Shown: in pieces, positions 1 through 64,000 of the stretch
How the letters are laid out: every line of letters begins with the position of its first letter
Numbering within the stretch: position 1 is the first letter of the stretch
Assembly: GCA_040218145.1 (NCBI GenBank)
Contig: JAVJQK010000050.1
Span: 248,001 to 312,000, forward strand
From: Sandaracinaceae bacterium
GTDB lineage: Bacteria > Myxococcota_A > Polyangia > Polyangiales > Sandaracinaceae
Direction: 5' to 3'
DNA length: 64,000 nt
Made by a program: the position numbers and the translations under genes
Notes under the pieces: model-generated
The model's input: only the letters and a program-made list of their open reading frames with translations
Database searches by the model: none
What the model was told of the DNA's origin: nothing

Positions 1-1945
<1,945 letters not shown>

Positions 1946-1962
<17 letters not shown>

Positions 1963-3673
1963 GCACGTCGCGGTCCGAGGTGTCGCTCCCGAGCCCGAGC
2001 CGGCCCTGGGCGCCCTTGCCCCAGCACCAGACCTGCTCCGCGTAGTCGACCGCGCACGTGTGCTGCTCGCCCGCGGCGACGATCCGGACGGCGCTGGGCG
2101 CGCCGATCAGCTGCGGTGAGCTCGTGTCGCCGGAGTGACCCAGCCCGGTGCGTCCCTGGGAGCCCTTGCCCCAGCAGTGCAGGCGGCGATCCGCGGTGAT
2201 CCCGCACGCGTGCTTCGATCCGGTGGCGACGAGCCCCCAGTCGGACCGAGCTCCGACCCGGGTGGGAGACGAGCGGCTGGCGGTGTCGCCGACGCCGAGC
2301 TGACCCTCGGCGTTGTCGCCCCAGCACCAGAGCTCGCCCGTCGTCGTCAGCGCGCATCGGGAGCCCTGGCCCGCGTCCAGGGAGATCCAGCCCACGCTGC
2401 TCCCGACGCGGGTGGGGGTCATCGGACCTGCGCCCCAGCACCAGAGCGACCCGTCGGTCTGGATCCCGCACGTGTCGTCGTGTCCCGGCGCGATCTGCAG
2501 CCACGAGCCGGGCACGAGCGTCGGCGAAGATCGGTCGGACGCGTCTCCGATGCCCAGACGTCCCGCCGCGCCGCTGCCCCAGCAGTACCCGGAGCCCGTG
2601 GCGTCGATGCCGCAGCAGTGGTTCGAGCCGCAGCTGACGTCGCTCCAGTTGCGCCCGGGGTCGACGCGGGTCAGCGAGCTGCGGTCGGTGGTGTCGCCGA
2701 CGCCGAGCTGACCCTCTCGATTGCGTCCCGCGCAGTAGAGCGCGCCGCCCGCGCTCAGCGCGCACGTGACCGAGTCCCCCGCCGTCACCTGCACCCAGTC
2801 CGACGCCGCGCCGAGTCGGACGGGCGTCTCGCGGTCGACGCCGTCGCCGAGCCCGAGCTGCCCGCTCCCGTTCGCGCCCCAGACCCAGAGCGTGCCGTCG
2901 CCGCGCACGTGCGCGCTGTGTTGCTTGCCGAGCGCGAGCGCCCGCGTGCCGGGCGGCGGTCCCGCGTCGAAGCCGGAGTCCGGGATGCCGGAGTCGGGGA
3001 GGCCCGAGTCGATGGTGCCCGCGTCGAAGCCCGAGTCCGGGATGCCGGAGTCGGTCGGACCTGCGTCGAAGCCCGAGTCGGGGATTCCGGAGTCCACGAG
3101 ACCCGAGTCCAGGAGGCCCGAGTCCACGGGCCCGGAGTCGGGTCCGGCGTCCGGGAGGCCCACGTCGGGAGCGCCCCCGTCCGGCGCGCTGGCGTCGAAC
3201 GGTGGCTCGATCGCCGCATCGCTCGAGCCGGAGTCGCTCGAGCCGGAGTCGGGCTCGCTCGCGTCCATCGGGTCGCCCGCGTCGAAGAGGCCGGCGTCGA
3301 GATCCCCGCCGTCATGCAGCGCGCCGTCCGGGACGGTCTCGGTCACCTCGAGCGCGTCGGAGCTGAAGAGCTGAAGCGGCCCCCGGAGCTCGGCGTCGTA
3401 GAAGCCGCGCGCCAGCGGAGCGTCCAGCCGCACGAAGAGGCCCGTCGCGTCCGCGCGGACGATGTGCGCCGCCTGGCCTCCGATCCACACCTCGAGGCCA
3501 TCGCGGAGCTGGAGATCGCGCTCCACATCCAGGTACTCCGAGGGATGCAGACCCTCGACGTGGTAGACGGTCTCGGTCACGTCGGCGACGTCGACCACGC
3601 CAGGCGAGAGCGTGAACGCCGGCTCTCCGCAGCCCACGGCGAGGAGCGCGACGGTGAGGAGGATCGTTCTCAA
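1946..3673 (-). CDS. RCC1-repeat (beta-propeller) lipoprotein
   Basis: Predicted 575-aa lipoprotein. The start is TTG at 3673, whose last bases form a TTGA overlap with the stop of the upstream sensor kinase, implying translational coupling; a longer ATG-initiated reading of this frame runs antisense-style through the kinase and is rejected. A signal peptide ends at LLAVGC. An N-terminal domain of about 120 residues is followed by a long linker of DSG, DAG and PDSG repeats. The C-terminal half contains about seven RCC1-type blades with recurrent WGxGxxGQLGxGD and CALxxxGxLWCWG motifs. In bacteria such propellers are usually extracellular or surface proteins of unknown ligand. It is the last gene of a four-gene overlapping series with a barrel protein, a FecR-like lipoprotein and a hybrid kinase, so a sensory or surface role is inferred. 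Confidence 0.85.
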
Positions 3674-6024
3674 GCGGCACCTCGGGTCCGGGGGGCTTCC
3701 CCGAGCAGCTGGTCGAGCACCTCGGCGTCGAGCGGCTTGCGCACCACCCGCAGCTCGGGGGGCGGCGTCCCGCTCGAGCCGGTCACGATGACGACGCGGT
3801 CCGCGAGCGCCGGATCCCGCTCCCGCAGCGCCTCGGCGAGCTCCCGGCCGCTCATGCCCGGCATGTTCATGTCGCAGAGCACCAGCTCGAAGCGCTCGCG
3901 CTCGAGCAGCCGCAGCGCCTCGTGGGGATCGGTCGTGCCGGTCACGTCGGCGCGGCGCTTCAACCAGCGCTTCATCGCGCGCACCACCGCGGGCTCGTCG
4001 TCCACCACCAGCACGCGCGGGCGCCCGGTCCGAGGGCGGGGCGCGCCCTGGACCGACGCGAGCGCGGGCGGCGTCGACTCGCGCTCCTTGGGCTCGAGCG
4101 CGGCGGGGAGGCGCACCCGGAACGTGGTGCCTTCGGGACCCGTCTTGGGGATCGACAGCTCGCCGCCGTGCGCCTCGACGAACGAGCGCGACAGGTAGAG
4201 GCCGAGCCCCGTGCCGCCCTGCCCCTTGGTCGTGTAGAACGCCTCGAAGAGCTTGTCCTTCACGTCCTGGGGGATGCCCGGCCCGTCGTCCGAGACCTCG
4301 AGCACCACCCGCTCGCCGAGCTTCGCGACGTGCACCTCGACGTGCCCGTCGTCGCCGACCGCGTCGAGCGCGTTGTTGACCAGGTTGAGCACGACCTGCT
4401 CGATGCGACCGCGATCGCACTCGACGCGGACGTCGCCTCCGCTCACCACGTCGATGGTCCCGTTGGGCCGCCGCGCCCGCGCCATGCGGACCATGTCCCG
4501 GCAGAGCCGCGTCAAGTCGACGACCTCACTCGAGACCGCGCTCCCGCCCACGCTGATCGCGGACAGATCCCGGACGATGCGCACGAGCCGCTCCACGCCG
4601 AGCCGCGCGTCGGTGATGCTGGAGCGCGCCTCGCCGTCCAGCTCCTCCTCGAGCGCGAGGAGGTTCGCCTGGATGAAGGCGAGCGGCGTGTTCATCTCGT
4701 GCGCGACGCCGGCCGAGAGGCGCCCGAGCAGCCCGAGCTTCTCGCCCACCATCGCCTGGCGCGCGAGCGCCGCGTTGCGGAGGCGCACGACCGCGGTGCG
4801 CGCGAGCAGCTCCGCGAAGCGGACGCTCTGCGCGTCGACGGGGCCCTCCGTCAGGATGACACCGTGGTCGCGCTCGCCGTCGTGAAGCGGGATGGCGACC
4901 GCGCCGGCCACCAGCGTCACGGCCACGCAGCCCGGGGACGTCGCCGCTTCGCTGGTGGTCTGCTTCGCGAGCCAGGCCGGGCTCGCCCCGTGCGACGCGA
5001 GCAGCTCGTCGTGGGCGGGGCTGGCGACGACGATCCAGGGGACCAGGGAGCCGTCGAGCGCGAGCCGGAGCTCGCCGAGCACCCGCTGCGGTCCGTCGTC
5101 CACCTCCGCCTTGCGGCTGAATTGCACGGCGTTGCGCAGCGCTCTCGCGTCCTCGTGGAGTCGCTCGCTCATCGCCGCGATCGCGTTGCCGAGGTCCCCG
5201 ATCTCGTCGTCGGAGAGGGCGGGCAGCGGCACCGGACCGTCGCGCGCCTCGCGGACGGCCCGCGCGAGGTGCCGGACCGGTCGGGTCACGGCGCGCGAGA
5301 ACACCCAGGCGAGGAACAGGAGCGGGACCACGGCCAGGGAGCTCCAGAGCGCCATGCGCCGGGTGATGGCGAAGGCGGCCTCGCGCGCGGGCGCGAGCGG
5401 CGCGTCGACGCGGACCGCGCGGCCCTCCATGAACGGCGCGACGGCGTGGACGCGGCTCTCCGCCGCCTGGAGATGCGCGACGACGCCGCCCCCCGTCTCG
5501 TCGAGGTGGTCGACCAGCCCCACGGTCCACCCCGCGGGCCCCGCCAGCGCCGGGCCGAGCTCCACCAACGCGTACGCGCGCACGTCGCCGACCTGCTCCG
5601 CGACCACGACGGCCTCCCCGTCGAAGATGAGATCGGCGTGCTCTGGACCGGCGAGCCCACGGAGGCGCGAGGCCGCCTCCTCGCTCGCCGCCGCCTCGAG
5701 GACCTCGACCCCATCTCGAAACGCGAGGATGGCGTCGGCGGTGTTCTCGGCCGTGGCGGGCACCTCGAGCAGCCTCCCGGCCTGGACCGCGAAGGCCACC
5801 GCGCGCAGCTGCGCCCTCGCGAGGTCGACCCGCTGCTGGACCTCGTCGCGACGCCGCACCGCGCCCTCCACCGCCGCGTCCACGAGGGTGGCCTCCTCGT
5901 GCTGGCGGACCAGGAGCACGATGGTCAGCGTGGCGACCGCGATCGCGACCAAGCCGGCCGCGGTGACGACCAGGGCCACGCGCGCGAAGAGGCTGCGCCG
6001 CCAGATCGCCAGCCGGCCGATCAT
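3670..6024 (-). CDS. Membrane hybrid sensor histidine kinase with C-terminal receiver
   Basis: 784-aa inner-membrane hybrid kinase. Order: transmembrane helix at about 14-38, an extracytoplasmic region of about 185 residues, a second helix at about 222-245, a HAMP-like segment (TRPVRHLARAV...EIGDLGNAI), a GAF-like region, a HisKA H-box (VAHEMNTPL, His near 443), and an ATPase domain with N-box NLVNNALDAV, G1 DDGPGIP and G2 GTGLGLYLS. A C-terminal receiver follows (VVDDEP, acceptor Asp in LCDMNMPGMSG near 718). The start ATG overlaps the stop of the FecR-like gene (ATGA), and its stop overlaps the RCC1 gene start (TTGA). No separate response regulator is adjacent, so the output partner is unknown. 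The periplasmic region may read the neighbouring lipoproteins; that is inference. Confidence 0.92.
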   Translation of the reverse strand: MIGRLAIWRRSLFARVALVVTAAGLVAIAVATLTIVLLVRQHEEATLVDAAVEGAVRRRDEVQQRVDLARAQLRAVAFAVQAGRLLEVPATAENTADAILAFRDGVEVLEAAASEEAASRLRGLAGPEHADLIFDGEAVVVAEQVGDVRAYALVELGPALAGPAGWTVGLVDHLDETGGGVVAHLQAAESRVHAVAPFMEGRAVRVDAPLAPAREAAFAITRRMALWSSLAVVPLLFLAWVFSRAVTRPVRHLARAVREARDGPVPLPALSDDEIGDLGNAIAAMSERLHEDARALRNAVQFSRKAEVDDGPQRVLGELRLALDGSLVPWIVVASPAHDELLASHGASPAWLAKQTTSEAATSPGCVAVTLVAGAVAIPLHDGERDHGVILTEGPVDAQSVRFAELLARTAVVRLRNAALARQAMVGEKLGLLGRLSAGVAHEMNTPLAFIQANLLALEEELDGEARSSITDARLGVERLVRIVRDLSAISVGGSAVSSEVVDLTRLCRDMVRMARARRPNGTIDVVSGGDVRVECDRGRIEQVVLNLVNNALDAVGDDGHVEVHVAKLGERVVLEVSDDGPGIPQDVKDKLFEAFYTTKGQGGTGLGLYLSRSFVEAHGGELSIPKTGPEGTTFRVRLPAALEPKERESTPPALASVQGAPRPRTGRPRVLVVDDEPAVVRAMKRWLKRRADVTGTTDPHEALRLLERERFELVLCDMNMPGMSGRELAEALRERDPALADRVVIVTGSSGTPPPELRVVRKPLDAEVLDQLLGEAPRTRGAA

Positions 6025-7187
6025 CGGTCTCTCAGCACCGGTCGGGTCATGACGCGCGAGTTGCCGAGGTCGTCGGTCACCCGCACGACCACGTTCGTCA
6101 GGCCGAGGGGGACGGCCTGCGTCGCCTCGAAGCGCCCGTCACCGCCCACTTCCGCCGGCTGCCCGTTGATGTCCACGAGCGCGCCGACGTCGGTGGCGCC
6201 CGAGATGGTCACGCGCGGTCCGTGCACCACCGCGCTCGGCGTGGGCCGCGAGAGCGAGAGCGCGGGCGGGATCCGGTCGACGTCCAGCGTGAGCGTGCGC
6301 GCGTCCGAGGCGCGCCCCGCGGCGTCTCCGCGCACGCCGCGCACCCACCAGCGCAGGGGCCCGCTCGGGGCCGTGAGGGTCAGCGACGGCTCGACCACGG
6401 AGTGGGTCTCGGTGTCACCTTCCCCGCGCGCGACGAACACGCGGTAGCTCTCCGCGTCGTCCACGGGCTCCCAGCGCAACGTCGTCGATTGCCGGGTGCG
6501 GACCGTCGCGCCGTCCTCCGGGACGGTCAGCGTGGGGGCCGGGATCGAGGCGCCCTCGTCGAGGATCTCACCGTCGGGCGCGACGCTCACGAAGCTGTTC
6601 TCCTCGATCTCGACCGGCGCGCCCTCGCTCCGTTGGAGCCGCGCGCGGCCGTGCAGCAGCGCGATCTCGGTGTGGCCGCGGTCGACCTCGACCTGGGCCT
6701 CCACGTACGCGTCTGCGCCCGCGCCCTGCTCCGTCTCGATGACGAGGTCACCCGGGGGCAGCGCCACCTCGAGCCGCGCGTTCTCCGCGCTCGGATCGAG
6801 GCGGGCGACCATCCGTCCCGAGAGGTGCCGGAGGCGGGTGACCCGCGGCGGCTGCTCCGGGACCCGGAGGGTGGTCATCGGCGCGAGGCGGACGGTGCTC
6901 CCGTCTCGGTGGAAGCGGATCCCAGCGCGCCCGTCCTCCATCGTCTGGATCGCGTCGGCCGCGCGGAGCGAGCGACCCCGGGCGGTCGGCGTCCACGTCG
7001 CCACGCCCGCGGCGGAGAAGCGCACGTCTCCCTGCGCCTCGTCCAGGAGCGCGACGGCCGGCTCGGCCTCTCGCTCCGGCGGCGCGTCGGGCACGTCGGG
7101 CGCGGCCACGCTCGCCTCGCCGCACGCGACGAGGAGCGCCGCCGCGAACAGCGCGCCAGCGAGGCGCTCACGGCAGCGCGAACGCAC
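6021..7187 (-). CDS. FecR-like domain lipoprotein
   Basis: 388-aa predicted lipoprotein with lipobox LLVAC after an N-terminal hydrophobic stretch. Residues about 45-200 resemble the FecR sensor fold: WTPTARGRSLRAADAIQT, then a segment on thresholds and surface values (RLAPMTTLRV), typical of FecR-domain proteins that report envelope events to a regulator. The C-terminal half looks like one or two Ig/fibronectin-like domains (LRWEPVDDAESYRVFVA; SRPTPSAVVHGPRVTISG). It overlaps the upstream barrel gene by 20 bp and the downstream sensor kinase by ATGA, so the products are probably made together. Unlike classic FecR there is no cytoplasmic anti-sigma segment; partnership with the histidine kinase is inferred. 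Confidence 0.72.
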   Translation of the reverse strand: MRSRCRERLAGALFAAALLVACGEASVAAPDVPDAPPEREAEPAVALLDEAQGDVRFSAAGVATWTPTARGRSLRAADAIQTMEDGRAGIRFHRDGSTVRLAPMTTLRVPEQPPRVTRLRHLSGRMVARLDPSAENARLEVALPPGDLVIETEQGAGADAYVEAQVEVDRGHTEIALLHGRARLQRSEGAPVEIEENSFVSVAPDGEILDEGASIPAPTLTVPEDGATVRTRQSTTLRWEPVDDAESYRVFVARGEGDTETHSVVEPSLTLTAPSGPLRWWVRGVRGDAAGRASDARTLTLDVDRIPPALSLSRPTPSAVVHGPRVTISGATDVGALVDINGQPAEVGGDGRFEATQAVPLGLTNVVVRVTDDLGNSRVMTRPVLRDR

Positions 7188-8859
7188 CGCTCACCTCCAG
7201 GCTCCCCGCGACGGGCGCGGCGCCCCACGCGCGCCGGTCCAGATCACTCCCCACCGTCACGCCGCCCTCGACGCCGATCTCGAAGCCGTCGAGGCGCCAG
7301 CGAGGGCCCCCGAAGAGGCGGGCCGCGAGGTGCGGCGAGTCGCCGCTGACGTCGACGCGGTCGAGCGCGATCGCGCCGCGCGCGAGGCCGGCCGCGAGCT
7401 CGAGGCGCACCGCGGCCGCGAAGTCGTCGCCGAAGATCAGCTCGACCGCGCCTGCCCCGAGCACTCGATGTCGCAAACCAGAGAGAGCGCTCTCGACCGC
7501 CCCCTGGCCCATCGCGGAGACCGAGCGCAGGCCGTAGTCGAAGCCCACCCCGAGCCGCAGCCACGGGACGACCTCGAAGAGCACGCGCGCGCCGACGTCG
7601 CCGCCCGCGCGCTCCCACGTGTCGTAGCCGCCGCGCGCGTAGACGGCGACGACGCCGAGCGAGCGGTGCGGCGCGGGGACCACGACCTCCGGCGGCGCCT
7701 CGCGGACGGGGCGGGCAGGCTGAGCGATGGCGCGCGGCGCCTCGACCCCGACCTCGCGCACCGCGAGCGGGACCGCGCGGCCGTCGACGAACGCGACGAG
7801 GGTCAGCACGCGCCGCGACGGCCCGAGGCGACCGGGGCAGGTCGCGGGGAGCGCGCGGGGCTCGCCGTCGTCGCAGCGGACGTGCAGGGCGGTCTGTTCG
7901 AGCGCCACGCCGTCCACCGAGCGCGCCTCCGCGCGAACGGTGAAGTCGGCGCCGCTCGCGACCGTCCCCGGCGCCTCGAGCGCGCCCGCGGCGGGCCACT
8001 GCGCGACCGTCGGGAGCGCCGACTCGTGGAGCACCCGGTCTCCGAGCCCGACGCGGAGATCGATCGTCTCGGCGTCGCCGGGCGCGGAGAACGCCACGGC
8101 CGCCACGCCCCGCTCGACCCAGCGCAGGCTGCGCAGCCGCCCGCGCTCGCTCTGGATCGCGAGCGGGAGCGAGTTGGTCAGGCGGCCCCGGGCGTCCACC
8201 GCGACGACGAACGCGGCCTCTCTCGGCGCGCCGCCGGCCTCGATGCCGAGATCGCTGGAGAGCACCATCACCTGTGGCTCGCCCGTGCGCCGACCCGGGC
8301 CGAGCGCCGTGGCGCCCGCCATCGCGCCGCTCCGCGCCACCACCCCGACGGTCTCTCCGACCGGCACCCGCGCGCGGAGGCGGCCGTTCGGCGCCCGCTC
8401 GAACCGGACCCGCGCGTCCCCCACCTGCGCGGTCGCGGTGACCTCTTCGCCCTCCGGCGCGCCGCGCACCTCCAGCCACACGAAGCGACCGCGCCGCTCG
8501 GCGTGCACCTCGAGCTGCTCGCGGGCGCCCAGCGGCAGGGCCACGCTGGTCTCGCGCTCGCCGACGCGCGCTCGGAGCGTCACGCGCTCGCGGGGCGGCG
8601 AGGCCTCCACGTCGAGCCACCGCGCGCAGGGGCCCACGACCTCGCCCGGGGTGACCGTGACCCCGTCCTCCTCCGCGTCGAAGGCGATCGCGCCGTCGGC
8701 GGGCACGCAGCCGCCGCCCTCGGTCTCGAGCACGGCCAGCACCCGGCGACCGCGGACGGAGCCCTGAGGTCCGTACACGTGCAGGCGATCCGCGGACGCC
8801 ATCGCCGGCGCGAGGAGCGCGGCGAGGGCGAGGACGGACGACGCGGTGCGGGCGTACAC
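7168..8859 (-). CDS. Secreted protein with predicted C-terminal outer-membrane barrel
   Basis: 563 aa from a GTG start, with a clear signal peptide ending near AMASA. The first roughly 370 residues are Ala/Arg/Val-rich beta-type sequence with no family I recognise. After a proline-rich linker (about residues 375-395) the rest alternates hydrophobic and polar residues with Gly/aromatic strand ends (VAVYARGGYDTWERAG, LRLGVGFDYGL), as in small outer-membrane beta-barrels. It is the first gene of the overlapping group that continues with the FecR-like lipoprotein, hybrid kinase and RCC1 lipoprotein, and lies 32 bp downstream of the GNAT gene. A role as the outer-membrane member of a sensory complex is inference. 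Confidence 0.6.
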   Translation of the reverse strand: MYARTASSVLALAALLAPAMASADRLHVYGPQGSVRGRRVLAVLETEGGGCVPADGAIAFDAEEDGVTVTPGEVVGPCARWLDVEASPPRERVTLRARVGERETSVALPLGAREQLEVHAERRGRFVWLEVRGAPEGEEVTATAQVGDARVRFERAPNGRLRARVPVGETVGVVARSGAMAGATALGPGRRTGEPQVMVLSSDLGIEAGGAPREAAFVVAVDARGRLTNSLPLAIQSERGRLRSLRWVERGVAAVAFSAPGDAETIDLRVGLGDRVLHESALPTVAQWPAAGALEAPGTVASGADFTVRAEARSVDGVALEQTALHVRCDDGEPRALPATCPGRLGPSRRVLTLVAFVDGRAVPLAVREVGVEAPRAIAQPARPVREAPPEVVVPAPHRSLGVVAVYARGGYDTWERAGGDVGARVLFEVVPWLRLGVGFDYGLRSVSAMGQGAVESALSGLRHRVLGAGAVELIFGDDFAAAVRLELAAGLARGAIALDRVDVSGDSPHLAARLFGGPRWRLDGFEIGVEGGVTVGSDLDRRAWGAAPVAGSLEVSGAFALP

Positions 8860-8891
8860 GCCCCCCCAGAACGGTCGATGCCGACAGAGCT

Positions 8892-9380
8892 TTAGTCGGC
8901 GTCCGCCAGCGCCTCGAGGGCGTCACCGTCCAGACGCCACACGGTCCACTCGTCCATGGGCGCGGCGCCGACCCCTCGATAGAAGCCCAGGGCCAGCTCG
9001 TTCCAGTCGAGCACGGACCACTCCAGCCGCCCGCATCCCCGCTCCACCGTCAGCGCGGCCAGGCGCGCGAGCAGGGCGCGGCCCACGCCGAGCCGGCGCG
9101 CGCCGGGGGTGACCCAGAGATCCTCGAGGTGGATCCCCTGTCGCGCGCGCCAGGTGGAGTAGGTGTGGAAGAAGAGCGCCATGCCGAGCGGCTCCTGACC
9201 CGTCTCCGAGCCGCGCTCCGCGAGCAGGCACTCGAAGGGCGGGTGCGGGGCGCGCATCTGCGCGGCCAGGGCCTCCACCGTGGCCTCCACCGCGTCGGGC
9301 TCGCGCTCGTACTCGGCGAGCTCGCGGATGAAGCGCAGGATGACTTCGGCGTCTTCGGGGCCGGCGAATCGGATCTGCAT
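8892..9380 (-). CDS. GNAT N-acetyltransferase, spermidine/diamine acetyltransferase-like
   Basis: 162-aa cytosolic acetyl-CoA-dependent acetyltransferase. The pattern IHLEDLWVTPGARRLGVGRALL contains the acetyl-CoA pyrophosphate loop (R/Q-x-x-G-x-G/A equivalent RRLGVG) and is followed by WSVLDWNELALGFYRGVGA, both characteristic of the SSAT/diamine acetyltransferase branch. The start ATG is at 9380. It lies 15 bp downstream of the roadblock-like gene and 32 bp upstream of the barrel-protein gene, on the same strand. The substrate (polyamine or another small amine) is not determined by the sequence. Confidence 0.85.
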   Translation of the reverse strand: MQIRFAGPEDAEVILRFIRELAEYEREPDAVEATVEALAAQMRAPHPPFECLLAERGSETGQEPLGMALFFHTYSTWRARQGIHLEDLWVTPGARRLGVGRALLARLAALTVERGCGRLEWSVLDWNELALGFYRGVGAAPMDEWTVWRLDGDALEALADAD

Positions 9381-9395
9381 CGCCTCTGGCGTAGC

Positions 9396-9767
9396 TCAGT
9401 TACACGCGAGGATCCGGCGCACGCCCCCGAGCGAGTGCGCGAGCAGCGCGTCGCGCGCCACGCCGCCGCCGACCGAGGCCAGGTAGAGCGGCTGGCCGTG
9501 CACGTGCACGATGCGCACGGCGACCTCGGCTCCGCGCAGGAGCGGCGGCATCGGCATGCCGAGGATGCTCTTGGCCATCAGCGGGGCGATGGCGGCAAGC
9601 TCGCGGCAGGTGGAGGGATCCCCCGCGGCGGACAGCGCGAGGCCGTCGTCGTCGGCCAGCACCAGCGCCTCGAGGCGGGCCCGATCACGCACGTGGGCGA
9701 GCTGGAATCCGAGGGCGAGGTCGCGGTTTTCGCTGCGCTGGGCGCGGCGCTCTTCGAAGGGGATCAT
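9396..9767 (-). CDS. Small roadblock/LC7-like protein
   Basis: 123-aa cytosolic protein. The ATG at 9767 is preferred over the longer frame from 9830 because AGGAG sits six bases upstream and the upstream residues look like translated promoter. The segment LEALVLADDDGLALSAAG, followed by an alpha-helical ELAAIAPL and MPPLLRGAEVAVRIVHVHGQPLYLASVGG, matches the alternating sheet/helix layout of roadblock/LC7 (MglB-like) proteins, which often act on small GTPases or as homodimeric scaffolds. It is divergently transcribed from an ArsA-like ATPase, with 75 bp between. The roadblock call is by pattern only; a hypothetical protein is the safe alternative. Confidence 0.5.
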   Translation of the reverse strand: MIPFEERRAQRSENRDLALGFQLAHVRDRARLEALVLADDDGLALSAAGDPSTCRELAAIAPLMAKSILGMPMPPLLRGAEVAVRIVHVHGQPLYLASVGGGVARDALLAHSLGGVRRILACN

Positions 9768-9842
9768 GCGGCTCCTGGGGTGTGTCCAGATGTAGGAGAA
9801 CACGGTACACATGTCGGCGGAGCGCACCAAGAAAAGGACGGC

Positions 9843-11021
9843 GTGCTAAAGCAGCCTCCGATGAGCTTGCGCGACGTCCTCGACGACCACCGTGTCGTGG
9901 TCTGTGTCGGCTGCGGCGGCGTCGGGAAGACGACGACGGCGGCGGCGCTCTCGGTGCACGCGGCCCGTCAGGGCAAGCGGGTGCTCTGCTTGACCATCGA
10001 TCCGGCGCGACGGCTCGCGAATTCGCTCGGCCTGGCCGAGATGACCACCGAGGAGCAGGCGGTCCCGGCCGCGCTCTTCGAGGAGCGTGGGCTCTCCATC
10101 GAGGGCGAGCTGAGCGCGATGATGCTCGACACCAAGCGCACCTTCGACGACCTCGTGCGGCGCTACGCGTCGAGCCCGGAGGTCTCGCAGCGCATCCTGC
10201 AGAACAAGGTCTACCAGTACCTGAGCACGAGCCTGGCCGGCACCCAGGAGTACATGGCGATGGAGAAGCTCCACGCCGTCCGCGAGGACGCGCGCTGGGA
10301 TCTCATCGTGCTCGACACCCCGCCGACCAGCAACGCGCTCGACTTCCTCGACGCGCCCGAGCGGCTCGCGGGGCTCGTCGACTCCCCCGCCATGCGCTGG
10401 TTCATCCAGGCCTTCGAGGGCGCGGGCAAGTTCTCCTTCAACCTCGTCGGCAAGGGCGCCGCGTTCTTGCTGCGCGGCCTCTCGAAGTTCACCGGCACCG
10501 GCTTCCTCGAGGTCGTCGCCGAGTTCGTGACCGACTTCAACGACCTCTTCGGAGGCTTCCGCGATCGCGCCCGTCAGGTCGCCGAGGCGCTGCGCAGCCC
10601 CGAGGTCGCGTTCGTGATCGTGACCAGCCCCAACCCGCTCGCGATGGAGGAGGCCGTCTTCTTCTCGCGCCGCCTCGAGGAGGCGGGCATGCGCCGCGAC
10701 GCGTTCGTCATCAACGGCGTCCGGCCGCTCTTCGCCGAGCCGAGCGTGAGCGAGGCGGAGCTCGCGGAGGAGATCGGGCCTCACCTGCCCGGGCTCGACG
10801 CGGAGCGAGCGGTGAGCCGCATGCGGCGCGCCCTCGACGACGCGCGCACCCGCGCCATCGCCGACCGCCTGCAGGCCGACCACCTCCGCCAGCGAGCGGG
10901 GAAGGACCGCCTCTACGTCGAGGTCCCCGCCTTCGAGCAGGACGTGCACGACCTCGCGGCCCTCGCCGAAGTCGCCGCCTACCTCACGGGCGAAAAAGAG
11001 CTCCCGACCGTCATCAGCTGA
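9843..11021 (+). CDS. ArsA/Get3-family (TRC40-like) ATPase
   Basis: 392 aa if started at GTG 9843, which has AAAAGGA just upstream; ATG at 9861 (386 aa) is the alternative and begins with the residues usual in homologues. It has a deviant P-loop GCGGVGKTTTAAAL near the N terminus, the switch region DTPPTSNALDFLDAPERL, and a Met/Phe-rich hydrophobic middle section as in Get3-like proteins. There is one ATPase domain rather than the tandem pair of ArsA. No arsenic genes are nearby, so arsenite export is unlikely. A role in handling membrane proteins or an unknown client is inferred. It is divergent from the roadblock-like gene. Confidence 0.85.
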   Translation: MLKQPPMSLRDVLDDHRVVVCVGCGGVGKTTTAAALSVHAARQGKRVLCLTIDPARRLANSLGLAEMTTEEQAVPAALFEERGLSIEGELSAMMLDTKRTFDDLVRRYASSPEVSQRILQNKVYQYLSTSLAGTQEYMAMEKLHAVREDARWDLIVLDTPPTSNALDFLDAPERLAGLVDSPAMRWFIQAFEGAGKFSFNLVGKGAAFLLRGLSKFTGTGFLEVVAEFVTDFNDLFGGFRDRARQVAEALRSPEVAFVIVTSPNPLAMEEAVFFSRRLEEAGMRRDAFVINGVRPLFAEPSVSEAELAEEIGPHLPGLDAERAVSRMRRALDDARTRAIADRLQADHLRQRAGKDRLYVEVPAFEQDVHDLAALAEVAAYLTGEKELPTVIS

Positions 11022-11069
11022 GCCTCACCGACCGCTGTGGGTCCGCGCGGCGGGGGCTATCTCGGCCGC

Positions 11070-12056
11070 ATGCGCAGCCTCGTGATGGCAATGCTGTGCG
11101 TAGCCTGCGGCGCGGGGACGCGCGCCGAGTCTCACGCCAGCGCTTCTTCCTCCGTCGCCTCGTCCCCCGTCGAGCCGGTCACGCTCGAGCGCCAGGATGG
11201 CCACTGGGCGCGTGAGGGCTTCGTCGAGCTCGTGCCGCCCGTCCGGCTCCCCACCTCACACCCGGGGCAGGACCGCATCGAGGTCTTCGTGCAGATCCCG
11301 GCCGGGGGTCGCATCCGGACCGAGTGGCTCGACGAGCAGGACCGTTGGACGATCGCCCTCCCTGCGGGGACCCGGCTGGATCGGGTCGAGTCGCTCCGAT
11401 ACGGGGAAGGAGCGGACGCCTGGACGGTGGCCGACGTCCGCGGCTCGACCCTCGGGCGCGACCCGGTGACTGATCACGTCTATCGCCCCGAGAGCGGGCA
11501 GCCCGAGGCGCCCTTGCTCGGTCTCCGGTGGCCGAGGGGGAGTGAAGCGGCGCTGGAGGAGGCGACCGAGCGCCTCGTCGAGCTCGTCCGCGATCGCCCC
11601 ATCCCGGTCGAGCAGCCTCCCATGGACGCGGACGCGATCTCGCAGCTGCGCCGCTTCAACGACTGCGCGCACTGCCACCGTCCCGACATGGCCGCCGAGA
11701 CCGAAGACCGCGGCGATCTCCCACACCGCGCCACCGACGCCGACGGCTTCTTCGTCCCGCTCAGCGTGCTCGCGCGGTCGGTGCCCATCTCGGAGGCGAG
11801 GCCCGTCGACCTCAACGCGGAGGACCCCTACGTGTCCGTCGGGTGCGAGGACGGCGGCGAGGTCCAGCGCGACGGCGAGTCGCTCGGGTGCGGCGATGGC
11901 TCGGTGCCGCTGGCGCGTCGCGACGTGGAGCGCGGCATGCGCGAGGGCGACCCCTACACGCAGGCCGTCTGTGCCTCGCGACGACGCCTCCAGGAGCACA
12001 TGGACGCGCGGGGCCTGGAGGCGTTCGCCGAGTCTTTCGCCGAGTGTGGGCTCTGA
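11070..12056 (+). CDS. Lipoprotein with single CxxCH heme-binding motif
   Basis: 328-aa predicted lipoprotein. The ATG at 11070 is chosen because MRSLVMAML leads directly into the lipobox-like CVAC; an upstream start at 11037 would add residues before the signal. Around residue 200 lies FNDCAHCHRP, a single CxxCH c-type heme site, followed downstream by Cys pairs (SVGCEDGG, LGCGDG) and a C-terminal helical segment. Nothing else matches a known cytochrome closely. It could be a monoheme periplasmic electron carrier or a surface protein with a structural Cys cluster. It ends four bases before the convergent persulfide dioxygenase-like gene. Confidence 0.6.
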   Translation: MRSLVMAMLCVACGAGTRAESHASASSSVASSPVEPVTLERQDGHWAREGFVELVPPVRLPTSHPGQDRIEVFVQIPAGGRIRTEWLDEQDRWTIALPAGTRLDRVESLRYGEGADAWTVADVRGSTLGRDPVTDHVYRPESGQPEAPLLGLRWPRGSEAALEEATERLVELVRDRPIPVEQPPMDADAISQLRRFNDCAHCHRPDMAAETEDRGDLPHRATDADGFFVPLSVLARSVPISEARPVDLNAEDPYVSVGCEDGGEVQRDGESLGCGDGSVPLARRDVERGMREGDPYTQAVCASRRRLQEHMDARGLEAFAESFAECGL

Positions 12057-12060
12057 CCGA

Positions 12061-13434
12061 TCAGGGGGCGTCGCCCTCGCGCGTCTCGTACTCGAGCGCG
12101 TGCCAGCGCTTCATGCCGCCGAGCAGGTTGCGCACGTCCTCGAAGCCGGCCCGGAGCAGGATGCTGACGCCCACGCCCGCGCGATGGCCGACCCCGCAGG
12201 TGACGACCACGGGCGCCTTCCGGTCGAACGAGAGCTCCTCGAGCTTCTCTTCCAGGTGGCCCACGTAGACGTTGATGGCGCCCGGGATGTGCCCGCTCGC
12301 GAACTCGTCGGGCTCGCGCACGTCGAGCACCTGCAAGCCCGAGGACTCCTTCAGCTCTCGCGGCGTGATCACCCCCGCGCGCCGCATCCGCTCTCCGGAG
12401 CTGCGCCAGCTCGGGAAGCCCCCCGCGACCCACCCGCGGATCGCGTCGATGCCGATCCGGTTGAGGTGCTCGCAGGCGGTCGAGACGTCGTCGTCTCCGT
12501 CCGTGCACAGGTAGATGTCATCGTCTTCGGAGGCCACCCAGCCCCCGAAGATGGGCAGGCCACCCATCCACACCGAGCGCGCGTCGGGGATGTGCGCGGC
12601 GGCGAAGCCCTCGGGCTCCCGCGTGTCGATGATCATTCCGCCAGACGCGCGCTCCCTGAACGCCGCGGGATCGAGCGGTGTGGCCGCGCTGGCCCCGGAC
12701 GCAGGCGGCAACCCACCCCCCAGGTTCACCTTTTCCATGTGGCGGAAGTAGGGAGGCCGAGGGAGCCGCTCGCCGCCCTTCTTCTCGGCGAAGGCGTCGC
12801 GGTCGAGCTGGAAGACGTCGTTGTACTCGCGCTCGAGCCCGATGGTGGAGCTCGCGCGCTCGGCCATGCCGGAGCCGCACACCGAGCCCGGGCCGTGCGC
12901 GGGGAAGACGAGGGTTCCGTCGCCCAGAGGGAGGAGCTTCTCGTGCACGGAGTCGTAGATGCGGGCCGCGTTCTCGACGCTGCGCGCCTCGTCCGGGAGA
13001 TCGCTCCGGCCCGTGTCGCCGAAGAAGAGCGTGTCGCCCGTGAAGACGCCCCACGTTTGGTCCCCGTCTCCCGTGTACACCGCCCAGCACATGCTCTCGG
13101 GGGTGTGACCCGGCGTGTGCAGCCCGACGATCTTCAGGTCGCCCAGCTGGACCTCGTCCCCGTCATCGAGGCGCAGGTCCCCGCGCCCGAAGCAGTCGTG
13201 TTTGCCGTTGACGACCTGCGCGCCCGTCAGCTCGCGCAGGTGCGCCGAGCCCATGACGAAGTCCTCGTGGCGGTGCGTCTCGATGATGTACCGGAGGCGT
13301 ACGCCCATGGAGCGCGCGGCGTCCAGGTACTCCTCGACGTCGCGTCGAGGGTCGATGATCGCCGCCTCGCCGCCGTCGACGAGCAGGTATGCGTAGTGGG
13401 AGATCCCGGGGGTCTCGAAGCGTCTCAGTTCCAT
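12061..13434 (-). CDS. Persulfide dioxygenase-like MBL fold fused to two rhodanese domains
   Basis: 457-aa cytosolic protein starting at ATG 13434, supported by AGGAGAG upstream (the longer frame to 13503 is discarded). Residues about 1-250 form a metallo-beta-lactamase fold of the ETHE1/Blh/CstB group: THRHEDFVMGS, GLHTPGHTPES and FTGDTLFFGDTGR supply the metal ligands. Two rhodanese domains follow: about 260-350, with loop CTDGDDD, and about 360-452, with active loop CGVGHRAG. Such enzymes oxidise glutathione persulfide or protein persulfide to sulfite or thiosulfate. It is 34 bp downstream of two YeeE-type transporter genes, the usual company of sulfide/persulfide detoxification operons. 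The exact thiol substrate is unknown. Confidence 0.88.
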   Translation of the reverse strand: MELRRFETPGISHYAYLLVDGGEAAIIDPRRDVEEYLDAARSMGVRLRYIIETHRHEDFVMGSAHLRELTGAQVVNGKHDCFGRGDLRLDDGDEVQLGDLKIVGLHTPGHTPESMCWAVYTGDGDQTWGVFTGDTLFFGDTGRSDLPDEARSVENAARIYDSVHEKLLPLGDGTLVFPAHGPGSVCGSGMAERASSTIGLEREYNDVFQLDRDAFAEKKGGERLPRPPYFRHMEKVNLGGGLPPASGASAATPLDPAAFRERASGGMIIDTREPEGFAAAHIPDARSVWMGGLPIFGGWVASEDDDIYLCTDGDDDVSTACEHLNRIGIDAIRGWVAGGFPSWRSSGERMRRAGVITPRELKESSGLQVLDVREPDEFASGHIPGAINVYVGHLEEKLEELSFDRKAPVVVTCGVGHRAGVGVSILLRAGFEDVRNLLGGMKRWHALEYETREGDAP

Positions 13435-13468
13435 TGTCTCTCCTGTGTGGGGATCGATCGGTAGTGGT

Positions 13469-14065
13469 TCAGGGGTGCGACGCGGTGGGGCTCCGCCATC
13501 CACCGCTGGAGCGCCGCTCGGGAGGGCGAGGCCGGCCGATACGGCGGCGCAGGATCACCGCGGCGATCACCAGGCCGAGGGCGCCGAGCCAGAGCCACGC
13601 GGGGACCCCGGTCACCTCTGGCAACGTCAGCTTCCCGTGATCGCCGCCCCACGCCTGGATCTCGCTCCAGGAGTCGTGGAGGGCCACGAAGACGCCGCTG
13701 CCGACGAGTCCGCCGAGCACGCCGACCATGGCGTCGCGTCGCCCCTCGGCGCACGCGGCGACGGACGTGCCCGGACAGTATCCGAGCAGCGCGAGGCCGA
13801 GCCCGAAGCTCACGCCACCGAGCACCACGCCGCCCACCAGGAGCGGCTTCAGGTGCAGCGCCACCGCGCCCGAAGGCGCCATCGCGTAGATGCCCAGTCC
13901 GCCGACCACGATGGCCGTCGCCATGATCTTCGCGACCGTCCAGCGCTCGAGGGTGAGCTGCTGCATGATCACGCGGTACTTGGCCACCTGTCCTCTCTGG
14001 AGCAGGAACCCGAAGACGACGCCGACGGCGAGCCCGCCGAGCATGCGGGTGAGCGGCTCAAACAT
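13469..14065 (-). CDS. YeeE/YedE-family membrane protein, second half (PmpB-like)
   Basis: 198-aa inner-membrane protein with about five hydrophobic segments and the family signature GYCPGTSVAA, whose Cys is the conserved sulfur-handling residue. YeeE/YedE proteins such as TsuA take up thiosulfate or move sulfur species across the membrane. Here the usual ten-helix protein is split into two genes, and this is the C-terminal-type half. The ATG overlaps the end of the partner gene by 8 bp and the gene is followed by the persulfide dioxygenase-like gene. The C-terminal tail is Arg/Pro-rich and cytosolic. Confidence 0.85.
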   Translation of the reverse strand: MFEPLTRMLGGLAVGVVFGFLLQRGQVAKYRVIMQQLTLERWTVAKIMATAIVVGGLGIYAMAPSGAVALHLKPLLVGGVVLGGVSFGLGLALLGYCPGTSVAACAEGRRDAMVGVLGGLVGSGVFVALHDSWSEIQAWGGDHGKLTLPEVTGVPAWLWLGALGLVIAAVILRRRIGRPRPPERRSSGGWRSPTASHP

Positions 14066-14585
14066 GGTGACGATCCTTTCGTCCGAAGAGGGCGAGGCCG
14101 GTCGCGACGCTGACCACCGCGAACACGGCGGTGAACACCCAGCTCGAGGCGGCGAGCTGCAGATTGCCGCTGATCCCGTGTCCGCTCGTGCACCCGTCCG
14201 CCAGGCGCGCGCCGAAGAGCATCAGCGCGCCGCCCGCGAAGGCGAACACGAGCCGCTTGGCGCGCGACGGACCGAACCGCGCCGCGAACATGGGAGGCAC
14301 CGTCGAGGGCTCCCGATCGCGACCGAGCAGCGCGCTCAGCAGCGCGCCCAGGAACACGCCGATGACCAGCGCCCACTCCCAGCCGAGCACGAGCTCCTGG
14401 TCGGCGAGGTAGCCCGCGGCCAACCCGAGCGGCGCGAGGAAGAGCGCCGCCGTCTTCTCGTAGGCGGTCGTGATGCCGAGGGGGTGTGCGGCGGTGAGGA
14501 AGGCGATCCAGCTCAGGACGCCGATGCCGGCACCGACGAGGTAGGGGTTCCACGCTGCGCGTCGCATGGAGGAAGAGCGCAGCAA
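14058..14585 (-). CDS. YeeE/YedE-family membrane protein, first half (PmpA-like)
   Basis: 175-aa inner-membrane protein with about five hydrophobic helices and the conserved Cys motif RLADGCTSGHGISG, matching the N-terminal half of YeeE/YedE sulfur transporters. The start is taken as TTG at 14585 because AGGAA lies six bases upstream; an ATG at 14567 has a pyrimidine-rich upstream region. It is the first gene of a three-gene sulfur operon with the second transporter half and an MBL-rhodanese enzyme. Paired genes of this type accompany BigR-controlled persulfide dioxygenases in other bacteria; no BigR-type regulator is in the window. Confidence 0.85.
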   Translation of the reverse strand: MLRSSSMRRAAWNPYLVGAGIGVLSWIAFLTAAHPLGITTAYEKTAALFLAPLGLAAGYLADQELVLGWEWALVIGVFLGALLSALLGRDREPSTVPPMFAARFGPSRAKRLVFAFAGGALMLFGARLADGCTSGHGISGNLQLAASSWVFTAVFAVVSVATGLALFGRKDRHHV

Positions 14586-14604
14586 GCGCTGTTCCTGCGA
14601 CTGA

Positions 14605-14627
14605 CCTCCCGCGATGGCCTCCCGCGA
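14605..14627. promoter_or_regulatory. Direct repeat upstream of the sulfur operon
   Basis: The ten bases CCTCCCGCGA occur twice, at 14605-14614 and 14618-14627, a 13-bp period, about 20 bp upstream of the first transporter gene on its 5' side. This could be an operator, but no regulator is adjacent and the region is GC-rich enough that chance is possible. Confidence 0.3.
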
Positions 14628-14681
14628 CCACGGCGCGCGCCGCGGCGTTTCGCGTCGATCGTCGCGTCCCGCCCCGGGCGC

Positions 14682-15269
14682 TCAGCGCACGACGTCGACC
14701 TCGAACACGCCGTAGGGCGAGGTGGCGGTGCCCCGGATCGTGGTCGTGCCCGGTACGCGGCGCACGCGGGCCTCGTCCATCGGGTCCGGCTCGATGTCGC
14801 CCTCGATGGTGAGGTCCAGCACCACGCTCCCCGTGATGTCGCCGGTCATCTCGAGCGCGCCGGTCAGCGTGCCCTGCAGGGTCCCGTCGGGGACGCCGCG
14901 CAAGCTCAGGTCGAGCTCGAGGGGCGCGTCCACGCTGTCGTACACGATCACCAGCTCGTCCTCGACGAGCACCACGTCCTGGTAGTCGGTGAGCGCGGCG
15001 CGCAGACGCATCTCCTTGTTGGGGCTCGAGCCCTGGTCGACCTGCCCCGTCACGACGAGCGTCCCGCTCTCGTCGCCCATCGCCGACTGCTCCGGGATGT
15101 TGGCGCTCGTGGCGGCGTTGAAGCCGTCGAAGCCGAGGTTCATCGCCTCCTCGACCATGTCGTCCAGGCCGAGGTAGGCCGCGCGCGCGGCCGCGTCCGA
15201 GTCGACGCCGCCGCCGCACCCGGCGAGCAGAAAGAGGAGACAAGCGCCTCCCAGGACCGGGGCCCTCAT
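14682..15269 (-). CDS. Lipoprotein of unknown function
   Basis: 195-aa predicted lipoprotein; the signal peptide ends at LLAGC and is followed by GGGVDSD. The mature part is short-strand, beta-rich sequence (SGTLVVTGQVDQG, GTLQGTLTGALEMTGDITGSVVLDL), like a lipocalin- or YceI-style sheet, but I do not recognise a family. The start ATG at 15269 overlaps the stop of the Cys-rich lipoprotein gene (ATGA), so the two are co-translated. The much longer stop-free frame reaching 18167 is antisense to other genes and is not real. Confidence 0.75.
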   Translation of the reverse strand: MRAPVLGGACLLFLLAGCGGGVDSDAAARAAYLGLDDMVEEAMNLGFDGFNAATSANIPEQSAMGDESGTLVVTGQVDQGSSPNKEMRLRAALTDYQDVVLVEDELVIVYDSVDAPLELDLSLRGVPDGTLQGTLTGALEMTGDITGSVVLDLTIEGDIEPDPMDEARVRRVPGTTTIRGTATSPYGVFEVDVVR

Positions 15270-16580
15270 CGACGCAGCACGCACGTCGAGAACTCGACCT
15301 CGGTCGCGCAGCGGACCGTCTCGGGGTTGCAGCAGTCGGCGTCGGCCATGCAGAACTCGCCGAGCTGCGCTCCCGAGCAGGGGCCGCAGAGGCTCGCGTC
15401 GCTCGTGCAGACCTGACCTCCGCTCCCGTCGCTCACGCAGCCGCACCCGCAGCAGTCCGCGTCCGTCGTGCACGCCGCGCCGTCCGCGAGGCACATCGCG
15501 CCGCAGACGAGCCGCCCCGTCGCGTCCGGGGCGCACACGCCCGAGCAGCAGGTCGACCCCGTCGCGCAGCCCTCGCCATCCGGCAAGCAGCAGACCATGG
15601 CCCCCGACGGGCCGGCCGCGCAGGTGAGCTCCGGGAAGGTCTCCGTGCAGCAGTCGGCGGGTGAGGTGCACGTCTCCGCGGGGAGGGTGCAGCTCCCGTC
15701 GCCGCCCAGGCAGCGACGGATGCCCTCGGCGCCCATCACGCAGCCCGTGTCGCCGCCGCCGTTCGGGCAGCAGTTGCTGCTCGCGCCGCCGTCGCCGCAG
15801 ACCTCTCCCGCGGGGAGGCACGAGCCGGCGTTCGCGCAGCGTCGAATGGGCCGTCCGTCCGCGCCCGTTCCGTTCGCCCTGCAGGAGCCGCTGCAGCACT
15901 GCCCGTCCGCGGTGCAGGTCTCGTCCTGCACGAGGCAGCCGCCGAGGCGCTGACAGGTCGGCACCCCCGTGCCGTCGCGGTCGAGGCACGCGGTCGAGCA
16001 GCAGGCGCCGCTCAGCCCCTCCGACTCGCAGGGCTGACCCGCCACCCGGCACGAGCCCGCCGCCGCGCAGGTGCCGACGGTCGCGCCATCCGGACGGTCG
16101 CAGAGCCCGATGCAGCACTCGGTGTCCTCGGTGCAGAGCTCCCCGCTCACGCGGCAGTCGGAGACGAAGGCGCACCGGCAGTCCGCGCCCCCCGCGCAGG
16201 CCTCTCCCGCGGGATCGGCGCAGCGCCGCGAGCAGCAGTCGCCCCCGATCGAACAGGACTCCCCGATCGGGCCGCAGCTGGCGATCGGGTTCGCCGCGCA
16301 GGTGCCCCCGTCGCAGTTGCGAGAGCAGCAGCCCTCGTCGCCGCTGCACGTCTCTCCCACCACCTCGCACATCGGGGTCGGCGGCGTGGAGGCGTCGGGG
16401 TCGGTGCCCGAGTCGTCCTCGACCCGCGCGTCCCCGCTCGCTCCGTCGAGGGCCCCGCCGTCGTCCACCTCGCCGCCGTCCATGTCCGGCACGCTCCCGT
16501 CTCCAGGGGGGGTGGTCTCGTCCCCGCAAGCGGTGAGCAACAACAGAGCGGTGAGGAGCGACGTGAGGGTGAAGCGCATG
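15266..16580 (-). CDS. Cys-rich repeat lipoprotein
   Basis: 437-aa predicted lipoprotein starting at ATG 16580 (GGAGG six bases upstream; the frame to 16687 is not used). Lipobox LLTAC is followed by an Asp/Gly linker. The rest is about ten repeats of roughly 35-40 residues, each centred on a vicinal Cys pair such as DCCSRRC, ECCIGLC, QCCSGSC or TCCSGVC with flanking Cys residues (GESC, GELC, GETC). This looks like a disulfide-stabilised, knottin-like extracellular repeat. No enzymatic motif is visible; an adhesive or protective surface role is speculative. Co-transcribed with the next lipoprotein. Confidence 0.82.
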
Positions 16581-16648
16581 CGAAGCCTCCGGGGTGAGAC
16601 GCTCATGGTCGCAGGAATCCGGACGCGCGTCATCTGGCGGCGGTCGCC

Positions 16649-16666
16649 GTCGCCCAGCCGGGCGAC
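16649..16666. promoter_or_regulatory. Inverted repeat between divergent lipoprotein genes
   Basis: GTCGCCC, four-base loop, GGGCGAC: a perfect 7-bp palindrome in the 105-bp region between the Cys-rich lipoprotein gene (minus) and the pectate-lyase-like gene (plus), 19 bases before the latter's ATG. Could be an operator or a small 5'-UTR hairpin; no direct evidence for either. Confidence 0.3.
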
Positions 16667-16685
16667 TTCGTGAGAGGCTGCGCTC

Positions 16686-18875
16686 ATGACGTATCGGATC
16701 CCGCTCGCGTGCTGTCTGGGCGCCCTCCTCGCGCTCGTCGGGTGCGATGGAGAGAGCCCCGTTGAGCGCCCCGACGGCTGCGTACCCGCGGCGCGTGATC
16801 ACGTGACCTGCAGCGATGGTGACCTCTACTGGGTCGACAGCTGTGGCGCGCGGGGAGAGCTCAGCCAGGGCTGCGACGCGCCTTGCGCCCCCGGGGCTAC
16901 GACCTGCCCGGACCCCGAGGACCCGACGAGCCTGTACCTCGAGGCCGAGGAGGGCACGGTGATGGCCCCGTTCGCGATCGCCGCCGATCCCGACGCGTCG
17001 AAGGGCCGCTACGTGAGCGTCTCGGGCGTGCCGAGCACGAGCACGCCACAGACCTCGGTCACGCACCCCGCGACCTTGCCGGAGAGCGGCGACTGGCATC
17101 TCTGGGTCCGCGTGCTCGCGCCCAGCCCCGACGCGGACGCGATGTATCTCGGCCTCGACGGAGAGCTGGCCCGCGTGTTCCCGGAGGTCCACGGGGCGTA
17201 CACGTGGATCGCCGCGCCCGCGCCGGTCCGCCTCGAGGCGGGCGAGCACGTCGTCAGCGTCGGTCACGGAGAGGCCGGCATTCGCGTCGACGCCTTCGTG
17301 CTCACCCTCGACCCCGACCGCGTTCCGTCCACGATCCCCTCCGCCAGCTGCGGAAACGGCTGGGTCGAGTCGCCCGAGACGTGCGAGGGAGCGTCGGCGT
17401 GCTGCGACGCCGCCACCTGCACGACGACGGCCGACTGCGGGCCGACGGTCGTGCTCCGGCATCGCAAGGCCTTCCCCGATCTGTGGGGAGAGGGCGCGGG
17501 CGAGATCCGGGGCGGGAGCGGCGCGGGCAGCGTCAAGTTCTTCATCACCTCGCTCGAGGACGCCGACGTCGCGACGGCCGTCCCGGCGTCGGGCGGCGTG
17601 GAGGCGCACTACGAGGGCACGCTGCGCGGCGCGCTCGGGCTCGCGGAGCGTCGCCACATCATCCCGCGCGTGTCGGGCAACGTCATGCTCTCCAGTCGAC
17701 TGATCGTGCGCGGCGCCGAGCGCGGCGGCTTCACCTACCACGGCCACCTCGCCCCGGAGGGGGGCCTGGCCACGTTCGGCCAAGGGCTCGTCGTGCAGGA
17801 CACCCAGGACTTCGCCATTCGCTTCCTGCGAGCCCGCTTCGGCGCGCACTCGCGCATCGGGGCGGACGACGTCGTCTTCCTCACCCGGAACGAGCAGGTC
17901 GCCATCGACCACTGCTCCTTCGCCTGGGGCGCCGACGAGACCTTCACCATCGGCGGCGCGATCGGCATGACCTACGTGGACGTGATCGCGCAGAACAACC
18001 TCATCGCGCAGAGCCGCGACGGTCACAACACGGGCTCGCTGATCGGCTGGACGAGCGAGGGCGACGGGGCGAACGGCGTCGTCACCTGGCACGACAACGT
18101 CTACGTCGGGGTCACGCACCGCACGCCGAACTTCGCGGGCGACTCCGGCATGTTCGGCCGCATCCACAACAACGTCGTCTACGACTGGTCACACCGCCTC
18201 ACCAACGTGATCGGCGCGGCGCGCGTGGACGTCTCCTTCAACTACTACCTCCGGGGCGCGCGAAACCCGAGCGTGCCCGCGTCCAACTACAACCAGTACC
18301 AGGACCTCCGCGGGCGCCGGCCGTACCCGCCGTCGCTCTACAGCGCGGGCAACCTCATGCCCGGCATGGTGGACGATCCCGCGGCGGACAACCGGGCGCT
18401 CTGGAGCTACTTCGGCTCGTCCGACCCGCTGGACGCGTCGCTCTTCCGCGCCGACCCCCTGCCGATCGATCCCGACGTCGGCCACCAGCCCAGCTCCGCC
18501 GAGGACGCCTACGCCCGCCACGTGCTCGCGCGCGAGATCGGGGCCAACCGCTCCACCGACGCCGAGGGCGCGCCCGTGGTCGCGCTCGACGCGGTCGACG
18601 AGGGTTACCTCGCGGCGATCGAGGCAGGCACCGACGCGCACCTCCCCGAGTCGGCGTGGGTCAACCCGGACATCCCGGACAGCCCGGCCTACGAGGACGC
18701 CAACTGGAACGGGATCGCCGACGGCTTCGAGGACGCGCACGGCGTCACGTCCGCGGACGAGGTGATCGTCGAGTGGAGCTTCGACGGCTACCGCGTGGTC
18801 AACGAGGCTGGCTACGACGCGTTCGAGATCTACAGCGCCTGGGTCGCGGGCGACTTCGCGCGCCTGCTCCCGTGA
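16686..18875 (+). CDS. Pectate-lyase-like beta-helix lipoprotein with carbohydrate-binding-like domain
   Basis: 729-aa predicted lipoprotein (lipobox ALVGC; GAGAGG precedes the ATG). After a short Cys-containing region, residues about 80-215 resemble a CBM6/CBM35-type carbohydrate-binding module (LYLEAEEGTV, WHLWVRVLAP, HVVSVGHGEAGIRVDAF). Residues about 250-620 resemble a family PL1 pectate lyase right-handed beta-helix, with the family-like run VAIDHCSFAWGADETF and Asn-rich turns (AQNNLIAQS, GRIHNNVVYDW). It is probably exported and acts on plant or microbial polysaccharide, but the Ca and Arg active-site residues cannot be verified by eye. It is convergent with hemC, 7 bp apart. Confidence 0.75.
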   Translation: MTYRIPLACCLGALLALVGCDGESPVERPDGCVPAARDHVTCSDGDLYWVDSCGARGELSQGCDAPCAPGATTCPDPEDPTSLYLEAEEGTVMAPFAIAADPDASKGRYVSVSGVPSTSTPQTSVTHPATLPESGDWHLWVRVLAPSPDADAMYLGLDGELARVFPEVHGAYTWIAAPAPVRLEAGEHVVSVGHGEAGIRVDAFVLTLDPDRVPSTIPSASCGNGWVESPETCEGASACCDAATCTTTADCGPTVVLRHRKAFPDLWGEGAGEIRGGSGAGSVKFFITSLEDADVATAVPASGGVEAHYEGTLRGALGLAERRHIIPRVSGNVMLSSRLIVRGAERGGFTYHGHLAPEGGLATFGQGLVVQDTQDFAIRFLRARFGAHSRIGADDVVFLTRNEQVAIDHCSFAWGADETFTIGGAIGMTYVDVIAQNNLIAQSRDGHNTGSLIGWTSEGDGANGVVTWHDNVYVGVTHRTPNFAGDSGMFGRIHNNVVYDWSHRLTNVIGAARVDVSFNYYLRGARNPSVPASNYNQYQDLRGRRPYPPSLYSAGNLMPGMVDDPAADNRALWSYFGSSDPLDASLFRADPLPIDPDVGHQPSSAEDAYARHVLAREIGANRSTDAEGAPVVALDAVDEGYLAAIEAGTDAHLPESAWVNPDIPDSPAYEDANWNGIADGFEDAHGVTSADEVIVEWSFDGYRVVNEAGYDAFEIYSAWVAGDFARLLP

Positions 18876-18882
18876 GCTCCGC

Positions 18883-19884
18883 TCAGTGGGGGCCGTAGGG
18901 CCCGATCAGGTAGGGGTCCTCGGTCGACTTCGCGGCCTGGATCAGCTCCGCCGCTCCGCGGTCGAGCTGCATCTCGGCGAGCTCCACGCCCATGCGCGCC
19001 GCCTGCTGGAGCCGCGCCGCGTGATCGGGCGCGTCCACGTAGCCGTCGGTCGACGCGTTGAGCAGCGTCTCGCCGTCCACCGAGCCGACCATCCCGTCGA
19101 TGCGCATGCGCGTCTCGCCGTCGTCGTCGAAGCGCGCGAAGGCCGCGATGGGGGTCGTGCAGCTGCCCTGCAGGCGGCTCAGGTAGGCCCGCTCCGCCTC
19201 CACCGCGAGCCGCGTCGCCGGGTGCTCGAGGTCGACCAGCAGATCGCGCAGCCCCGCGTCGTCGACCTTGCCCTCGATGCCGAGCGCGCCCTGCCCGACG
19301 GCGGGCACCGACGTGTCCTCGGGGAGCGCCCAGAGCTCGCGCTCCTGGTCGAGGCCGAGCCGCAGCATGCCGGCGTAGGCGAGCACGATCGCGTCGTACT
19401 GCCCCTCGTCGAGCTTGCGCAGGCGCGTGCCGACGTTGCCGCGCAGCACCTTGAAGCGGAGATCCGGCCGCGCCGCGCGCAGCTGACACGAGCGCCGCAG
19501 GGACGAGGTGCCGATGATCGCGCCCTGATGCAGCTCGCTCAGCTCCTTGCCGCCGACCGAGACGAGCACGTCGCGCGGGTCCTCGCGCTCGGGCACGCAG
19601 AGGATGTCGAAGCCCTCCACCAGCTCGTCCGGCACGTCCTTCATCGAGTGCACGGCGAGGTCCGCGCGCCCGTCGACCAGGGTCGCCTCCACCTCGCTGA
19701 TGAAGAGCCCCTTGCCGCCGATCTTCGCCAGCGGCTGGTCGATGATCTGGTCGCCCTTGGTGACGATGTGCACCTCCTCCACCGTCACGTCGGGCGCGCG
19801 GCGGCGGATGCGCTCGGCGACCCAGCGGGTCTGCGCGAGGGCGAGCGGGCTCTTGCGGGTGGCGATGCGGATCACGCGGCTCAT
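18883..19884 (-). CDS. hemC: Hydroxymethylbilane synthase (porphobilinogen deaminase)
   Basis: 333 aa. Joins four porphobilinogen molecules into hydroxymethylbilane in tetrapyrrole synthesis, in the cytosol. Signatures are complete: RIATRKSPLALAQ at the N terminus, KGLFISEVE, DLAVHSMKDVP, GTSSLRR, and RGNVGTRLRKL. The dipyrromethane-cofactor Cys in LQGSCTTP is near residue 241, as in E. coli (242). The start ATG at 19884 overlaps the hemA stop (ATGA), so hemA and hemC are translationally coupled. Last gene of the heme operon. Confidence 0.98.
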   Translation of the reverse strand: MSRVIRIATRKSPLALAQTRWVAERIRRRAPDVTVEEVHIVTKGDQIIDQPLAKIGGKGLFISEVEATLVDGRADLAVHSMKDVPDELVEGFDILCVPEREDPRDVLVSVGGKELSELHQGAIIGTSSLRRSCQLRAARPDLRFKVLRGNVGTRLRKLDEGQYDAIVLAYAGMLRLGLDQERELWALPEDTSVPAVGQGALGIEGKVDDAGLRDLLVDLEHPATRLAVEAERAYLSRLQGSCTTPIAAFARFDDDGETRMRIDGMVGSVDGETLLNASTDGYVDAPDHAARLQQAARMGVELAEMQLDRGAAELIQAAKSTEDPYLIGPYGPH

Positions 19885-21218
19885 GACTTCCCCTTCGCGG
19901 GCGCGAGCTTCTTCTGGACGCCGTCGCTCGTCGGCTCGGGCTGGGGCGCGCTCTTCGCGTCCTCGAGCTCGTAGAGGAGCCGCGCGTGCCGGAGCAGCGC
20001 CTCGCCCTCCGGGGTGTCCGCGTGGGACTTCAGCTCGCTGATGGTGCGGTGGAGCAGCTTGTTCGTCATCGCGTCGATCATCTTGTCCAGCGAGCGCCTC
20101 TCGCGCTCCGTGACGCCGCTCAGGCGCGGCAGGGTTCGTTCGAGCTCGGCCTCGAGGGTGCCACGCACCTTCTGCCGAAGCGCGACGATGGTGGGCTTCA
20201 GCACGCCCGAGCGCCGCCACCGCTCGAAGGCGGCGACCTCCATCGTCACGATCCGCTCCGCGGCGTCGGCCTCACGCCGGCGCGCGTTCAGGTTCTCCTG
20301 CGCGACCTGCTCGAGGTCGTCGACGTCGTAGAGGAAGACGTTGTCCATCTCGCCGACGCGAGGATCGACGTCGCGCGGGACCGCGATGTCGATCAGGAAC
20401 AGCGGGCGGTGGCGCCGCGCCTTGATCACCGGCTTCATCAGCTCGGGGGTGATCACGAAGCGCGTGCTCGAGGTGGAGGCGATCGCGACGTCGGCTTGCG
20501 CCAGCTCCGTCGAGAGCGCCTCGAGACCCCGCGCGTGCCCGTCGAGCTCGCGCGCGAGCGCCTCCGCCTTCTCGGGGCTGCGGTTGACGATGAAGAGGGA
20601 CGCGCCCGCCTTGCGGAGATGCTTGCCGGCCGCCTCGCCCATCTCGCCCGCCCCGACGAGCAGCACGCGCCGCCCCTCGAGGGTGCCGAAGATCTTCTTC
20701 GCGAGGTCGCCCGCGATCGAGCTGACGCTCACCGAGCCCTCGGCGATGGTCGTCTCGTTGCGCACCTTCTTCGCCACCGCGAAGGCGTGCGAGAAGCAGC
20801 GGTCGAGGAGCGTGCCGAGGCTGCCCGTGGTCTTCGAGGCCGAGTACGCCTCCTTGACCTGTCCGAGGATCTGCGGCTCGCCCACCACCATCGAGTCGAG
20901 GCTCGACGCGACCCGGAACACGTGCCGCACCGCCTCCTCGCCGTGGTGCACGTAGAGGTAGTCGCTCACCCGCTCGCCCGCGCGCTGCTCGAGCCACTGC
21001 GTCACCGCGCTCGCCGTGCGCTCGCGGTCCTCGCCGCCGACGTACACCTCGACCCGGTTGCACGTGCTCAGGAGCAGCACTTCGGGCAGCAGCGCCGCGT
21101 CGTGGATCTCGCGCACGCTCGCCTCGAGGGCCGGGCCGTCGACCGCGAGCCGCTCGCGCAACGCCACCGGAGAGGTCCGGTGGCTCATCCCCACGACCAG
21201 GAGATCGTTCGAGGACAT
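19881..21218 (-). CDS. hemA: Glutamyl-tRNA reductase
   Basis: 445 aa. NADPH-dependent reduction of glutamyl-tRNA to glutamate-1-semialdehyde, the committing step of the C5 heme pathway. Landmarks: VGMSHRTSPVALRE, the nucleophile Cys in LLSTCNRVEVY (about residue 53), GEPQILGQVKEAY, the Rossmann loop VLLVGAGEMGE, and DIAVPRDVDP. The C-terminal dimerisation helices end in a Lys/Pro-rich tail slightly longer than usual. The ATG at 21218 shares its G-side base with the stop of the HemX-like gene (TGATG). The C5 route is therefore used; hemL is not in the window. Confidence 0.98.
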   Translation of the reverse strand: MSSNDLLVVGMSHRTSPVALRERLAVDGPALEASVREIHDAALLPEVLLLSTCNRVEVYVGGEDRERTASAVTQWLEQRAGERVSDYLYVHHGEEAVRHVFRVASSLDSMVVGEPQILGQVKEAYSASKTTGSLGTLLDRCFSHAFAVAKKVRNETTIAEGSVSVSSIAGDLAKKIFGTLEGRRVLLVGAGEMGEAAGKHLRKAGASLFIVNRSPEKAEALARELDGHARGLEALSTELAQADVAIASTSSTRFVITPELMKPVIKARRHRPLFLIDIAVPRDVDPRVGEMDNVFLYDVDDLEQVAQENLNARRREADAAERIVTMEVAAFERWRRSGVLKPTIVALRQKVRGTLEAELERTLPRLSGVTERERRSLDKMIDAMTNKLLHRTISELKSHADTPEGEALLRHARLLYELEDAKSAPQPEPTSDGVQKKLAPAKGKS

Positions 21219-22030
21219 CAGCCGAAGCCCTCCGAGCCCCTGAGCATGTATCCGACCAGCACGACCATCGTCGAGAGGAAGCCGAGCATGGTGCCGATCG
21301 CCGCCTTGCGGCCGCGCCAGCCCGCCGCGACGCGGAGCAAGAGCACCCCCGCGAACAGCAGCCAGGAGAGCAACCCGAAGCCCTGCGCGGCGGAGAGCCC
21401 GAAGCCCCCTTGATGGAGCTGGACCGCCCAGATCGTCCCGGTGACGACGCCGACGGTCAGCAGCGGGAAGCCGACGAGCACCGAGCGGAGGCCGAAGGTG
21501 TCGAGCACGTCGAGCGCGGGCAGCCGCTGCATGAGCCCGCCGAGGCGCTTCTGCCGGAGCTGTCGCTCCTGGAGGAGGTAGGCGACGGCGGCCGCGGCGG
21601 CGAGCGCGAAGGCGGCGAGCCCGAGCACGTTGACGCCCACGTGGACCGGGAGGAGCGCCGACTTGACGCCCTCGGGCACGGGCCCGACCCCGCGGCGGAA
21701 CGCGGCCCCGAGGAAGAGCAGCAGGGTGACCGGCGTGATGAACGCGCCGAGCACGTGCAGCCGATCTCGTTTGCGCGCCGTGACCAGGAAGACGAGCACC
21801 AGCACGAGCGACATCACGGCCAGCGCCTGGTGGATGTCGGCCGTGGGCACGGTGCCGAGCACGGCCCAGTTCGACACGAGGAAGGCGAGGTGAGACGCCA
21901 CGGCGCCGCCGAGCACACGCGCCGCCCAGGTCGCGCCCCCCTCCGTGCCGCGCGAAAGGAAGAGCACGTAGAGGCCGGCGGCGATCGCGTAGAGCGCGGC
22001 GGTCAGGCCGAAGAGGAGGGTCACCCACAT
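21218..22030 (-). CDS. HemX/CcsA-type cytochrome c assembly-like membrane protein
   Basis: 270-aa inner-membrane protein with about eight hydrophobic segments. The run YLLQERQLRQKRLGG and LDVLDTFGLRSVLVGFPLLTVGVVTG is typical of the CcsA/ResC/HemX superfamily; the heme-binding WWD motif of true CcsA is not seen, favouring a HemX-like role next to hemA. ATG at 22030 is preferred (GGGAG upstream) over GTG at 22045. The gene start lies inside the tail of the small ORF at 22021-22182. HemX homologues influence glutamyl-tRNA reductase level or placement in other bacteria; that role here is inferred from position. Confidence 0.85.
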   Translation of the reverse strand: MWVTLLFGLTAALYAIAAGLYVLFLSRGTEGGATWAARVLGGAVASHLAFLVSNWAVLGTVPTADIHQALAVMSLVLVLVFLVTARKRDRLHVLGAFITPVTLLLFLGAAFRRGVGPVPEGVKSALLPVHVGVNVLGLAAFALAAAAAVAYLLQERQLRQKRLGGLMQRLPALDVLDTFGLRSVLVGFPLLTVGVVTGTIWAVQLHQGGFGLSAAQGFGLLSWLLFAGVLLLRVAAGWRGRKAAIGTMLGFLSTMVVLVGYMLRGSEGFG

Positions 22031-22182
22031 GGCGTCGTCTCCCACGCCTCAATGTCCTCCGCGGAAGTCCCGAGCCCGTGGGTCGGCCCCTCCTCGGAAT
22101 ACGCGGAGTATGCCTCGCCGTCGCGCCTCGATTCGCACGCCGATGTCTCGTCCCACAGGCTCACGAGTTCCGCTACGGCCAT
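22021..22182 (-). CDS. Putative small ORF, copy 1 of a duplicated 135-bp element
   Basis: 53-codon frame beginning MAVAELVSLWDETSACESRR. Its ATG (22182-22180) overlaps the TAA stop of the upstream gene as TAATG, and its own stop lies just inside the HemX-like gene. Codons 1-31 match the small ORF at 62621 with 9 mismatches in 93 bases, then 7 unrelated codons (8 in the other copy), then a second shared block (ACTTCCGCG, GAGGACAT). Frame is kept between copies despite the length difference. Codon use is less GC-rich at third positions than the neighbours (GTA, ACA, GAA kept in both copies), so RNA-level function or recent duplication is possible. I know no family for the peptide. No Shine-Dalgarno is obvious; translation would depend on coupling. 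Confidence 0.4.
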   Translation of the reverse strand: MAVAELVSLWDETSACESRRDGEAYSAYSEEGPTHGLGTSAEDIEAWETTPCG

Positions 22183-22598
22183 TAGCGGCTCTGTAGGAAC
22201 CGGGCCAGGAGATCGATCTCCCCGGAGCCCGCCCGCTCTCCGGTGAGCGCGCGCGCGGCGGCGGACATGCTGTCTCCGATCACCGCGTCGTCGTCTTCGA
22301 CCACCGGCGTGCCCGCGAAGCCCTCGACGACCTGATAGGCGTTGTCTCCGAGGATCACGGAGTCGGCATAGTGCTCGGCGCCGATCTCCGCCAACTGCTC
22401 CAGATCCTTCACCTTCCCCAGGATGTCGTGGGCATCGGGGGAGCCGGTGACCTCCTCCTTGAAGAGGACCGCCGTGGTCAGCTCGAGCCGCTGCCCCTCG
22501 GGGCGCGTGATCATCACTTCGCCTTCGACCTCCACCCGCTCCTCCGAGAGCCAGAGGTCGAGCATCGCTTGCGGGACGAAGAGGCGGTTGGCGCGCAC
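22182..22598 (-). CDS. Conserved-looking protein of unknown function, head of heme operon
   Basis: 138 aa from a GTG start with AGGA about eight bases upstream. No signal peptide or membrane segment. The N-terminal part (RLFVPQAMLDLWLSEERVEVEG, EVMITRPEGQRLEL) is sheet-like, followed by KVKDLEQLAEIGAEHYADSVILGDNAYQVVEGF and a polar C-terminal helix. I do not recognise a family. Same strand and touching the small ORF and HemX-like gene, so probably co-expressed with hemA and hemC. It is divergent from trxA, with 132 bp between that carry the trxA promoter. Confidence 0.7.
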   Translation of the reverse strand: MRANRLFVPQAMLDLWLSEERVEVEGEVMITRPEGQRLELTTAVLFKEEVTGSPDAHDILGKVKDLEQLAEIGAEHYADSVILGDNAYQVVEGFAGTPVVEDDDAVIGDSMSAAARALTGERAGSGEIDLLARFLQSR

Positions 22599-22655
22599 GC
22601 CGGAATCCTACCTCCCCGGGGCGTCGACGTCATGGATCGCGCTCGTGGGTCCTGA

Positions 22656-22684
22656 TTGACATGGGGGGCCGTGGTTCCTATCAC
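22656..22684 (+). promoter_or_regulatory. Sigma70-type promoter of trxA
   Basis: TTGACA at 22656-22661, a 17-bp spacer, then TATCAC at 22679-22684. The -35 is a perfect consensus match and the -10 matches at four of six. A start site near 22691 would leave a leader of about 40 bases before the thioredoxin ATG. Confidence 0.75.
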
Positions 22685-22730
22685 TTGCGGGTCGATCGCC
22701 CGTTGGGGCGGTCAGGAATGGAGCAGCAGC

Positions 22731-23060
22731 ATGGCAGGCAAGAACGTCGTGTCCGTGAACGACCTCAACTTCGAGGACGAGGTGGTCAAGTCCGACCAGC
22801 CCGTGCTCGTCGACTTCACCGCGACGTGGTGCGGCCCGTGCCGCCAGATCGCGCCCCTCGTCGACCAGCTCGCCGACGAGTACGACGGCAAGGCGAAGGT
22901 GGCCAAGCTCGACATCGACGAGAGCCCCGAGACCGCGCGGCGCTTTCAGATCCGGGGCGTGCCCACCATCCTGATCTTCAAGGGCGGTGAGGTCGTCGAC
23001 CAGCAGGTCGGCCTCGCTCCCAAGACCATCCTCGCGTCCAAGCTCGACGGCGCCATGTGA
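22731..23060 (+). CDS. trxA: Thioredoxin
   Basis: 109-aa cytosolic thioredoxin. The redox motif ATWCGPCRQI is at about residues 31-40, followed by KLDIDESPETARRF, the cis-Pro region IRGVPTILIFKGGEVV, and the C-terminal QQVGLAPKTIL. Start ATG 22731 is chosen because the family N terminus begins there and GGAG lies eight bases upstream; the frame back to 22656 covers the promoter. Monocistronic, with its own promoter. A 7-bp GC hairpin follows the stop. Confidence 0.97.
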   Translation: MAGKNVVSVNDLNFEDEVVKSDQPVLVDFTATWCGPCRQIAPLVDQLADEYDGKAKVAKLDIDESPETARRFQIRGVPTILIFKGGEVVDQQVGLAPKTILASKLDGAM

Positions 23061-23065
23061 TCGCT

Positions 23066-23084
23066 CCCCGGCCTCGCGCCGGGG
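23066..23084 (+). terminator. GC hairpin after trxA, weak terminator candidate
   Basis: CCCCGGC, five-base loop, GCCGGGG directly after the trxA stop. The stem is perfect but there is no T-run after it, so intrinsic termination is uncertain. Confidence 0.4.
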
Positions 23085-23150
23085 TGTGAGTCGATTCGCC
23101 CTGCCGGCATCACGCCGCGCGGGGCGTTGGCGTTTCTCCTCGGTTGGAGA

Positions 23151-25193
23151 TCACTCCTGAGGGATCCGGAGCTGCTCGAGCCGCTCCTCGATCTGGCGCT
23201 GTCGGGTGGCCTCGTCGCGCCGGTGGTTCGCGATCAGGAAGCCCAGCCCGACGATCGCGATCGCGAGGAAGAGCGCCCCCGCGACGATCAGCAGGCCCGC
23301 CATCGACTTCTTCTTCGAGGGCGCGCCGCGCACCTCGCTGCGCGATACCACCGCGGTGCCGCTCGGACGCGGGGTGTCGTGCTGCGCGCGGGCGCGCGAG
23401 GGCTGCGGCGCGGCCATCGGCTGCGGTCGCGGAGCCGGCGTCGACGCGCCCGGGCTGGGCGCCGGCTGGGCGGCGGGCATGGGTCGAGGCGCCGGGGTCG
23501 CGGGCTGGGCCGCAGGCTTGGGCGCGGGCGTGGGCTTCGGCGCCTGTGCGGCGGGCATGGGCTTGGGCGCGGGCATGGGCCGCGCCTGCGCGGCGGGCAT
23601 GGGCTTGGGCGCCGGCATCGGCTTGGGCGCGGGCATCGGCCGCGGCGCCTGCGCGGCGGGCATGGGCTTGGGCGCGGGCATGGGCTTGGCCGCGGCGCCT
23701 GCGGGCATCGGCTTGGGCGTGGGGAAGGGCTTGGGCGCCGGCACCGAGCGGGCCGCGCGCGCTGGCCGCTCGGGCGGGACGAGCTCCAGCTCCTCCGACG
23801 GCAGCTCCTCGAGGTCCGAGTCCGACTCGAGGCTGTCCGTCTCCAGGCTGTCCATCTCGACGCCGAGCGCGGCGCGAACGAGCCTGGGGTCGAGGCCGTC
23901 CTGGCTGATCTCCTGGCTGTCCGCGCTGTCCATCTGGACGTCGAGCGCGGCGCGGAGGAGGCGCGGGTCGATGCTGTCCGCGTCGACGAGCGCCTGCTCG
24001 GAGATGGAGGCGTGCTTGGCGGTGTCGTCCGGGCTGCGCCCAGTCTCCTGGCTGTCCATCTCCAGGCTGTCCATCTGGACGTCGAGCGCGGCGCGAACGA
24101 GCCGCGGGTCCAGCGAGTCCTGGCTCTGCTCGAGCGGCTCGTCCTCTTCGATCTGATCGAACGAGATCTCCTGCGTGCCCTCCGCCGCCGCCCCCGCGAT
24201 CTTGCGCGGCCGGGGCGCGGGCCGCTCCTCGAGGATCTGATCGAACGAGACCTCCTGGGTGCCCTCGGCCGCCGCGCCCGCGATGGCGCGCGGCTTCGGC
24301 ATGCGCCGCTCGCGCGGGGAGATCCGCGCCGTGGGCGGGCGGTGAATCTCGGGATCGATCTCCGGCACCTGGAGGCGCGCCTCGCTCGCGAGCGCCGCGA
24401 GCAGCGGCCGCAGGCTCGTCTCGCGCCGGTCCGGCTCGGGGTGCAGCAGCGCCAGCAGGGCTTCGCGGAGGGCGGGCGAGATCTCCGGCGTGGCCGAGCC
24501 CGGGTCCACGGAGCGCCCCGTCAGCGCCTCCCACGCGATGGACGCCACGCCCCACCGATCGGACGCGGGGCTCGGGCGCCCGGCCTTGGTCGCGAGCTCC
24601 GGCGCGTACGCCATCGCGCCCGGGCCCAGATCGGCGACGCGATCCGTCAGCTCATCGTGCGGTAACGCGGTGAGCAGGTAGGGCGTGGTCAGACGCAGAC
24701 CGTCGGCGTCGAGCCACACGCGCTCCGGCCGCACGTCCCCGTGGGCCCAGCCGTCGGGCAGCGCGGTCAGCGCCGCGTCGAGCCGCGCCACCACGGGCAG
24801 GGCCTCGCGCGCCCCGAGCACCTGCCCTCGGCCACGCCGTCCGTCCAGGATGGCGGAGAGCTGCATGCCGGGCGGCCATCCCTCGACCGTGAAGGGCGAG
24901 CGGCGCTCGCGATCCGCGTCGAGCAGCGAGGAGAGGTAGCGGCCGCCCACCCCGAGCATGCCCTGCAGCCGGTCCACGAGCGCGTCGCACTCGTCCGTGT
25001 GGAGGCCCGCGCCCGCGAGGATGCGGACCAGCACCACGCGCTCGGTCTCTTGATCCAGCGCGCGGTACCCGTGGCTCGGCCCCTCGAGGTCGATCAGCTC
25101 GAGCAGCTCGTAGCGCTCGGCGAGGACATCCCCGGGGCGAGGGCCCTCTCCGGAGAGAGGCGAGCCGGAGACCTGCGTGGCGTCGGTGGACAT
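23151..25193 (-). CDS. Ser/Thr kinase-like pseudokinase with repeat linker and C-terminal membrane anchor
   Basis: 680 aa. Residues about 25-270 follow the protein-kinase fold (RYELLELIDLEG at the N-lobe, DRWGVASIAWEALTGRSVDP in the C-lobe), but key residues are lost: the beta-3 Lys is replaced (VVLVRIL), the catalytic loop is HGDVRPERVWL instead of HRDLKPEN, and no DFG is present (LRLTTPYLL). A linker follows with two copies of IAGAAAEGTQE(V/I)SFDQI (about 300-345), three copies of DPRL(V/L)RAAL(D/G)V(Q/E)MDS (about 360-450), then a long PMPAPKPMPAAQA-type Pro/Ala/Lys repeat. A transmembrane helix lies near 635-660. Probably a catalytically dead, membrane-tethered signalling scaffold. Located between dut and trxA, transcribed with the dut/pnp side. 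Confidence 0.82.
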   Translation of the reverse strand: MSTDATQVSGSPLSGEGPRPGDVLAERYELLELIDLEGPSHGYRALDQETERVVLVRILAGAGLHTDECDALVDRLQGMLGVGGRYLSSLLDADRERRSPFTVEGWPPGMQLSAILDGRRGRGQVLGAREALPVVARLDAALTALPDGWAHGDVRPERVWLDADGLRLTTPYLLTALPHDELTDRVADLGPGAMAYAPELATKAGRPSPASDRWGVASIAWEALTGRSVDPGSATPEISPALREALLALLHPEPDRRETSLRPLLAALASEARLQVPEIDPEIHRPPTARISPRERRMPKPRAIAGAAAEGTQEVSFDQILEERPAPRPRKIAGAAAEGTQEISFDQIEEDEPLEQSQDSLDPRLVRAALDVQMDSLEMDSQETGRSPDDTAKHASISEQALVDADSIDPRLLRAALDVQMDSADSQEISQDGLDPRLVRAALGVEMDSLETDSLESDSDLEELPSEELELVPPERPARAARSVPAPKPFPTPKPMPAGAAAKPMPAPKPMPAAQAPRPMPAPKPMPAPKPMPAAQARPMPAPKPMPAAQAPKPTPAPKPAAQPATPAPRPMPAAQPAPSPGASTPAPRPQPMAAPQPSRARAQHDTPRPSGTAVVSRSEVRGAPSKKKSMAGLLIVAGALFLAIAIVGLGFLIANHRRDEATRQRQIEERLEQLRIPQE

Positions 25194-25293
25194 CGAGGAG
25201 AGGAGGGGTTGTGCCCCGAAGGCCAGACCCGTGCAATCCAGCTGTGGGGGTCCGGACAGAGTATCACCCCGCCTGGTCGGACCGAACCGTGCT

Positions 25294-25734
25294 TCAGCGA
25301 GCGCCCGTGCTGCCGAAGCCGCCGGCCCCGCGCGCGGTCTCGTCGAGGGTCTCGGCCTCCTCCAGCGTCACCCGCGTGACCGGGGCCACGACGAGCTGCG
25401 CGATGCGGTCGCCGCTGGAGATGGTGTGAGGTGCGTCCCCGAGGTTCACGAGGAGGACCTTCACCTCCCCGCGGTAGTCCTCGTCGATGGTGCCGGGCGC
25501 GTTGACCACCGTGACCCCGTGGCGTGAGGAGAGCCCGCTCCGGGGCCTCACCTGCCCCTCGTGTCCGGCCGGCAAGGCGATCGCGATCCCCGTCGGCACC
25601 GCGGCGCGCGCGCCGGGCGCGAGCTCGATCGGCGCGTCGATCGCGGCCGCGAGGTCGAGCCCCGCCGCGCCCTCGGTGGCGTAGCGCGGCATGGAGGCGT
25701 CGGGGCGGAGGCGCTTGATGCGGAGCGTGGACAT
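25294..25734 (-). CDS. dut: Deoxyuridine 5'-triphosphate nucleotidohydrolase
   Basis: 146-aa trimeric dUTPase that converts dUTP to dUMP and pyrophosphate, keeping uracil out of DNA. All five motifs are present: GLDLAAA (I), [10 protein letters not shown] (II), [13 protein letters not shown] (III), GDRIAQLVV (IV) and [10 protein letters not shown] near the C terminus (V). Length is typical. It lies 79 bp downstream of pnp and 100 bp upstream of the pseudokinase, all on the minus strand. Confidence 0.98.
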
Positions 25735-25813
25735 GGCCGCGCAGTATGACGGAACGAGCGCGGGCGCGCCCTCCGAGGAGAACGCGCCCGCGTCGGCTGA
25801 CTCGCGTCAGCGA

Positions 25814-28312
25814 CTAGCTCTGGTCGGTGCTCTCGTTCGAGCCACCCTCGTCGCTGCGGCGGCGACGACGACGACGGGGACGGCCGCTGGCCTCACCCTC
25901 GCCGCCCTCGCTGCGCTCCGGGCGATCTCCACCCTCGGGGCGGTCACTGCGCTCGGGGCGGTCACTGCGCTCGGGGCGGTCGCTGCGCTCGGGGCGGTCG
26001 CTGCGCTCGGGGCGGTCGCCACGCTCGGGGCGGTCACCACGCTCGGGGCGGTCACGGCCGCCGCGTCCGCCGCGATCGCGATCGCCACGGCCTCCACGGT
26101 CGCGGTCGCGCCCGCCGCGTCCACCACGGTCACGGTCACGGCCGCCGCCGCCACCGCCGCCGCCACCGCCGCCGCCGCGGGGGCCGCCGCGTCCACGGCT
26201 CTCGCGACGCTCCGGCTCACGGTCCACCCAGCCCTCGGGCTTCTCGAGGAGCACCTTCCGGCTGAGCCGCACGCGGCCCTGGTCGTCGATGTCGGTGACC
26301 TGAACCTCGATGGTGTCACCGAGCTTCATGATGTCCTCGGTCCGCTCCACGTGCTCCCACGCGAAGTCCGAGATGTGACAGAGGCCGTCCTTGCCAGGCA
26401 TGATCTCGAGGAACGCGCCGTAAGGCTCGACCCGCTTGACGACGCCCTTGTAGGTCTTGCCGATCTCGGCCTCCTCCGTGAGCCCGCGGATGAGGTCGAG
26501 CGCCTTCGCCACCGCGGCCGAGTCCGAGGACGCGACGTTGACGGTGCCGTCGTCCTCGACGTCGATCTGCGCGCCGGTCTGCTCGGTGATCGCGCGGATC
26601 ATCTTGCCGCCGGGCCCGATGATGAGGCGGATCTGGTCGGGCTTGACCTTCACCGAGGTGATGCGCGGAGCGTACTTGCTGAGGTCCTCGCGCGGCGCCG
26701 GGATGGCCTGCAGCATCTTGTCGAGGATGTGCAAGCGAGCTTCCTTCGCCTGCTCGAGCGCCTGGCTCATGATCTCCTTGCTGAGGCCGGAGATCTTGAT
26801 GTCCATCTGGATGGCGGTGATGCCGCTCTTGCTGCCACAGACCTTGAAGTCCATGTCGCCGAGGTGATCCTCGTCGCCGAGGATGTCGGTGAGCACCGCG
26901 TGGCGCTTGCCGTCGCTGATGAGGCCCATCGCGATGCCCGCGACCGGCTTCTCGATCGGGACGCCCGCATCCATCATCGAGAGCGCGCCGCCGCAGACGG
27001 TGGCCATCGACGACGAGCCGTTCGACTCGGTGATCTCCGAGACGATGCGGAGCGTGTAGGGGAAGCTCTCCTTCGAGGGGATCATCTTCTTGAGCGCGCG
27101 CTCCGCGAGGGTGCCGTGACCGATCTCGCGGCGGCCGGGCCCACGCAGGAACTTCACCTCACCGACCGAGTAGGGCGGGAAGTTGTAGTGCAGCATGAAG
27201 CGGTTCCACTCGAAGCCGGTGAGCAGGTCGAGCTTCTGCTCGTCCGACGCGGTGCCGAGGGTTGTCGTCACGATCGACTGGGTCTCGCCGCGGGTGAACA
27301 GCGTCGAGCCGTGCACGCGGGGGAGGATGCCGACCTCGATCGAGATCGGGCGGACCGTCTTGAAGTCACGGCCGTCGACCCGGCGCTTCTCGTCGAGCAC
27401 CTGCGCGCGCATGGTGTCGTACTTGAGCTGCTCGAAGGCCTTCTTGACGTCGCCGATCTGGTCCGGCCACTTCTCCTCGAAGTGCTTGGCGACCTCCTTC
27501 TTGATCTCCTTGAAGCGGCCGTAGCGCTCGTGCTTGACCGCGAGGTTGCAAGCGTCCTTCACCTTGTCGAGGGCGAAGTCCTTGACCGCGGCGTCGATCT
27601 CCTCGGGCCGGACGGGCGGCTCGAAGGGGACCTTTTCCTTGCCGGCGGCCGAGCGCATCTCCTCGATGAGGCCGATCGCGGGCTGGATGGCGTCCTTGCC
27701 GAACCAGAGCGCCTCGACGAGCTCGTCCTCGGACAGCTCCTCACACTCGCCCTCGACCATGACGATGGCGTCCTTGGTCGCGGCGATGATGAGCTCGCAG
27801 TCGCTCTCGGCGATCTCGGCGAGGGTGGGGTTCGCGACCCACTCGCCGTTCACGCGACCGACGCGGAGACCGCCGATGGGGCCGGCCCACGGGATGTCGG
27901 AGATGTGCACCGCGGCCGACGCGCCGAGGAGCGCGAGCACGTCCGTGCTGTTCTCCTGGTCGTGGCTGAGCACGGTCGCGACGATCTGCACCTCGTTGCG
28001 GTAGCCGTCGGGGAAGAGCGGCCGGCAGGGGCGGTCGATGAGCCGCGAGGTGAGGATCTCGTGGTTGCGGAGGCGACCCTCACGCTTGAAGAACCCGCCC
28101 GGGATCTTGCCCGCCGCGTAGGTCTTCTCCATGTAGTCCACGCTGAGCGGGAGGAAGTCGATGCCGGGCCGTCCGTCTGCACCGCAGACGGTGACCAGCA
28201 CCACGCTCTCGCCACAGGTCACGAGCACGGAGCCGGCCGCCTGCTTGGCGATCCGACCCGTCTCGAGGGTGACCGTCTTGTCACCGACTTTGACGTCTTC
28301 ACGAATGATCAT
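25814..28312 (-). CDS. pnp: Polynucleotide phosphorylase with long Arg/Gly-rich tail
   Basis: 832 aa from ATG 28312 (AGGAG nine bases upstream); the longer frame to 28546 reads through the leader and is rejected. Phosphorolytic 3'-5' exoribonuclease and RNA-decay enzyme. Two RNase PH domains (first ending near 230, second about 310-540 with FTRGETQSIVTTTLGT and GSSSMATVCGG), a KH domain near 560-605 (IIGPGGKMIRAI), and an S1 domain near 616-690 (KGVVKRVEPYGAFLEI). The remaining roughly 140 residues are unusual: poly-Gly, RDRDRGGRGG, eight DRPER(S/G) hexapeptides, then an RRRRRRR run. Normal PNPases end soon after S1 (about 700-720 aa). It follows rpsO, the classic rpsO-pnp order. Confidence 0.97.
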   Translation of the reverse strand: MIIREDVKVGDKTVTLETGRIAKQAAGSVLVTCGESVVLVTVCGADGRPGIDFLPLSVDYMEKTYAAGKIPGGFFKREGRLRNHEILTSRLIDRPCRPLFPDGYRNEVQIVATVLSHDQENSTDVLALLGASAAVHISDIPWAGPIGGLRVGRVNGEWVANPTLAEIAESDCELIIAATKDAIVMVEGECEELSEDELVEALWFGKDAIQPAIGLIEEMRSAAGKEKVPFEPPVRPEEIDAAVKDFALDKVKDACNLAVKHERYGRFKEIKKEVAKHFEEKWPDQIGDVKKAFEQLKYDTMRAQVLDEKRRVDGRDFKTVRPISIEVGILPRVHGSTLFTRGETQSIVTTTLGTASDEQKLDLLTGFEWNRFMLHYNFPPYSVGEVKFLRGPGRREIGHGTLAERALKKMIPSKESFPYTLRIVSEITESNGSSSMATVCGGALSMMDAGVPIEKPVAGIAMGLISDGKRHAVLTDILGDEDHLGDMDFKVCGSKSGITAIQMDIKISGLSKEIMSQALEQAKEARLHILDKMLQAIPAPREDLSKYAPRITSVKVKPDQIRLIIGPGGKMIRAITEQTGAQIDVEDDGTVNVASSDSAAVAKALDLIRGLTEEAEIGKTYKGVVKRVEPYGAFLEIMPGKDGLCHISDFAWEHVERTEDIMKLGDTIEVQVTDIDDQGRVRLSRKVLLEKPEGWVDREPERRESRGRGGPRGGGGGGGGGGGGRDRDRGGRGGRDRDRGGRGDRDRGGRGGRDRPERGDRPERGDRPERSDRPERSDRPERSDRPERSDRPEGGDRPERSEGGEGEASGRPRRRRRRRSDEGGSNESTDQS
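25915..26058. repeat. Eight tandem 18-bp units inside pnp
   Basis: Eight near-identical 18-bp units (type GCTCGGGGCGGTCACTGC on the plus strand) encode, on the minus strand, the hexapeptide repeats DRPER(S/G). Differences fall at a few positions only. Copy number may vary between strains by slippage. Confidence 0.9.
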
Positions 28313-28437
28313 GAGCTTCAGCTCCTCTTGCCCGAAAGGGCGTTTTGCCTCGAAGGGCGCTGCCTCGACAGCCCGGCCCGTGAGAGGGCACGGCCTGGTG
28401 TCCGCCGGCGCTGGGGCTGGGCTCGGTCCTCGGTTCC

Positions 28438-28464
28438 AGCCGCGAGAGAGGCTCCCTCGCGGCT
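28438..28464 (-). promoter_or_regulatory. Hairpin in the pnp leader
   Basis: AGCCGCGAG and CTCGCGGCT form a perfect 9-bp stem with a 9-base loop, about 125 bases upstream of the pnp start. In E. coli, pnp is autoregulated through RNase III cleavage of a leader hairpin; a similar use here is inferred from position only. Confidence 0.4.
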
Positions 28465-28537
28465 CGAATCGAAGTCCGAACGAAACCCGGTGATGCCGCG
28501 CGGACGGCTCGGGGCGTTTCAGATTGTCAGTAGGGTC

Positions 28538-28579
28538 CAAAAGCACGAAAGGCCGACGCCCAGCGGCGACGGCCTTTCG
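28538..28579 (-). terminator. Intrinsic terminator after rpsO
   Basis: On the minus strand CGAAAGGCCG-T-CGCC pairs with GGCG-T-CGGCCTTTCG (15-bp stem, one T-T mismatch, four-base loop) followed by TGCTTTTGG. It sits 32 bp after the rpsO stop and before pnp, so part of rpsO transcription should end here, with read-through or a separate promoter supplying pnp. Confidence 0.85.
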
Positions 28580-28611
28580 CGAAAGTTCTCAGGGGTGAGC
28601 GCGCATCGGGC

Positions 28612-28881
28612 TCACTTACGGATACCGAGCGCGGTGATCACCTTGCGGTAGCGCTCGACGTCCTTGCGGCGGAGGTAGTCGAGGAGGCGGCGCCGCCGAC
28701 TCACGAGCTGGAGCAGACCCCGACGGGAGTGATGGTCCTTCTTGTGGGTCTGGAAGTGCTCGGTGAGGTACGTGATCCGCTCCGTGAGGAGCGCGATCTG
28801 GACCTCGGGGGAGCCGGTGTCGCCATCGTGGGTGCGGAACTTCTCGACGAGCTCCGACTTGCGGTCCTGGGTCATCGCCAT
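28612..28881 (-). CDS. rpsO: 30S ribosomal protein S15
   Basis: 89 aa from ATG 28881 (MAMTQDRK), the usual length of S15. Conserved helices: [45 protein letters not shown] and [18 protein letters not shown], which bind 16S rRNA and S6/S18 sites in small-subunit assembly. An ATG two codons later (28875) is the only alternative. Followed by an intrinsic terminator and pnp. Confidence 0.98.
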
Positions 28882-29022
28882 GATTGATCTCTGTCCGATA
28901 CGCATCCGGGGGGTGACCGCTGCTCCGAGCGCGCTCCTGGATGCCGGAGCGCCTCACCTCTCACGGGGACTTTCCCCAATGATTTCGCAGGGCCTGAATG
29001 ACAGCTGGCGCTGAGTCGGCGC

Positions 29023-29050
29023 AGTATGTCAGGGCGGTCGAGCCCGTCAA
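29023..29050 (-). promoter_or_regulatory. Sigma70-type promoter of rpsO
   Basis: On the minus strand TTGACG (29050-29045), a 16-bp spacer and CATACT (29028-29023). It gives a leader of about 135 bases to the rpsO start, long enough for the S15 autoregulation seen in many bacteria. The 318-bp region 28882-29198 between rpsO and the next lipoprotein gene otherwise holds only this and a divergent promoter. Confidence 0.65.
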
Positions 29051-29077
29051 GCGCGAGATCGCCCCTTTGTCGTTCCC

Positions 29078-29106
29078 TTGACGCTGTCGAGGCGCGGGAG
29101 TAGCAG
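29078..29106 (+). promoter_or_regulatory. Possible promoter of the lipoprotein gene at 29199
   Basis: TTGACG, 17-bp spacer, TAGCAG on the plus strand. The -35 is good and the -10 weak. It is back-to-back with the rpsO promoter. Confidence 0.45.
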
Positions 29107-29198
29107 AACGCATCGAGCGACGCGGGGGGTAGGTAAACGCCACCCTTCCGTGGGGGAAGCCAACGGCCCGCGGTGCGGGCAGGATGGGAGCCATAGTT

Positions 29199-30170
29199 AT
29201 GAAGCGCACTTGGATGATCTTGGGCTGCGCCCTCGCCCTGGGAATGGGGTTGACGGCGTGCGACGACGGGGGAACCCCGGATCCGACCGACTCCGGCGTC
29301 ACGCCCGAGGAAGACGGCAGCATGATGATGATGGAGGACTCCGGCCCCGAGCCGAGCACTCCCGTCGTGATGGCGTTCGACGAGGACACCGGGATGGAGG
29401 TCGCCGCCGACTTCTCGTGTCTCGGCTCCGCCACCGCGCCGACCGGGTCGGGCGAGGAGAGCGTTACGGTGACGGCCGTCGACTTCTTCAACAGCATGCC
29501 GGTCGGGGGACTCGAGATCCAGTTCTTCCCGGGGAACGTGCCGTCCACTGACGGCACCTGCGGAGCGGACTGCACGAGCGTGACCTCCTCCGCCGAAGGT
29601 ACCGCCATGGTGGACTACGATCGGGGCAGCTGGTTCGCCTACCGCGTGGTTGCCGGCGACGGGACTCAGCCGGGGATGGAGCCGAAGCCGTACGTCCAGG
29701 TGATTCAGGCGAACGCTACGAGCGGCACCCTGAACGCGGTCAGCCGAAGCACCGTGAACGCCATCACCAGCGTCTTGGGCATCCGCCAGGACGTCGAGAA
29801 CGGGATCCTCACCGGAGGGACCGCGGACTGTCAGGGGCGCGCGCTGGTCAACGCTCAGGTGCGGCTGTTCGACTCCGCTGGGCAGATCCCCTTCGGAACG
29901 GGTAGCACCGACACCAAGCCGTTCTACTTCTCTGGCGGCACCCCGCTGCCCCGTCCGACCGAGACCGACGCCAGCGGTCTCTATGGTGTGGGCAACGTGC
30001 CGATTCCGGCCGACTCCGTGGTCCGCGTAGAGATCTGGGGCTCCACCGCCGAGGGTGAACCGCAGACCATCCTCGGATGTGAGACCGTGCAGGTCGTGCC
30101 GGACGGCATCACGGTCCTCTCGATCGGTCCTCTTCGCGGGGACGGCCCGGGTGGCTGCAGCGGCGAGTAG
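29199..30170 (+). CDS. Lipoprotein with carboxypeptidase-regulatory-like repeats
   Basis: 323-aa predicted lipoprotein (ATG 29199, GGGAG eight bases upstream; lipobox GLTAC followed by DDGG). An Asp/Gly/Met-rich linker with a run of four Met follows. The mature protein has two beta-sandwich-like stretches that read like carboxypeptidase regulatory/transthyretin-type domains (VTAVDFFNSMPVGGLEIQFF, and DCQGRALVNAQVRLFDSAGQ...TETDASGLYGVGNVPI). Such domains are structural or binding modules on the cell surface. Four Cys residues (SCLG, TCGADC) may form disulfides. Monocistronic, closed by a strong terminator. No enzyme motif seen. Confidence 0.78.
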   Translation: MKRTWMILGCALALGMGLTACDDGGTPDPTDSGVTPEEDGSMMMMEDSGPEPSTPVVMAFDEDTGMEVAADFSCLGSATAPTGSGEESVTVTAVDFFNSMPVGGLEIQFFPGNVPSTDGTCGADCTSVTSSAEGTAMVDYDRGSWFAYRVVAGDGTQPGMEPKPYVQVIQANATSGTLNAVSRSTVNAITSVLGIRQDVENGILTGGTADCQGRALVNAQVRLFDSAGQIPFGTGSTDTKPFYFSGGTPLPRPTETDASGLYGVGNVPIPADSVVRVEIWGSTAEGEPQTILGCETVQVVPDGITVLSIGPLRGDGPGGCSGE

Positions 30171-30216
30171 CCACTCGATGAGAAACGGAGCGACTAGTTG
30201 AGGTCGCGCGCTGAAG

Positions 30217-30250
30217 AGGCCGCCCCCCAATCGGGGGCGGCCTTTCTCGT
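30217..30250 (+). terminator. Intrinsic terminator
   Basis: AGGCCGCCCCC pairs with GGGGGCGGCCT (11-bp stem, five-base loop) followed by TTTCTCGT, 46 bp after the lipoprotein stop. Also lies between this gene and the convergent MopE-like gene. Confidence 0.85.
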
Positions 30251-30297
30251 CGTGGGTCTTCAGCGGCGCCGACTCGCGTGCGCCCGAGCACTGCAAC

Positions 30298-32529
30298 CTA
30301 CGGGCAGCTGCTGCAGTGATCGCTACCAAGCCCAGAGTTGGGGCGGTTGAGGTTGACACGCCGGAGAGTGGCATCCAGTCCGCGGTCGTTGTCGCCCAAG
30401 GCTCCCATCCGGTACGTAGGATAGGAGGGGCCTGCGCCGTAGACGTCTGCCCAGAAGGTCGACAACGTCGCCGTTGCAGTCGCGGAGCAACCACTCCCGA
30501 AGCCCCCGAGCGAGGTTGCGGTCGCGGTGATGCTCGGGCCATCTGTGGCAAGCGTGACCGTGATGGAGTCGCGACCGCCACCTCCGGGGAACGCGTTACA
30601 GGGGAGGGTCTGCGCCGCGAGCAGATTGAACGACGTGCCCGTCTGGAGCCACACCTGAACGACCACCCCGTTGAGCAGAGTGGCGATCAGCGCGCGTTCA
30701 GCGGGGGCCAGGTCGGGCACGGCAGGCGGCCGAGAGAGGCCACCTTCATTGCTGCTCGAACCCTGCGAGCGGGTCATCATGACGCCGATCCAGCCCTCGG
30801 GGGCTGCCGCATCGGTGTTGTTGTCCTCTACGAAGAACTCAGCGCTCAACGTCGTGCGCCGGCCCGCGTCCAGCGCCGCCCACTGTGTGAACGCGGTCCG
30901 GGGAGCCGTGCCGCCGGTCGACGTCGACGAGCCGAGCTGGACCTCCTCGCTAGTGAACCATTCGCATGCAGAGGGGAAGCAGGTCATGTTGTCGCTTCCG
31001 CCGAAGCCCCCCGCGCCTCGACGAGGCAGGACCTGTGACGTGCACGAGGCGACCGCGACTCCGTCGTCGTTGCTCCCGTCGCAGTCATCGTCGAGGTGGT
31101 TGCAGGTCTCGGTCCGAGGAGGGGTGTAGCCGGGGCCCCCGCACATCAAGCTCCCACCTACGCAGGTCTGAGTTCCTCTGGAGCAGATTCCCGTGTCGGT
31201 TCCACAGCTGTCTCCGAAGCCGACCACGTCCGGATCGGAGGCATCCTCGACCCCATCGCAGTCGTTGTCGATGCCGTCGCAGATCTCGGTGGAGGGAGGC
31301 ATCCCCCCCGTGCAGGCGCCCCAGGCGCCGGCGGAGCACGTCTGCGTGCCTCTGCACTGCCCGGCCCCGCAGGGCTGGGTCGTGCCGTTCACGCAGCCAC
31401 ACCCCTCGTCGGTCAGCCCGTCGCAGTCCTCGTCGGTCGACCCGTCACACACCTCCGTGCCAGCTCCGATCGAGCCCGTGCACACGAGCATGCTGCCCGT
31501 GCAGGTCCTCGAGCCGGCGCGGCAGGCGCCGACGTCGGAGCCGCAGGACGCGCCGATGCCGACGACGTCGGGGTCCGAGGCGTCGTCGACGCCGTCGCAG
31601 TCCGTGTCCCGTCCGTCACACATCTCGGCCGTGGGGGACGCGCCGTCGCAGGGCTCCCACATGCCGGCGGTGCAGGTCTGCAGCCCTGCGCAGGCGCCGC
31701 GACCGCAGGAGCGGGAGGTGCCGCTCACGCAGCCGCACCCCTCGTCGACGGTGCCGTCGCAGTCGTCATCGCGCGTCCCGTCGCAGGCGTCCATGGGCGC
31801 CGGGGTCCGGTCGCAGGCGCTCCAGCCGCTGGCGGTGCAGGTCTCCACCGCGCCCGCGCACTCGCCCAGGCCCGGGCCGCACCCGCGGGTGGAGCCCTCG
31901 GGCGTGCAGAGGCAGTCCTCGTCGACGAGCCCGTCGCAGTCCTCGTCCACGCTTCCGTCACAGCGCTCGGCCGCGAGGGGGCTGATGGCCGCGTTGTTGT
32001 CGTTGCAGTCGGTCCCGCCGAACCGCATGCCCATCTCGTCTTCGTTGTAGCAGCCCTCGTCGGCCGCTCCGTCGCCGTCCACGTCGAGGAACCCGAAGGT
32101 CCGGGGGTTGCAGTCCTCGTCCGTCGGGTCGCCCGGGATACACATCTCCGTGTTCCCCGGGAAGACGCTCGGGTTGGAGTCGTCGCAGTCCCCCATGCAG
32201 GTGTCGACGCCGTCGCCGTCTTCGTCCACGCAGCCGGCCGAACAGCGCTCGCGCGTCTCGTCGCACTCCTCGTCGGCGCCGCAGGGAGCCTCACCCGCCA
32301 CGCAGCCGCGGGCGTCCGCGTCCGGGCTGGCCGGGTTGCAGCTCTCGCTGCCCGTGCAGTAGAGGCCGTCGTCGCAGTCGGAGTCGCGCTCGCAGCTGGT
32401 CTGCATGGGCGCGTCGGGGGCGGCGTCGAGCGTGACGTCGGGGCCGGCGTCCTCGGGGACGGTGCCGTCCCCACAGCCTGCGAAGAACGTCGTGAGCGCG
32501 AGGGTCAGGCGAAGTGCGTATCTACGCAT
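30298..32529 (-). CDS. MopE-like repeat lipoprotein
   Basis: 743-aa predicted lipoprotein (ATG 32529, GGAGAG upstream; signal ending FFAGC, then an Asp-rich linker). Residues about 45-520 contain repeats of the putative metal-binding MopE type: CDG-x(2-4)-DEDCDGLVDEDC, CDGIDNDCDGVEDASDPD and similar, each Asp/Cys rich and alternating with GxCxGxQTCxxGxW segments. The C-terminal part, about 525-743, is a non-repetitive beta-rich domain (TTLSAEFFVEDNN, DSITVTLATDG, RRVNLNRP). MopE repeats are known from secreted proteins of several bacteria; copper binding was shown for one methanotroph protein and should not be assumed here. Probably a large Ca- or metal-stabilised surface protein. Confidence 0.85.
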   Translation of the reverse strand: MRRYALRLTLALTTFFAGCGDGTVPEDAGPDVTLDAAPDAPMQTSCERDSDCDDGLYCTGSESCNPASPDADARGCVAGEAPCGADEECDETRERCSAGCVDEDGDGVDTCMGDCDDSNPSVFPGNTEMCIPGDPTDEDCNPRTFGFLDVDGDGAADEGCYNEDEMGMRFGGTDCNDNNAAISPLAAERCDGSVDEDCDGLVDEDCLCTPEGSTRGCGPGLGECAGAVETCTASGWSACDRTPAPMDACDGTRDDDCDGTVDEGCGCVSGTSRSCGRGACAGLQTCTAGMWEPCDGASPTAEMCDGRDTDCDGVDDASDPDVVGIGASCGSDVGACRAGSRTCTGSMLVCTGSIGAGTEVCDGSTDEDCDGLTDEGCGCVNGTTQPCGAGQCRGTQTCSAGAWGACTGGMPPSTEICDGIDNDCDGVEDASDPDVVGFGDSCGTDTGICSRGTQTCVGGSLMCGGPGYTPPRTETCNHLDDDCDGSNDDGVAVASCTSQVLPRRGAGGFGGSDNMTCFPSACEWFTSEEVQLGSSTSTGGTAPRTAFTQWAALDAGRRTTLSAEFFVEDNNTDAAAPEGWIGVMMTRSQGSSSNEGGLSRPPAVPDLAPAERALIATLLNGVVVQVWLQTGTSFNLLAAQTLPCNAFPGGGGRDSITVTLATDGPSITATATSLGGFGSGCSATATATLSTFWADVYGAGPSYPTYRMGALGDNDRGLDATLRRVNLNRPNSGLGSDHCSSCP

Positions 32530-32624
32530 GGAGTCTCTCCTTTGGCGAAGGCCGTGAGCATACCGCAGGACCGCGGTCGCCCGTCGTCATCGCGGCGGAG
32601 AGGCGCCGGTTGCGGAAAAAAGAG

Positions 32625-33695
32625 TCAGCGCTCGCAGGTGGCGCGGCGGACGGTGGCGCCGACGTGCTCCGCGATGCCGAGGGCGACCGCGCCGAAGTCG
32701 GCCTCGCAGAGGGAGTGGATGGAGGCGCGGGTGCCGAGCGCGGCCGCGGTCTCCACAAGGCGGCGCGGTGGGTAGGCGACCCCGCGCTCGCTGCGGCAGC
32801 TGCTCTCGATGCCGACCAGGCTGGTGGCGTCGTAGCGCCGCTGCATGTCCCGGGCGGCGAGGATGGTCTCGGGGGCCTGGCCGACGAGGGCAGGGGGCAC
32901 GCCGGCGACGATCTCGAGAGCGAACCCGCTGCCGCCCGCGCCCAGCGCGGCGAAGGCGTCGGCGTAGCGCGCGATGGGGTGGGCGGCGGCGGCCTCGGCG
33001 CGCGCGCGGGCGGACGGGCCGCCGGGCACGATGCGGGAGTAGAAGCCGCGCTCGCCGATCGACGCGTCGTCCTCGTCCGTCACGACGACGACGATGCGCA
33101 CCGAGCCCGGGCGGAGGAAGCCGGCGTTCTCCAGCTCCGCGCGCCCGCGCAGGTCATCCAGCACGCCGCGCGCGTCCGCGCTCAGGGCGAGGAGGGCCGC
33201 CTCCAGAGGCTGCTCCACCGCGCAGCCCGCGACGCCCACCGAGGCCAGGCACGCGAACTCGGCCACGGAGGCCTCGGGCGCCTCGGGGTCGACCGAGACG
33301 AAGCCCGCCCCGCCGCAGTCGCCCCGCCGCAGCACGCCGCTCCGGCCGTCTCCCGGCCCGCCCCCCGAGCACCCCGACGCCACGGCGACGCCGAGGTCCG
33401 CGGTGACCACGCCGACGTGCAGATCGGTCACCGGGGGGAAGTCGCGCACGCCGTCGGCTCCCGCGTCGCCTGTCACCAGCGCGCGCAGGAGGTCGTCGAA
33501 CGAGTCGCGCAGGGCGTCCTGCTCCTCCTCCATCGACTCGGAATTGTCGATGACGAAGAGCAGATCGACGGGCGGGACCTCCTCTGGATCGTCCGGCGTG
33601 CCCTCCGGACACTCGAACTCCTCGAGGACGCCGTGAGAGCCATAGCAGGCGCCGAGCAGGAGGAGCGCGGCGGCGGCGAGCGGGATGTGACGCAC
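32625..33695 (-). CDS. VWA-like lipoprotein
   Basis: 356-aa predicted lipoprotein from GTG 33695, whose signal peptide ends LLGAC; the longer frame to 33800 overlaps the photolyase gene and is rejected. The N-terminal mature part carries a von Willebrand A-type metal-dependent adhesion site, VDLLFVIDNSESM (DxSxS), and IVVVVTDEDDASIGERG later. Eight or more Cys residues (SGCSGGG, GDCGGAGF, FACLASVGVAGCAV) suggest disulfides. VWA lipoproteins bind protein partners through a metal. It lies 11 bp downstream of the photolyase-renalase fusion gene on the same strand, though a functional link is not evident. Confidence 0.8.
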   Translation of the reverse strand: MRHIPLAAAALLLLGACYGSHGVLEEFECPEGTPDDPEEVPPVDLLFVIDNSESMEEEQDALRDSFDDLLRALVTGDAGADGVRDFPPVTDLHVGVVTADLGVAVASGCSGGGPGDGRSGVLRRGDCGGAGFVSVDPEAPEASVAEFACLASVGVAGCAVEQPLEAALLALSADARGVLDDLRGRAELENAGFLRPGSVRIVVVVTDEDDASIGERGFYSRIVPGGPSARARAEAAAAHPIARYADAFAALGAGGSGFALEIVAGVPPALVGQAPETILAARDMQRRYDATSLVGIESSCRSERGVAYPPRRLVETAAALGTRASIHSLCEADFGAVALGIAEHVGATVRRATCER

Positions 33696-33706
33696 GCGGT
33701 GAGTCG

Positions 33707-36073
33707 TCAGCGAGGAGCGCGGTTTCCAATCGCGCCCAGGACGCGGCCCGCGAGCGCGGCGCCGCTCCGGAACGCCGCCTCGACCTTGGCGTCGAGGCAC
33801 CAGTCACCGCACACCCCGAGCCCGACTGCCGCCTCGAAGAGGCAGGGCTCGCCCAGCGCCGACACCGTCCGGGCGTGGCGCCAGCGATGCGCCACCGCCT
33901 CCGTCGGTGCGGCGCCGGTCAGGGTCGAGAACGCGCCGGCGAGGTCCGCGGCCACGTCCTCCGCGCCGTCTTCGAGGTGCGCCTCGGACCAGGTCGGGCT
34001 GGCGTGCAGGACCCAGGTCTCCGCGCCGTCGCGCTCGGGCTTGCTGGCGTCCCGCGCGATCCACGCGAGCGGCCCGCCCTCGACGCGCGCCGCGTCCCAG
34101 CCCGGGTCGAGGCGGTCGGAGAGTCGCACCATCACCGCGCAGCACGGGGCCAGCGCCACGTCGTCGAGCCGACCCTCGAGAGCCGTCCCCTCGAGGAGCG
34201 CCGCGCTCTGCGGCGCGGGGGCGGAGAGCAGCACGTGGTCGAACTGGCCCAGCGCGCCGTCCTCCGCGTGCAGCGTCCATCCGGGCTCGAGCGAGGTCAC
34301 GCGGCGCCCGTACCGGACGTCGAGATCGGCGGCCAGGTGCGACGCGAGCGCGCTCATCTTGGGCGTGGCGACCCAGCGCGCGGCGCGAGGCTCGTCTCGC
34401 GTCACCGCCCCATCACGCAGCGTGGCGAAGCGGGCGTCCCAGGGGGCGACGATCCCGTCCTCGGCCCAGCTCTCCACGTACCGCGCGAACACGGGGTCGC
34501 GGGCGCTGAAGTACTGCGCGCCGTGGTCGAAGCGGACGCCGTCGCGTCGTCGGGTCGAGGTGCGCCCCCCGGGGCCGCGCGCCTTCTCGAACACGGTCAC
34601 CTTCACCCCGTGGTCGTGGAGCGTCCGGGCGCAGAGGAGCCCGGCGATGCCCGCGCCGACCACGGCCACCCGCGGGACCTCGCGCGCGAACGGGCGTGAG
34701 GTCTCGGTGGCGTAGCGGGCGACGTCCATGCGCGACGCGTGATGTGCCATCGAGCGGCTCCGCACCTTCCCGAGGACGGGCGTCTCTTCGAACGGTCGGT
34801 CGAAGAGGCCGAGGCACCAGAGCAGGCCGCCGTAGGAGGCCGGGTCCCGCCCGTCGAGCGCGTAGCGGTGGTTGAGGTCGACCAGCCGCTCGAGGGCCCG
34901 CTCGGGCGTGGCGCTCCAGCCGACCAGCGCCTTGCCCCAGGTCATGCGTAGGTTGTTGTGCAGCTCGCCGTGGACCAGCAAGGATCGCTGCGCGGCGTCC
35001 CAGAGGGGCGCGCCGCTCTTCGCGCGGGCGAGCGTCTCCCAGGAGCGGAGCTCCCGCGGGTCGTCGCGGTGCGCGTCGAGCGTCTCCCGGGCCCACGCGG
35101 GGAGCGCGGACAGGGTCCCGGGCGCGTCCTGATGGGCGCACCAGCAGTAGGCGAGCTCACGCCAGGTCAGCAGCTCGTCCAGGTACTTCTCCGCGCCCAC
35201 CCCGTGCGCCTCGCGCGCGATCCGGAGCGGGGAGACCATGCCGTAGTGCAGATACGGGCTCATGCGGCTCACGCCGCGACGGTTCGGATCGTTGCGGTCC
35301 TTCGCGTAGCGCGAGAGCCCGCGGGCCTGGAAGGCGTCCCAGCGCGCGTAGCCGGCCGCGCTCCCGCCCCGCGTGTCGGGCACGGGCCCGACCAGGTGAT
35401 CGATCTCGCACGCGGCGACGAGCTCGGGGATCGGGGTGTCCAGATCCGTCGGCGTGTAAGGCAGGTCGGGGACGAACGACGACGGGTCGGGCTGCTCCTC
35501 CCACGGGGTCCGCAGCGCCTCGTCCCAGAGCGCCTGCGTGGCCTCGCGGAACGCGAACGCGCGGCTCGGCGCCTTCGTCGTCGCCTTCATCGGGGCGACG
35601 CACGCCGTGTCCACCAGCAGCACCGGGACCTCGGCGCGGCGCGCGAGGGCGCCCGTCCAGCCGGACAGGGGCGGCACGGGCATGTCTTCGGTGACGACGA
35701 GCCCGGCCTGCCTGGCGAGCTCCACGAGCACCGGCCCTCGGTGACCTTCGCGCTCGAGGTGGAACGCGTAGCCGATGCCCCGCTGGGTCAGCGCGTCCCG
35801 GACGTCGCGCGCGCCCTCCAGGATGAACGTGTGGTGCCGGTCCGAGGCGTACGGATACCGCTCGCTCAGGCCGTGATGCACGAACACGCCCACCCCGAGC
35901 TGCGCGCCCAGCCACAGCGCGACGTCGAGCGCCGGGTTCTCGTGCGCGCGCGCCGCGGTGCGCATCCAGTACACGATGAAGGCGGGGCGAGCGTCGGGCG
36001 CCGGGCCCAGCCGGCGGCAGCGCGCGGCGAGGGGCGCGGGGAGGCGAGGGTAGACGTCGGCGAGCGTGCTCAC
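33707..36073 (-). CDS. Class II DNA photolyase fused to renalase-like FAD oxidoreductase
   Basis: 788 aa from GTG 36073. Residues 1 to about 445 are a class II cyclobutane pyrimidine dimer photolyase: IVYWMRTAARAHENPALDVAL at the start, SPYLHYGMVSPLRIA, LLTWRELAYCWC, HNNLRMTWGKALVGW and NHRYALDGRDPASYGG are class II hallmarks, including the Asn/Trp region for FAD and substrate. After a short linker, residues about 470-788 form a second flavoprotein with VAVVGAGIAGLLCARTL (FAD-binding GxGxxG), GPGGRTSTRR and a C-terminal GVCGDWCL, resembling renalase-type NAD(P)/FAD amine oxidase-like enzymes. There is no stop or frameshift between the two halves. Why DNA repair and a flavin oxidase should be joined is unknown; electron supply to the photolyase flavin is one idea. 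The VWA lipoprotein gene follows. Confidence 0.88.
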   Translation of the reverse strand: MSTLADVYPRLPAPLAARCRRLGPAPDARPAFIVYWMRTAARAHENPALDVALWLGAQLGVGVFVHHGLSERYPYASDRHHTFILEGARDVRDALTQRGIGYAFHLEREGHRGPVLVELARQAGLVVTEDMPVPPLSGWTGALARRAEVPVLLVDTACVAPMKATTKAPSRAFAFREATQALWDEALRTPWEEQPDPSSFVPDLPYTPTDLDTPIPELVAACEIDHLVGPVPDTRGGSAAGYARWDAFQARGLSRYAKDRNDPNRRGVSRMSPYLHYGMVSPLRIAREAHGVGAEKYLDELLTWRELAYCWCAHQDAPGTLSALPAWARETLDAHRDDPRELRSWETLARAKSGAPLWDAAQRSLLVHGELHNNLRMTWGKALVGWSATPERALERLVDLNHRYALDGRDPASYGGLLWCLGLFDRPFEETPVLGKVRSRSMAHHASRMDVARYATETSRPFAREVPRVAVVGAGIAGLLCARTLHDHGVKVTVFEKARGPGGRTSTRRRDGVRFDHGAQYFSARDPVFARYVESWAEDGIVAPWDARFATLRDGAVTRDEPRAARWVATPKMSALASHLAADLDVRYGRRVTSLEPGWTLHAEDGALGQFDHVLLSAPAPQSAALLEGTALEGRLDDVALAPCCAVMVRLSDRLDPGWDAARVEGGPLAWIARDASKPERDGAETWVLHASPTWSEAHLEDGAEDVAADLAGAFSTLTGAAPTEAVAHRWRHARTVSALGEPCLFEAAVGLGVCGDWCLDAKVEAAFRSGAALAGRVLGAIGNRAPR

Positions 36074-36097
36074 TCGGGAGGCCTGGGTTCAATCGGC

Positions 36098-36832
36098 TCA
36101 TCCCGCGATCGGGATCAGCTCCTTCAGCAGCCGGGCCCGCTCTCGCGCCAGGGGCACGGTCGGACGCTCGGGGTGCTCGAGGTGCAGCGCGTACGTGCCC
36201 GCGCCGGCCGGCTCGAACCCCGCGATGCGGTCGAGTCGCACCAGCGTGCCGCGGTGGCTGCGAAAGAACTCGTCCTTCGGCACCCGCTCTTCGACCGCGG
36301 AGAGCGTGAGATCGAGCGCGTAGCGATCCTCGTCGGTGACCGCCCAGACCAGCTCGTCCTTCACCTCGAAGTAGACGACGTCGTCGATCTGGACGACGAC
36401 GTGCTTCCCGCGCCGCTTGACGGCGAGGCGGGTCAGCGTCGCGTCCGGGTTCTTCGCCGCCGGCATGCGCTCCATCGCGCGCTCCACGGCCTTGGTCAGG
36501 CGCTCCAGGCGGACCGGCTTGAGCAGGTAGTCGACGACCCCCGCCTCGTACGCGCGGATGGCGCCGTCGTCGTGCGCGCTCACCACGACGACCGAGATCG
36601 CGTCCGAGCGCTTCATCAAGGTCTCCGCGAGCGCGAGCCCATCCGGGCCCGGCATGCGCAGGTCGACGAACACCGCGTGCGGCGCCGCCTGCTTCAACAT
36701 CTTCAGCGCGGAGGGCGCGTCGCCCGCCTCGCCCACCACCTTCACGTCCAGCTGCTCCAGCAAGAAGACCAGCTCGTCGCGGGCCAGCGGCTCGTCGTCC
36801 ACCACCAGCGCCCTCAGCTTCCGTGTGCTCAC
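36098..36832 (-). CDS. LytTR-family response regulator
   Basis: 244 aa from GTG 36832, overlapping the stop of the sensor kinase gene (GTGA). Receiver at 1 to about 120 (ALVVDDEPLARDEL; acceptor Asp in VFVDLRMPGPDG; Lys in DYLLKPVRL), then a LytTR DNA-binding domain at about 135-244 (RLAVKRRGKHVVVQIDDVVYFEV, FFRSHRGTLVRLDRIAGFE). Acts as a cytosolic transcription regulator phosphorylated by its neighbour. Targets are unknown; LytTR sites were not searched for. Confidence 0.94.
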   Translation of the reverse strand: MSTRKLRALVVDDEPLARDELVFLLEQLDVKVVGEAGDAPSALKMLKQAAPHAVFVDLRMPGPDGLALAETLMKRSDAISVVVVSAHDDGAIRAYEAGVVDYLLKPVRLERLTKAVERAMERMPAAKNPDATLTRLAVKRRGKHVVVQIDDVVYFEVKDELVWAVTDEDRYALDLTLSAVEERVPKDEFFRSHRGTLVRLDRIAGFEPAGAGTYALHLEHPERPTVPLARERARLLKELIPIAG

Positions 36833-38085
36833 GCCGCCTCCCTGTCTTCTTCGAGCAGCTCGCGCTCCTCCACCGGCAACCGCACGATCGCGCGCATGCC
36901 CTCCGCCGTCGGGCTCAGCCCCAGGCTGGCGCGCTCCCCGTAGCGCCTGGCCAGCCGTCGGCGCAGCGTCTCGAGCGCAATTCCACTTCCACGGTCCATG
37001 GGGGGCACCCTGTTGCCGCTCGCGCGGTCCTCCACCTCGATCACGAGGATGTCTTCCTCCAGGCGCGCACGCAGCGCGACGGTGCCCGGACCGTCCCGAC
37101 GCCCCACGCCGTGCTTCACCGCGTTCTCCACCAACGGCTGCAAGAGGAGCGGCGGCACGCGGATGGCCGCGAGCGACTCCGGCAAGGACACGCTGACCTC
37201 CAGCCGCTCGTCGCCCAGCCGCGCGCGCTCGATCGCGAGGTACGCCTGCGCGTGGTCCACCTCCGCGGCCAGCGGCGCCTCGTCCGGATGGGACAGCAGG
37301 TACCGGTACAGATCCGCCAGGTCGCTCACGAGCTCGCGGGCCCGCATGGGGTCTCGTCGAATGGTGGCGCGCACCACGTTGAGCGCGTTGAACAGGAAGT
37401 GCGGCTCGAGCCGTCGGCGCAGCGACTCGAGCGCCGCCGTGTCCGCCGCCGCGCGCGCCTCCACCAGCGCGATCGCCTGCTCCTCGCGGCTGACGACGAG
37501 GCGCGCCACCGTCACGAACAGGGTCACGCCCGAGGCCACGACGACCAGCTTCACCAGGTGAGCGGGCCAGGCGGGCACGTAGCGCGCCGCGTGTCCGACC
37601 GCGATGAGCCCCACGCCGACCACCACGAGGTGGATGGCCTGGATGCCGATCGACGTGACGAACACGCGCCAGCCCGTGAACCAGCGCGGGCGCCGCTGCG
37701 CGACGATCCCGGCGAGCACGCCGTCGGTGATCGACGCGGCCAGCACCCACGGGGCCGTCTCGGCGTCGACGAGCGCGGAGTAGAAGAGCCCGCCGCCCAG
37801 GCCCGCGAGCGCGCCCGCCTTCCAGCCGCCGAGGATGGCCGCGATGAGCACGCCGATCGCGCGGACGTTGATGTGCTCGCCGCCCACGTGGAAGCCGAGC
37901 ATCGCCCCCCAGGCGGCCAGCCCGAGCCCGAGCACCACCGCGGCGAGCTTGTCCCTCCGCCGTCCGACGCCGAGGAGGCGGTTCCGGAGCGGCGGGATCA
38001 GCACCGCGACGAGCGCCGCCGCCGCGAGCAGGCCCATCTTCTCGGCCAGCTCGATCAACAGGGTCGCCGCGTCGGAGCTCTCCAC
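36829..38085 (-). CDS. LytS-type sensor histidine kinase
   Basis: 418 aa from GTG 38085. Six or so N-terminal hydrophobic segments (about 15-205) match the 5TM-Lyt receptor region (GEHINVRAIGVLIAAILGGWKAGALAG). A short coil leads to the LytS-type kinase core with phospho-His motif RRRLEPHFLFNALN (His near 229), then VPPLLLQPLVENAVKHGV (N-box) and DRGSGIALETLRRRL. Pairs with the overlapping LytTR regulator. 5TM-Lyt kinases sense envelope or metabolite signals; the ligand is unknown. Confidence 0.93.
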   Translation of the reverse strand: MESSDAATLLIELAEKMGLLAAAALVAVLIPPLRNRLLGVGRRRDKLAAVVLGLGLAAWGAMLGFHVGGEHINVRAIGVLIAAILGGWKAGALAGLGGGLFYSALVDAETAPWVLAASITDGVLAGIVAQRRPRWFTGWRVFVTSIGIQAIHLVVVGVGLIAVGHAARYVPAWPAHLVKLVVVASGVTLFVTVARLVVSREEQAIALVEARAAADTAALESLRRRLEPHFLFNALNVVRATIRRDPMRARELVSDLADLYRYLLSHPDEAPLAAEVDHAQAYLAIERARLGDERLEVSVSLPESLAAIRVPPLLLQPLVENAVKHGVGRRDGPGTVALRARLEEDILVIEVEDRASGNRVPPMDRGSGIALETLRRRLARRYGERASLGLSPTAEGMRAIVRLPVEERELLEEDREAA

Positions 38086-38158
38086 GCAGGCCTACGGTAG
38101 CAGCGGACCGAGGGGCGGCACCCGCTTCGGGGTGAGCCGTCGCGCGGGAGGGGTGAAG

Positions 38159-40399
38159 CTACTCCCCGAGGGCGTCGACCGCGTCGGCCACGTCGGCGTC
38201 CAGGGTGAGCGTCGGCGGGCGCTCCACCGCGCGCGTGTAGAGCGGATAGCGGACCGAGACGGTGCCCTCGAAGGGAGGTACCTCGAGATCGTCGATCGCG
38301 CGCTCCAGGCACTGACGGAGCGCGTCGCTCAGCCGCCCCTGTACCTCGGCGTCGATGATCTCGCGATCGGCGAGCCGGAAGCTGTAGGTGGCCCGCGTCT
38401 GGTAGGCGGCGCGACCTCTGCGATCGTCGCGGAAGCACCCGCGGGCCACGGGGACGATGCGCTGGCGCAGCAGATGGAGGAGCGAGCGCGCCGGGAGGCC
38501 GGACTGGTCGGCGTGCCGGGCCAGCCGCGCGATCCTCTCGGGCTGGTCAGCGGCCTCGACCTCGGGCGCGCTTGCCTCCGCGCCGTCGCCGATGACGGGC
38601 TGATCGCAGCGGCGCGTGTCGGCCAGCGCGAGGCGCGTGCCCACCGGCACGGGGGCGTCGGCGTCTCTGAATGTGCCTTGTGGTGTACAGGTGGCGGGCG
38701 GCGAAGGGTTGGCCACCGCCACGAGCCGGAGGGGAGGCGCGCTCCGGACGCGGACGGCCAGGCGATCGGCGAGCGCGCGCGCGAGCGGCGCGGGGGGCGC
38801 GGCGGCGCGGACACCGAGCACGCGGACGGGGCCCGCGACGACGCCCTCCCAGACCCGCTCCTCTCCCGCGCGCAGACGCCCGAGCGCGACCGTGCGGCGC
38901 CCGATCCGGGCCGTCAGCCGTGGCTCGACGACCGGCGCGAGCAGGGCGCGGATCCGCTCCTCGAGCGCCTCCATGCCGTGGCCACGCGCCGCGCGGTCGG
39001 CCTCGACGCCCGCGTCGACGACCATCACGTCGGCCGCCTCCGCGGCGCCGCGCAGGCCCGGCGTGCTCGGCCGATCGGCGACGTTGAGGAAGGCGACATC
39101 CGCGCCGCTGCGGCGCGCCTCCAGGAGCGCCCTGCGCGCGCCCGCGCCCGTGGTCAGGCCCCCGTCGCCGATCACGAGGATCAGCGGGTCGCTCGACTCC
39201 CGAACCCACGGCGACACGGTGTCCCACGCGGCCTCGAAGCGGGTCGCGCTCCCCATCTCACCCTCGAGCGCGCGCGCGATGCGCATCAGCGGCACGTCGG
39301 TGGGTGGGGTCGGAGAGGGGAGGATGGGCTCCGCGCGGGCGGCGAACGCGGCGACGCGGAGCCGCGACCGGCTCGGCAGCGTGGAGAGCAGCGCGGCGAC
39401 GGCCGGCGCGATGCGACCGCGCGCGGAGCCGGCGGTGGAGGGCGAGGCGTCGAGCAGGAGCACGATGTCGCGTGGGCGCACGGGCTGGGGCGCCGCCACG
39501 ACCCGCAGCCTCGCGCACCGAGCGCCCGCGCACGCGACGCGGAACGCCTCGGCCTGGACGGCCGGACCTCCGTCCATGCGCGCGGTGACCTCGGCCGGCT
39601 CCCACGCCGCGCGCTCGACCGGCCTCTCCACCGCGTCGATCCCGTCGATGGCGCCGTGGCTGAGGGTGTCGGAGCGCACCCGGAGCACCGACGGCGCGAT
39701 CCGGTTGTCGCGCCCGCGCGCGGGCAGCGTCCAGCGCACTCTCCCGCCCCGGACCGGGGCGCTGACCACCCAGCGCGCGGTCAGCGTCAGGCTCGGCTCG
39801 GCGCGCGCGTCGCGAGGGGTGGGGCGGATCGGCGCGGCGCGCACCCAGATGGCGTGCCCCGCGTCGTCCTCGCCCGGCGCGGCCTGCGCCACCGGTGCGC
39901 CGAAGCGCGCGCTGCGACCGCGGAGCGCCTCGTCGTAGGCGCCGACCGCCGTCCCTCCGCCCTCCGCGACGACCCCCTCGCGGCAGCCGTCGGGGCTGCA
40001 CACCTCGAGGTGCGCGAGCGAGGCGCCGTCGGGGACCGCCAGTCGATAGCGGAGCTCCGCCGGGTAGCGCGCGCTCGACGTGAAGCGCATCCGCTCCTCG
40101 ACGACGGCCATCCCGTGGCCGAGCCACACGTCGACCTCGTGCCCGGTCTCGCGCACCCCCGCGATGGCGTGGAGCACCTCTCCGCGCTGCACGGGGATGG
40201 GCGCGTGCGCCTCCTCCTCGACGGTGGTCGGGGAGACGCGCTCGAGCTGATCGCTCCGGTCGATGCCGAGCGGGTCGTCTTCCTCGTTCGAGAACGGGTC
40301 CTGCTCCACCCAGTCGGGCAGCCCACCGTCCTGCGCGGCGGCCGGGGTGGCCATCGCCAGGGCGAGAATGAAGGGCAGGGCTCGTGCGTTGCGCGGCAT
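38159..40399 (-). CDS. Secreted VIT/VWA-like protein with AgmX-like C terminus
   Basis: 746 aa with a signal peptide ending AAAQ (ATG 40399). Residues about 60-265 resemble the VIT domain found before VWA domains in inter-alpha-inhibitor-like proteins (GMAVVEERMRFTSSARYPAELRYRLAVP). A VWA domain follows near 310-480 with the metal site DIVLLLDASPSTAG (DxSxS). A further beta-rich region ends, near 630-735, in a domain with CFRDDRRGRAAYQTRATYSF and LRQCLERAIDDLEVPPFEG. This resembles the AgmX/TonB-like module common in myxobacteria, with its Cys pair. Probably periplasmic or surface. Divergent from the SPFH gene, with 162 bp between. Confidence 0.78.
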   Translation of the reverse strand: MPRNARALPFILALAMATPAAAQDGGLPDWVEQDPFSNEEDDPLGIDRSDQLERVSPTTVEEEAHAPIPVQRGEVLHAIAGVRETGHEVDVWLGHGMAVVEERMRFTSSARYPAELRYRLAVPDGASLAHLEVCSPDGCREGVVAEGGGTAVGAYDEALRGRSARFGAPVAQAAPGEDDAGHAIWVRAAPIRPTPRDARAEPSLTLTARWVVSAPVRGGRVRWTLPARGRDNRIAPSVLRVRSDTLSHGAIDGIDAVERPVERAAWEPAEVTARMDGGPAVQAEAFRVACAGARCARLRVVAAPQPVRPRDIVLLLDASPSTAGSARGRIAPAVAALLSTLPSRSRLRVAAFAARAEPILPSPTPPTDVPLMRIARALEGEMGSATRFEAAWDTVSPWVRESSDPLILVIGDGGLTTGAGARRALLEARRSGADVAFLNVADRPSTPGLRGAAEAADVMVVDAGVEADRAARGHGMEALEERIRALLAPVVEPRLTARIGRRTVALGRLRAGEERVWEGVVAGPVRVLGVRAAAPPAPLARALADRLAVRVRSAPPLRLVAVANPSPPATCTPQGTFRDADAPVPVGTRLALADTRRCDQPVIGDGAEASAPEVEAADQPERIARLARHADQSGLPARSLLHLLRQRIVPVARGCFRDDRRGRAAYQTRATYSFRLADREIIDAEVQGRLSDALRQCLERAIDDLEVPPFEGTVSVRYPLYTRAVERPPTLTLDADVADAVDALGE

Positions 40400-40561
40400 G
40401 GAAGCGAGACAGCGGCGGCACGCTGGGGTTCCGCCGGGGGATCGAGGCCCGGCCCGCCCAGGATGGCGCATCGGACGCCGGCCCGCGAATCGCAGGTAGT
40501 AAGGACGCGACGGGATGGTTATCCTGCCCGCGTCCACCAGCCGAAAAGGGAGAGCGCGTCG

Positions 40562-41725
40562 ATGGGGATCATGGATTTCATCAGGCAGGGCACGCAGGAA
40601 ATGATGGTTGCGCGGCCCGACTCGGCCAAGCAGTACATCGTCTACAAGCACCCCGAGCAGACGATCCCGAAGTTCTCGCAGCTGACGGTCGACGCAGACG
40701 AGGCGGCGGTGTTCTTCCGGGATGGCGCCCTGGTCGGCGTGCTCCGGACGGCCGGCGCGGCGCAGCGCCACACGCTGGACACGGGCAACATCCCGTTCCT
40801 CAGCAACCTCGTGGACTCGTTCACGGGCGGGAACATCTTCGTCACCGATCTCTACTTCGTGACGATGCGCCCCTTCCGCGGCGCGCGCTTCGGCGGCGCG
40901 CTCCCGCCCATCAAGGATCCCGAGCTGGAGATCACGCTCACGCCTCGGATCTTCGGTGAGTACGCGTGGCAGATCACGCACCCCGACCGCTTCATCGTCA
41001 GCTACCTCGGCATGGGCGGGCAGCAGTCGAACGAGCAGGTCGAGCGCTGGATCACCACCAAGTTCATGAACGCGGTGAAGAAGAGCCTCCCGCAGTTCAT
41101 CATCCGCCAGAAGGTGGAGGTGCAGCACCTGGCCGCCTATCACGACGAGATCGGCCAGATGTTCATGCAGAAGTGCGAGGACCTCTCCGAGATCGGGGTG
41201 CAGTTCCTCGAGCTCGGTGACTTCTCGATCAACTTCGACGCCGACGATCAGAAGCGCCTCGAGGAGGCTCAGGCGCGCTACGCGGACCTCAAGGTCAAGA
41301 AGCGCGCGAAGGACGAGCTCGGCGGCGGCAACTTCATGAACTACGCCGCGGGCGAGGCGATGCTCGGCGCCGGCCAGGGCATGGCGCAGGGCGGAGGCGA
41401 AGGCGGCGGCGGCGGCGGCGCGATGCAGGGCGGCGCGGGCCTCGGCATGGGCTTCGCCATGGCGAACATGTTCGCGCAGAACATGCAGCCCCAGCAGGGC
41501 CAGCCGCAGCAGCCCCCGCCCCAGCAGCCTCCTCCCCAGCCGGTGCAGGCGGGCGGCGGCATGGTGCAGTGCCCGTCGTGCTCGGCGACGGTCGCCCCCG
41601 GGAAGTTCTGCGCCGAGTGCGGCAGCTCGCTCGTGCCGCAGCCCAAGCCGTGCCCCTCGTGCAGCACCGTCGCGGCGCCCGGCGCGAAGTTCTGCGCCGA
41701 GTGCGGCACGAACATGCAGGGCTGA
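40562..41725 (+). CDS. SPFH-domain protein with two C-terminal zinc ribbons
   Basis: 387 aa (ATG 40562, GGGAGAG upstream). Residues about 25-245 form an SPFH/prohibitin-like region of the COG4260 type (VDADEAAVFFRDGALVGVL, TPRIFGEYAWQITHPDRFI, LGDFSINFDADDQKRLEEAQARYADLK). A Gly/Gln/Pro-rich segment follows, then two CPSC...FCAECG zinc ribbons at about 335-385. Relatives are sometimes labelled virion core-like, but they are ordinary bacterial proteins. There is no transmembrane helix, so it probably assembles on a membrane or target as an oligomer. A strong terminator follows. Confidence 0.85.
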   Translation: MGIMDFIRQGTQEMMVARPDSAKQYIVYKHPEQTIPKFSQLTVDADEAAVFFRDGALVGVLRTAGAAQRHTLDTGNIPFLSNLVDSFTGGNIFVTDLYFVTMRPFRGARFGGALPPIKDPELEITLTPRIFGEYAWQITHPDRFIVSYLGMGGQQSNEQVERWITTKFMNAVKKSLPQFIIRQKVEVQHLAAYHDEIGQMFMQKCEDLSEIGVQFLELGDFSINFDADDQKRLEEAQARYADLKVKKRAKDELGGGNFMNYAAGEAMLGAGQGMAQGGGEGGGGGGAMQGGAGLGMGFAMANMFAQNMQPQQGQPQQPPPQQPPPQPVQAGGGMVQCPSCSATVAPGKFCAECGSSLVPQPKPCPSCSTVAAPGAKFCAECGTNMQG

Positions 41726-41742
41726 GACGGCCGACTCTCCCG

Positions 41743-41777
41743 AGGCCCGCGCGCCGCTCCGGTGCGCGGGCCTTTTT
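41743..41777 (+). terminator. Intrinsic terminator
   Basis: AGGCCCGCGC pairs with GCGCGGGCCT (10-bp stem) and is followed by TTTTT, 17 bp after the SPFH gene stop, before the convergent sigma-like gene. Confidence 0.88.
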
Positions 41778-41797
41778 GCGTCCGCCGCCCGTAGCCC

Positions 41798-43012
41798 TCA
41801 GAGGGAGGGCGGCTGCTCCGGCACGCGCTCGCGGACGTCCCGCGCCGACGCCGCGTCTCCGAGCCGCTCGTACGCGTCGGCGAGGAGGGAGACCTCCGCG
41901 TCGCTCGCCGCGTGGTTCTCGAGCACGTAGATGGTGCACTCGTACTCCCCGCGGCCGAAGCACGTCCGCGCGACCGAGAGCCGATCCTCGCTCGACAGCT
42001 CGGGGGTGCCGACCCTCGTCACGATCGCCTGGCGCGCGCGATGCGGGATCACCAGGCCCGCCGCCTGCTCCTCGATGCACTCCCGCAAGCCCTCCGGCCC
42101 GTCGGAGACGTCCACCTCGGTGACCGCGCCGGCCGCGTCGGTGGTCAGGCGCACGTCGAAGATCGTGGTCTCCCGCGTCCCTCGCGAGAGCCAGCAGCCA
42201 TGGAACGCGCGCTCACCGACCGCGCGCACGTCCGGGTCCGACACGAAGTACGGGGAGCGGTGCGCGGGCAGATCCCCGAAGCGCGCCGCGAGCGCCTCGC
42301 CGGTCGCGCTCGTCGGGCGCTCCTTCGTCGCCGCCTTGGCGTGCTCGCGCGGCGCGCTCGTCGGCGCCAGCGTGGCGATCAGCCAGCCCGCGGTCATCGC
42401 GGCCAGGATCGCGCCGATGGCCCCGAGGCGCCGGGAGACGGTCGGCCGCGACACCTGGAGCCGCTCGGCGATCTCCGCCTGGGAGAAGCCCGCCAGGCGC
42501 AGCCCGAGCACTTCGCGCAGCTCCTCGTCGGCGCCGTCGAGGTCCATCAGCTCGCGCGCCACGGCGTTGTCGTGCGGGTCGTCGTGGGAGGCGGCCAGGT
42601 CCGGCTCGCTCCCTCGCTCGAGCTGCGGGGGCACGGCCGCGCGCATCAGCCGCCGCCGCCGCGCGCGCTTGCGCCGCTCCTCCGAGAGGTGGGCCTTCAG
42701 CCGCAGCGTCAGGTAGGAGCGCAGCGAGGTCTTCGCCTCGCCCGCGGTCAGCTCCGCGAGGTAGCGCGGGAGCCAGCGGTCGCAGCTCATCATCAGCAGC
42801 TCGCCCAGGACGTCCTCCGGGTCGGCCACGTCCCGGTAGCTGGGGGCGAGCGCTCGCGCGATCCGCTCGAGCTCCCGGAGCAGCGCCCGCCACGAGGCGT
42901 CGTCCATCTGCTTCGACCACGCGGCCAGCCAGCGCGAGGCGTCCGAGCCCGGCTCGGCGCGCACCGCCTCCGCGACCGTGAACGACCCGCTCTCTTCCGT
43001 CTGGACGCCCAA
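41798..43012 (-). CDS. Sigma70-family-like protein with membrane segment and C-terminal domain
   Basis: 404 aa. The start is taken as TTG 43012, with GGGAGGG ending six bases upstream; earlier codons in the frame are antisense to the kinase region. Residues about 30-125 resemble sigma region 2 (ADPEDVLGELLMMSCDRWLPRYLAEL, SLRSYLTLRLKAHLSEERRK). Residues about 165-200 form a region 4-type helix-turn-helix (LRLAGFSQAEIAERLQVSRPTVSRRL). A single hydrophobic helix follows (about 203-222), then an extracytoplasmic part with CWLSRGTRETTIFDVRLT and a Cys/Glu segment like AgmX modules, ending TPR-like. Extracytoplasmic-function sigma factors with C-terminal membrane extensions are known; this matches no group I can name. 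The target promoter is unknown. Confidence 0.7.
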   Translation of the reverse strand: MGVQTEESGSFTVAEAVRAEPGSDASRWLAAWSKQMDDASWRALLRELERIARALAPSYRDVADPEDVLGELLMMSCDRWLPRYLAELTAGEAKTSLRSYLTLRLKAHLSEERRKRARRRRLMRAAVPPQLERGSEPDLAASHDDPHDNAVARELMDLDGADEELREVLGLRLAGFSQAEIAERLQVSRPTVSRRLGAIGAILAAMTAGWLIATLAPTSAPREHAKAATKERPTSATGEALAARFGDLPAHRSPYFVSDPDVRAVGERAFHGCWLSRGTRETTIFDVRLTTDAAGAVTEVDVSDGPEGLRECIEEQAAGLVIPHRARQAIVTRVGTPELSSEDRLSVARTCFGRGEYECTIYVLENHAASDAEVSLLADAYERLGDAASARDVRERVPEQPPSL

Positions 43013-43108
43013 GACCACCCTCCCGTCACTCTGACACGGGACGAGCCGCGACTTTGGTTCACGGCGCCCGAGATTTGACTCCGGCCGGGGACCCCGCATC
43101 CTGCCTCC

Positions 43109-43435
43109 GTGGGATTGCTCCGCACCCTGCTCGCGGCTGGCTTCGTGCTGGCGTTCGCCTTGCTGCAGTCCGAGGGAGGATGCGGCGGCTACGAGCCGGA
43201 GCCCCGCAAGGGCGAGGGAGACCCCTGCACCCGCACCGACGAGTGCCAGAGCCACCTCGAGTGCAGCGGCGGCGTGTGCCGCGAGCCGTTCGAGCCGGAG
43301 CTGGACTCGGGTCTGCGGGACTCGGGCGCGGCCCCCAGCGACTCCGGGGTGGACCCCGCCGATGCGGGTGGGGAGCGCGACGCGTCCACGGCTGGCGACG
43401 CCGGACCCGATTCGGGGGCGTTCGACGGCGGCTGA
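43109..43435 (+). CDS. Small lipoprotein, Cys-rich head with Asp/Gly tail
   Basis: 108 aa from GTG 43109. An N-terminal hydrophobic segment leads to a possible lipidation site at SEGGC. The short mature head has DPCTRTDECQSHLECSGGVC, the colipase/dickkopf-type pattern of paired Cys common in myxobacterial surface proteins, and the rest is a low-complexity DSG/DAG tail with no visible domain. Divergent from the sigma-like gene, with 96 bp between. It may be a tether or a degraded remnant of a larger protein. Confidence 0.65.
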   Translation: MGLLRTLLAAGFVLAFALLQSEGGCGGYEPEPRKGEGDPCTRTDECQSHLECSGGVCREPFEPELDSGLRDSGAAPSDSGVDPADAGGERDASTAGDAGPDSGAFDGG

Positions 43436-43491
43436 AGGTTCCGCTGTCGCTTGCGCCGCCCGTCGCCCATTCCCTATCCTCAGGCCAGCCG

Positions 43492-45117
<1,626 letters not shown>

Positions 45118-45173
45118 GCCCCCTGATCCACCGGGCCCACGCCTGATTCGGGACGATCTCTTCCCACTCAGGC

Positions 45174-46811
45174 ATGATGCGGCCGATGCAGATCGCGACG
45201 CGGACCCTCTCCCTCCTGGCAACGCTGGCGCTCGGTTGCGGCGGCGGCAGCCAGGGCTCGACCATCGGCACCGACCAGGACTTCGAGGTCGTCGACGCGC
45301 CAGCGCCCACCGTGCCGGCGTACGTCACCGCCTCGGCCGAGGGAGAGGCGGTGCTGAGCGAGGGCCCCGCGGGCGACGCCGTGCGGGCGGGCGTCGCGTC
45401 CGCGTCGGCGACGCACGAGATGCCCATCGAGGGCGACCCGCGCCTGGCGCGCCTCGCGCAGTGGGTCGCCGACCGGCTCGGCCCGGACGGAGAGCCTCCG
45501 CCCAACGAGATCGTCGAGTTCTTCGCGCGCCACCTCGGCCTGGTCGAGCCGGTGCCGCACATCATGGTGCTGGGGCAGCCCGCCGACTCGCTCGAGGAGG
45601 GCATCGCCAGCTCCGTCGGGCAGTTCATGAACCGACAGACCTACAACCGCTGGGGCGCCGCGGTCGTCGAGCGCGCCGGCCTCTCGGTCGCGGTGGTCAT
45701 GCTCTCGTGGCGCTGGGTCGAGCTCGAGCCGGTGCCGCGCCAGGTCAGCGAGGGCGACCCCATCGCGGTGCGAGGGCGGCTCATCGGAGACCACCGGAAC
45801 CCGGCCGTCGTCGTGGCCCAGCCCGACGGCCAGGTGCGCCGACTGCCCGCCGGCAGCGGCCCCGACTTCGACGTGCGCGTGCCGACCGGCGCGGAGGGGA
45901 CCTACCAGGTCGAGGTCGTCGGGCGCGGCGAGCACGGCGACACGGTCATCGCGAACTTCCCCGTCTTCGTCGGCACCGAGATCCCCCGACAGGTGCGCCT
46001 CAGCGGCGTCGCCGATGGCGGCGGCCGAGACGTCGAGAGCGTTCGGCGAGAGCTCATCGAGATGCTCAACGAGACGCGCCGCGGGGCCGGCCTGCCGGAG
46101 CTGACCGAGCACGCCGGGCTGCGCGAGGTCGCGCTCGGTCACAGCCGGGACATGGTCGCCAACGACTACATCGGTCACCAGTCTCCGCGCAGCGGCACGC
46201 CCGCCGACCGCGTGCGCACGAGCGGGCTCCAGAGCGGGCTCGTGCTCGAGAACATCGGCCGCGGCTACTCGGCGGCCGAGATCCACCGCGGCCTGATGGA
46301 GAGCCCGGGCCACCGCGCGAACCTGGTCAACCCGGACGTGAGCCACGTCGGCATCGGCGTCGTGGCGCAGCCCGAGGGCGCGCGCAGCGCCTTCATCGTC
46401 ACCGAGGTCTTCGTGCGCATGGCCGAGCGCGTCGATCTGGCGGGCGCGCCGTCGACGATCGTCGACCTGATCAACCGCAGCCGCAGCGCGCGCGGAGCCC
46501 CTCCGGTGGAGATCCAGGATCACCTCTCCGAGGCCGCCCAGAACGCCGCCACCGAGTTCTTCGCCGACCCGGGGCTCTCCCAGCAGGACACGGTCGACGA
46601 CGCCAGCGCGAGCCTCCGGCGCTTCGCCATCGCCTACCGTCGCCTCGGCGGCGTCATGGCGATCGTCGCCGACGTCTCCGAGGCCGGCGCGCTCGAGCCC
46701 ACCCTCGACCCGGACGTCCGCCACGTCGGCATCGGCGTCGCGCAGGGGACCCGCCCCGACACCGGGCCCAACGCGATCGCCGTGGTCATCATCCTCGCCT
46801 GGCCGCGCTGA
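45174..46811 (+). CDS. CAP (SCP/TAPS) superfamily lipoprotein, two CAP-like units
   Basis: 545-aa predicted lipoprotein (lipobox LALGC). ATG 45174 is used; ATGs at 45177 and 45186 are equally possible and there is no clear ribosome site. Residues about 290-425 form a canonical CAP domain: LNETRRGAGLPEL, ALGHSRDMVANDYIGHQSP, NIGRGYSAAEIHRGLMES, PGHRANLV, with the His/Glu cavity residues. A second, degenerate copy at about 435-545 keeps VDLINRSRSARGAPPVEI and HVGIGVA but lacks the His pair. The N-terminal 280 residues are unassigned, with an Ig-like stretch (RRLPAGSGPDFDVRVPTGAEG). Extracellular CAP proteins bind lipids or act in surface interactions. Confidence 0.86.
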   Translation: MMRPMQIATRTLSLLATLALGCGGGSQGSTIGTDQDFEVVDAPAPTVPAYVTASAEGEAVLSEGPAGDAVRAGVASASATHEMPIEGDPRLARLAQWVADRLGPDGEPPPNEIVEFFARHLGLVEPVPHIMVLGQPADSLEEGIASSVGQFMNRQTYNRWGAAVVERAGLSVAVVMLSWRWVELEPVPRQVSEGDPIAVRGRLIGDHRNPAVVVAQPDGQVRRLPAGSGPDFDVRVPTGAEGTYQVEVVGRGEHGDTVIANFPVFVGTEIPRQVRLSGVADGGGRDVESVRRELIEMLNETRRGAGLPELTEHAGLREVALGHSRDMVANDYIGHQSPRSGTPADRVRTSGLQSGLVLENIGRGYSAAEIHRGLMESPGHRANLVNPDVSHVGIGVVAQPEGARSAFIVTEVFVRMAERVDLAGAPSTIVDLINRSRSARGAPPVEIQDHLSEAAQNAATEFFADPGLSQQDTVDDASASLRRFAIAYRRLGGVMAIVADVSEAGALEPTLDPDVRHVGIGVAQGTRPDTGPNAIAVVIILAWPR

Positions 46812-46813
46812 TC

Positions 46814-47803
46814 TCAGGGTCTCCAGTCGCCGATGAACACGTGGCCGTCCGGGTCACGCCCCGGGGGCGGGCTCGCGCTGGTGGCGATGACCAGGTCGTC
46901 CACGAAGCAGTGGTTGTCGGGCGGGCGCTCGTTGTTCCAGTAGGTGAAGAGGTAGAACGCGTCGATGTCGCCGCCGGCGTCGGGGATGGTGGGCACGTCG
47001 GTGCGATCGAAGATCAGCTCGCCGTCCCGCCAGATCCGGACGCGCCCCCCGCCGCCCTCGTCGACCGACCGGTCGTCGATGGAGAGGTACATCTCGTAGC
47101 GCTCCCAGCGATCGCGCGGGATCGGGGCGCCGTCGTAGACCTCCCAGCGGTTGTGGATCTCCTTGATCGTGCGCAAGACGCTCGTCGGTCCGTCGGCCTG
47201 GTCGATGTAGAGGTCGTTGTAGCCGCCGTTCTCGCGGCTCTCGAAGCGCGAGTGGAGGCGGAGGAACTTCATCCACGGGCTGGCCGAGAACTCGAAGCCG
47301 CTCGGCCAGTACACGTCGAGGCGGACCCAGATCTCCGCGCCCGCCTCGAGCGGCGGGTCGATCGAGACGATGCCTCCCCAGCGACCGAAGCCGCCTCCGT
47401 CACCGCTCGCGATGGCCATCCGCGCGCTCCGCTCGCCGCGCGCCGCCTGCTCCGCGCTGGCCGTCGTGCGCCCCGCCGAACCGAACACGACGCCGCTCAG
47501 CCGCGTGCCGTCCGCGTAGCTCTCGAAGTCTTCGGCGAGGTACGGCACGAACGAGCTGGCGCCCGCGTCTTCCCGCACCGCGGCGTCTTCACCGACCGCG
47601 CCATCTTCGCGAGCGGCGGCGTCGGCGATCGAGGCGTCGCCCGGGAGCGGGTCCCGCCCGCCGTCCGCGCGGTCGACTCGGCCGCCGTCTTCGGCCCGGA
47701 CGGAGCCAGAGTCCATCGGGTCGACGCCTCCGTCGTCACAGGCAGACAGCGCGAGGGCCACGCAGAGGACGCTGATCCTGGGCATCCGATCGAGGTGCAG
47801 CAT
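46814..47803 (-). CDS. Lipoprotein with polysaccharide-lyase/lectin-like beta-sandwich
   Basis: 329 aa if started at ATG 47803; ATG 47785 is possible, and the frame to 47839 is not needed. Lipobox LSAC is followed by an Asp/Gly/Ala linker of about 60 residues. The rest is a jelly-roll-type sandwich: EDFESYADGTRL, WVRLDVYWPSGFEF, MKFLRLHSRF, WERYEMYLSIDD, RIWRDGELIFDR, and a C-terminal FYLFTYWNN with FVDDLVIA. Such sequences occur in PL20-like lyases and laminin-G/concanavalin-like binding proteins; the catalytic residues cannot be placed. It ends three bases from the convergent CAP gene. Confidence 0.72.
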   Translation of the reverse strand: MLHLDRMPRISVLCVALALSACDDGGVDPMDSGSVRAEDGGRVDRADGGRDPLPGDASIADAAAREDGAVGEDAAVREDAGASSFVPYLAEDFESYADGTRLSGVVFGSAGRTTASAEQAARGERSARMAIASGDGGGFGRWGGIVSIDPPLEAGAEIWVRLDVYWPSGFEFSASPWMKFLRLHSRFESRENGGYNDLYIDQADGPTSVLRTIKEIHNRWEVYDGAPIPRDRWERYEMYLSIDDRSVDEGGGGRVRIWRDGELIFDRTDVPTIPDAGGDIDAFYLFTYWNNERPPDNHCFVDDLVIATSASPPPGRDPDGHVFIGDWRP

Positions 47804-47953
47804 GTCTGGAGCCTGCGCGGGGCCTCGTGCCCGCTCCACTAATTCGCGCTGACCTTCGCTCCGATAAGGGGAGATCAGTCGTCAGACCCACCGCGCTCCG
47901 CCCACCCTCTTCATGGGCGTCGACGTGTGGCGCACGAACTCCGGGAGGCAGGG

Positions 47954-49720
47954 ATGAGCTCGAGCGAGTCGCGAAGTGGGTTGAGTCGGCGCCGATTCCT
48001 GGTCGCCACGAGCGGCGCGTTGGCGGGCGCGGCGTGCAGCTCGATGGGCCTCGGCGACGATGGCGGTCTGGGCGTGGACGGCGGTCGGGGCGCGGACGGT
48101 GGTCCGGGCGTGGACGGCGGCCTGGGGGCGGACGGAGGGCCCGTCGATCCGGACGACGCCGGTTCGCCGGACTCGGGGGTCGGACCGAGCTGGCTGCTCC
48201 CGGAGGGCCACTATGAGGGCTACTTCCCGCTCCACGTGATCTACCCCCGCCCCGACGCGGAGACGGAGTCCTACGCCCGACATCGTCACGCCCACCCCGG
48301 CGTGCTCTACGAGATCCCCATCGGCGTGCAGTTCGGCAAGTGGCCCTACCGCTACGAGCTCGTCGAGGGGCCTCCCGGCGCGCGGGTCGTGCACGAGACG
48401 CTGGAGTGGAACGGCGCCGACGCGTTCGTCACGCCCGAGGGATACGGGGTGGTGGCGTGGGACGTCCCGGCGGCCGCCGCCGGAACGCACGGGTTCGTCG
48501 TGCGCGTCTACGACCAGGACCACGGCCGGTCCGGCGACTCCTTCGTGGACGTCGAGTGGACGACCACCGTCGGGACGTCGCAGTTCATCTTCCTCGACAC
48601 CGTCGGCGGCGACGACGCGTCGGCGGACGGCAGCATCGACGCGCCGTTCCGGGAGCTCGCGGCCCTCCAGGACTCGGGGCGCGCCGGCGACAAGATCTGC
48701 TACATCCGAGAGACCGAGCACTTCGATCCGGATCACTCGCGGTTCGCGGGTGGCTACACCCCGAGCCCGCCCCGTCAGCTCACCTTCGGCGACGCGGACC
48801 ACCCCAAGGCCTACGTCGCTTTCCCCGGCGAGACGGTCCACGTGAACACGGCCGGCCAGCGTGGCTTCGCCCAGTCGACCGAGGTCAACCACGACGTCTT
48901 CTTCGACCGCATCGTCAACGGCTACACCAACCAGAGCGCCAGGAACCGCGACAACATCAGAGTCGTCATGCACTGGCAGAAGTCCCATCGCTCGACGTTC
49001 TGGCGCATGGGCTGCATCCGCGCGTTCGGCGGCACGCGGAAGGACGACAATCACGGCTTCATCTGGTACTGGAACGCGGGCGGCGACGTCGACGACCAGA
49101 CCGGCCACTCGTATCTCTACGCCGCCGACTGCTGGATGGACCACATGAACGTCGACCCAGGCCCGTCGGCCTCGTTCGACGGGGTAGGCTCGAACGGCCC
49201 GCACCTCTGGGAGACCTACACGACGAACTACACGTTGGCGGAGCGGCTGCGGGTCTCCAACAGCCATGTCGTCAACAACGGCTTCGTGATCGTCAAAGGG
49301 TCGGCGCGCGACGCGGAGATCCGCGGCTGCGTGACGGTGGAGGGCAACCGCGGCCAGTACCACGTGCGCGGTCTGGGCTCGAACACGAACGGCGAGACGC
49401 GCCGCGTTGCGCTCTGCTTCAACAAGACCGGCGGAGACGAGGCGCGCGTCTCCATGGGGCAGGCGGGCAGCAACCCTCCGTACGAGGCGATCATCGCCTA
49501 CCGCAACTCGTGCTCGGGCGGCATCACCGCCGCGAGCAACCCCGCCGCGGCGAGCCAGGCCCACAACAACGTGGCGCGCGCGATCTCCGACGACGTCAAG
49601 GAGTCCTCGGGGAACGTCGACCACGCGGGCTCGGTGGGCGCCTTCTTCGACGGAGAGATGAACCTGATCGGGGAGGCACGCGCGATGTATCTCGGCACGA
49701 AGGGGGCGGAGATCGCCTGA
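47954..49720 (+). CDS. Tat-exported lipoprotein, beta-helix-like, unknown substrate
   Basis: 588 aa (ATG 47954, GGGAGG upstream). The N terminus SRRRFLVATSG is a twin-arginine signal, followed by a lipidation-like GAACSS and an Asp/Gly repeat linker (about 45-80). The mature region has a beta-sandwich at about 85-200 (EIPIGVQFGKWPYRYEL) and then a right-handed parallel beta-helix-like section with regular Asn/Gly turns (VMHWQKSHRSTFWRMGC, SNSHVVNNGFVIV, AEIRGCVTVEGN). It resembles polysaccharide lyases but not a named family. Tat export implies folding in the cytosol. It lies next to two other carbohydrate-type lipoprotein genes. Confidence 0.72.
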   Translation: MSSSESRSGLSRRRFLVATSGALAGAACSSMGLGDDGGLGVDGGRGADGGPGVDGGLGADGGPVDPDDAGSPDSGVGPSWLLPEGHYEGYFPLHVIYPRPDAETESYARHRHAHPGVLYEIPIGVQFGKWPYRYELVEGPPGARVVHETLEWNGADAFVTPEGYGVVAWDVPAAAAGTHGFVVRVYDQDHGRSGDSFVDVEWTTTVGTSQFIFLDTVGGDDASADGSIDAPFRELAALQDSGRAGDKICYIRETEHFDPDHSRFAGGYTPSPPRQLTFGDADHPKAYVAFPGETVHVNTAGQRGFAQSTEVNHDVFFDRIVNGYTNQSARNRDNIRVVMHWQKSHRSTFWRMGCIRAFGGTRKDDNHGFIWYWNAGGDVDDQTGHSYLYAADCWMDHMNVDPGPSASFDGVGSNGPHLWETYTTNYTLAERLRVSNSHVVNNGFVIVKGSARDAEIRGCVTVEGNRGQYHVRGLGSNTNGETRRVALCFNKTGGDEARVSMGQAGSNPPYEAIIAYRNSCSGGITAASNPAAASQAHNNVARAISDDVKESSGNVDHAGSVGAFFDGEMNLIGEARAMYLGTKGAEIA

Positions 49721-49762
49721 CCGCGCTGGAACGCCCGGCCCAGATCGGTATCCTCGGCCCCC

Positions 49763-50665
49763 ATGACGGGCTCCCGATTCCTCCTGCTCGCGATCTTCCT
49801 CGCGCTCGGCTGCACCGGCCAGCTGGAGGCGTCCCGCTCACCGTCCGACGGAGGCCGCGGCGCGGGCAGCGACGCCCACGTCTCGCCGGACGCGGGCGGC
49901 GGAGGGGGCGGCGAGTGCATGCAGGCGCGCCGGCTCTGGCACGAGGACTTCGAGACCGGGACCTACGAGCGCTGGACGAGCGCGACCTACAACGGCGACT
50001 GGGGCCCCGAGAGCGGCGGCTGCCGGGAGACGGGGTTCTCCACCGAGCAGGCCCACGGGGGCACGCGATCGCATCGCTCGGCGATCCAGTGCCCGAGCCA
50101 CACCGACGTGCACCGCGGCTACGGCGGGGTCGAGTTCGACGGCGACCGGCCGGAGCCCGCCTACACCAACGCGGGCACCGGGATCGACGCGCCCCACGGG
50201 GTCGTGGTCACGTTCTGGCGCTGGCTCGACGTCCCCTACGACTTCGGCGGCGGCCGATGGCTCAGCCTCTTCACCGTGAACACGGACTGCGGCTGGTCCG
50301 AGAGGGTCGTCACCCTCGGCCTCGACCAGCCGAGCCGCGTGCTGAGCCCGGCGCACACCGACCGCAACACGTTCGAGCCCGACGCGCCCGCGTTCCCCCT
50401 CCGTCAGTGGGTGCGGGTCACCGTCTACGTCAACGCGCACAGCGGGGAGCTGCACGTCTGGCAGGACGGCCAGAGCGTGGTGCACGCAACGTTTGCGCGC
50501 CCCTCGACGGACCTGTGCCAGTTCCACTGGGGCGCCTACGCGAGCGGAGACAACGACGGAGTCGTGCTCTTCGAGGACGATCAGAGCGTGTGGCGGCTGG
50601 CCGAGCCGTGGACGGACATGCGCCGCGAGCCTTGGCTCGACGGCGACGTCCCGGCCTGCGAGTGA
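49763..50665 (+). CDS. Lipoprotein, concanavalin-like sandwich
   Basis: 300-aa predicted lipoprotein (LALGC, then a Gly/Asp-rich linker). The mature part is a beta-sandwich-like sequence: LWHEDFETGTYERWTS, VVVTFWRWLDVPYDFGG, WVRVTVYVNAHSGELHVWQDGQ and FHWGAYASGDNDGVVLFED, comparable to PL20/GH16-type jelly rolls and to the lipoprotein encoded at 46814-47803. Six Cys residues may form disulfides. It lies 42 bp after the Tat lipoprotein gene on the same strand and probably shares its transcript. Confidence 0.72.
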   Translation: MTGSRFLLLAIFLALGCTGQLEASRSPSDGGRGAGSDAHVSPDAGGGGGGECMQARRLWHEDFETGTYERWTSATYNGDWGPESGGCRETGFSTEQAHGGTRSHRSAIQCPSHTDVHRGYGGVEFDGDRPEPAYTNAGTGIDAPHGVVVTFWRWLDVPYDFGGGRWLSLFTVNTDCGWSERVVTLGLDQPSRVLSPAHTDRNTFEPDAPAFPLRQWVRVTVYVNAHSGELHVWQDGQSVVHATFARPSTDLCQFHWGAYASGDNDGVVLFEDDQSVWRLAEPWTDMRREPWLDGDVPACE

Positions 50666-50672
50666 CCTCGCC

Positions 50673-51113
50673 TCAGAAGCGCTCTTCGCCGTGACCGGAG
50701 GTCGCCGAGCCGACGTTCTCCATCACGTTTCCGCCCATCTCTTCGTAGCGGAAGCCGTCGACGATGCGGTACGCCGGGCCGTCGTCGGCCGCGACGATCA
50801 CGTCGACCGCGCCAGCCTCGTCGGCGCTGGGCGTGGCCACCACGAGCGTGTGGTCGTCGAGGATGGTCGAGCGCTCGGATCGCCGGCTGCCGAAGTAGAC
50901 GGTGTAGCCGATGTCTCGACGGAAGTTGCTGCCCATGATCTTCACGGGCTGCTCTCCGGCCGTGGCCCCGGCCCGCGGGTCGAGGTTGTGGATCTCGAGA
51001 TCGCCGCCCTCGCCCTCGCCGCACGCGCCCAGGGACGCCGCCGCGAGGACCCCGAGGCCCAGCGCCAGACCCATCACCTTCGCCGTTCGGAGCGTCCGCT
51101 TCCGGTCCGCCAT
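50673..51113 (-). CDS. IPT/TIG-fold lipoprotein
   Basis: 146-aa predicted lipoprotein from ATG 51113 (GGAGG five bases upstream; the longer frame to 51227 is discarded). Lipobox SLGAC is followed by EGEGG. The mature part is one IPT/TIG immunoglobulin-like domain: LEIHNLDPRAGATAGEQPVKIMGSNF, YTVYFGSRRSE, DHTLVVATPSADEAGAVDVIV. These domains mediate binding or spacing at the surface. Divergent from the receiver-PATAN gene and convergent with the lectin-like lipoprotein gene. Confidence 0.8.
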   Translation of the reverse strand: MADRKRTLRTAKVMGLALGLGVLAAASLGACGEGEGGDLEIHNLDPRAGATAGEQPVKIMGSNFRRDIGYTVYFGSRRSERSTILDDHTLVVATPSADEAGAVDVIVAADDGPAYRIVDGFRYEEMGGNVMENVGSATSGHGEERF

Positions 51114-51268
51114 CGACACCTCCTGCCGCGAAAGCGCGGCTCGGCGGAGACGATAGGCGACCGCGTGCCGGGGGGTCAACGATGGAGTTTCCCGTCCGGG
51201 GTCGCGCGCCCGGCGGGGCGATGCCATGCTTCGAGACGTTCGCGAGGCGACGTGCCTCGCGACCTGGC

Positions 51269-51297
51269 TTGACCTCCGCAGGCTGCGTCCGCATCCT
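51269..51297 (+). promoter_or_regulatory. Possible promoter of the receiver-PATAN gene
   Basis: TTGACC at 51269-51274, 17-bp spacer, CATCCT at 51292-51297. The -35 is good, the -10 modest. It would give a leader of about 65 bases before the GTG at 51371. The 257-bp region 51114-51370 shows nothing else. Confidence 0.4.
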
Positions 51298-51370
51298 TTC
51301 GCAGCCGTCGACCGGCCGCGGGTGCGCCCGCGCAGGCTGACCTACCCGACGAAGAAGAGGCCAAAACAAG

Positions 51371-54415
<3,045 letters not shown>

Positions 54416-54436
54416 CGCACCCGTACCGCCTCTCTC

Positions 54437-54472
54437 CGACATGCCCGCGAAGGCGACTTCGCGGGCATGTCG
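54437..54472. terminator. Long perfect hairpin
   Basis: CGACATGCCCGCGAAG pairs perfectly with CTTCGCGGGCATGTCG (16 bp) around a GCGA tetraloop, 21 bp after the receiver-PATAN stop. The plus-strand follow-up is CGTTCTG, so the T-run is poor; it may act by stem strength or as a 3'-end stabiliser. Confidence 0.6.
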
Positions 54473-54498
54473 CGTTCTGCTGAGCGTGCGACTGCGCA

Positions 54499-54527
54499 TT
54501 GACACTCACGCTCGCGAGCCGTAGCCC
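54499..54527 (+). promoter_or_regulatory. Promoter of the enoyl-CoA hydratase gene, leaderless type
   Basis: TTGACA at 54499-54504 is a perfect -35; 17 bp later TAGCCC is a poor -10. A start site about seven bases after the -10 would fall on the ATG at 54534, and no Shine-Dalgarno precedes that ATG, so the message may be leaderless. Confidence 0.55.
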
Positions 54528-54533
54528 ACCCCC

Positions 54534-55331
54534 ATGAGAGCGATGCAGAACGGCCTCGTGCGCCTCGCCGTGGAAGAGGGCGTCGGCCACATCGAGCTGT
54601 CGAACCCGCCCGCGAACGCCTACAGCGTCGAGATGATGCGCGACCTCGATCAGGCGATCCTCGAGGCGCGCTTCGACGACGACTGTCACGTCGTGCTCCT
54701 GACCGGCGCCGGAGAGAAGTTCTTTTGCGCGGGCGCGGACATCGGCATGCTCCAGGCGGTCACGCCGCGCTTCAAGTACCAGTTCTGCCTCCACGCGAAC
54801 GAGACGATGCTGCGCATCGAGAACACCTCGAAGCTCGTCATCGCCGCGCTCCAGGGGCACTGCGTGGGAGGCGGCCTCGAGATCGCGCTCGCCGCGGACC
54901 TGCGCGTCGCGGCCGAGGGCTCGGGCAAGCTCGGTCTGCCGGAGGTCGCGCTCGGCGTGCTCCCGGGGACGGGCGGCACGCAGCGTCTCGCCCGGATGCT
55001 CGGCAAGGCCAAGGCCATCGAGCTGATGTGCGAGGGCACCCTGGTCGACTACGACCGCGCGGCCGAGCTCGGCCTCGTCAACCACGTCTGGGACGCGGAC
55101 GGGTTCCTCGACCGCGCCAAGGAGTACGCCCGCTCGTTCTGTCCGCCGCTCAAGGCGTCGATGGCGGTGGGTCACATCAAGCGCGCCGTGCAGGCGGGCG
55201 CCGAGATGAGCCTGGAGAACGGCCTCGCCCTCGAGCGCGAGCTGCAGCAGCGGCTCTTCGAGAGCGAAGACGCGAAGGAAGGCCTCGCGGCATTCAACGA
55301 CAAGCGCAAGCCCGAGTTCCGCGGGCGCTGA
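54534..55331 (+). CDS. Enoyl-CoA hydratase/isomerase family protein
   Basis: 265-aa crotonase-fold enzyme that hydrates enoyl-CoA or performs a related CoA-ester reaction. Oxyanion-hole segments FFCAGADIGML and GHCVGGGLEIALAAD and a Glu in KLGLPEVALGVLPGTGGTQRL are present; the first of the two usual catalytic Glu positions is less clear, so isomerase or hydratase both remain open. No signal peptide. An internal ATG at 54543 is an alternative. It is followed after 16 bp by a thiolase gene, together giving part of beta-oxidation or a degradative pathway. Confidence 0.9.
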   Translation: MRAMQNGLVRLAVEEGVGHIELSNPPANAYSVEMMRDLDQAILEARFDDDCHVVLLTGAGEKFFCAGADIGMLQAVTPRFKYQFCLHANETMLRIENTSKLVIAALQGHCVGGGLEIALAADLRVAAEGSGKLGLPEVALGVLPGTGGTQRLARMLGKAKAIELMCEGTLVDYDRAAELGLVNHVWDADGFLDRAKEYARSFCPPLKASMAVGHIKRAVQAGAEMSLENGLALERELQQRLFESEDAKEGLAAFNDKRKPEFRGR

Positions 55332-55347
55332 GACGAAGGAAGACAGC

Positions 55348-56559
55348 ATGACCGAAGCCGTGATCGTCGACGGGCTGCGCACGCCCATCGGGAAGTACCG
55401 CGGAGAGCTCGCCGGCGTGCGTCCGGACGACCTCGCCGCCCACGTGATCCGCTCGCTCGTCGAGCGGCAGCCGAAGGCGAAGGACGCCATCGAGGAGGTC
55501 ATCTTCGGCGACACCAACCAGGCGGGCGAGGACAACCGCAACGTCGCGCGCATGGCGACCCTCCTCGCCGGGCTCCCCGACGAGGTCAGCGCGGTCACCG
55601 TCAACCGCCTCTGCGGGAGCGGGCTCGAGGCGCTCATCCAGGCCTCCCGCGCCATCCGCCTCGGCGATCACCAGGTGATGCTCGCGGGCGGCGTCGAGTC
55701 GATGAGCCGCGCGCCCTACGCGATGCCGAAGGCCGAAGAGGCCTACCCCCGCAAGGCGCCCAAGGTCTACGACACCAGCCTCGGCTGGCGCTTCGAGAAC
55801 CCCAAGCTCGCCGAGCGCTTCCCGCTGATCTCGATGGGCAACACGGCCGAGAACGTGGCCGAGAAGTACGGCGTCTCGCGCGCCGATCAGGACGCGTTCG
55901 CGCTCTCCAGCCATCAGAAGGCGGCGGCGGCCTGGGAGGCGAACCGCTTCGCCGACGAGATCGTGCCCGTCACGACCCCGCCCGCGCACAAGAAGGCGCC
56001 CCCGGGGACCTTCGAGCGGGACGAGAGCGTGCGGCCGGACACGTCCCTCGAGAAGCTCGCCAAGCTGCCCACCGTGTTCAAGAGGGACGGAGGCACGGTC
56101 ACGCCCGGCAACGCCTCGCCGCTCAACGACGGCGCGGCGTGCCTGCTCGTGACGAGCGACACCTTCGCCCAGGAGCACGGCCTGAAGCCGCTCGCCCGCG
56201 TGCGCGCCACGGGCGTCGCTGGCGTGCACCCGAACTACATGGGCATCGGCCCGGTGCCGGCGACGCGTCAGGCGCTGAAGAAGGCGGGGCTCGAGGCCAA
56301 GGACCTCGACCTCGTCGAGCTGAACGAGGCGTTCGCCGCGCAGTCGCTCGCCTGCGTCCGGGAGCTCGGCCTCGACGCGTCCAAGGTCAACGTCAACGGC
56401 GGCGCCATCGCGCTCGGTCACCCCATCGGCTGCAGCGGCGCGCGCATCGTCGTGACGCTCATGCACGAGATGAAGCGGCGCGACGCGCGCCTCGGCCTGG
56501 CCACCCTCTGCATCGGCGTCGGCCAGGGGCTCGCGGTGATCCTCGAGGCGGTCGATTGA
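55348..56559 (+). CDS. Acetyl-CoA acyltransferase (thiolase)
   Basis: 403-aa thiolase (AAGGA upstream). Active-site Cys in NRLCGSGLEALIQ (near 90), His in NGGAIALGHPIGCSGARI, second Cys in CIGVGQG. Cleaves 3-ketoacyl-CoA to acetyl-CoA, or condenses acetyl-CoA, depending on context; with the adjacent enoyl-CoA hydratase, degradation of fatty acids or aromatic products is likely. Its TGA overlaps the TTG start of the following fusion gene (TTGA). Confidence 0.95.
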   Translation: MTEAVIVDGLRTPIGKYRGELAGVRPDDLAAHVIRSLVERQPKAKDAIEEVIFGDTNQAGEDNRNVARMATLLAGLPDEVSAVTVNRLCGSGLEALIQASRAIRLGDHQVMLAGGVESMSRAPYAMPKAEEAYPRKAPKVYDTSLGWRFENPKLAERFPLISMGNTAENVAEKYGVSRADQDAFALSSHQKAAAAWEANRFADEIVPVTTPPAHKKAPPGTFERDESVRPDTSLEKLAKLPTVFKRDGGTVTPGNASPLNDGAACLLVTSDTFAQEHGLKPLARVRATGVAGVHPNYMGIGPVPATRQALKKAGLEAKDLDLVELNEAFAAQSLACVRELGLDASKVNVNGGAIALGHPIGCSGARIVVTLMHEMKRRDARLGLATLCIGVGQGLAVILEAVD

Positions 56560-58235
56560 GCGCGCCCTTCGTGCACCCGAGCGCCATCGTGGACGAGGGC
56601 GTCCACCTGGGTGAGGACACCAAGATCTGGCACTTCGTCCACGTCAGTGTGGGGGCGCAGATCGGCGCTGGCTGCTCGCTCGGCCAGAACGTCTTCGTCG
56701 CGCCCGGCGTCACCCTGGGCGATGGCGTACGCGTGCAAAACAACGTGTCCATCTATGAGGGCGTCGAGATCGAGGACGGCGCGTTCCTCGGCCCGAGCTG
56801 CGTCTTCACCAACGTGCTCAACCCGCGCTCCTTCGTGAGCCGCAAGCACGAGTACCGGAAGACCCGGGTGGGTCGGGGCGCGAGCGTCGGGGCCAACGCG
56901 GTCATCGTCTGCGGTCACGACCTCGGCGACTACTGCTTCGTCGGCGCGGGCGCGGTGGTGACCAAGGACGTGGCGCCCTACGCGCTCGTGGTGGGCAACC
57001 CCGCGCGTCGGGTGGGGTGGATGAGTCGCGCGGGCGCGCGGATCTCGGAGGCGAGCCCCGTGTGTCCGGAGACCGGCGAGCGCTACCGCATCGAGGGCGA
57101 AGTCTGCGCGCGCATCGACGGCCCCGAGGTCAGCGACGGGCCCATCCCGTTGCTCGACCTCGCGGCCCAGAACGGGCCCCTGCGCGAGGAGGCGATGATC
57201 GCCATCCGCGACGTGGTCCGCGCGGACCGCTTCATCATGGGGCCCGAGGTCGACGCCTTCGAGCGAGAGGTCGCGTCGCACCTCGGCGTGAAGCACGCCA
57301 TCGGCGTCTCGAGCGGCACCGACGCGCTCCTCGTCGCGCTGATGGCGCTGGACGTCGGGCCGGGCGACGAGGTGATCACCACGCCGTTCTCGTTCTTCGC
57401 CACCGCGGGGGTGGTGCATCGGCTCGGCGCGACCCCGGTCTTCGTCGACATCGATCCCCGCAGCTTCAACCTGGACGCAGGCCAGGTCGCGGCGAAGACG
57501 AGCGACGCGACGAAGGCGATCGTGCCGGTCCATCTCTTCGGGCAGCCCGCCGACCTCGAGCCGCTCCGCTCCCTCGGGGTGCCGATCGTCGAAGACGCGG
57601 CCCAGGCGATCGGCGCCCGCACCGAAGCCGGACCCGTCGGCGCGCTCGGCGCGCTCGGCGCGTTCTCGTTCTTCCCGTCGAAGAACCTCGGCGCGTTCGG
57701 AGACGCGGGGCTCGTCACCACCGAGGACGACGCGCTCGCGGAGAAGGTTCGCAGGCTCCGCGTTCACGGTGGCCACCCGAAGTACATGCACGCGATCGTG
57801 GGCGGCAACTTCCGCCTCGACGCCATCCAGGCCGCGGTGCTGCGCGTGAAGCTCCCGCACCTGGCGCGCTGGCAGGAGGGCAGGGTGGCCAACGCGGCGC
57901 GCTACGACGCCCTCTTCGCGGAGCGCGCGATCCCCGGGCTCGTGCCGCCTCCGCGCGTGTCCGAGGGCCACGTGTACAACCAGTACACCCTCCGGGTCCG
58001 AGATCGAGACGGGCTCGCCGAGGCCCTCGCCGCGGAGGGCATCGGCTCCGCCGTGTACTACCCCCGGCCCCTGCACCTCCAGGAGTGCTTCTCCCAGCTC
58101 GGCCACGCGGAGGGGGACTTCCCCGAGGCGGAGCGCGCCTCGAGAGAGGTGCTATCGCTGCCCATCTTCCCGGAGCTCGGCGAGGTGCGTCAGCGTCGCG
58201 TGGTCGACGCCATCGCCCGGTTCTACGAGCGCTGA
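56556..58235 (+). CDS. WbpD-like acetyltransferase fused to WbpE-like aminotransferase
   Basis: 559 aa from TTG 56556, overlapping the thiolase stop; GTG 56571 is a second choice. Residues 1 to about 170 form a left-handed beta-helix acetyltransferase like WbpD (IWHFVHVSVGAQIG, NNVSIYEGVEIEDGAFLGPS, FTNVLNPRS, GDYCFVGAGAVVTKDV) with its CPETGERYRIEG tail. Residues about 190-559 form a DegT/WbpE PLP aminotransferase (SSGTDALLVALMALDVGPGDEVI, EDAAQAIGA, PLP-binding Lys in FFPSKNLGAFGD near 375). These are consecutive steps (transamination, then N-acetylation) in UDP-2,3-diacetamido-2,3-dideoxyglucuronate synthesis for surface polysaccharides. Overlaps the next gene by 13 bp at the convergent end. 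Confidence 0.93.
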   Translation: MSAPFVHPSAIVDEGVHLGEDTKIWHFVHVSVGAQIGAGCSLGQNVFVAPGVTLGDGVRVQNNVSIYEGVEIEDGAFLGPSCVFTNVLNPRSFVSRKHEYRKTRVGRGASVGANAVIVCGHDLGDYCFVGAGAVVTKDVAPYALVVGNPARRVGWMSRAGARISEASPVCPETGERYRIEGEVCARIDGPEVSDGPIPLLDLAAQNGPLREEAMIAIRDVVRADRFIMGPEVDAFEREVASHLGVKHAIGVSSGTDALLVALMALDVGPGDEVITTPFSFFATAGVVHRLGATPVFVDIDPRSFNLDAGQVAAKTSDATKAIVPVHLFGQPADLEPLRSLGVPIVEDAAQAIGARTEAGPVGALGALGAFSFFPSKNLGAFGDAGLVTTEDDALAEKVRRLRVHGGHPKYMHAIVGGNFRLDAIQAAVLRVKLPHLARWQEGRVANAARYDALFAERAIPGLVPPPRVSEGHVYNQYTLRVRDRDGLAEALAAEGIGSAVYYPRPLHLQECFSQLGHAEGDFPEAERASREVLSLPIFPELGEVRQRRVVDAIARFYER

Positions 58236-58552
58236 GCCGAGGCGAAGCTCGCGTCCAGCTCGTCGGCCTCTTCCAGGTCGGCGAGCGGGACCTGCTCCGC
58301 GACGAGCTCGAGCTCCGACATGCGCTCGTTGATGGTCGGGTTGTCCTGCGCGCGCCGGGCGCCCTGCGGCGACACCCACTCGAAGATCACGACGCGGCTT
58401 CCGTCGGCCGCGGTCAGACGCCAGGGCGGCCGCTCGGTGATCACCTTCTCCTGCGCGAGCGCGTCGAGCAGGGCGTCGAGCAGCGCGTCCAGCCGGTTCT
58501 CCGGCAGATCGTCCCTCCGGGGGCGGTACGCGAGGATCGCCGCCTCCCTCAT
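58223..58552 (-). CDS. Small protein, possible antibiotic-biosynthesis-monooxygenase-like
   Basis: 109 aa; ATG 58552 overlaps the stop of the HAD gene (ATGA). The sequence AAILAYRPRRDDLPENRL, RVVIFEWVSPQGARRAQDN and SELELVAEQVPLADLEEAD suggests a ferredoxin-like dimeric alpha/beta barrel of the ABM type. This is weak evidence. Convergent with the acetyltransferase-aminotransferase gene, overlapping by 13 bp. The long frame to 61876 is not real. Confidence 0.6.
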   Translation of the reverse strand: MREAAILAYRPRRDDLPENRLDALLDALLDALAQEKVITERPPWRLTAADGSRVVIFEWVSPQGARRAQDNPTINERMSELELVAEQVPLADLEEADELDASFASAQRS

Positions 58553-59250
58553 CGCGCCGCCTCCAGCGCCGTCACCAACTCCGCCACCGAGCCGAAGCGC
58601 GGGGAGGCCTGGTGATCCGGGTAGAAGCCGTACGGATCGATCAGCGCCGCGTCGAGCCCCGCGGCGTAGGCGCCGTCGACGTCCACGCTGGGGATGTCGC
58701 CCGCGTAGATCGCCGCCTCGTTGGGGACGCCCATGCGCGCCGTGGCCTCGTGAAAGATCCGCGGGTCGGGCTTGCGGACGCCGAGGTCGGCGCTGTCGAC
58801 GATGACCTCGAACGCGCCCCCGAGCCCCACGTGCGCGAAGAGCTCGGGCAGCTTGCCCTCCGAGTTGCTGACCACGCCGACGCGCAGCCCCAGCGCCTCC
58901 GCGCGACGCAGCGCGCTCGGCAGATCTTCCGGCACGCGCCGCCAGAGGTTGAGCTGGTCGTGCGCGGCGCGGAGCGGGTCGACGAGCGCGCGCGCCGTCT
59001 CCTCCTCGAGCCCCGCCTCGTTCAAGAGCGTGGCGATGTAGAGGCGCCACCCGGACTCGTGGCTCCCACCGCCGCCGAGCTCCGCCTCGTAGCGCCGCTT
59101 CGCCGCGCCCTCCACGGCGCCGAGCCGCTCCGGGGCGACCATCACGCCCTGCGCGCGCACGACCTCGGCGACCGCCTCCATGTCGAGGAAGACGATCGTG
59201 TTGCCCGCGTCGAGCAGGAGCGCCTCCAGTCGGCCGGCGTCCCTGAACAT
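58549..59250 (-). CDS. HAD-superfamily hydrolase
   Basis: 233 aa. Motif I LLLDAGNTI (the second Asp is Asn, as in several phosphatase and dehalogenase relatives), motif II VVSNSEGKL, motif III with Lys in GVRKPDPRIF and motif IV GDIPSVDVDGA. The cap helices lie near residues 20-95. Most probably a small phosphate-ester phosphatase; the substrate is unknown. Second gene of a three-gene minus-strand set with the TerB-like and ABM-like genes. Confidence 0.88.
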   Translation of the reverse strand: MFRDAGRLEALLLDAGNTIVFLDMEAVAEVVRAQGVMVAPERLGAVEGAAKRRYEAELGGGGSHESGWRLYIATLLNEAGLEEETARALVDPLRAAHDQLNLWRRVPEDLPSALRRAEALGLRVGVVSNSEGKLPELFAHVGLGGAFEVIVDSADLGVRKPDPRIFHEATARMGVPNEAAIYAGDIPSVDVDGAYAAGLDAALIDPYGFYPDHQASPRFGSVAELVTALEAAR

Positions 59251-59271
59251 ACCTTGGCTCGGAACCCTGGC

Positions 59272-59655
59272 TCAGAGGAGGTCGAGGAGCCGCTTGGCGC
59301 GCGCCTCGGCCGCCTCGAGCAGCGACTTCGCCTCGGCCTCCGGGATGTGCAGGCGCGCGATGAGATCCGCGAGGATCTTCCGCTCCGTCTCCGACTGCTC
59401 CCCGTCGATGAAGGTGAGGATGACCGCGTGCTGCAGCAGCAGGCGCCGGTCCGAGGCGGACAGATCGGTGATCGGCACGTCCTCGAGCTTCTTCGGCTCC
59501 TTGGCGAACTCGCGGACCGCCTCGGCGTCGTCGCCCTCGATCTCGAAGGCGCCGAGCAGCGCCTCGATGACCTCGGTCTCCTCGCCGTCCATGCGGCCAT
59601 CGGCCCACGCCACGGCGACCAAAGACTTGACCATCGCCTCCTGGTGCTCCTCCAT
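59272..59655 (-). CDS. TerB-like domain protein
   Basis: 127 aa from ATG 59655 (GGGAGAG upstream); the frame upstream to 59865 overlaps the divergent tldD promoter. The segments SLVAVAWADGRMDGEETEVIEALLGAF and LLQHAVILTFIDGEQSETERKILADL repeat an Asp-rich helix pair, as in TerB/DnaJ-like tellurite-resistance domains. No Te-resistance neighbours are present, so a stress or membrane role is only inferred. 21 bp before the HAD gene. Confidence 0.78.
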   Translation of the reverse strand: MEEHQEAMVKSLVAVAWADGRMDGEETEVIEALLGAFEIEGDDAEAVREFAKEPKKLEDVPITDLSASDRRLLLQHAVILTFIDGEQSETERKILADLIARLHIPEAEAKSLLEAAEARAKRLLDLL

Positions 59656-59806
59656 GCGCTCTCCCTTTCGCTGACCGATGCGGTTGCCGCGGGAGCGTAG
59701 CAGAAGCGCTCGCGTCTGTGCGATCGTGCTGTCTGCCCCAGGAACTGTGTTGCCACACGAAGCTCGATGGCGAGCCGAGCCGTCGGGCCCTAGAGTCCAC
59801 CAAGCC

Positions 59807-61243
59807 ATGAGTCGATACACCGCTCCCTTCTCGCCCGAAGGGCCCAACGCCATCGACGCGAGCATCGCGCGTCGCCTGCTGACGGTGGCCCTCGAGCGCG
59901 GCGGCGACTACGCCGACCTCTTCTTCGAGTACAACGTCTCCGGGAGCTACGCCTACGAGGAGCAGATCCTCAAGTCGGCTGGCGCCTCCGTGAGCGCGGG
60001 TCTCGGCGTGCGCGTCCGCAAGGGCGACGCGACCGGCTACGCCTACGTCGAGGATCTCTCGCCCGAGGCGATGGAGCGCGCGGCCCGCACCGCGGCGCAG
60101 ATCGCGGACGGCGGCGGCGCGCCCGCGCCGGTCGGGCTCGATCCCCTCGACGTCGCGAACCGCTACCCCGTCGACATGCTCTCGCTCGACCTCGCCGGCG
60201 AAGAGAAGCGCGCGCTCCTGAAGCGCGCCGACGAGGCCGCCCGCGCCGTCGACGGACGCGTCCAGCGTGTGGAGGCGTCCCTCGCCGAGCAGATGCGCGA
60301 GATCTTGATCGCGACGAGCGACGGCCGCCTGGTCCGCGACCGCCAGCCGCTCCTCCGCTTCGGCATCCGCGTGATCGTGGAGGACGACGGGAAGCGCCAG
60401 TCGGGCAGCTCCGGCGGAGGCGGCCGCGTCGGCTGGACCTACTTCGACGGCAAGAGCCCCGAGCAGCACGCCAAGGAGGCCGTCCGCCAGGCGCTCGCGA
60501 TGCTCGACGCGCGCGAGGCGCCCGCGGGTGAGCTCGAGGTCGTCCTCGCCCCCGGAGACAGCGGCATCCTCCTGCACGAGGCCGTCGGTCACGGGCTCGA
60601 GGCGGACTACAATCGCAAGGGCTCGAGCAACTACACCGACCAGGTCGGCGAGCGCGTGGCGAGCGAGCTCTGCACCGTGGTCGACGACGCGACGCTCATG
60701 AGCAGCCGCGGCTCGATCAACGTGGACGACGAGGGGCAGCGGCCGGAGAAGGCGGTGCTCATCGAGGAAGGCATCTTGCGTGGGTACATGCAGGACCGCC
60801 ACTCGAGCGAGTTCTTCGGGACGACGCCCACCGGGAACGGGCGTCGCGAGAGCTTCAAGAGCCACCCCATGCCGCGCATGACGAACACGCTGCTGCTCGC
60901 CGGTCCGCACGACCCCGAGGAGATCGTGCGCAGCGTCAAGAAGGGCGTGTACGCGAGCAAGTTCGGCGGAGGCCAGGTCGACATCTCGAACGGCGACTTC
61001 GTCTTCAACCTCACCGAGGGCTACCTCATCGAGGACGGAAAGATCACCGCGCCGCTCAAGGGCGTGAACCTCATCGGGAACGGTCCCGACGTGATGCGCA
61101 AGGTCACGATGCTCGGCTCCGACATGGAGCTCTCGGACGGCATCTGGACCTGCGGCAAAGAAGGCCAGAGCGTGCCGGTCGGCGTGGGCTGCCCCACGGT
61201 CAAGATCTCGGGCATGACGGTCGGCGGAACCCAGATCGGCTGA
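59807..61243 (+). CDS. tldD: Metalloprotease subunit TldD
   Basis: 478 aa. The zinc motif HEAVGHGLEAD at about residues 258-268 is the TldD HExxxH site, and NGRRESFKSHPMPRMTNT and the C-terminal SGMTVGGTQIG are family signatures. With TldE it forms a heterodimeric protease that cleaves unfolded peptides and, in some bacteria, processes antibacterial peptides or controls CcdA-type proteins. ATG 59807 begins MSRYTAPFSPEG; a weak -10-like TAGAGT ten bases upstream suggests a leaderless start. Overlap-coupled to tldE. Confidence 0.96.
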   Translation: MSRYTAPFSPEGPNAIDASIARRLLTVALERGGDYADLFFEYNVSGSYAYEEQILKSAGASVSAGLGVRVRKGDATGYAYVEDLSPEAMERAARTAAQIADGGGAPAPVGLDPLDVANRYPVDMLSLDLAGEEKRALLKRADEAARAVDGRVQRVEASLAEQMREILIATSDGRLVRDRQPLLRFGIRVIVEDDGKRQSGSSGGGGRVGWTYFDGKSPEQHAKEAVRQALAMLDAREAPAGELEVVLAPGDSGILLHEAVGHGLEADYNRKGSSNYTDQVGERVASELCTVVDDATLMSSRGSINVDDEGQRPEKAVLIEEGILRGYMQDRHSSEFFGTTPTGNGRRESFKSHPMPRMTNTLLLAGPHDPEEIVRSVKKGVYASKFGGGQVDISNGDFVFNLTEGYLIEDGKITAPLKGVNLIGNGPDVMRKVTMLGSDMELSDGIWTCGKEGQSVPVGVGCPTVKISGMTVGGTQIG

Positions 61244-61249
61244 GGAGCG

Positions 61250-62620
61250 ATGGCGACGGAGAACCAGGAAGAGCTGCTCGCCATGGGCGAGCGCGTGGTC
61301 GAGCGAGCGCGCAAGGCCGGGGCAGACGTCGCGGAGGCGGTCGTCTCGGAGGGCTCGCATCTCTCGACCAAGGTCCGGCTCGGCGAGCCCGAGCTGGTCG
61401 AGGAGGCGGGGAGCCGCGCGGTCGGTCTGCGGGTCATGGTCGGCAAGCAGGTCGCGGTCTCCTACACGAGCGACCTGACAGAGGCGGGCGTGGCGCGCTT
61501 CGTCGAGGACGCGATCGAGCTCGCCCGGCTCTCGCAGCCCGACGAGCTGTCGGGCCCGCCGGATCCTTCGCAGCTGAGCAAGCGCGAGGAGCACGCCGAG
61601 CTGAACCTCTACGACGCGTCCATCCACGACATCGACGGCGCCGAGGCCCTCGCGCACGCGCTCGCTGGAGAGAAGGCGGCGCGCGACGCCGACGCACGCA
61701 TCACCAACAGCGAAGGCGCGACCTTCTCTCGCGCCTCGGGCGCGCGCGCCCTGGTGACGAGCGGCGGCTTCGGCGGCGTCAGCCGGGGCACGTACGCCTC
61801 GCTCACCGTCAACCCGGTCGCCGACGACGCCGACGGCAAGAAGCGGAGCGGCTACTACTGGACGGCGCGGCGTCACAAGGCGGGCCTGCTCGCCGCCGAC
61901 GAGGTCGGGCGCGAGGCGGCGCGACGCACGCTGGCCAAGCTCGGCGCGCAGAAGGCGGCCACCCAGGAGTGCCCGGTGATCTTCGACCCCGACGTGGGTC
62001 GCTCCATCCTCGGGCTGCTGGCCGGCTGCATCAACGGCGGCGCGATCTGGCGTCGCTCGAGCTACCTCGTCGACCGGGTCGACACGCAGGTCGCGAGCGA
62101 GCTGGTGAACGTCGTGGACGACCCCCTGCTCGAGGGCGCGCCCGGCTCGCGCCCCTACGACGGGGAGGGGCTACTCTCGCGTCGCAACACCATCGTCGAG
62201 AACGGCGTGCTCAAGAGCTACCTGCTCGACACCTACTCCGCGCGAAAGCTCGGCCTCGAGAGCACCGCGAACGCGAGCCGCGGCTCGAGCGGCGGCGTCG
62301 GCCCCTCCACCACGAACTTCATCCTCCAGCCCGGAACGCAGAGCCCAGAGGACGTGCTGAAGTCGACGAAGAGCGGCCTCTACGTCACCGAGATGATGGG
62401 CTTCGGCTTCAACGCGGTGACCGGCGATTTCAGCCGCGGCGCGTCGGGCTTCTGGATCGAGAACGGCGAGAAGACGTTCCCCGTCTCCGAGGTCACGATC
62501 TCGCTGAACGTGGACGAGCTGCTCAAGCGCATCGACGCGGTGGCCGACGACCTGGATCTCCGCACCTCGGTCGCGACGCCGACCTTCCGCGTCTCTCGCA
62601 TGACGCTCGCCGGCAAGTAG
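61250..62620 (+). CDS. tldE: Metalloprotease subunit TldE (PmbA)
   Basis: 456 aa, 6 bp after tldD; the tldD stop itself forms part of the ribosome site (TGAGGAGCG). Homologous to TldD but, as usual, without the HExxxH motif. Landmarks: the central SGYYWTARRHKAGLL, SYLVDRVDTQVASELVNVVDD and the C-terminal FGFNAVTGDFSRGASGFWIENGE. Partners TldD. The stop TAG is followed at once by the ATG of the small duplicated ORF. Confidence 0.96.
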   Translation: MATENQEELLAMGERVVERARKAGADVAEAVVSEGSHLSTKVRLGEPELVEEAGSRAVGLRVMVGKQVAVSYTSDLTEAGVARFVEDAIELARLSQPDELSGPPDPSQLSKREEHAELNLYDASIHDIDGAEALAHALAGEKAARDADARITNSEGATFSRASGARALVTSGGFGGVSRGTYASLTVNPVADDADGKKRSGYYWTARRHKAGLLAADEVGREAARRTLAKLGAQKAATQECPVIFDPDVGRSILGLLAGCINGGAIWRRSSYLVDRVDTQVASELVNVVDDPLLEGAPGSRPYDGEGLLSRRNTIVENGVLKSYLLDTYSARKLGLESTANASRGSSGGVGPSTTNFILQPGTQSPEDVLKSTKSGLYVTEMMGFGFNAVTGDFSRGASGFWIENGEKTFPVSEVTISLNVDELLKRIDAVADDLDLRTSVATPTFRVSRMTLAGK

Positions 62621-62758
62621 ATGGCCGTAGCGGAGGTCGCGAGCCTGTGGGGCGAGACATCGGCGTGCGAATCGAGGCGCGACGACGAGGAATACTCTAC
62701 GTATTCCCAGGAGGAGCAACGCAGAGTCGCGCGCCCGACTTCCGCGAAGGACATCTAG
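62621..62758 (+). CDS. Putative small ORF, copy 2 of a duplicated 135-bp element
   Basis: 45-codon frame, MAVAEVASLWGETSACESRR at the start, ATG directly after the tldE stop (TAG-ATG), ending in TAG two bases before the next gene's GTG. Matches the small ORF at 22021-22182 on the other strand: 9 mismatches in the first 93 bases, a spacer one codon longer, then a second shared block. Position relative to neighbouring genes is the same in both copies: right after a stop and right before a start. It may be a peptide, or a transcribed regulatory element that happens to be open. Confidence 0.4.
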   Translation: MAVAEVASLWGETSACESRRDDEEYSTYSQEEQRRVARPTSAKDI

Positions 62759-62759
62759 C

Positions 62760-64000
62760 GTGAGCGAGGCGCCCGACAAGCGCCTCCTGCGGCTCTTGCC
62801 CGTGGAGCGCTGGCCGAGCTCGGACGAGGCGGCAGCCATGCGCTGGTTCTCCCCCGTTCGGGTCGGCCCCCTGACCCTGACCGCGCGCACCTGGGTGCCG
62901 GCGATGGTGCCCTGGCGCGCCACCGACGAGGGCTTCGTCACCGACGCGGTGCTCGCGTGGTATCGGCGCTTCGCCGAGGGCCAGCCGGGCGCGATCGTCA
63001 TCGAGGCGACCGGGATCCGCGATGTGCCGAGCGGGCCGCTCCTGCGCATCGGCCACGATCGGTTCCTGCCCGGCCTGCGCCAGCTCGTCGAGACCGTGCG
63101 CGAGGCGAGCGACGGCCAGACACGGCTCCTGATCCAGCTCATCGACTTCCTCGCGATCAAGCGTCGCGTCTCGGCCGAGAAGTTCCTCCGCCGCTTCCTC
63201 GTCGTCGACGATCGCCTGCGCGAGCGCCTGGACCTCGACGACGAAGACGCCATCCGGGCCCGCCTCCTCGAGATGGACGACGACGCGCTCGCCGACGTGC
63301 TCGACCCCCGCGACCTCGAGAGCCTGCGCATGGGCTACCGCGAGCGCGTGACCGACGTGCACCTGCCGCACGTGCGCGAGCTGCCCGAGGTCCTGCCCGG
63401 GCTCTTCGCGCGCGCGGCGGCCCGCGCCGAGGAGGCGGGCTTCGACGGCGTGGAGCTCCACTACGCGCACGCGTACACGATGGCGTCGTTCCTCAGCGCC
63501 CGGAACACGCGGCAGGACGGCTACGGCGGCGCGCGCGAGGACCGCGTCCGTCTCCCGCTCGAGGTCTACCGCGAGGTGCGCGCCGCGGTCTCGCGCGACA
63601 CCGCGGTCGGCGCGCGCTTCCTCGGCGACGAGGTGATCGAGGGGGGCAACCGCGCCGACGACGCCGCCTGGTTCGGGGTGCGCTTCGCCGAGGCGGGCAT
63701 GGACTTCCTCAGCGTGAGCAAGGGCGGGAAGTTCGAGGACGCCAGGCAGCCCAAGGTCGGCCACGCCGCCTATCCCTACACCGGCCCGAGCGGCCACGAG
63801 TGCATGCCGCACGTGAAGATCGACGCCGCCGGCCCATTCGGTCGCAACATCCCGCTCAGCGCCGCCGTGCGCGCCGCCGTGCGTGAGGCCGGCTTCGAGA
63901 CGCCGGTGGTCGGGGCCGGAGGGATCTGCTCGCCCTGGCAGGTGGAGGACATCCTCGCGCGGGGCGAGGCGGACATCGTCGCCGCCGCGCGCCAGAGCCT
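62760..64000 (+). CDS. Old Yellow Enzyme family NADH:flavin oxidoreductase, 3' end outside window
   Basis: GTG 62760 has GAAGGA eight bases upstream; 413 codons are visible and the frame is open at the window edge. FMN-binding TIM-barrel features: WVPAMVPWRATDEGF near the N terminus, GAIVIEATGI, GFDGVELHYAHAYTMASFLSARNTRQDGYGG (His/Asn/Tyr substrate site of the family), and GAGGICSPWQVEDILARGEAD toward the C terminus. Reduces activated alkenes, enones or related substrates with NAD(P)H. About one codon separates it from the small ORF upstream. Confidence 0.92.
   Translation, partial: MSEAPDKRLLRLLPVERWPSSDEAAAMRWFSPVRVGPLTLTARTWVPAMVPWRATDEGFVTDAVLAWYRRFAEGQPGAIVIEATGIRDVPSGPLLRIGHDRFLPGLRQLVETVREASDGQTRLLIQLIDFLAIKRRVSAEKFLRRFLVVDDRLRERLDLDDEDAIRARLLEMDDDALADVLDPRDLESLRMGYRERVTDVHLPHVRELPEVLPGLFARAAARAEEAGFDGVELHYAHAYTMASFLSARNTRQDGYGGAREDRVRLPLEVYREVRAAVSRDTAVGARFLGDEVIEGGNRADDAAWFGVRFAEAGMDFLSVSKGGKFEDARQPKVGHAAYPYTGPSGHECMPHVKIDAAGPFGRNIPLSAAVRAAVREAGFETPVVGAGGICSPWQVEDILARGEADIVAAARQS

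What the first reader, a model, noticed from the sequence alone, without database searches (positions are those of the whole stretch)
41798..43012. Membrane-anchored sigma-factor-like protein
Regions resembling sigma 2 and sigma 4 are followed by a hydrophobic helix and an extracytoplasmic domain with Cys/Glu motif similar to AgmX modules. The sigma would be tethered to the membrane and able to sense outside signals without an anti-sigma.
Basis: inference. Interest (0 to 1): 0.6.

Follow-up and report, generated by a model that had tools for sequence, protein, structure and literature searches.

The report
Membrane-anchored sigma-like protein in myxobacteria
A marine myxobacterium encodes a protein in which a diverged transcription-initiation (sigma) factor is joined by one membrane helix to a sensor-like part outside the cell membrane; that layout is known from a few other bacteria, but the outer part and the family look new, and it probably works by being cut free from the membrane.

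Summary
HMMs, profile-profile comparison and AlphaFold/Foldseek all point to sigma factors over both regions. The last sigma4 helix is predicted to run straight into the membrane helix, with no anti-sigma domain between. The outer part has four Cys in two pairs.

The family is rare: five loci in four species (317 genomes of the class searched), one of them a soluble form without the helix. A syntenic orthologue lies in another genus. The C-terminal module (C-x3-G-x3-C) also ends FHA, Ser/Thr-kinase and PilZ membrane proteins.

A tethered sigma is not new in kind: P. putida IutY has the sigma-TM-periplasmic layout and is released by Prc/RseP proteolysis; ECF48/52/53 are similar. Most likely this is a latent sigma held at the membrane and freed by intramembrane proteolysis (inferred, not shown). 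Main rivals: a sigma-derived protein that no longer binds RNA polymerase, and action in place. New variant of a known kind.

The parts
41798..43012 (-). membrane-anchored sigma-like gene, TTG start at 43012, 404 aa
   Evidence: open frame, Shine-Dalgarno-like GGGAGG, codon-position G+C, mostly synonymous change in the same-species copy
42641..42877 (-). sigma2-like region (P0001 residues 47-125)
42422..42535 (-). sigma4-like helix-turn-helix (P0001 residues 161-198), most conserved segment (68% to the orthologue)
42365..42421 (-). hydrophobic helix (P0001 residues 199-217), predicted continuous with the last sigma4 helix
42008..42265 (-). AgmX/PglI-like beta module (about P0001 residues 251-336), Cys 274 and 313
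   Evidence: weak, not listed by NF033768
41813..41995 (-). C-terminal TPR-like module (about P0001 residues 341-401) with Cys 352 and 360 (C-x3-G-x3-C)
43019..43024 (-). putative Shine-Dalgarno sequence before the TTG start
   Evidence: by inspection

Best explanation
It is a diverged ECF-type sigma factor made as a membrane protein: sigma2 and sigma4 in the cytoplasm, one membrane helix grown out of the last sigma4 helix, and an outer part of an AgmX/PglI-like module plus a TPR-like module. While anchored it is latent, because the -35-reading helix continues into the membrane and so should be unable to lie across promoter DNA. An envelope event sensed by the outer part exposes it to a site-1 protease, then an RseP-type site-2 protease cuts in the membrane and frees the sigma domain to join RNA polymerase, as in P. 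putida IutY. Shown by sequence or model: the domain order, the helix, the conservation, and that RseP-type and Prc-type genes exist in the genome. Inferred: topology, latency, cleavage, RNA polymerase binding, and any signal.
For: Sigma2 and sigma4 by HMM and profile comparison. AlphaFold model of the N part: 49 of the 50 Foldseek rows shown (of 454 matches) are, by their descriptions, sigma factors or holoenzyme chains in the sigma position. Helix 188-214 runs from sigma4 through the membrane segment. Four of four tethered family members have a hydrophobic segment (1.91-2.54) right after sigma4. Sigma4 (68%) and sigma2 (44%) are the parts best kept between orthologues; AgmX 15 of 86. Outer Cys come in even numbers: 4, 6 and 4 in the three members that have outer modules. 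Two RseP-type and two Prc-type genes over cut-off in the genome. IutY precedent.
Against: P0001 is below the TIGR02937 cut-off. The Q of the D-V-V-Q-E motif and the W and N positions of typical ECFs are replaced, residues are inserted in sigma2, and the basic second half of the last sigma4 helix is lost, so RNA polymerase or -35 binding may be gone. RseP and Prc are widespread (they ring in 13 and 10 of 14 control genomes), so their presence is weak support. Member G081 lacks both outer modules. No anti-sigma-like inhibitory domain is present, unlike IutY and ECF52. The charge rule is neutral for P0001 (4 K/R in 20 residues on each side). Foldseek E-values are moderate (best 1.7e-3).
Confidence: 0.48

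Rival explanations
1. A sigma-derived protein that has lost sigma function: the helix-turn-helix still binds DNA, or the domain binds a partner such as another sigma or an anti-sigma, and the protein works as a membrane-bound regulator or scaffold.
For: Departures from the ECF pattern in sigma2 and a shortened sigma4; helix-turn-helix much better kept than sigma2; HTH_23 is the best Pfam match.
Against: Sigma2 is still 44% kept in the orthologue, well above the outer AgmX part (15 of 86), and is still modelled as sigma2; a pure DNA-binding role would not need it.
Confidence: 0.27
2. It acts as a sigma or activator while still in the membrane, in the manner of ToxR/CadC-type regulators (recalled), without proteolysis.
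For: Single membrane helix and N-terminal DNA-binding domain.
Against: No linker between sigma4 and the helix; recognition helix and membrane helix are modelled as one, which should block -35 DNA.
Confidence: 0.12
3. The Ser/Thr kinase encoded divergently next door controls it by phosphorylation, as PknT controls EcfP.
For: A Pkinase-TM-PEGA gene starts 480 bases from the sigma-like start and the pair is syntenic in a second genus; phosphorylation-controlled ECFs are described in PMC8999054 (passages).
Against: Divergent, with a lipoprotein-like gene between; the acidic residues of region 2.2 are kept in four of five members, so no phosphate is obviously needed.
Confidence: 0.08

Closest known systems
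IutY of Pseudomonas putida (ECF243 sigma/anti-sigma hybrid)
   Same: N-terminal ECF sigma, single membrane segment, periplasmic C-terminal part in one protein (PMC5411451 passages)
   Different: Outer part is an anti-sigma domain of the cell-surface-signalling kind, working with the receptor IutA encoded next door; here AgmX-like plus TPR-like modules and no such receptor among six neighbours
ECF52/ECF53/ECF48 (e.g. SCO4117)
   Same: Sigma with a C-terminal membrane-spanning extension and outer domain (PMC5826349 passages, PMC8999054 section 3.5.3)
   Different: Those carry a zinc-finger domain besides the membrane helix and are actinobacterial; no zinc finger here
Pro-sigmaK of Bacillus subtilis
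   Same: A sigma held inactive at the membrane and freed by an S2P intramembrane protease (PMC11486902 passages)
   Different: Tether is a short N-terminal pro-sequence with no outer sensor domain
PglI/GltG and AgmX/GltJ of Myxococcus xanthus
   Same: PglI: cytosolic signalling domain (FHA), membrane helix, periplasmic TonB-like part (PMC3169522 passages)
   Different: Cytoplasmic part is not sigma; they belong to the gliding machine
ECF270 (Anaeromyxobacter WP_011419852.1)
   Same: Myxobacterial, listed under 'with regulatory extensions, proteolysis' in the table of PMC8999054
   Different: Sequence not available here, so the relation is untested

Membership tests
ECF sigma factors (sigma70 family) | sequence match over sigma2 and sigma4 | tested here: met
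   TIGR02937 residues 47-197, E 3.1e-9; Pfam Sigma70_ECF over its cut-off; hhalign E 3.4e-10 for the family, 1.8e-4 for sigma2 alone, 1.4e-7 for sigma4 alone
ECF sigma factors (sigma70 family) | curated TIGR02937 cut-off reached | tested here: not met
   36.7 bits against 42.9; 38.9. I therefore call it sigma-like, not a filed ECF member
ECF sigma factors (sigma70 family) | sigma2 and sigma4 folds | tested here: met
   SigW 5wuq_A Z 6.6, 93 aligned, rmsd 3.5 over 13-122; 3mzy Z 8.5, 69 aligned, rmsd 2.6 over 144-214; Foldseek E 1.7e-3 at best, so moderate
ECF sigma factors (sigma70 family) | binds core RNA polymerase and directs promoter-specific initiation | not testable with these tools
   needs in vitro transcription
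IutY-type sigma/anti-sigma hybrids | sigma, single membrane helix and outer part in one chain | tested here: met
   (helix by hydropathy and model only)
IutY-type sigma/anti-sigma hybrids | FecR-like anti-sigma outer domain (FecR-like is recalled) | tested here: not met
   no FecR-type family at E<=1 in Pfam or NCBIfam
IutY-type sigma/anti-sigma hybrids | TonB-dependent receptor gene next door | tested here: not met
   six window neighbours scanned with Pfam
IutY-type sigma/anti-sigma hybrids | activation by Prc and RseP cleavage | not testable with these tools
   genes present, cleavage unknown
ECF52/ECF53 | zinc-finger domain in the extension | tested here: not met
   no zinc-finger match at E<=1; sigma4 runs straight into the helix
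ECF270 | sequence relation to the group | not testable with these tools
   no ECF group HMMs or ECF270 sequence on hand; classification paper not held
AgmX/PglI C-terminal domain (NF033768) | match to the family profile | tested here: inconclusive
   not listed for P0001 at E<=1; own-genome HMM 17.6 bits against best shuffle 9.2 of 2000; one of four family members matches NF033768 at 2.4e-8
TPR domain | helical hairpin repeat fold | tested here: met
   four helices 340-394 at high pLDDT; VIA Z up to 10.8, 62 aligned, rmsd 2.2, among TPR chains; Pfam TPR_19 only E 0.045

The most novel reading that the evidence does not exclude
A new family of anti-sigma-free latent sigma factors in which the lock is geometry: the -35-reading helix of sigma4 is itself the start of the membrane helix, so the protein cannot read a promoter until it is cut. 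Its outer TPR-like module, with an invariant Cys pair, is a plug-in shared in one genome by an FHA protein, a Ser/Thr kinase and this sigma, so that one envelope cue or partner could feed three kinds of output.
Probability: 0.3. Interest if true: 0.65.

Novelty: new variant of a known kind. Interest (0 to 1): 0.42.

Why it matters
PMC8999054 (section 3.5.3, read) names IutY as the only ECF sigma whose proteolytic activation through a fused extension had been characterised by experiment. A second, unrelated design without an anti-sigma domain would test whether tethering alone can silence a sigma. The shared outer module suggests that myxobacteria mix one sensor-like part with kinase, FHA, PilZ and sigma outputs, which would make signal routing in these regulator-rich genomes testable.

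Tried and rejected
Tried without result: phmmer against PDB gave only a 23-residue HTH match at E 0.13 and an unrelated glycosidase; tblastn in phage records gave no match; the genome-contig scan gave only a 99% copy, L001, which shows the same counts of codon differences as G193, is probably the same genome, and was counted once. Foldseek had no row at E<=0.001 with the full-length model (best 1.5e-3) or with the N part (best 1.7e-3): sigma chains fill the N-part list but TM-scores are low; I think because sigma2 and sigma4 are placed differently. In the full-length VIA run only the TPR part was listed; in the N-part run both sigma regions were. The paper PMC3621798 (passages) turned out to be about other sigma factors.

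Considered and rejected: an antisense or chance frame (codon-position G+C, synonymous change, synteny); a hydrophobic helix that belongs to any sigma4 (0 of 63 other sigma hits examined, of 70, show a comparable segment after sigma4; seven hits were not examined: L041, dropped by my script's length filter, and six partial ones below the cut-off). The order, class and phylum searches score only 7 to 16 first-look candidates a genome, so absence from sister genera is not proven.

Not obtained: the ECF270 sequence, the Casas-Pastor 2021 paper, a dedicated membrane predictor, and the syntenic site in sister genera.

Full report
WHAT IS THERE. The gene runs from a TTG at 43012 to the stop at 41800-41798 on the minus strand (404 aa; P0001 carries one extra residue in front, so P0001 numbering is the protein's own plus one). 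GGGAGG stands six bases before the TTG. The frame is open further up to 43576, so the start is inferred; a lipoprotein-like gene starts 97 bases away on the other strand. G+C by codon position is 0.743/0.536/0.970 and the copy in a same-species genome differs by 11 synonymous and 3 non-synonymous codons. The genome G000 has 11.06 Mb in 148 contigs; the nearest named record is a Sandaracinaceae MAG, MED-G138, 99% identical over this protein.

SIGMA PART. TIGR02937 matches 47-197 at E 3.1e-9, but 36.7 bits is under the cut-off of 42.9. All four family members in alignment A1 match that model at E<=1, best 7e-11. Pfam Sigma70_ECF passes its cut-off of 21.1 in P0001 (23.6, best stretch only 156-201) and in the orthologue in L033 (25.4, over 29-191); it fails in the other two, 20.0 and 14.0. 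Profile-profile comparison with 16 ECF-length sigmas of the same genome gives E 3.4e-10; the sigma2 part alone 1.8e-4 (20 column shuffles: best 0.023), the sigma4 part alone 1.4e-7. Departures from the usual ECF pattern are clear in the alignment: about eight extra residues between regions 2.2 and 2.3; the Q of the D-V-V-Q-E motif is G or A in five of five members, while the E or D after it is kept in four of five; the W and N of the T-W-L...A-x-N stretch are replaced; the first part of sigma4 is shortened; the basic second half of the last helix is missing.

STRUCTURE. AlphaFold2 on a 12-row alignment: mean pLDDT 76.1, pTM 0.46. Helices 12-125 mostly near or above 90, sigma4 about 80-89, helix 188-214 unbroken from the recognition helix through the hydrophobic segment, a four-strand plus helix module 254-316 at lower confidence (about 50-78), and four helices 340-394 mostly above 90. 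The N part alone from five sequences: 77.5, pTM 0.54, same helices. Foldseek with the N part: 454 matches at E<=10, none at E<=0.001; of the 50 rows shown, 49 are by description sigma factors or the sigma position of a holoenzyme (I did not check each chain) and one is a recombinase. VIA: SigW 5wuq_A Z 6.6, 93 aligned, rmsd 3.5, over 13-122; 3mzy Z 8.5, 69 aligned, rmsd 2.6, over 144-214. These Z values are middling for helical proteins; the weight lies in both regions, in the right order, agreeing with sequence.

MEMBRANE HELIX. The 19-residue hydropathy maximum is 1.91 at 199-217, and 2.12, 2.47, 2.54 right after sigma4 in the three other tethered members. Controls from the same genome, from the sigma domain to the end of the frame or of the fetched stretch: 29 sigmas, maximum 1.36; 34 further hits, maximum 1.63 and that inside sigma4. 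So 63 of the 70 other TIGR02937 hits were examined, 58 of the 59 over the cut-off, and none has such a segment after sigma4. No dedicated predictor was available. The charge rule does not decide for P0001 (4 K/R in 20 residues on each side). The even Cys counts outside (4, 6, 4 and 0 in the four tethered members) and the company that the outer modules keep support N-in, C-out.

OUTER PART. NF033768 does not list P0001 at E<=1 but matches one of four members at 2.4e-8. With an HMM of 25 AgmX tails of this genome, the orthologue in L033 has 38.6 bits in its last AgmX module, and P0001 residues 221-345 score 17.6 bits, against a best of 9.2 in 2000 shuffles. The genome has 42 NF033768 hits at E<=0.001, 25 over the cut-off. 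The last module is a TPR-like pair of hairpins (VIA Z up to 10.8, 62 aligned) with A, C, G, C, L, L invariant in 13 of 13 aligned copies. It was found in 61 of 177 genomes of the order at E<=1e-6 and three times strongly in this genome: here, after two FHA domains and a helix (L152), and after a Ser/Thr kinase and a helix (L154). I scanned ten proteins with this module with Pfam at E<=1e-4: FHA in six (L152, L157, L161, L165, L169, L182), kinase in two (L154, L178), PilZ in one (L168), nothing in one (L158). These ten were chosen from 26 loci handled, where the motif was not found in three and misplaced in L154; it is not a survey.

FAMILY AND NEIGHBOURS. With the family alignment: order search, 7 of 183 genomes at E<=1e-6, of which two (32.8 and 37.3 bits) are ordinary-looking ECFs (sequences); class search, 6 of 317 genomes at E<=1e-8, one of them an ordinary-looking ECF at 38.5 bits; phylum search, 11 of 377 at E<=1e-6, apart from G000 and G002 only matches of 29 to 38 bits. 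I take the family as G000 and G193 (one species), G002 (two copies), G081 and G054: five loci in four species. G054 is a soluble form, 216 aa, with no hydrophobic segment. L083 (G424) shares the N-terminal stretch and has an HTH after an insertion. The block histidine kinase - VWA-like protein - Band_7/zinc-ribbon protein - sigma - lipoprotein - Ser/Thr kinase with PEGA - CAP protein is the same in the window and in L033 from another genus, so the two are orthologues. The second G002 copy overlaps by ATGA the end of a secreted PEGA protein that carries the same C-x3-G-x3-C-x4-L motif.

CONSERVATION. Between P0001 and the orthologue: sigma4 68%, sigma2 44%, linker 34%, membrane segment 26%, AgmX 15 of 86, TPR 23 of 60. 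Conservation is thus strongest on the cytoplasmic part, which argues that sigma2 is not a relic.

MECHANISM. Shown: the order of parts, the hydrophobic segment, the conservation, and two RseP-type and two Prc-type genes over cut-off in the genome (one RseP-type gene about 49 kb away on the same contig). Inferred: N-in topology, latency, release by cleavage, RNA polymerase binding, signal. The lack of a linker between the recognition helix and the membrane makes work in place unlikely and cutting the natural switch. The chief doubt is whether the diverged sigma2 still binds RNA polymerase.

WHAT IS KNOWN. IutY has the same plan and is freed by Prc and RseP (PMC5411451, passages). PMC8999054 (passages, section 3.5.3 and table lines) names IutY as the only one then tested, and lists ECF36, 48, 52, 53, 115 and 270 as further cases; ECF270 has an Anaeromyxobacter example, which I could not compare. 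SCO4117: PMC5826349, passages. PglI is FHA - membrane - TonB-like (PMC3169522, passages). Pro-sigmaK is another membrane-held sigma (PMC11486902, passages). Literature searches (listings seen) showed no paper on a sigma joined to AgmX or to this TPR-like module; the library holds only open papers. ToxR/CadC, and IutY's outer part being FecR-like, are recalled.

VERDICT. The shared outer module and the fused sigma4-membrane helix are the parts worth an experiment.

Noticed in passing
L152, L154, L157, L161, L165, L168, L169, L178, L182 and window 41813-41995: A C-terminal TPR-like module with C-x3-G-x3-C ends membrane proteins whose cytoplasmic part is FHA, Ser/Thr kinase, PilZ or sigma; found in 61 of 177 genomes of the order.
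   Followed up: partly
window 43492-45117: Divergent Ser/Thr kinase with N-terminal zinc ribbon, membrane helix and PEGA; its very end (SEVVDPWA) is also kept in the orthologue in L033, and the tail of the sigma-like protein in L034 repeats a similar DPFAR motif.
   Followed up: no
window 40562-41725: Band_7/SPFH protein with a double zinc ribbon, convergent with the sigma-like gene and syntenic in L033.
   Followed up: partly
L032:4134-5177: Secreted PEGA protein overlapping the second G002 sigma-like gene by ATGA and carrying the same Cys motif; possible partner.
   Followed up: no
L075:1480-2127 (minus strand): Soluble relative of 216 aa with no membrane segment, so the tether has been gained or lost within the family.
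   Followed up: partly
L083:1495-2352: More distant relative (another family of the phylum) with the same N-terminal stretch and an insertion before a C-terminal HTH.
   Followed up: no
window 43109-43435: Small Cys-rich lipoprotein-like gene starting 97 bases from the sigma-like start on the other strand, also present in L033; no Pfam match.
   Followed up: no

Follow-up and report, generated by a model that had tools for sequence, protein, structure and literature searches.

Results

Two related hairpin elements in the window

The window analysed here, a 64,000-nucleotide stretch of the genome of a Sandaracinaceae bacterium (G000), contains two copies of a short sequence, each of which lies between the stop codon of one gene and the start of the next. 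Their features are given below; the core hairpins were scored with R1, a covariance model of the 108-nt core.

61250..62620, plus strand: PmbA/TldD-like metallopeptidase gene, upstream of copy 1 (Pfam PF19289, PF19290, PF01523)
62618..62619: left TA target duplication of copy 1; the pmbA-like gene ends in a TAG stop made up of this TA and the G that opens the element
62620..62755, plus strand: element copy 1, a probable decayed palindromic mobile element of 136 bp, with 21 nt of the 3′ arm deleted
62645..62750, plus strand: conserved core hairpin of copy 1 (R1, 78 bits, E 1.6e-14)
62756..62757: right TA target duplication of copy 1, in the context ATC-TA-GCG
62760..63998, running off the window, plus strand: gene of the NADH:flavin oxidoreductase family, downstream of copy 1 (Pfam PF00724)
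22182..22598, minus strand: gene for a 138-aa protein, upstream of copy 2 (no Pfam match), with its TAA at the element junction
22051..22182, minus strand: element copy 2, decayed, with 24 nt of the 3′ arm deleted
22058..22158, minus strand: core hairpin of copy 2 (R1, 38.5 bits, E 7.7e-5)
21218..22045, minus strand: gene of the cytochrome c assembly protein family, downstream of copy 2 (Pfam PF01578)

An earlier note on this DNA had singled out 62621–62755 (plus strand) and 22182–22051 (minus strand) as near-copies of each other. The pair is real: nine mismatches separate the copies over their first 93 bases and a 3′ block is common to both, a resemblance far beyond chance. The open frames reported for both (45 codons in copy 1 and 53 in copy 2, each from an ATG adjoining the stop codon of the upstream gene) were also found. 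The copies had further been described as carrying unrelated spacers of 21 and 24 bases. Here the length difference stands, but no spacer was replaced: alignment with L009, an intact copy at another place in the genome, shows that 21 nt are missing from one arm in copy 1 and that a different stretch of 24 nt is missing from this arm in copy 2. That the difference is a multiple of three, as noted earlier, is incidental and was left by these two separate deletions. In copy 1 the core is represented by GACGACGAGG and CAGGAGGAG, which flank the tandem G·A region described below, one on each side. Copy 2 has in addition lost its left terminal G (TA-ATGG) and its right TA. Both window copies are decayed, and they are probably inactive.

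The whole-genome BLASTN search proposed at the outset returned 21 places for copy 1 (down to E 6.9e-4) rather than only two, with copy 2 as the third-ranked match (E 5.5e-34). Both copies are present at 99% in a genome of the same species (G224). In G004, which like G002 belongs to another genus than the host genome, the junction orthologous to copy 1 is empty, the two genes being joined with 8 bp between the aligned parts; the junction orthologous to copy 2 is without an insert in both G002 and G004. The genes that flank the two copies are unduplicated. A recent segmental duplication, which had been considered as a source of the pair, was rejected on the strength of these single neighbouring genes and empty orthologous junctions.

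A dispersed family with a common core and unrelated outer stems

Searching this genome with R1 yielded 80 matches at E ≤ 0.01, each of at least 31.8 bits, compared with a background that did not exceed 19.8 bits in 70 kb of sequence from unrelated reverse transcriptase loci. Many contigs, among them C36, C37, C54, C131, C140, C122 and C143, end inside an R1 element, and the figure of 80 may therefore depart from the real number of copies. The matches belong to a dispersed family of imperfect palindromes of ∼160 bp without protein-coding capacity, the length between TA pairs being 151–164 bp in most measured copies and 136 bp in window copy 1. Subfamilies within the genome have unrelated outer stems, e.g. 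GTCACCCGGAACAGC, GTGCAGAGATCC, GCAGGGTCCGGC, GAGCACATCTCG, GGACTACTTGGTC and GATGGCCGTAGC, and have one apical core in common, which is approximately CAAGGCGCGACGACGAGGAATAC-loop-GTATTTCGAGGAGGAGCAACGC. Some subfamilies show identical R1 scores and a position at contig ends, as expected of recent, near-identical repeats that break the assembly.

Insertion at TA, mostly within CTAG, and the link to stop codons

The boundaries of the elements lie at TA, an invariance that is partly built in because TA formed part of the boundary search; the bases beyond TA are free to vary, and a C before and a G after it (CTAG) were found in 18 of the 30 measured copies. The element itself starts with G in 29 of these 30 copies and ends with C in 27. 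Terminal inverted repeats are evident in many copies, with 13–17 of 18 end bases complementary, and are imperfect in some subfamilies (8–10 of 18). A 4-bp duplication was considered for the elements of this genome, but TA fits more copies. No TA pair was found in 17 of 51 searched copies, in which one end is altered or is cut by a contig end, and TA is changed at one end in many copies, more than their overall similarity would lead one to expect. Such single-end deviations from CTAG often read CTGG or CCAG (L013, L017, L078, L091, L085 and L095), the form that a very-short-patch-type repair bias on CTAG would produce, and this bias is a candidate cause. Three pairs of adjoining elements (L069, L074 and L112) have a single CTAG in common, as expected if one element had inserted in the TA that flanks another.

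The TAG at the junction closes a coding-like frame (at least 60 open codons, with G+C highest in third positions) in 19 of 30 copies, compared with 3 in each of the other registers, although the null for this comparison is imperfect since CTAG is rare and itself often coincides with a stop, as do 7 of the 31 CTAG sites of the sequence examined. The strand of the G·A motif shows no preference relative to the adjacent gene (nine same, ten opposite), as for a selfish insert. An element with G first and C last restores TAG on either strand when it inserts into CTAG, and the gene next to an amber stop that is hit thus stays intact. This also explains the ATG next to the stop in the window copies: the target TA plus the terminal G of the element makes TAG, and the ATG is the element's own sequence. 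The start/stop context is thus accounted for by the target site and not by translation.

The core is conserved as a mismatched hairpin

Every copy is one long imperfect palindrome. Predicted RNA folding energies of eleven copies ranged from −68 to −123 kcal/mol, and DNA folding of the two window copies was better than that of nearly all shuffled sequences (z −3.6 and −4.4; z −7.0 for L009). In an alignment of 62 copies, two rows of which are antisense matches of the same palindromes, compensatory changes were seen at 35 of 35 pairs, amounting to 652 such cells compared with 195 after shuffling. Pairing was retained in 92% of the cells, and the covariation score was 0.766 compared with 0.08–0.10 when the structure was slid along the alignment; the alignment was fitted to R1 and so favours the structure, but the size of this gap and the outer-stem replacements go beyond that bias.

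The apical core contains repeated tandem G·A/A·G mismatches with covarying base pairs between them. At least two of the tandem G·A/A·G steps are kept in 57 of 60 copies (the 62 rows minus the two antisense matches), and in 7 of the 60 the pair between G·A steps is flipped while the step is retained. Since a palindrome kept by homogenization of its arms alone would lose such mismatches, the core is likely to have been selected in a folded, single-stranded form, as either ssDNA or RNA.

Rfam gave no match in the window at the gathering threshold, and a search of seven loci at E ≤ 5 gave two weak miRNA matches and nothing else. Together with a literature search that covered open-access work and few subscription journals, and found no description of such a sequence, this agrees with the earlier note that no described family has it.

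The core occurs across the phylum and between different ends

When at most 13 candidates per genome were scored in sampled genomes, R1 matched in at least 86 of 290 genomes of the class at E ≤ 0.01 and in at least 33 of 284 genomes of the phylum at E ≤ 1e-4. An exact core pattern searched over ∼85,000 species occurred at 22 places, all in myxobacterial MAGs or in MAGs without a placement in their title. Outside the phylum, the core was detected in plasmids of the Pseudomonadota Caballeronia (61 bits), Polaromonas (60 bits) and Novosphingobium (43 bits). No convincing match came from phages or from E. coli genomes, and a search of viral contigs with two exact patterns found none.

The ends that surround the core differ among these hosts. 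G017 and its relatives carry elements with ends of the form GGG…CCC and with a TTA or TAA duplication in 10 of 10 copies displayed. In G017, a relative with a 5.4-Mb genome, 160 terminal-repeat matches correspond to roughly 80 elements of this TTA-duplicating subfamily. Caballeronia and Polaromonas have the core inside a ∼234-bp element whose ends read CCTAGAAACGGCAGTTGA or a similar sequence. The Polaromonas hairpin element has an IS1380-like transposase element, which ends in CCTAGAAACGGCAGTTAG, ∼360 bp upstream, and the terminal repeat CCTAGAAACGGCAGTTGA of the hairpin element nearly matches CCTAGAAACGGCAGTTAG at the end of the IS1380-like transposase gene. This transposase passes the Pfam cut-off for PF13701 and falls below the NCBIfam cut-off for IS1380 (155.5 compared with 180 bits). 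Hence, one and the same core is bounded by ends that belong to several target-duplication classes (TA, TTA and IS1380-like). Judging from these sequences, it probably acquired different ends more than once in evolution.

A matching transposase was sought in the host genome. A search of G000 with the terminal-repeat pattern found only elements and remnants, and no autonomous partner. A search for the IS630 family found one transposase, whose right end is unlike the ends of the elements; its terminal repeat differs from all R1 subfamilies seen. This sole IS630 transposase (L128, G000:C35:1-1175) is located at a contig end, and the sequence that follows it reads …GCTCGTGTACTAG, with a CTAG end. 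No transposase was found beside the single-ended copies examined in G017, G035 and G118. Because no matching transposase was found in this genome, the link to IS630 would be one of behaviour and not of descent.

Discussion

A probable mobile hairpin of the MITE type

We consider it probable (at roughly 0.8) that both window copies are what is left of a hairpin-forming, non-autonomous mobile element of the MITE (miniature inverted-repeat transposable element) type, a reading that includes the proposed selection of the core as a folded single strand and the model below for the ends. The elements are short, non-coding, dispersed and multicopy; they have terminal inverted repeats and a target-site duplication, and their sites are empty in relatives. 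Their TA duplication with a preference for CTAG is the pattern of IS630/Tc1-mariner elements. With about 80 copies, covariation throughout the model and a core common across the phylum, the earlier suggestion of an RNA or DNA element under nucleotide constraint has held up well.

The palindrome of ∼160 bp inserts at TA, mostly in CTAG, leaves TA on both sides and lands harmlessly on amber stops as outlined above. According to the model, a DDE transposase would act in trans to cut the ends and join them, presumably an IS630/Tc1-mariner-like enzyme for the TA class and an IS1380-like enzyme for the class seen in Polaromonas and Caballeronia. The core is kept across the Myxococcota and some plasmids of Pseudomonadota while the outer stems and ends change completely. 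A bolder version is tentative, and we would put it at somewhat less than even odds: one tandem G·A hairpin module may have changed ends repeatedly and may ride unrelated transposases (TA-duplicating, TTA-duplicating and IS1380-like) in at least two phyla, as a structured nucleic-acid parasite whose core has a selected function, e.g. the binding of a host or transposase factor as RNA or ssDNA.

Strong covariation with conserved mismatched internal loops, and the many copies that directly follow a stop codon, could also be expected of a functional structured RNA, e.g. a 3′-end regulator or stability element that works within the upstream gene's transcript and is multicopy by chance. Such an RNA appears improbable, given the lack of strand preference relative to the adjacent gene, the subfamilies of near-identical recent copies, the empty orthologous sites and the lack of an Rfam family; moreover, secondary effects on transcripts are known for bacterial MITEs (PMC2229807). 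Mobility of the folded single strand by a REP/RAYT-like or integron-like recombinase, instead of a DDE transposase, would suit an element that folds as a single hairpin, varies little in size and keeps its mismatches, with variable ends around a constant core and no DDE partner found in this genome. We regard this as unlikely too, since the 2-bp TA and 3-bp TTA duplications are not expected of HUH enzymes or tyrosine recombinases, and the Polaromonas form has ends that match those of an IS1380-like element.

The copies might also have arisen by retrotransposition of retron msDNA, an origin that has been proposed for repeats of Nannocystis exedens (Lampson and Rice, 1997, as cited in PMC6868368). 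As summarized there, those repeats come from the same broad bacterial group and share a similar length (∼160 nt) and a long hairpin with the elements described here, and in the complete relative G001 an element (L149 ∼2160–2300; G001:C1:7366660-7366800) has a retron-like hairpin region on one side and the start codon of a reverse transcriptase on the other. The host's own reverse transcriptase locus, however, has a different upstream hairpin without an R1 match above background, and terminal inverted repeats combined with a TA or TTA duplication are a hallmark of DNA transposases, which makes an origin from msDNA very improbable. Finally, a small protein of 45–53 aa that was duplicated and inserted downstream of genes, as the open frames of the two window copies had suggested, is scarcely credible and was rejected, because the frame is interrupted by stops in nearly all other copies (a TGA in the intact L009), its length changes are explained by separate deletions, and no Pfam match was obtained.

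Relation to known elements

Returning to the MITE-type interpretation, small bacterial MITEs with terminal repeats, TA ends and long stem-loops are well documented (PMC2229807). Like ERIC/IRU/RU-1, RUP and Correia/NEMIS (PMC2229807), the present elements are shorter than 200 bp, non-coding and multicopy, with terminal inverted repeats and TA ends; transcripts of both would fold as long stem-loops, and incidental open frames, which occur in some copies of bacterial MITEs, are a further likeness (PMC2759123). ERIC, RUP and Correia elements are A+T-rich, whereas those described here are G+C-rich, number ∼80 copies in subfamilies with unrelated ends, share a tandem G·A core across the phylum and beyond, and are frequently inserted at stop codons. 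Duplication of TA and preference for CTAG are established for the IS630 family (PMC2170065; Tenzen and Ohtsubo, 1991, in its reference list), and in both respects the present elements resemble IS630/Tc1-mariner members such as ISY100 (PMC2170065) and IS630 of Shigella sonnei; unlike these, they carry no transposase gene, and the one IS630 transposase of the host has a different right end. The IS1380 family is approached by the Polaromonas hairpin element, whose terminal repeat is nearly that of the IS1380-like element ∼360 bp away, but the elements of the present genome differ from it in their ends, and are flanked on each side by TA instead of a longer duplication.

MITEPsy1 of Pseudomonas syringae, a 100-nt MITE, also inserts at CTAG (or YTAA); in the portion of the source available to us it is described with a 4-nt duplication and ISPsy2-like ends, and no such core is mentioned there (PMC3189936). 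REPINs and repetitive extragenic palindromes are likewise short dispersed hairpins, but the present elements are much longer and have a target duplication. The msDNA-like repeats of N. exedens are repetitive hairpins in a myxobacterium as well; compared by their description in the passages available to us (PMC6868368), they differ in that no msr-like part is seen in the present elements, and the retron-like hairpin of the host is different.

Implications

The usual view of a bacterial MITE is that it derives by deletion from one insertion sequence. As a mobile element, the family described here is of an ordinary kind; what is unusual is its architecture, in which a conserved, mismatched hairpin core is combined with exchangeable ends. 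Its folded core appears to outlive the ends, being kept over the phylum and beyond while terminal repeats and target duplications change. If confirmed, this would make the family a tractable example of transposase switching by a non-coding parasite, and it raises the question of what purpose the tandem G·A hairpin serves. For annotation, short conserved open reading frames in such genomes that start at a stop codon should first be examined for mobile hairpins and only then be called as genes. An element that starts with G and targets CTAG also illustrates how insertion on amber stops can be harmless. The same target recurs at L113 (G000:C134:12500-15700), where, beside an element, there are more short hairpins bounded by CTAG (CTAGTCCCGAATCAAGCGCTTCGCGCTTG… and CTAGTCAGGGGCTTTTCGCAAAAGCCCC) that are without the R1 core and are possibly a second hairpin family with the same target.
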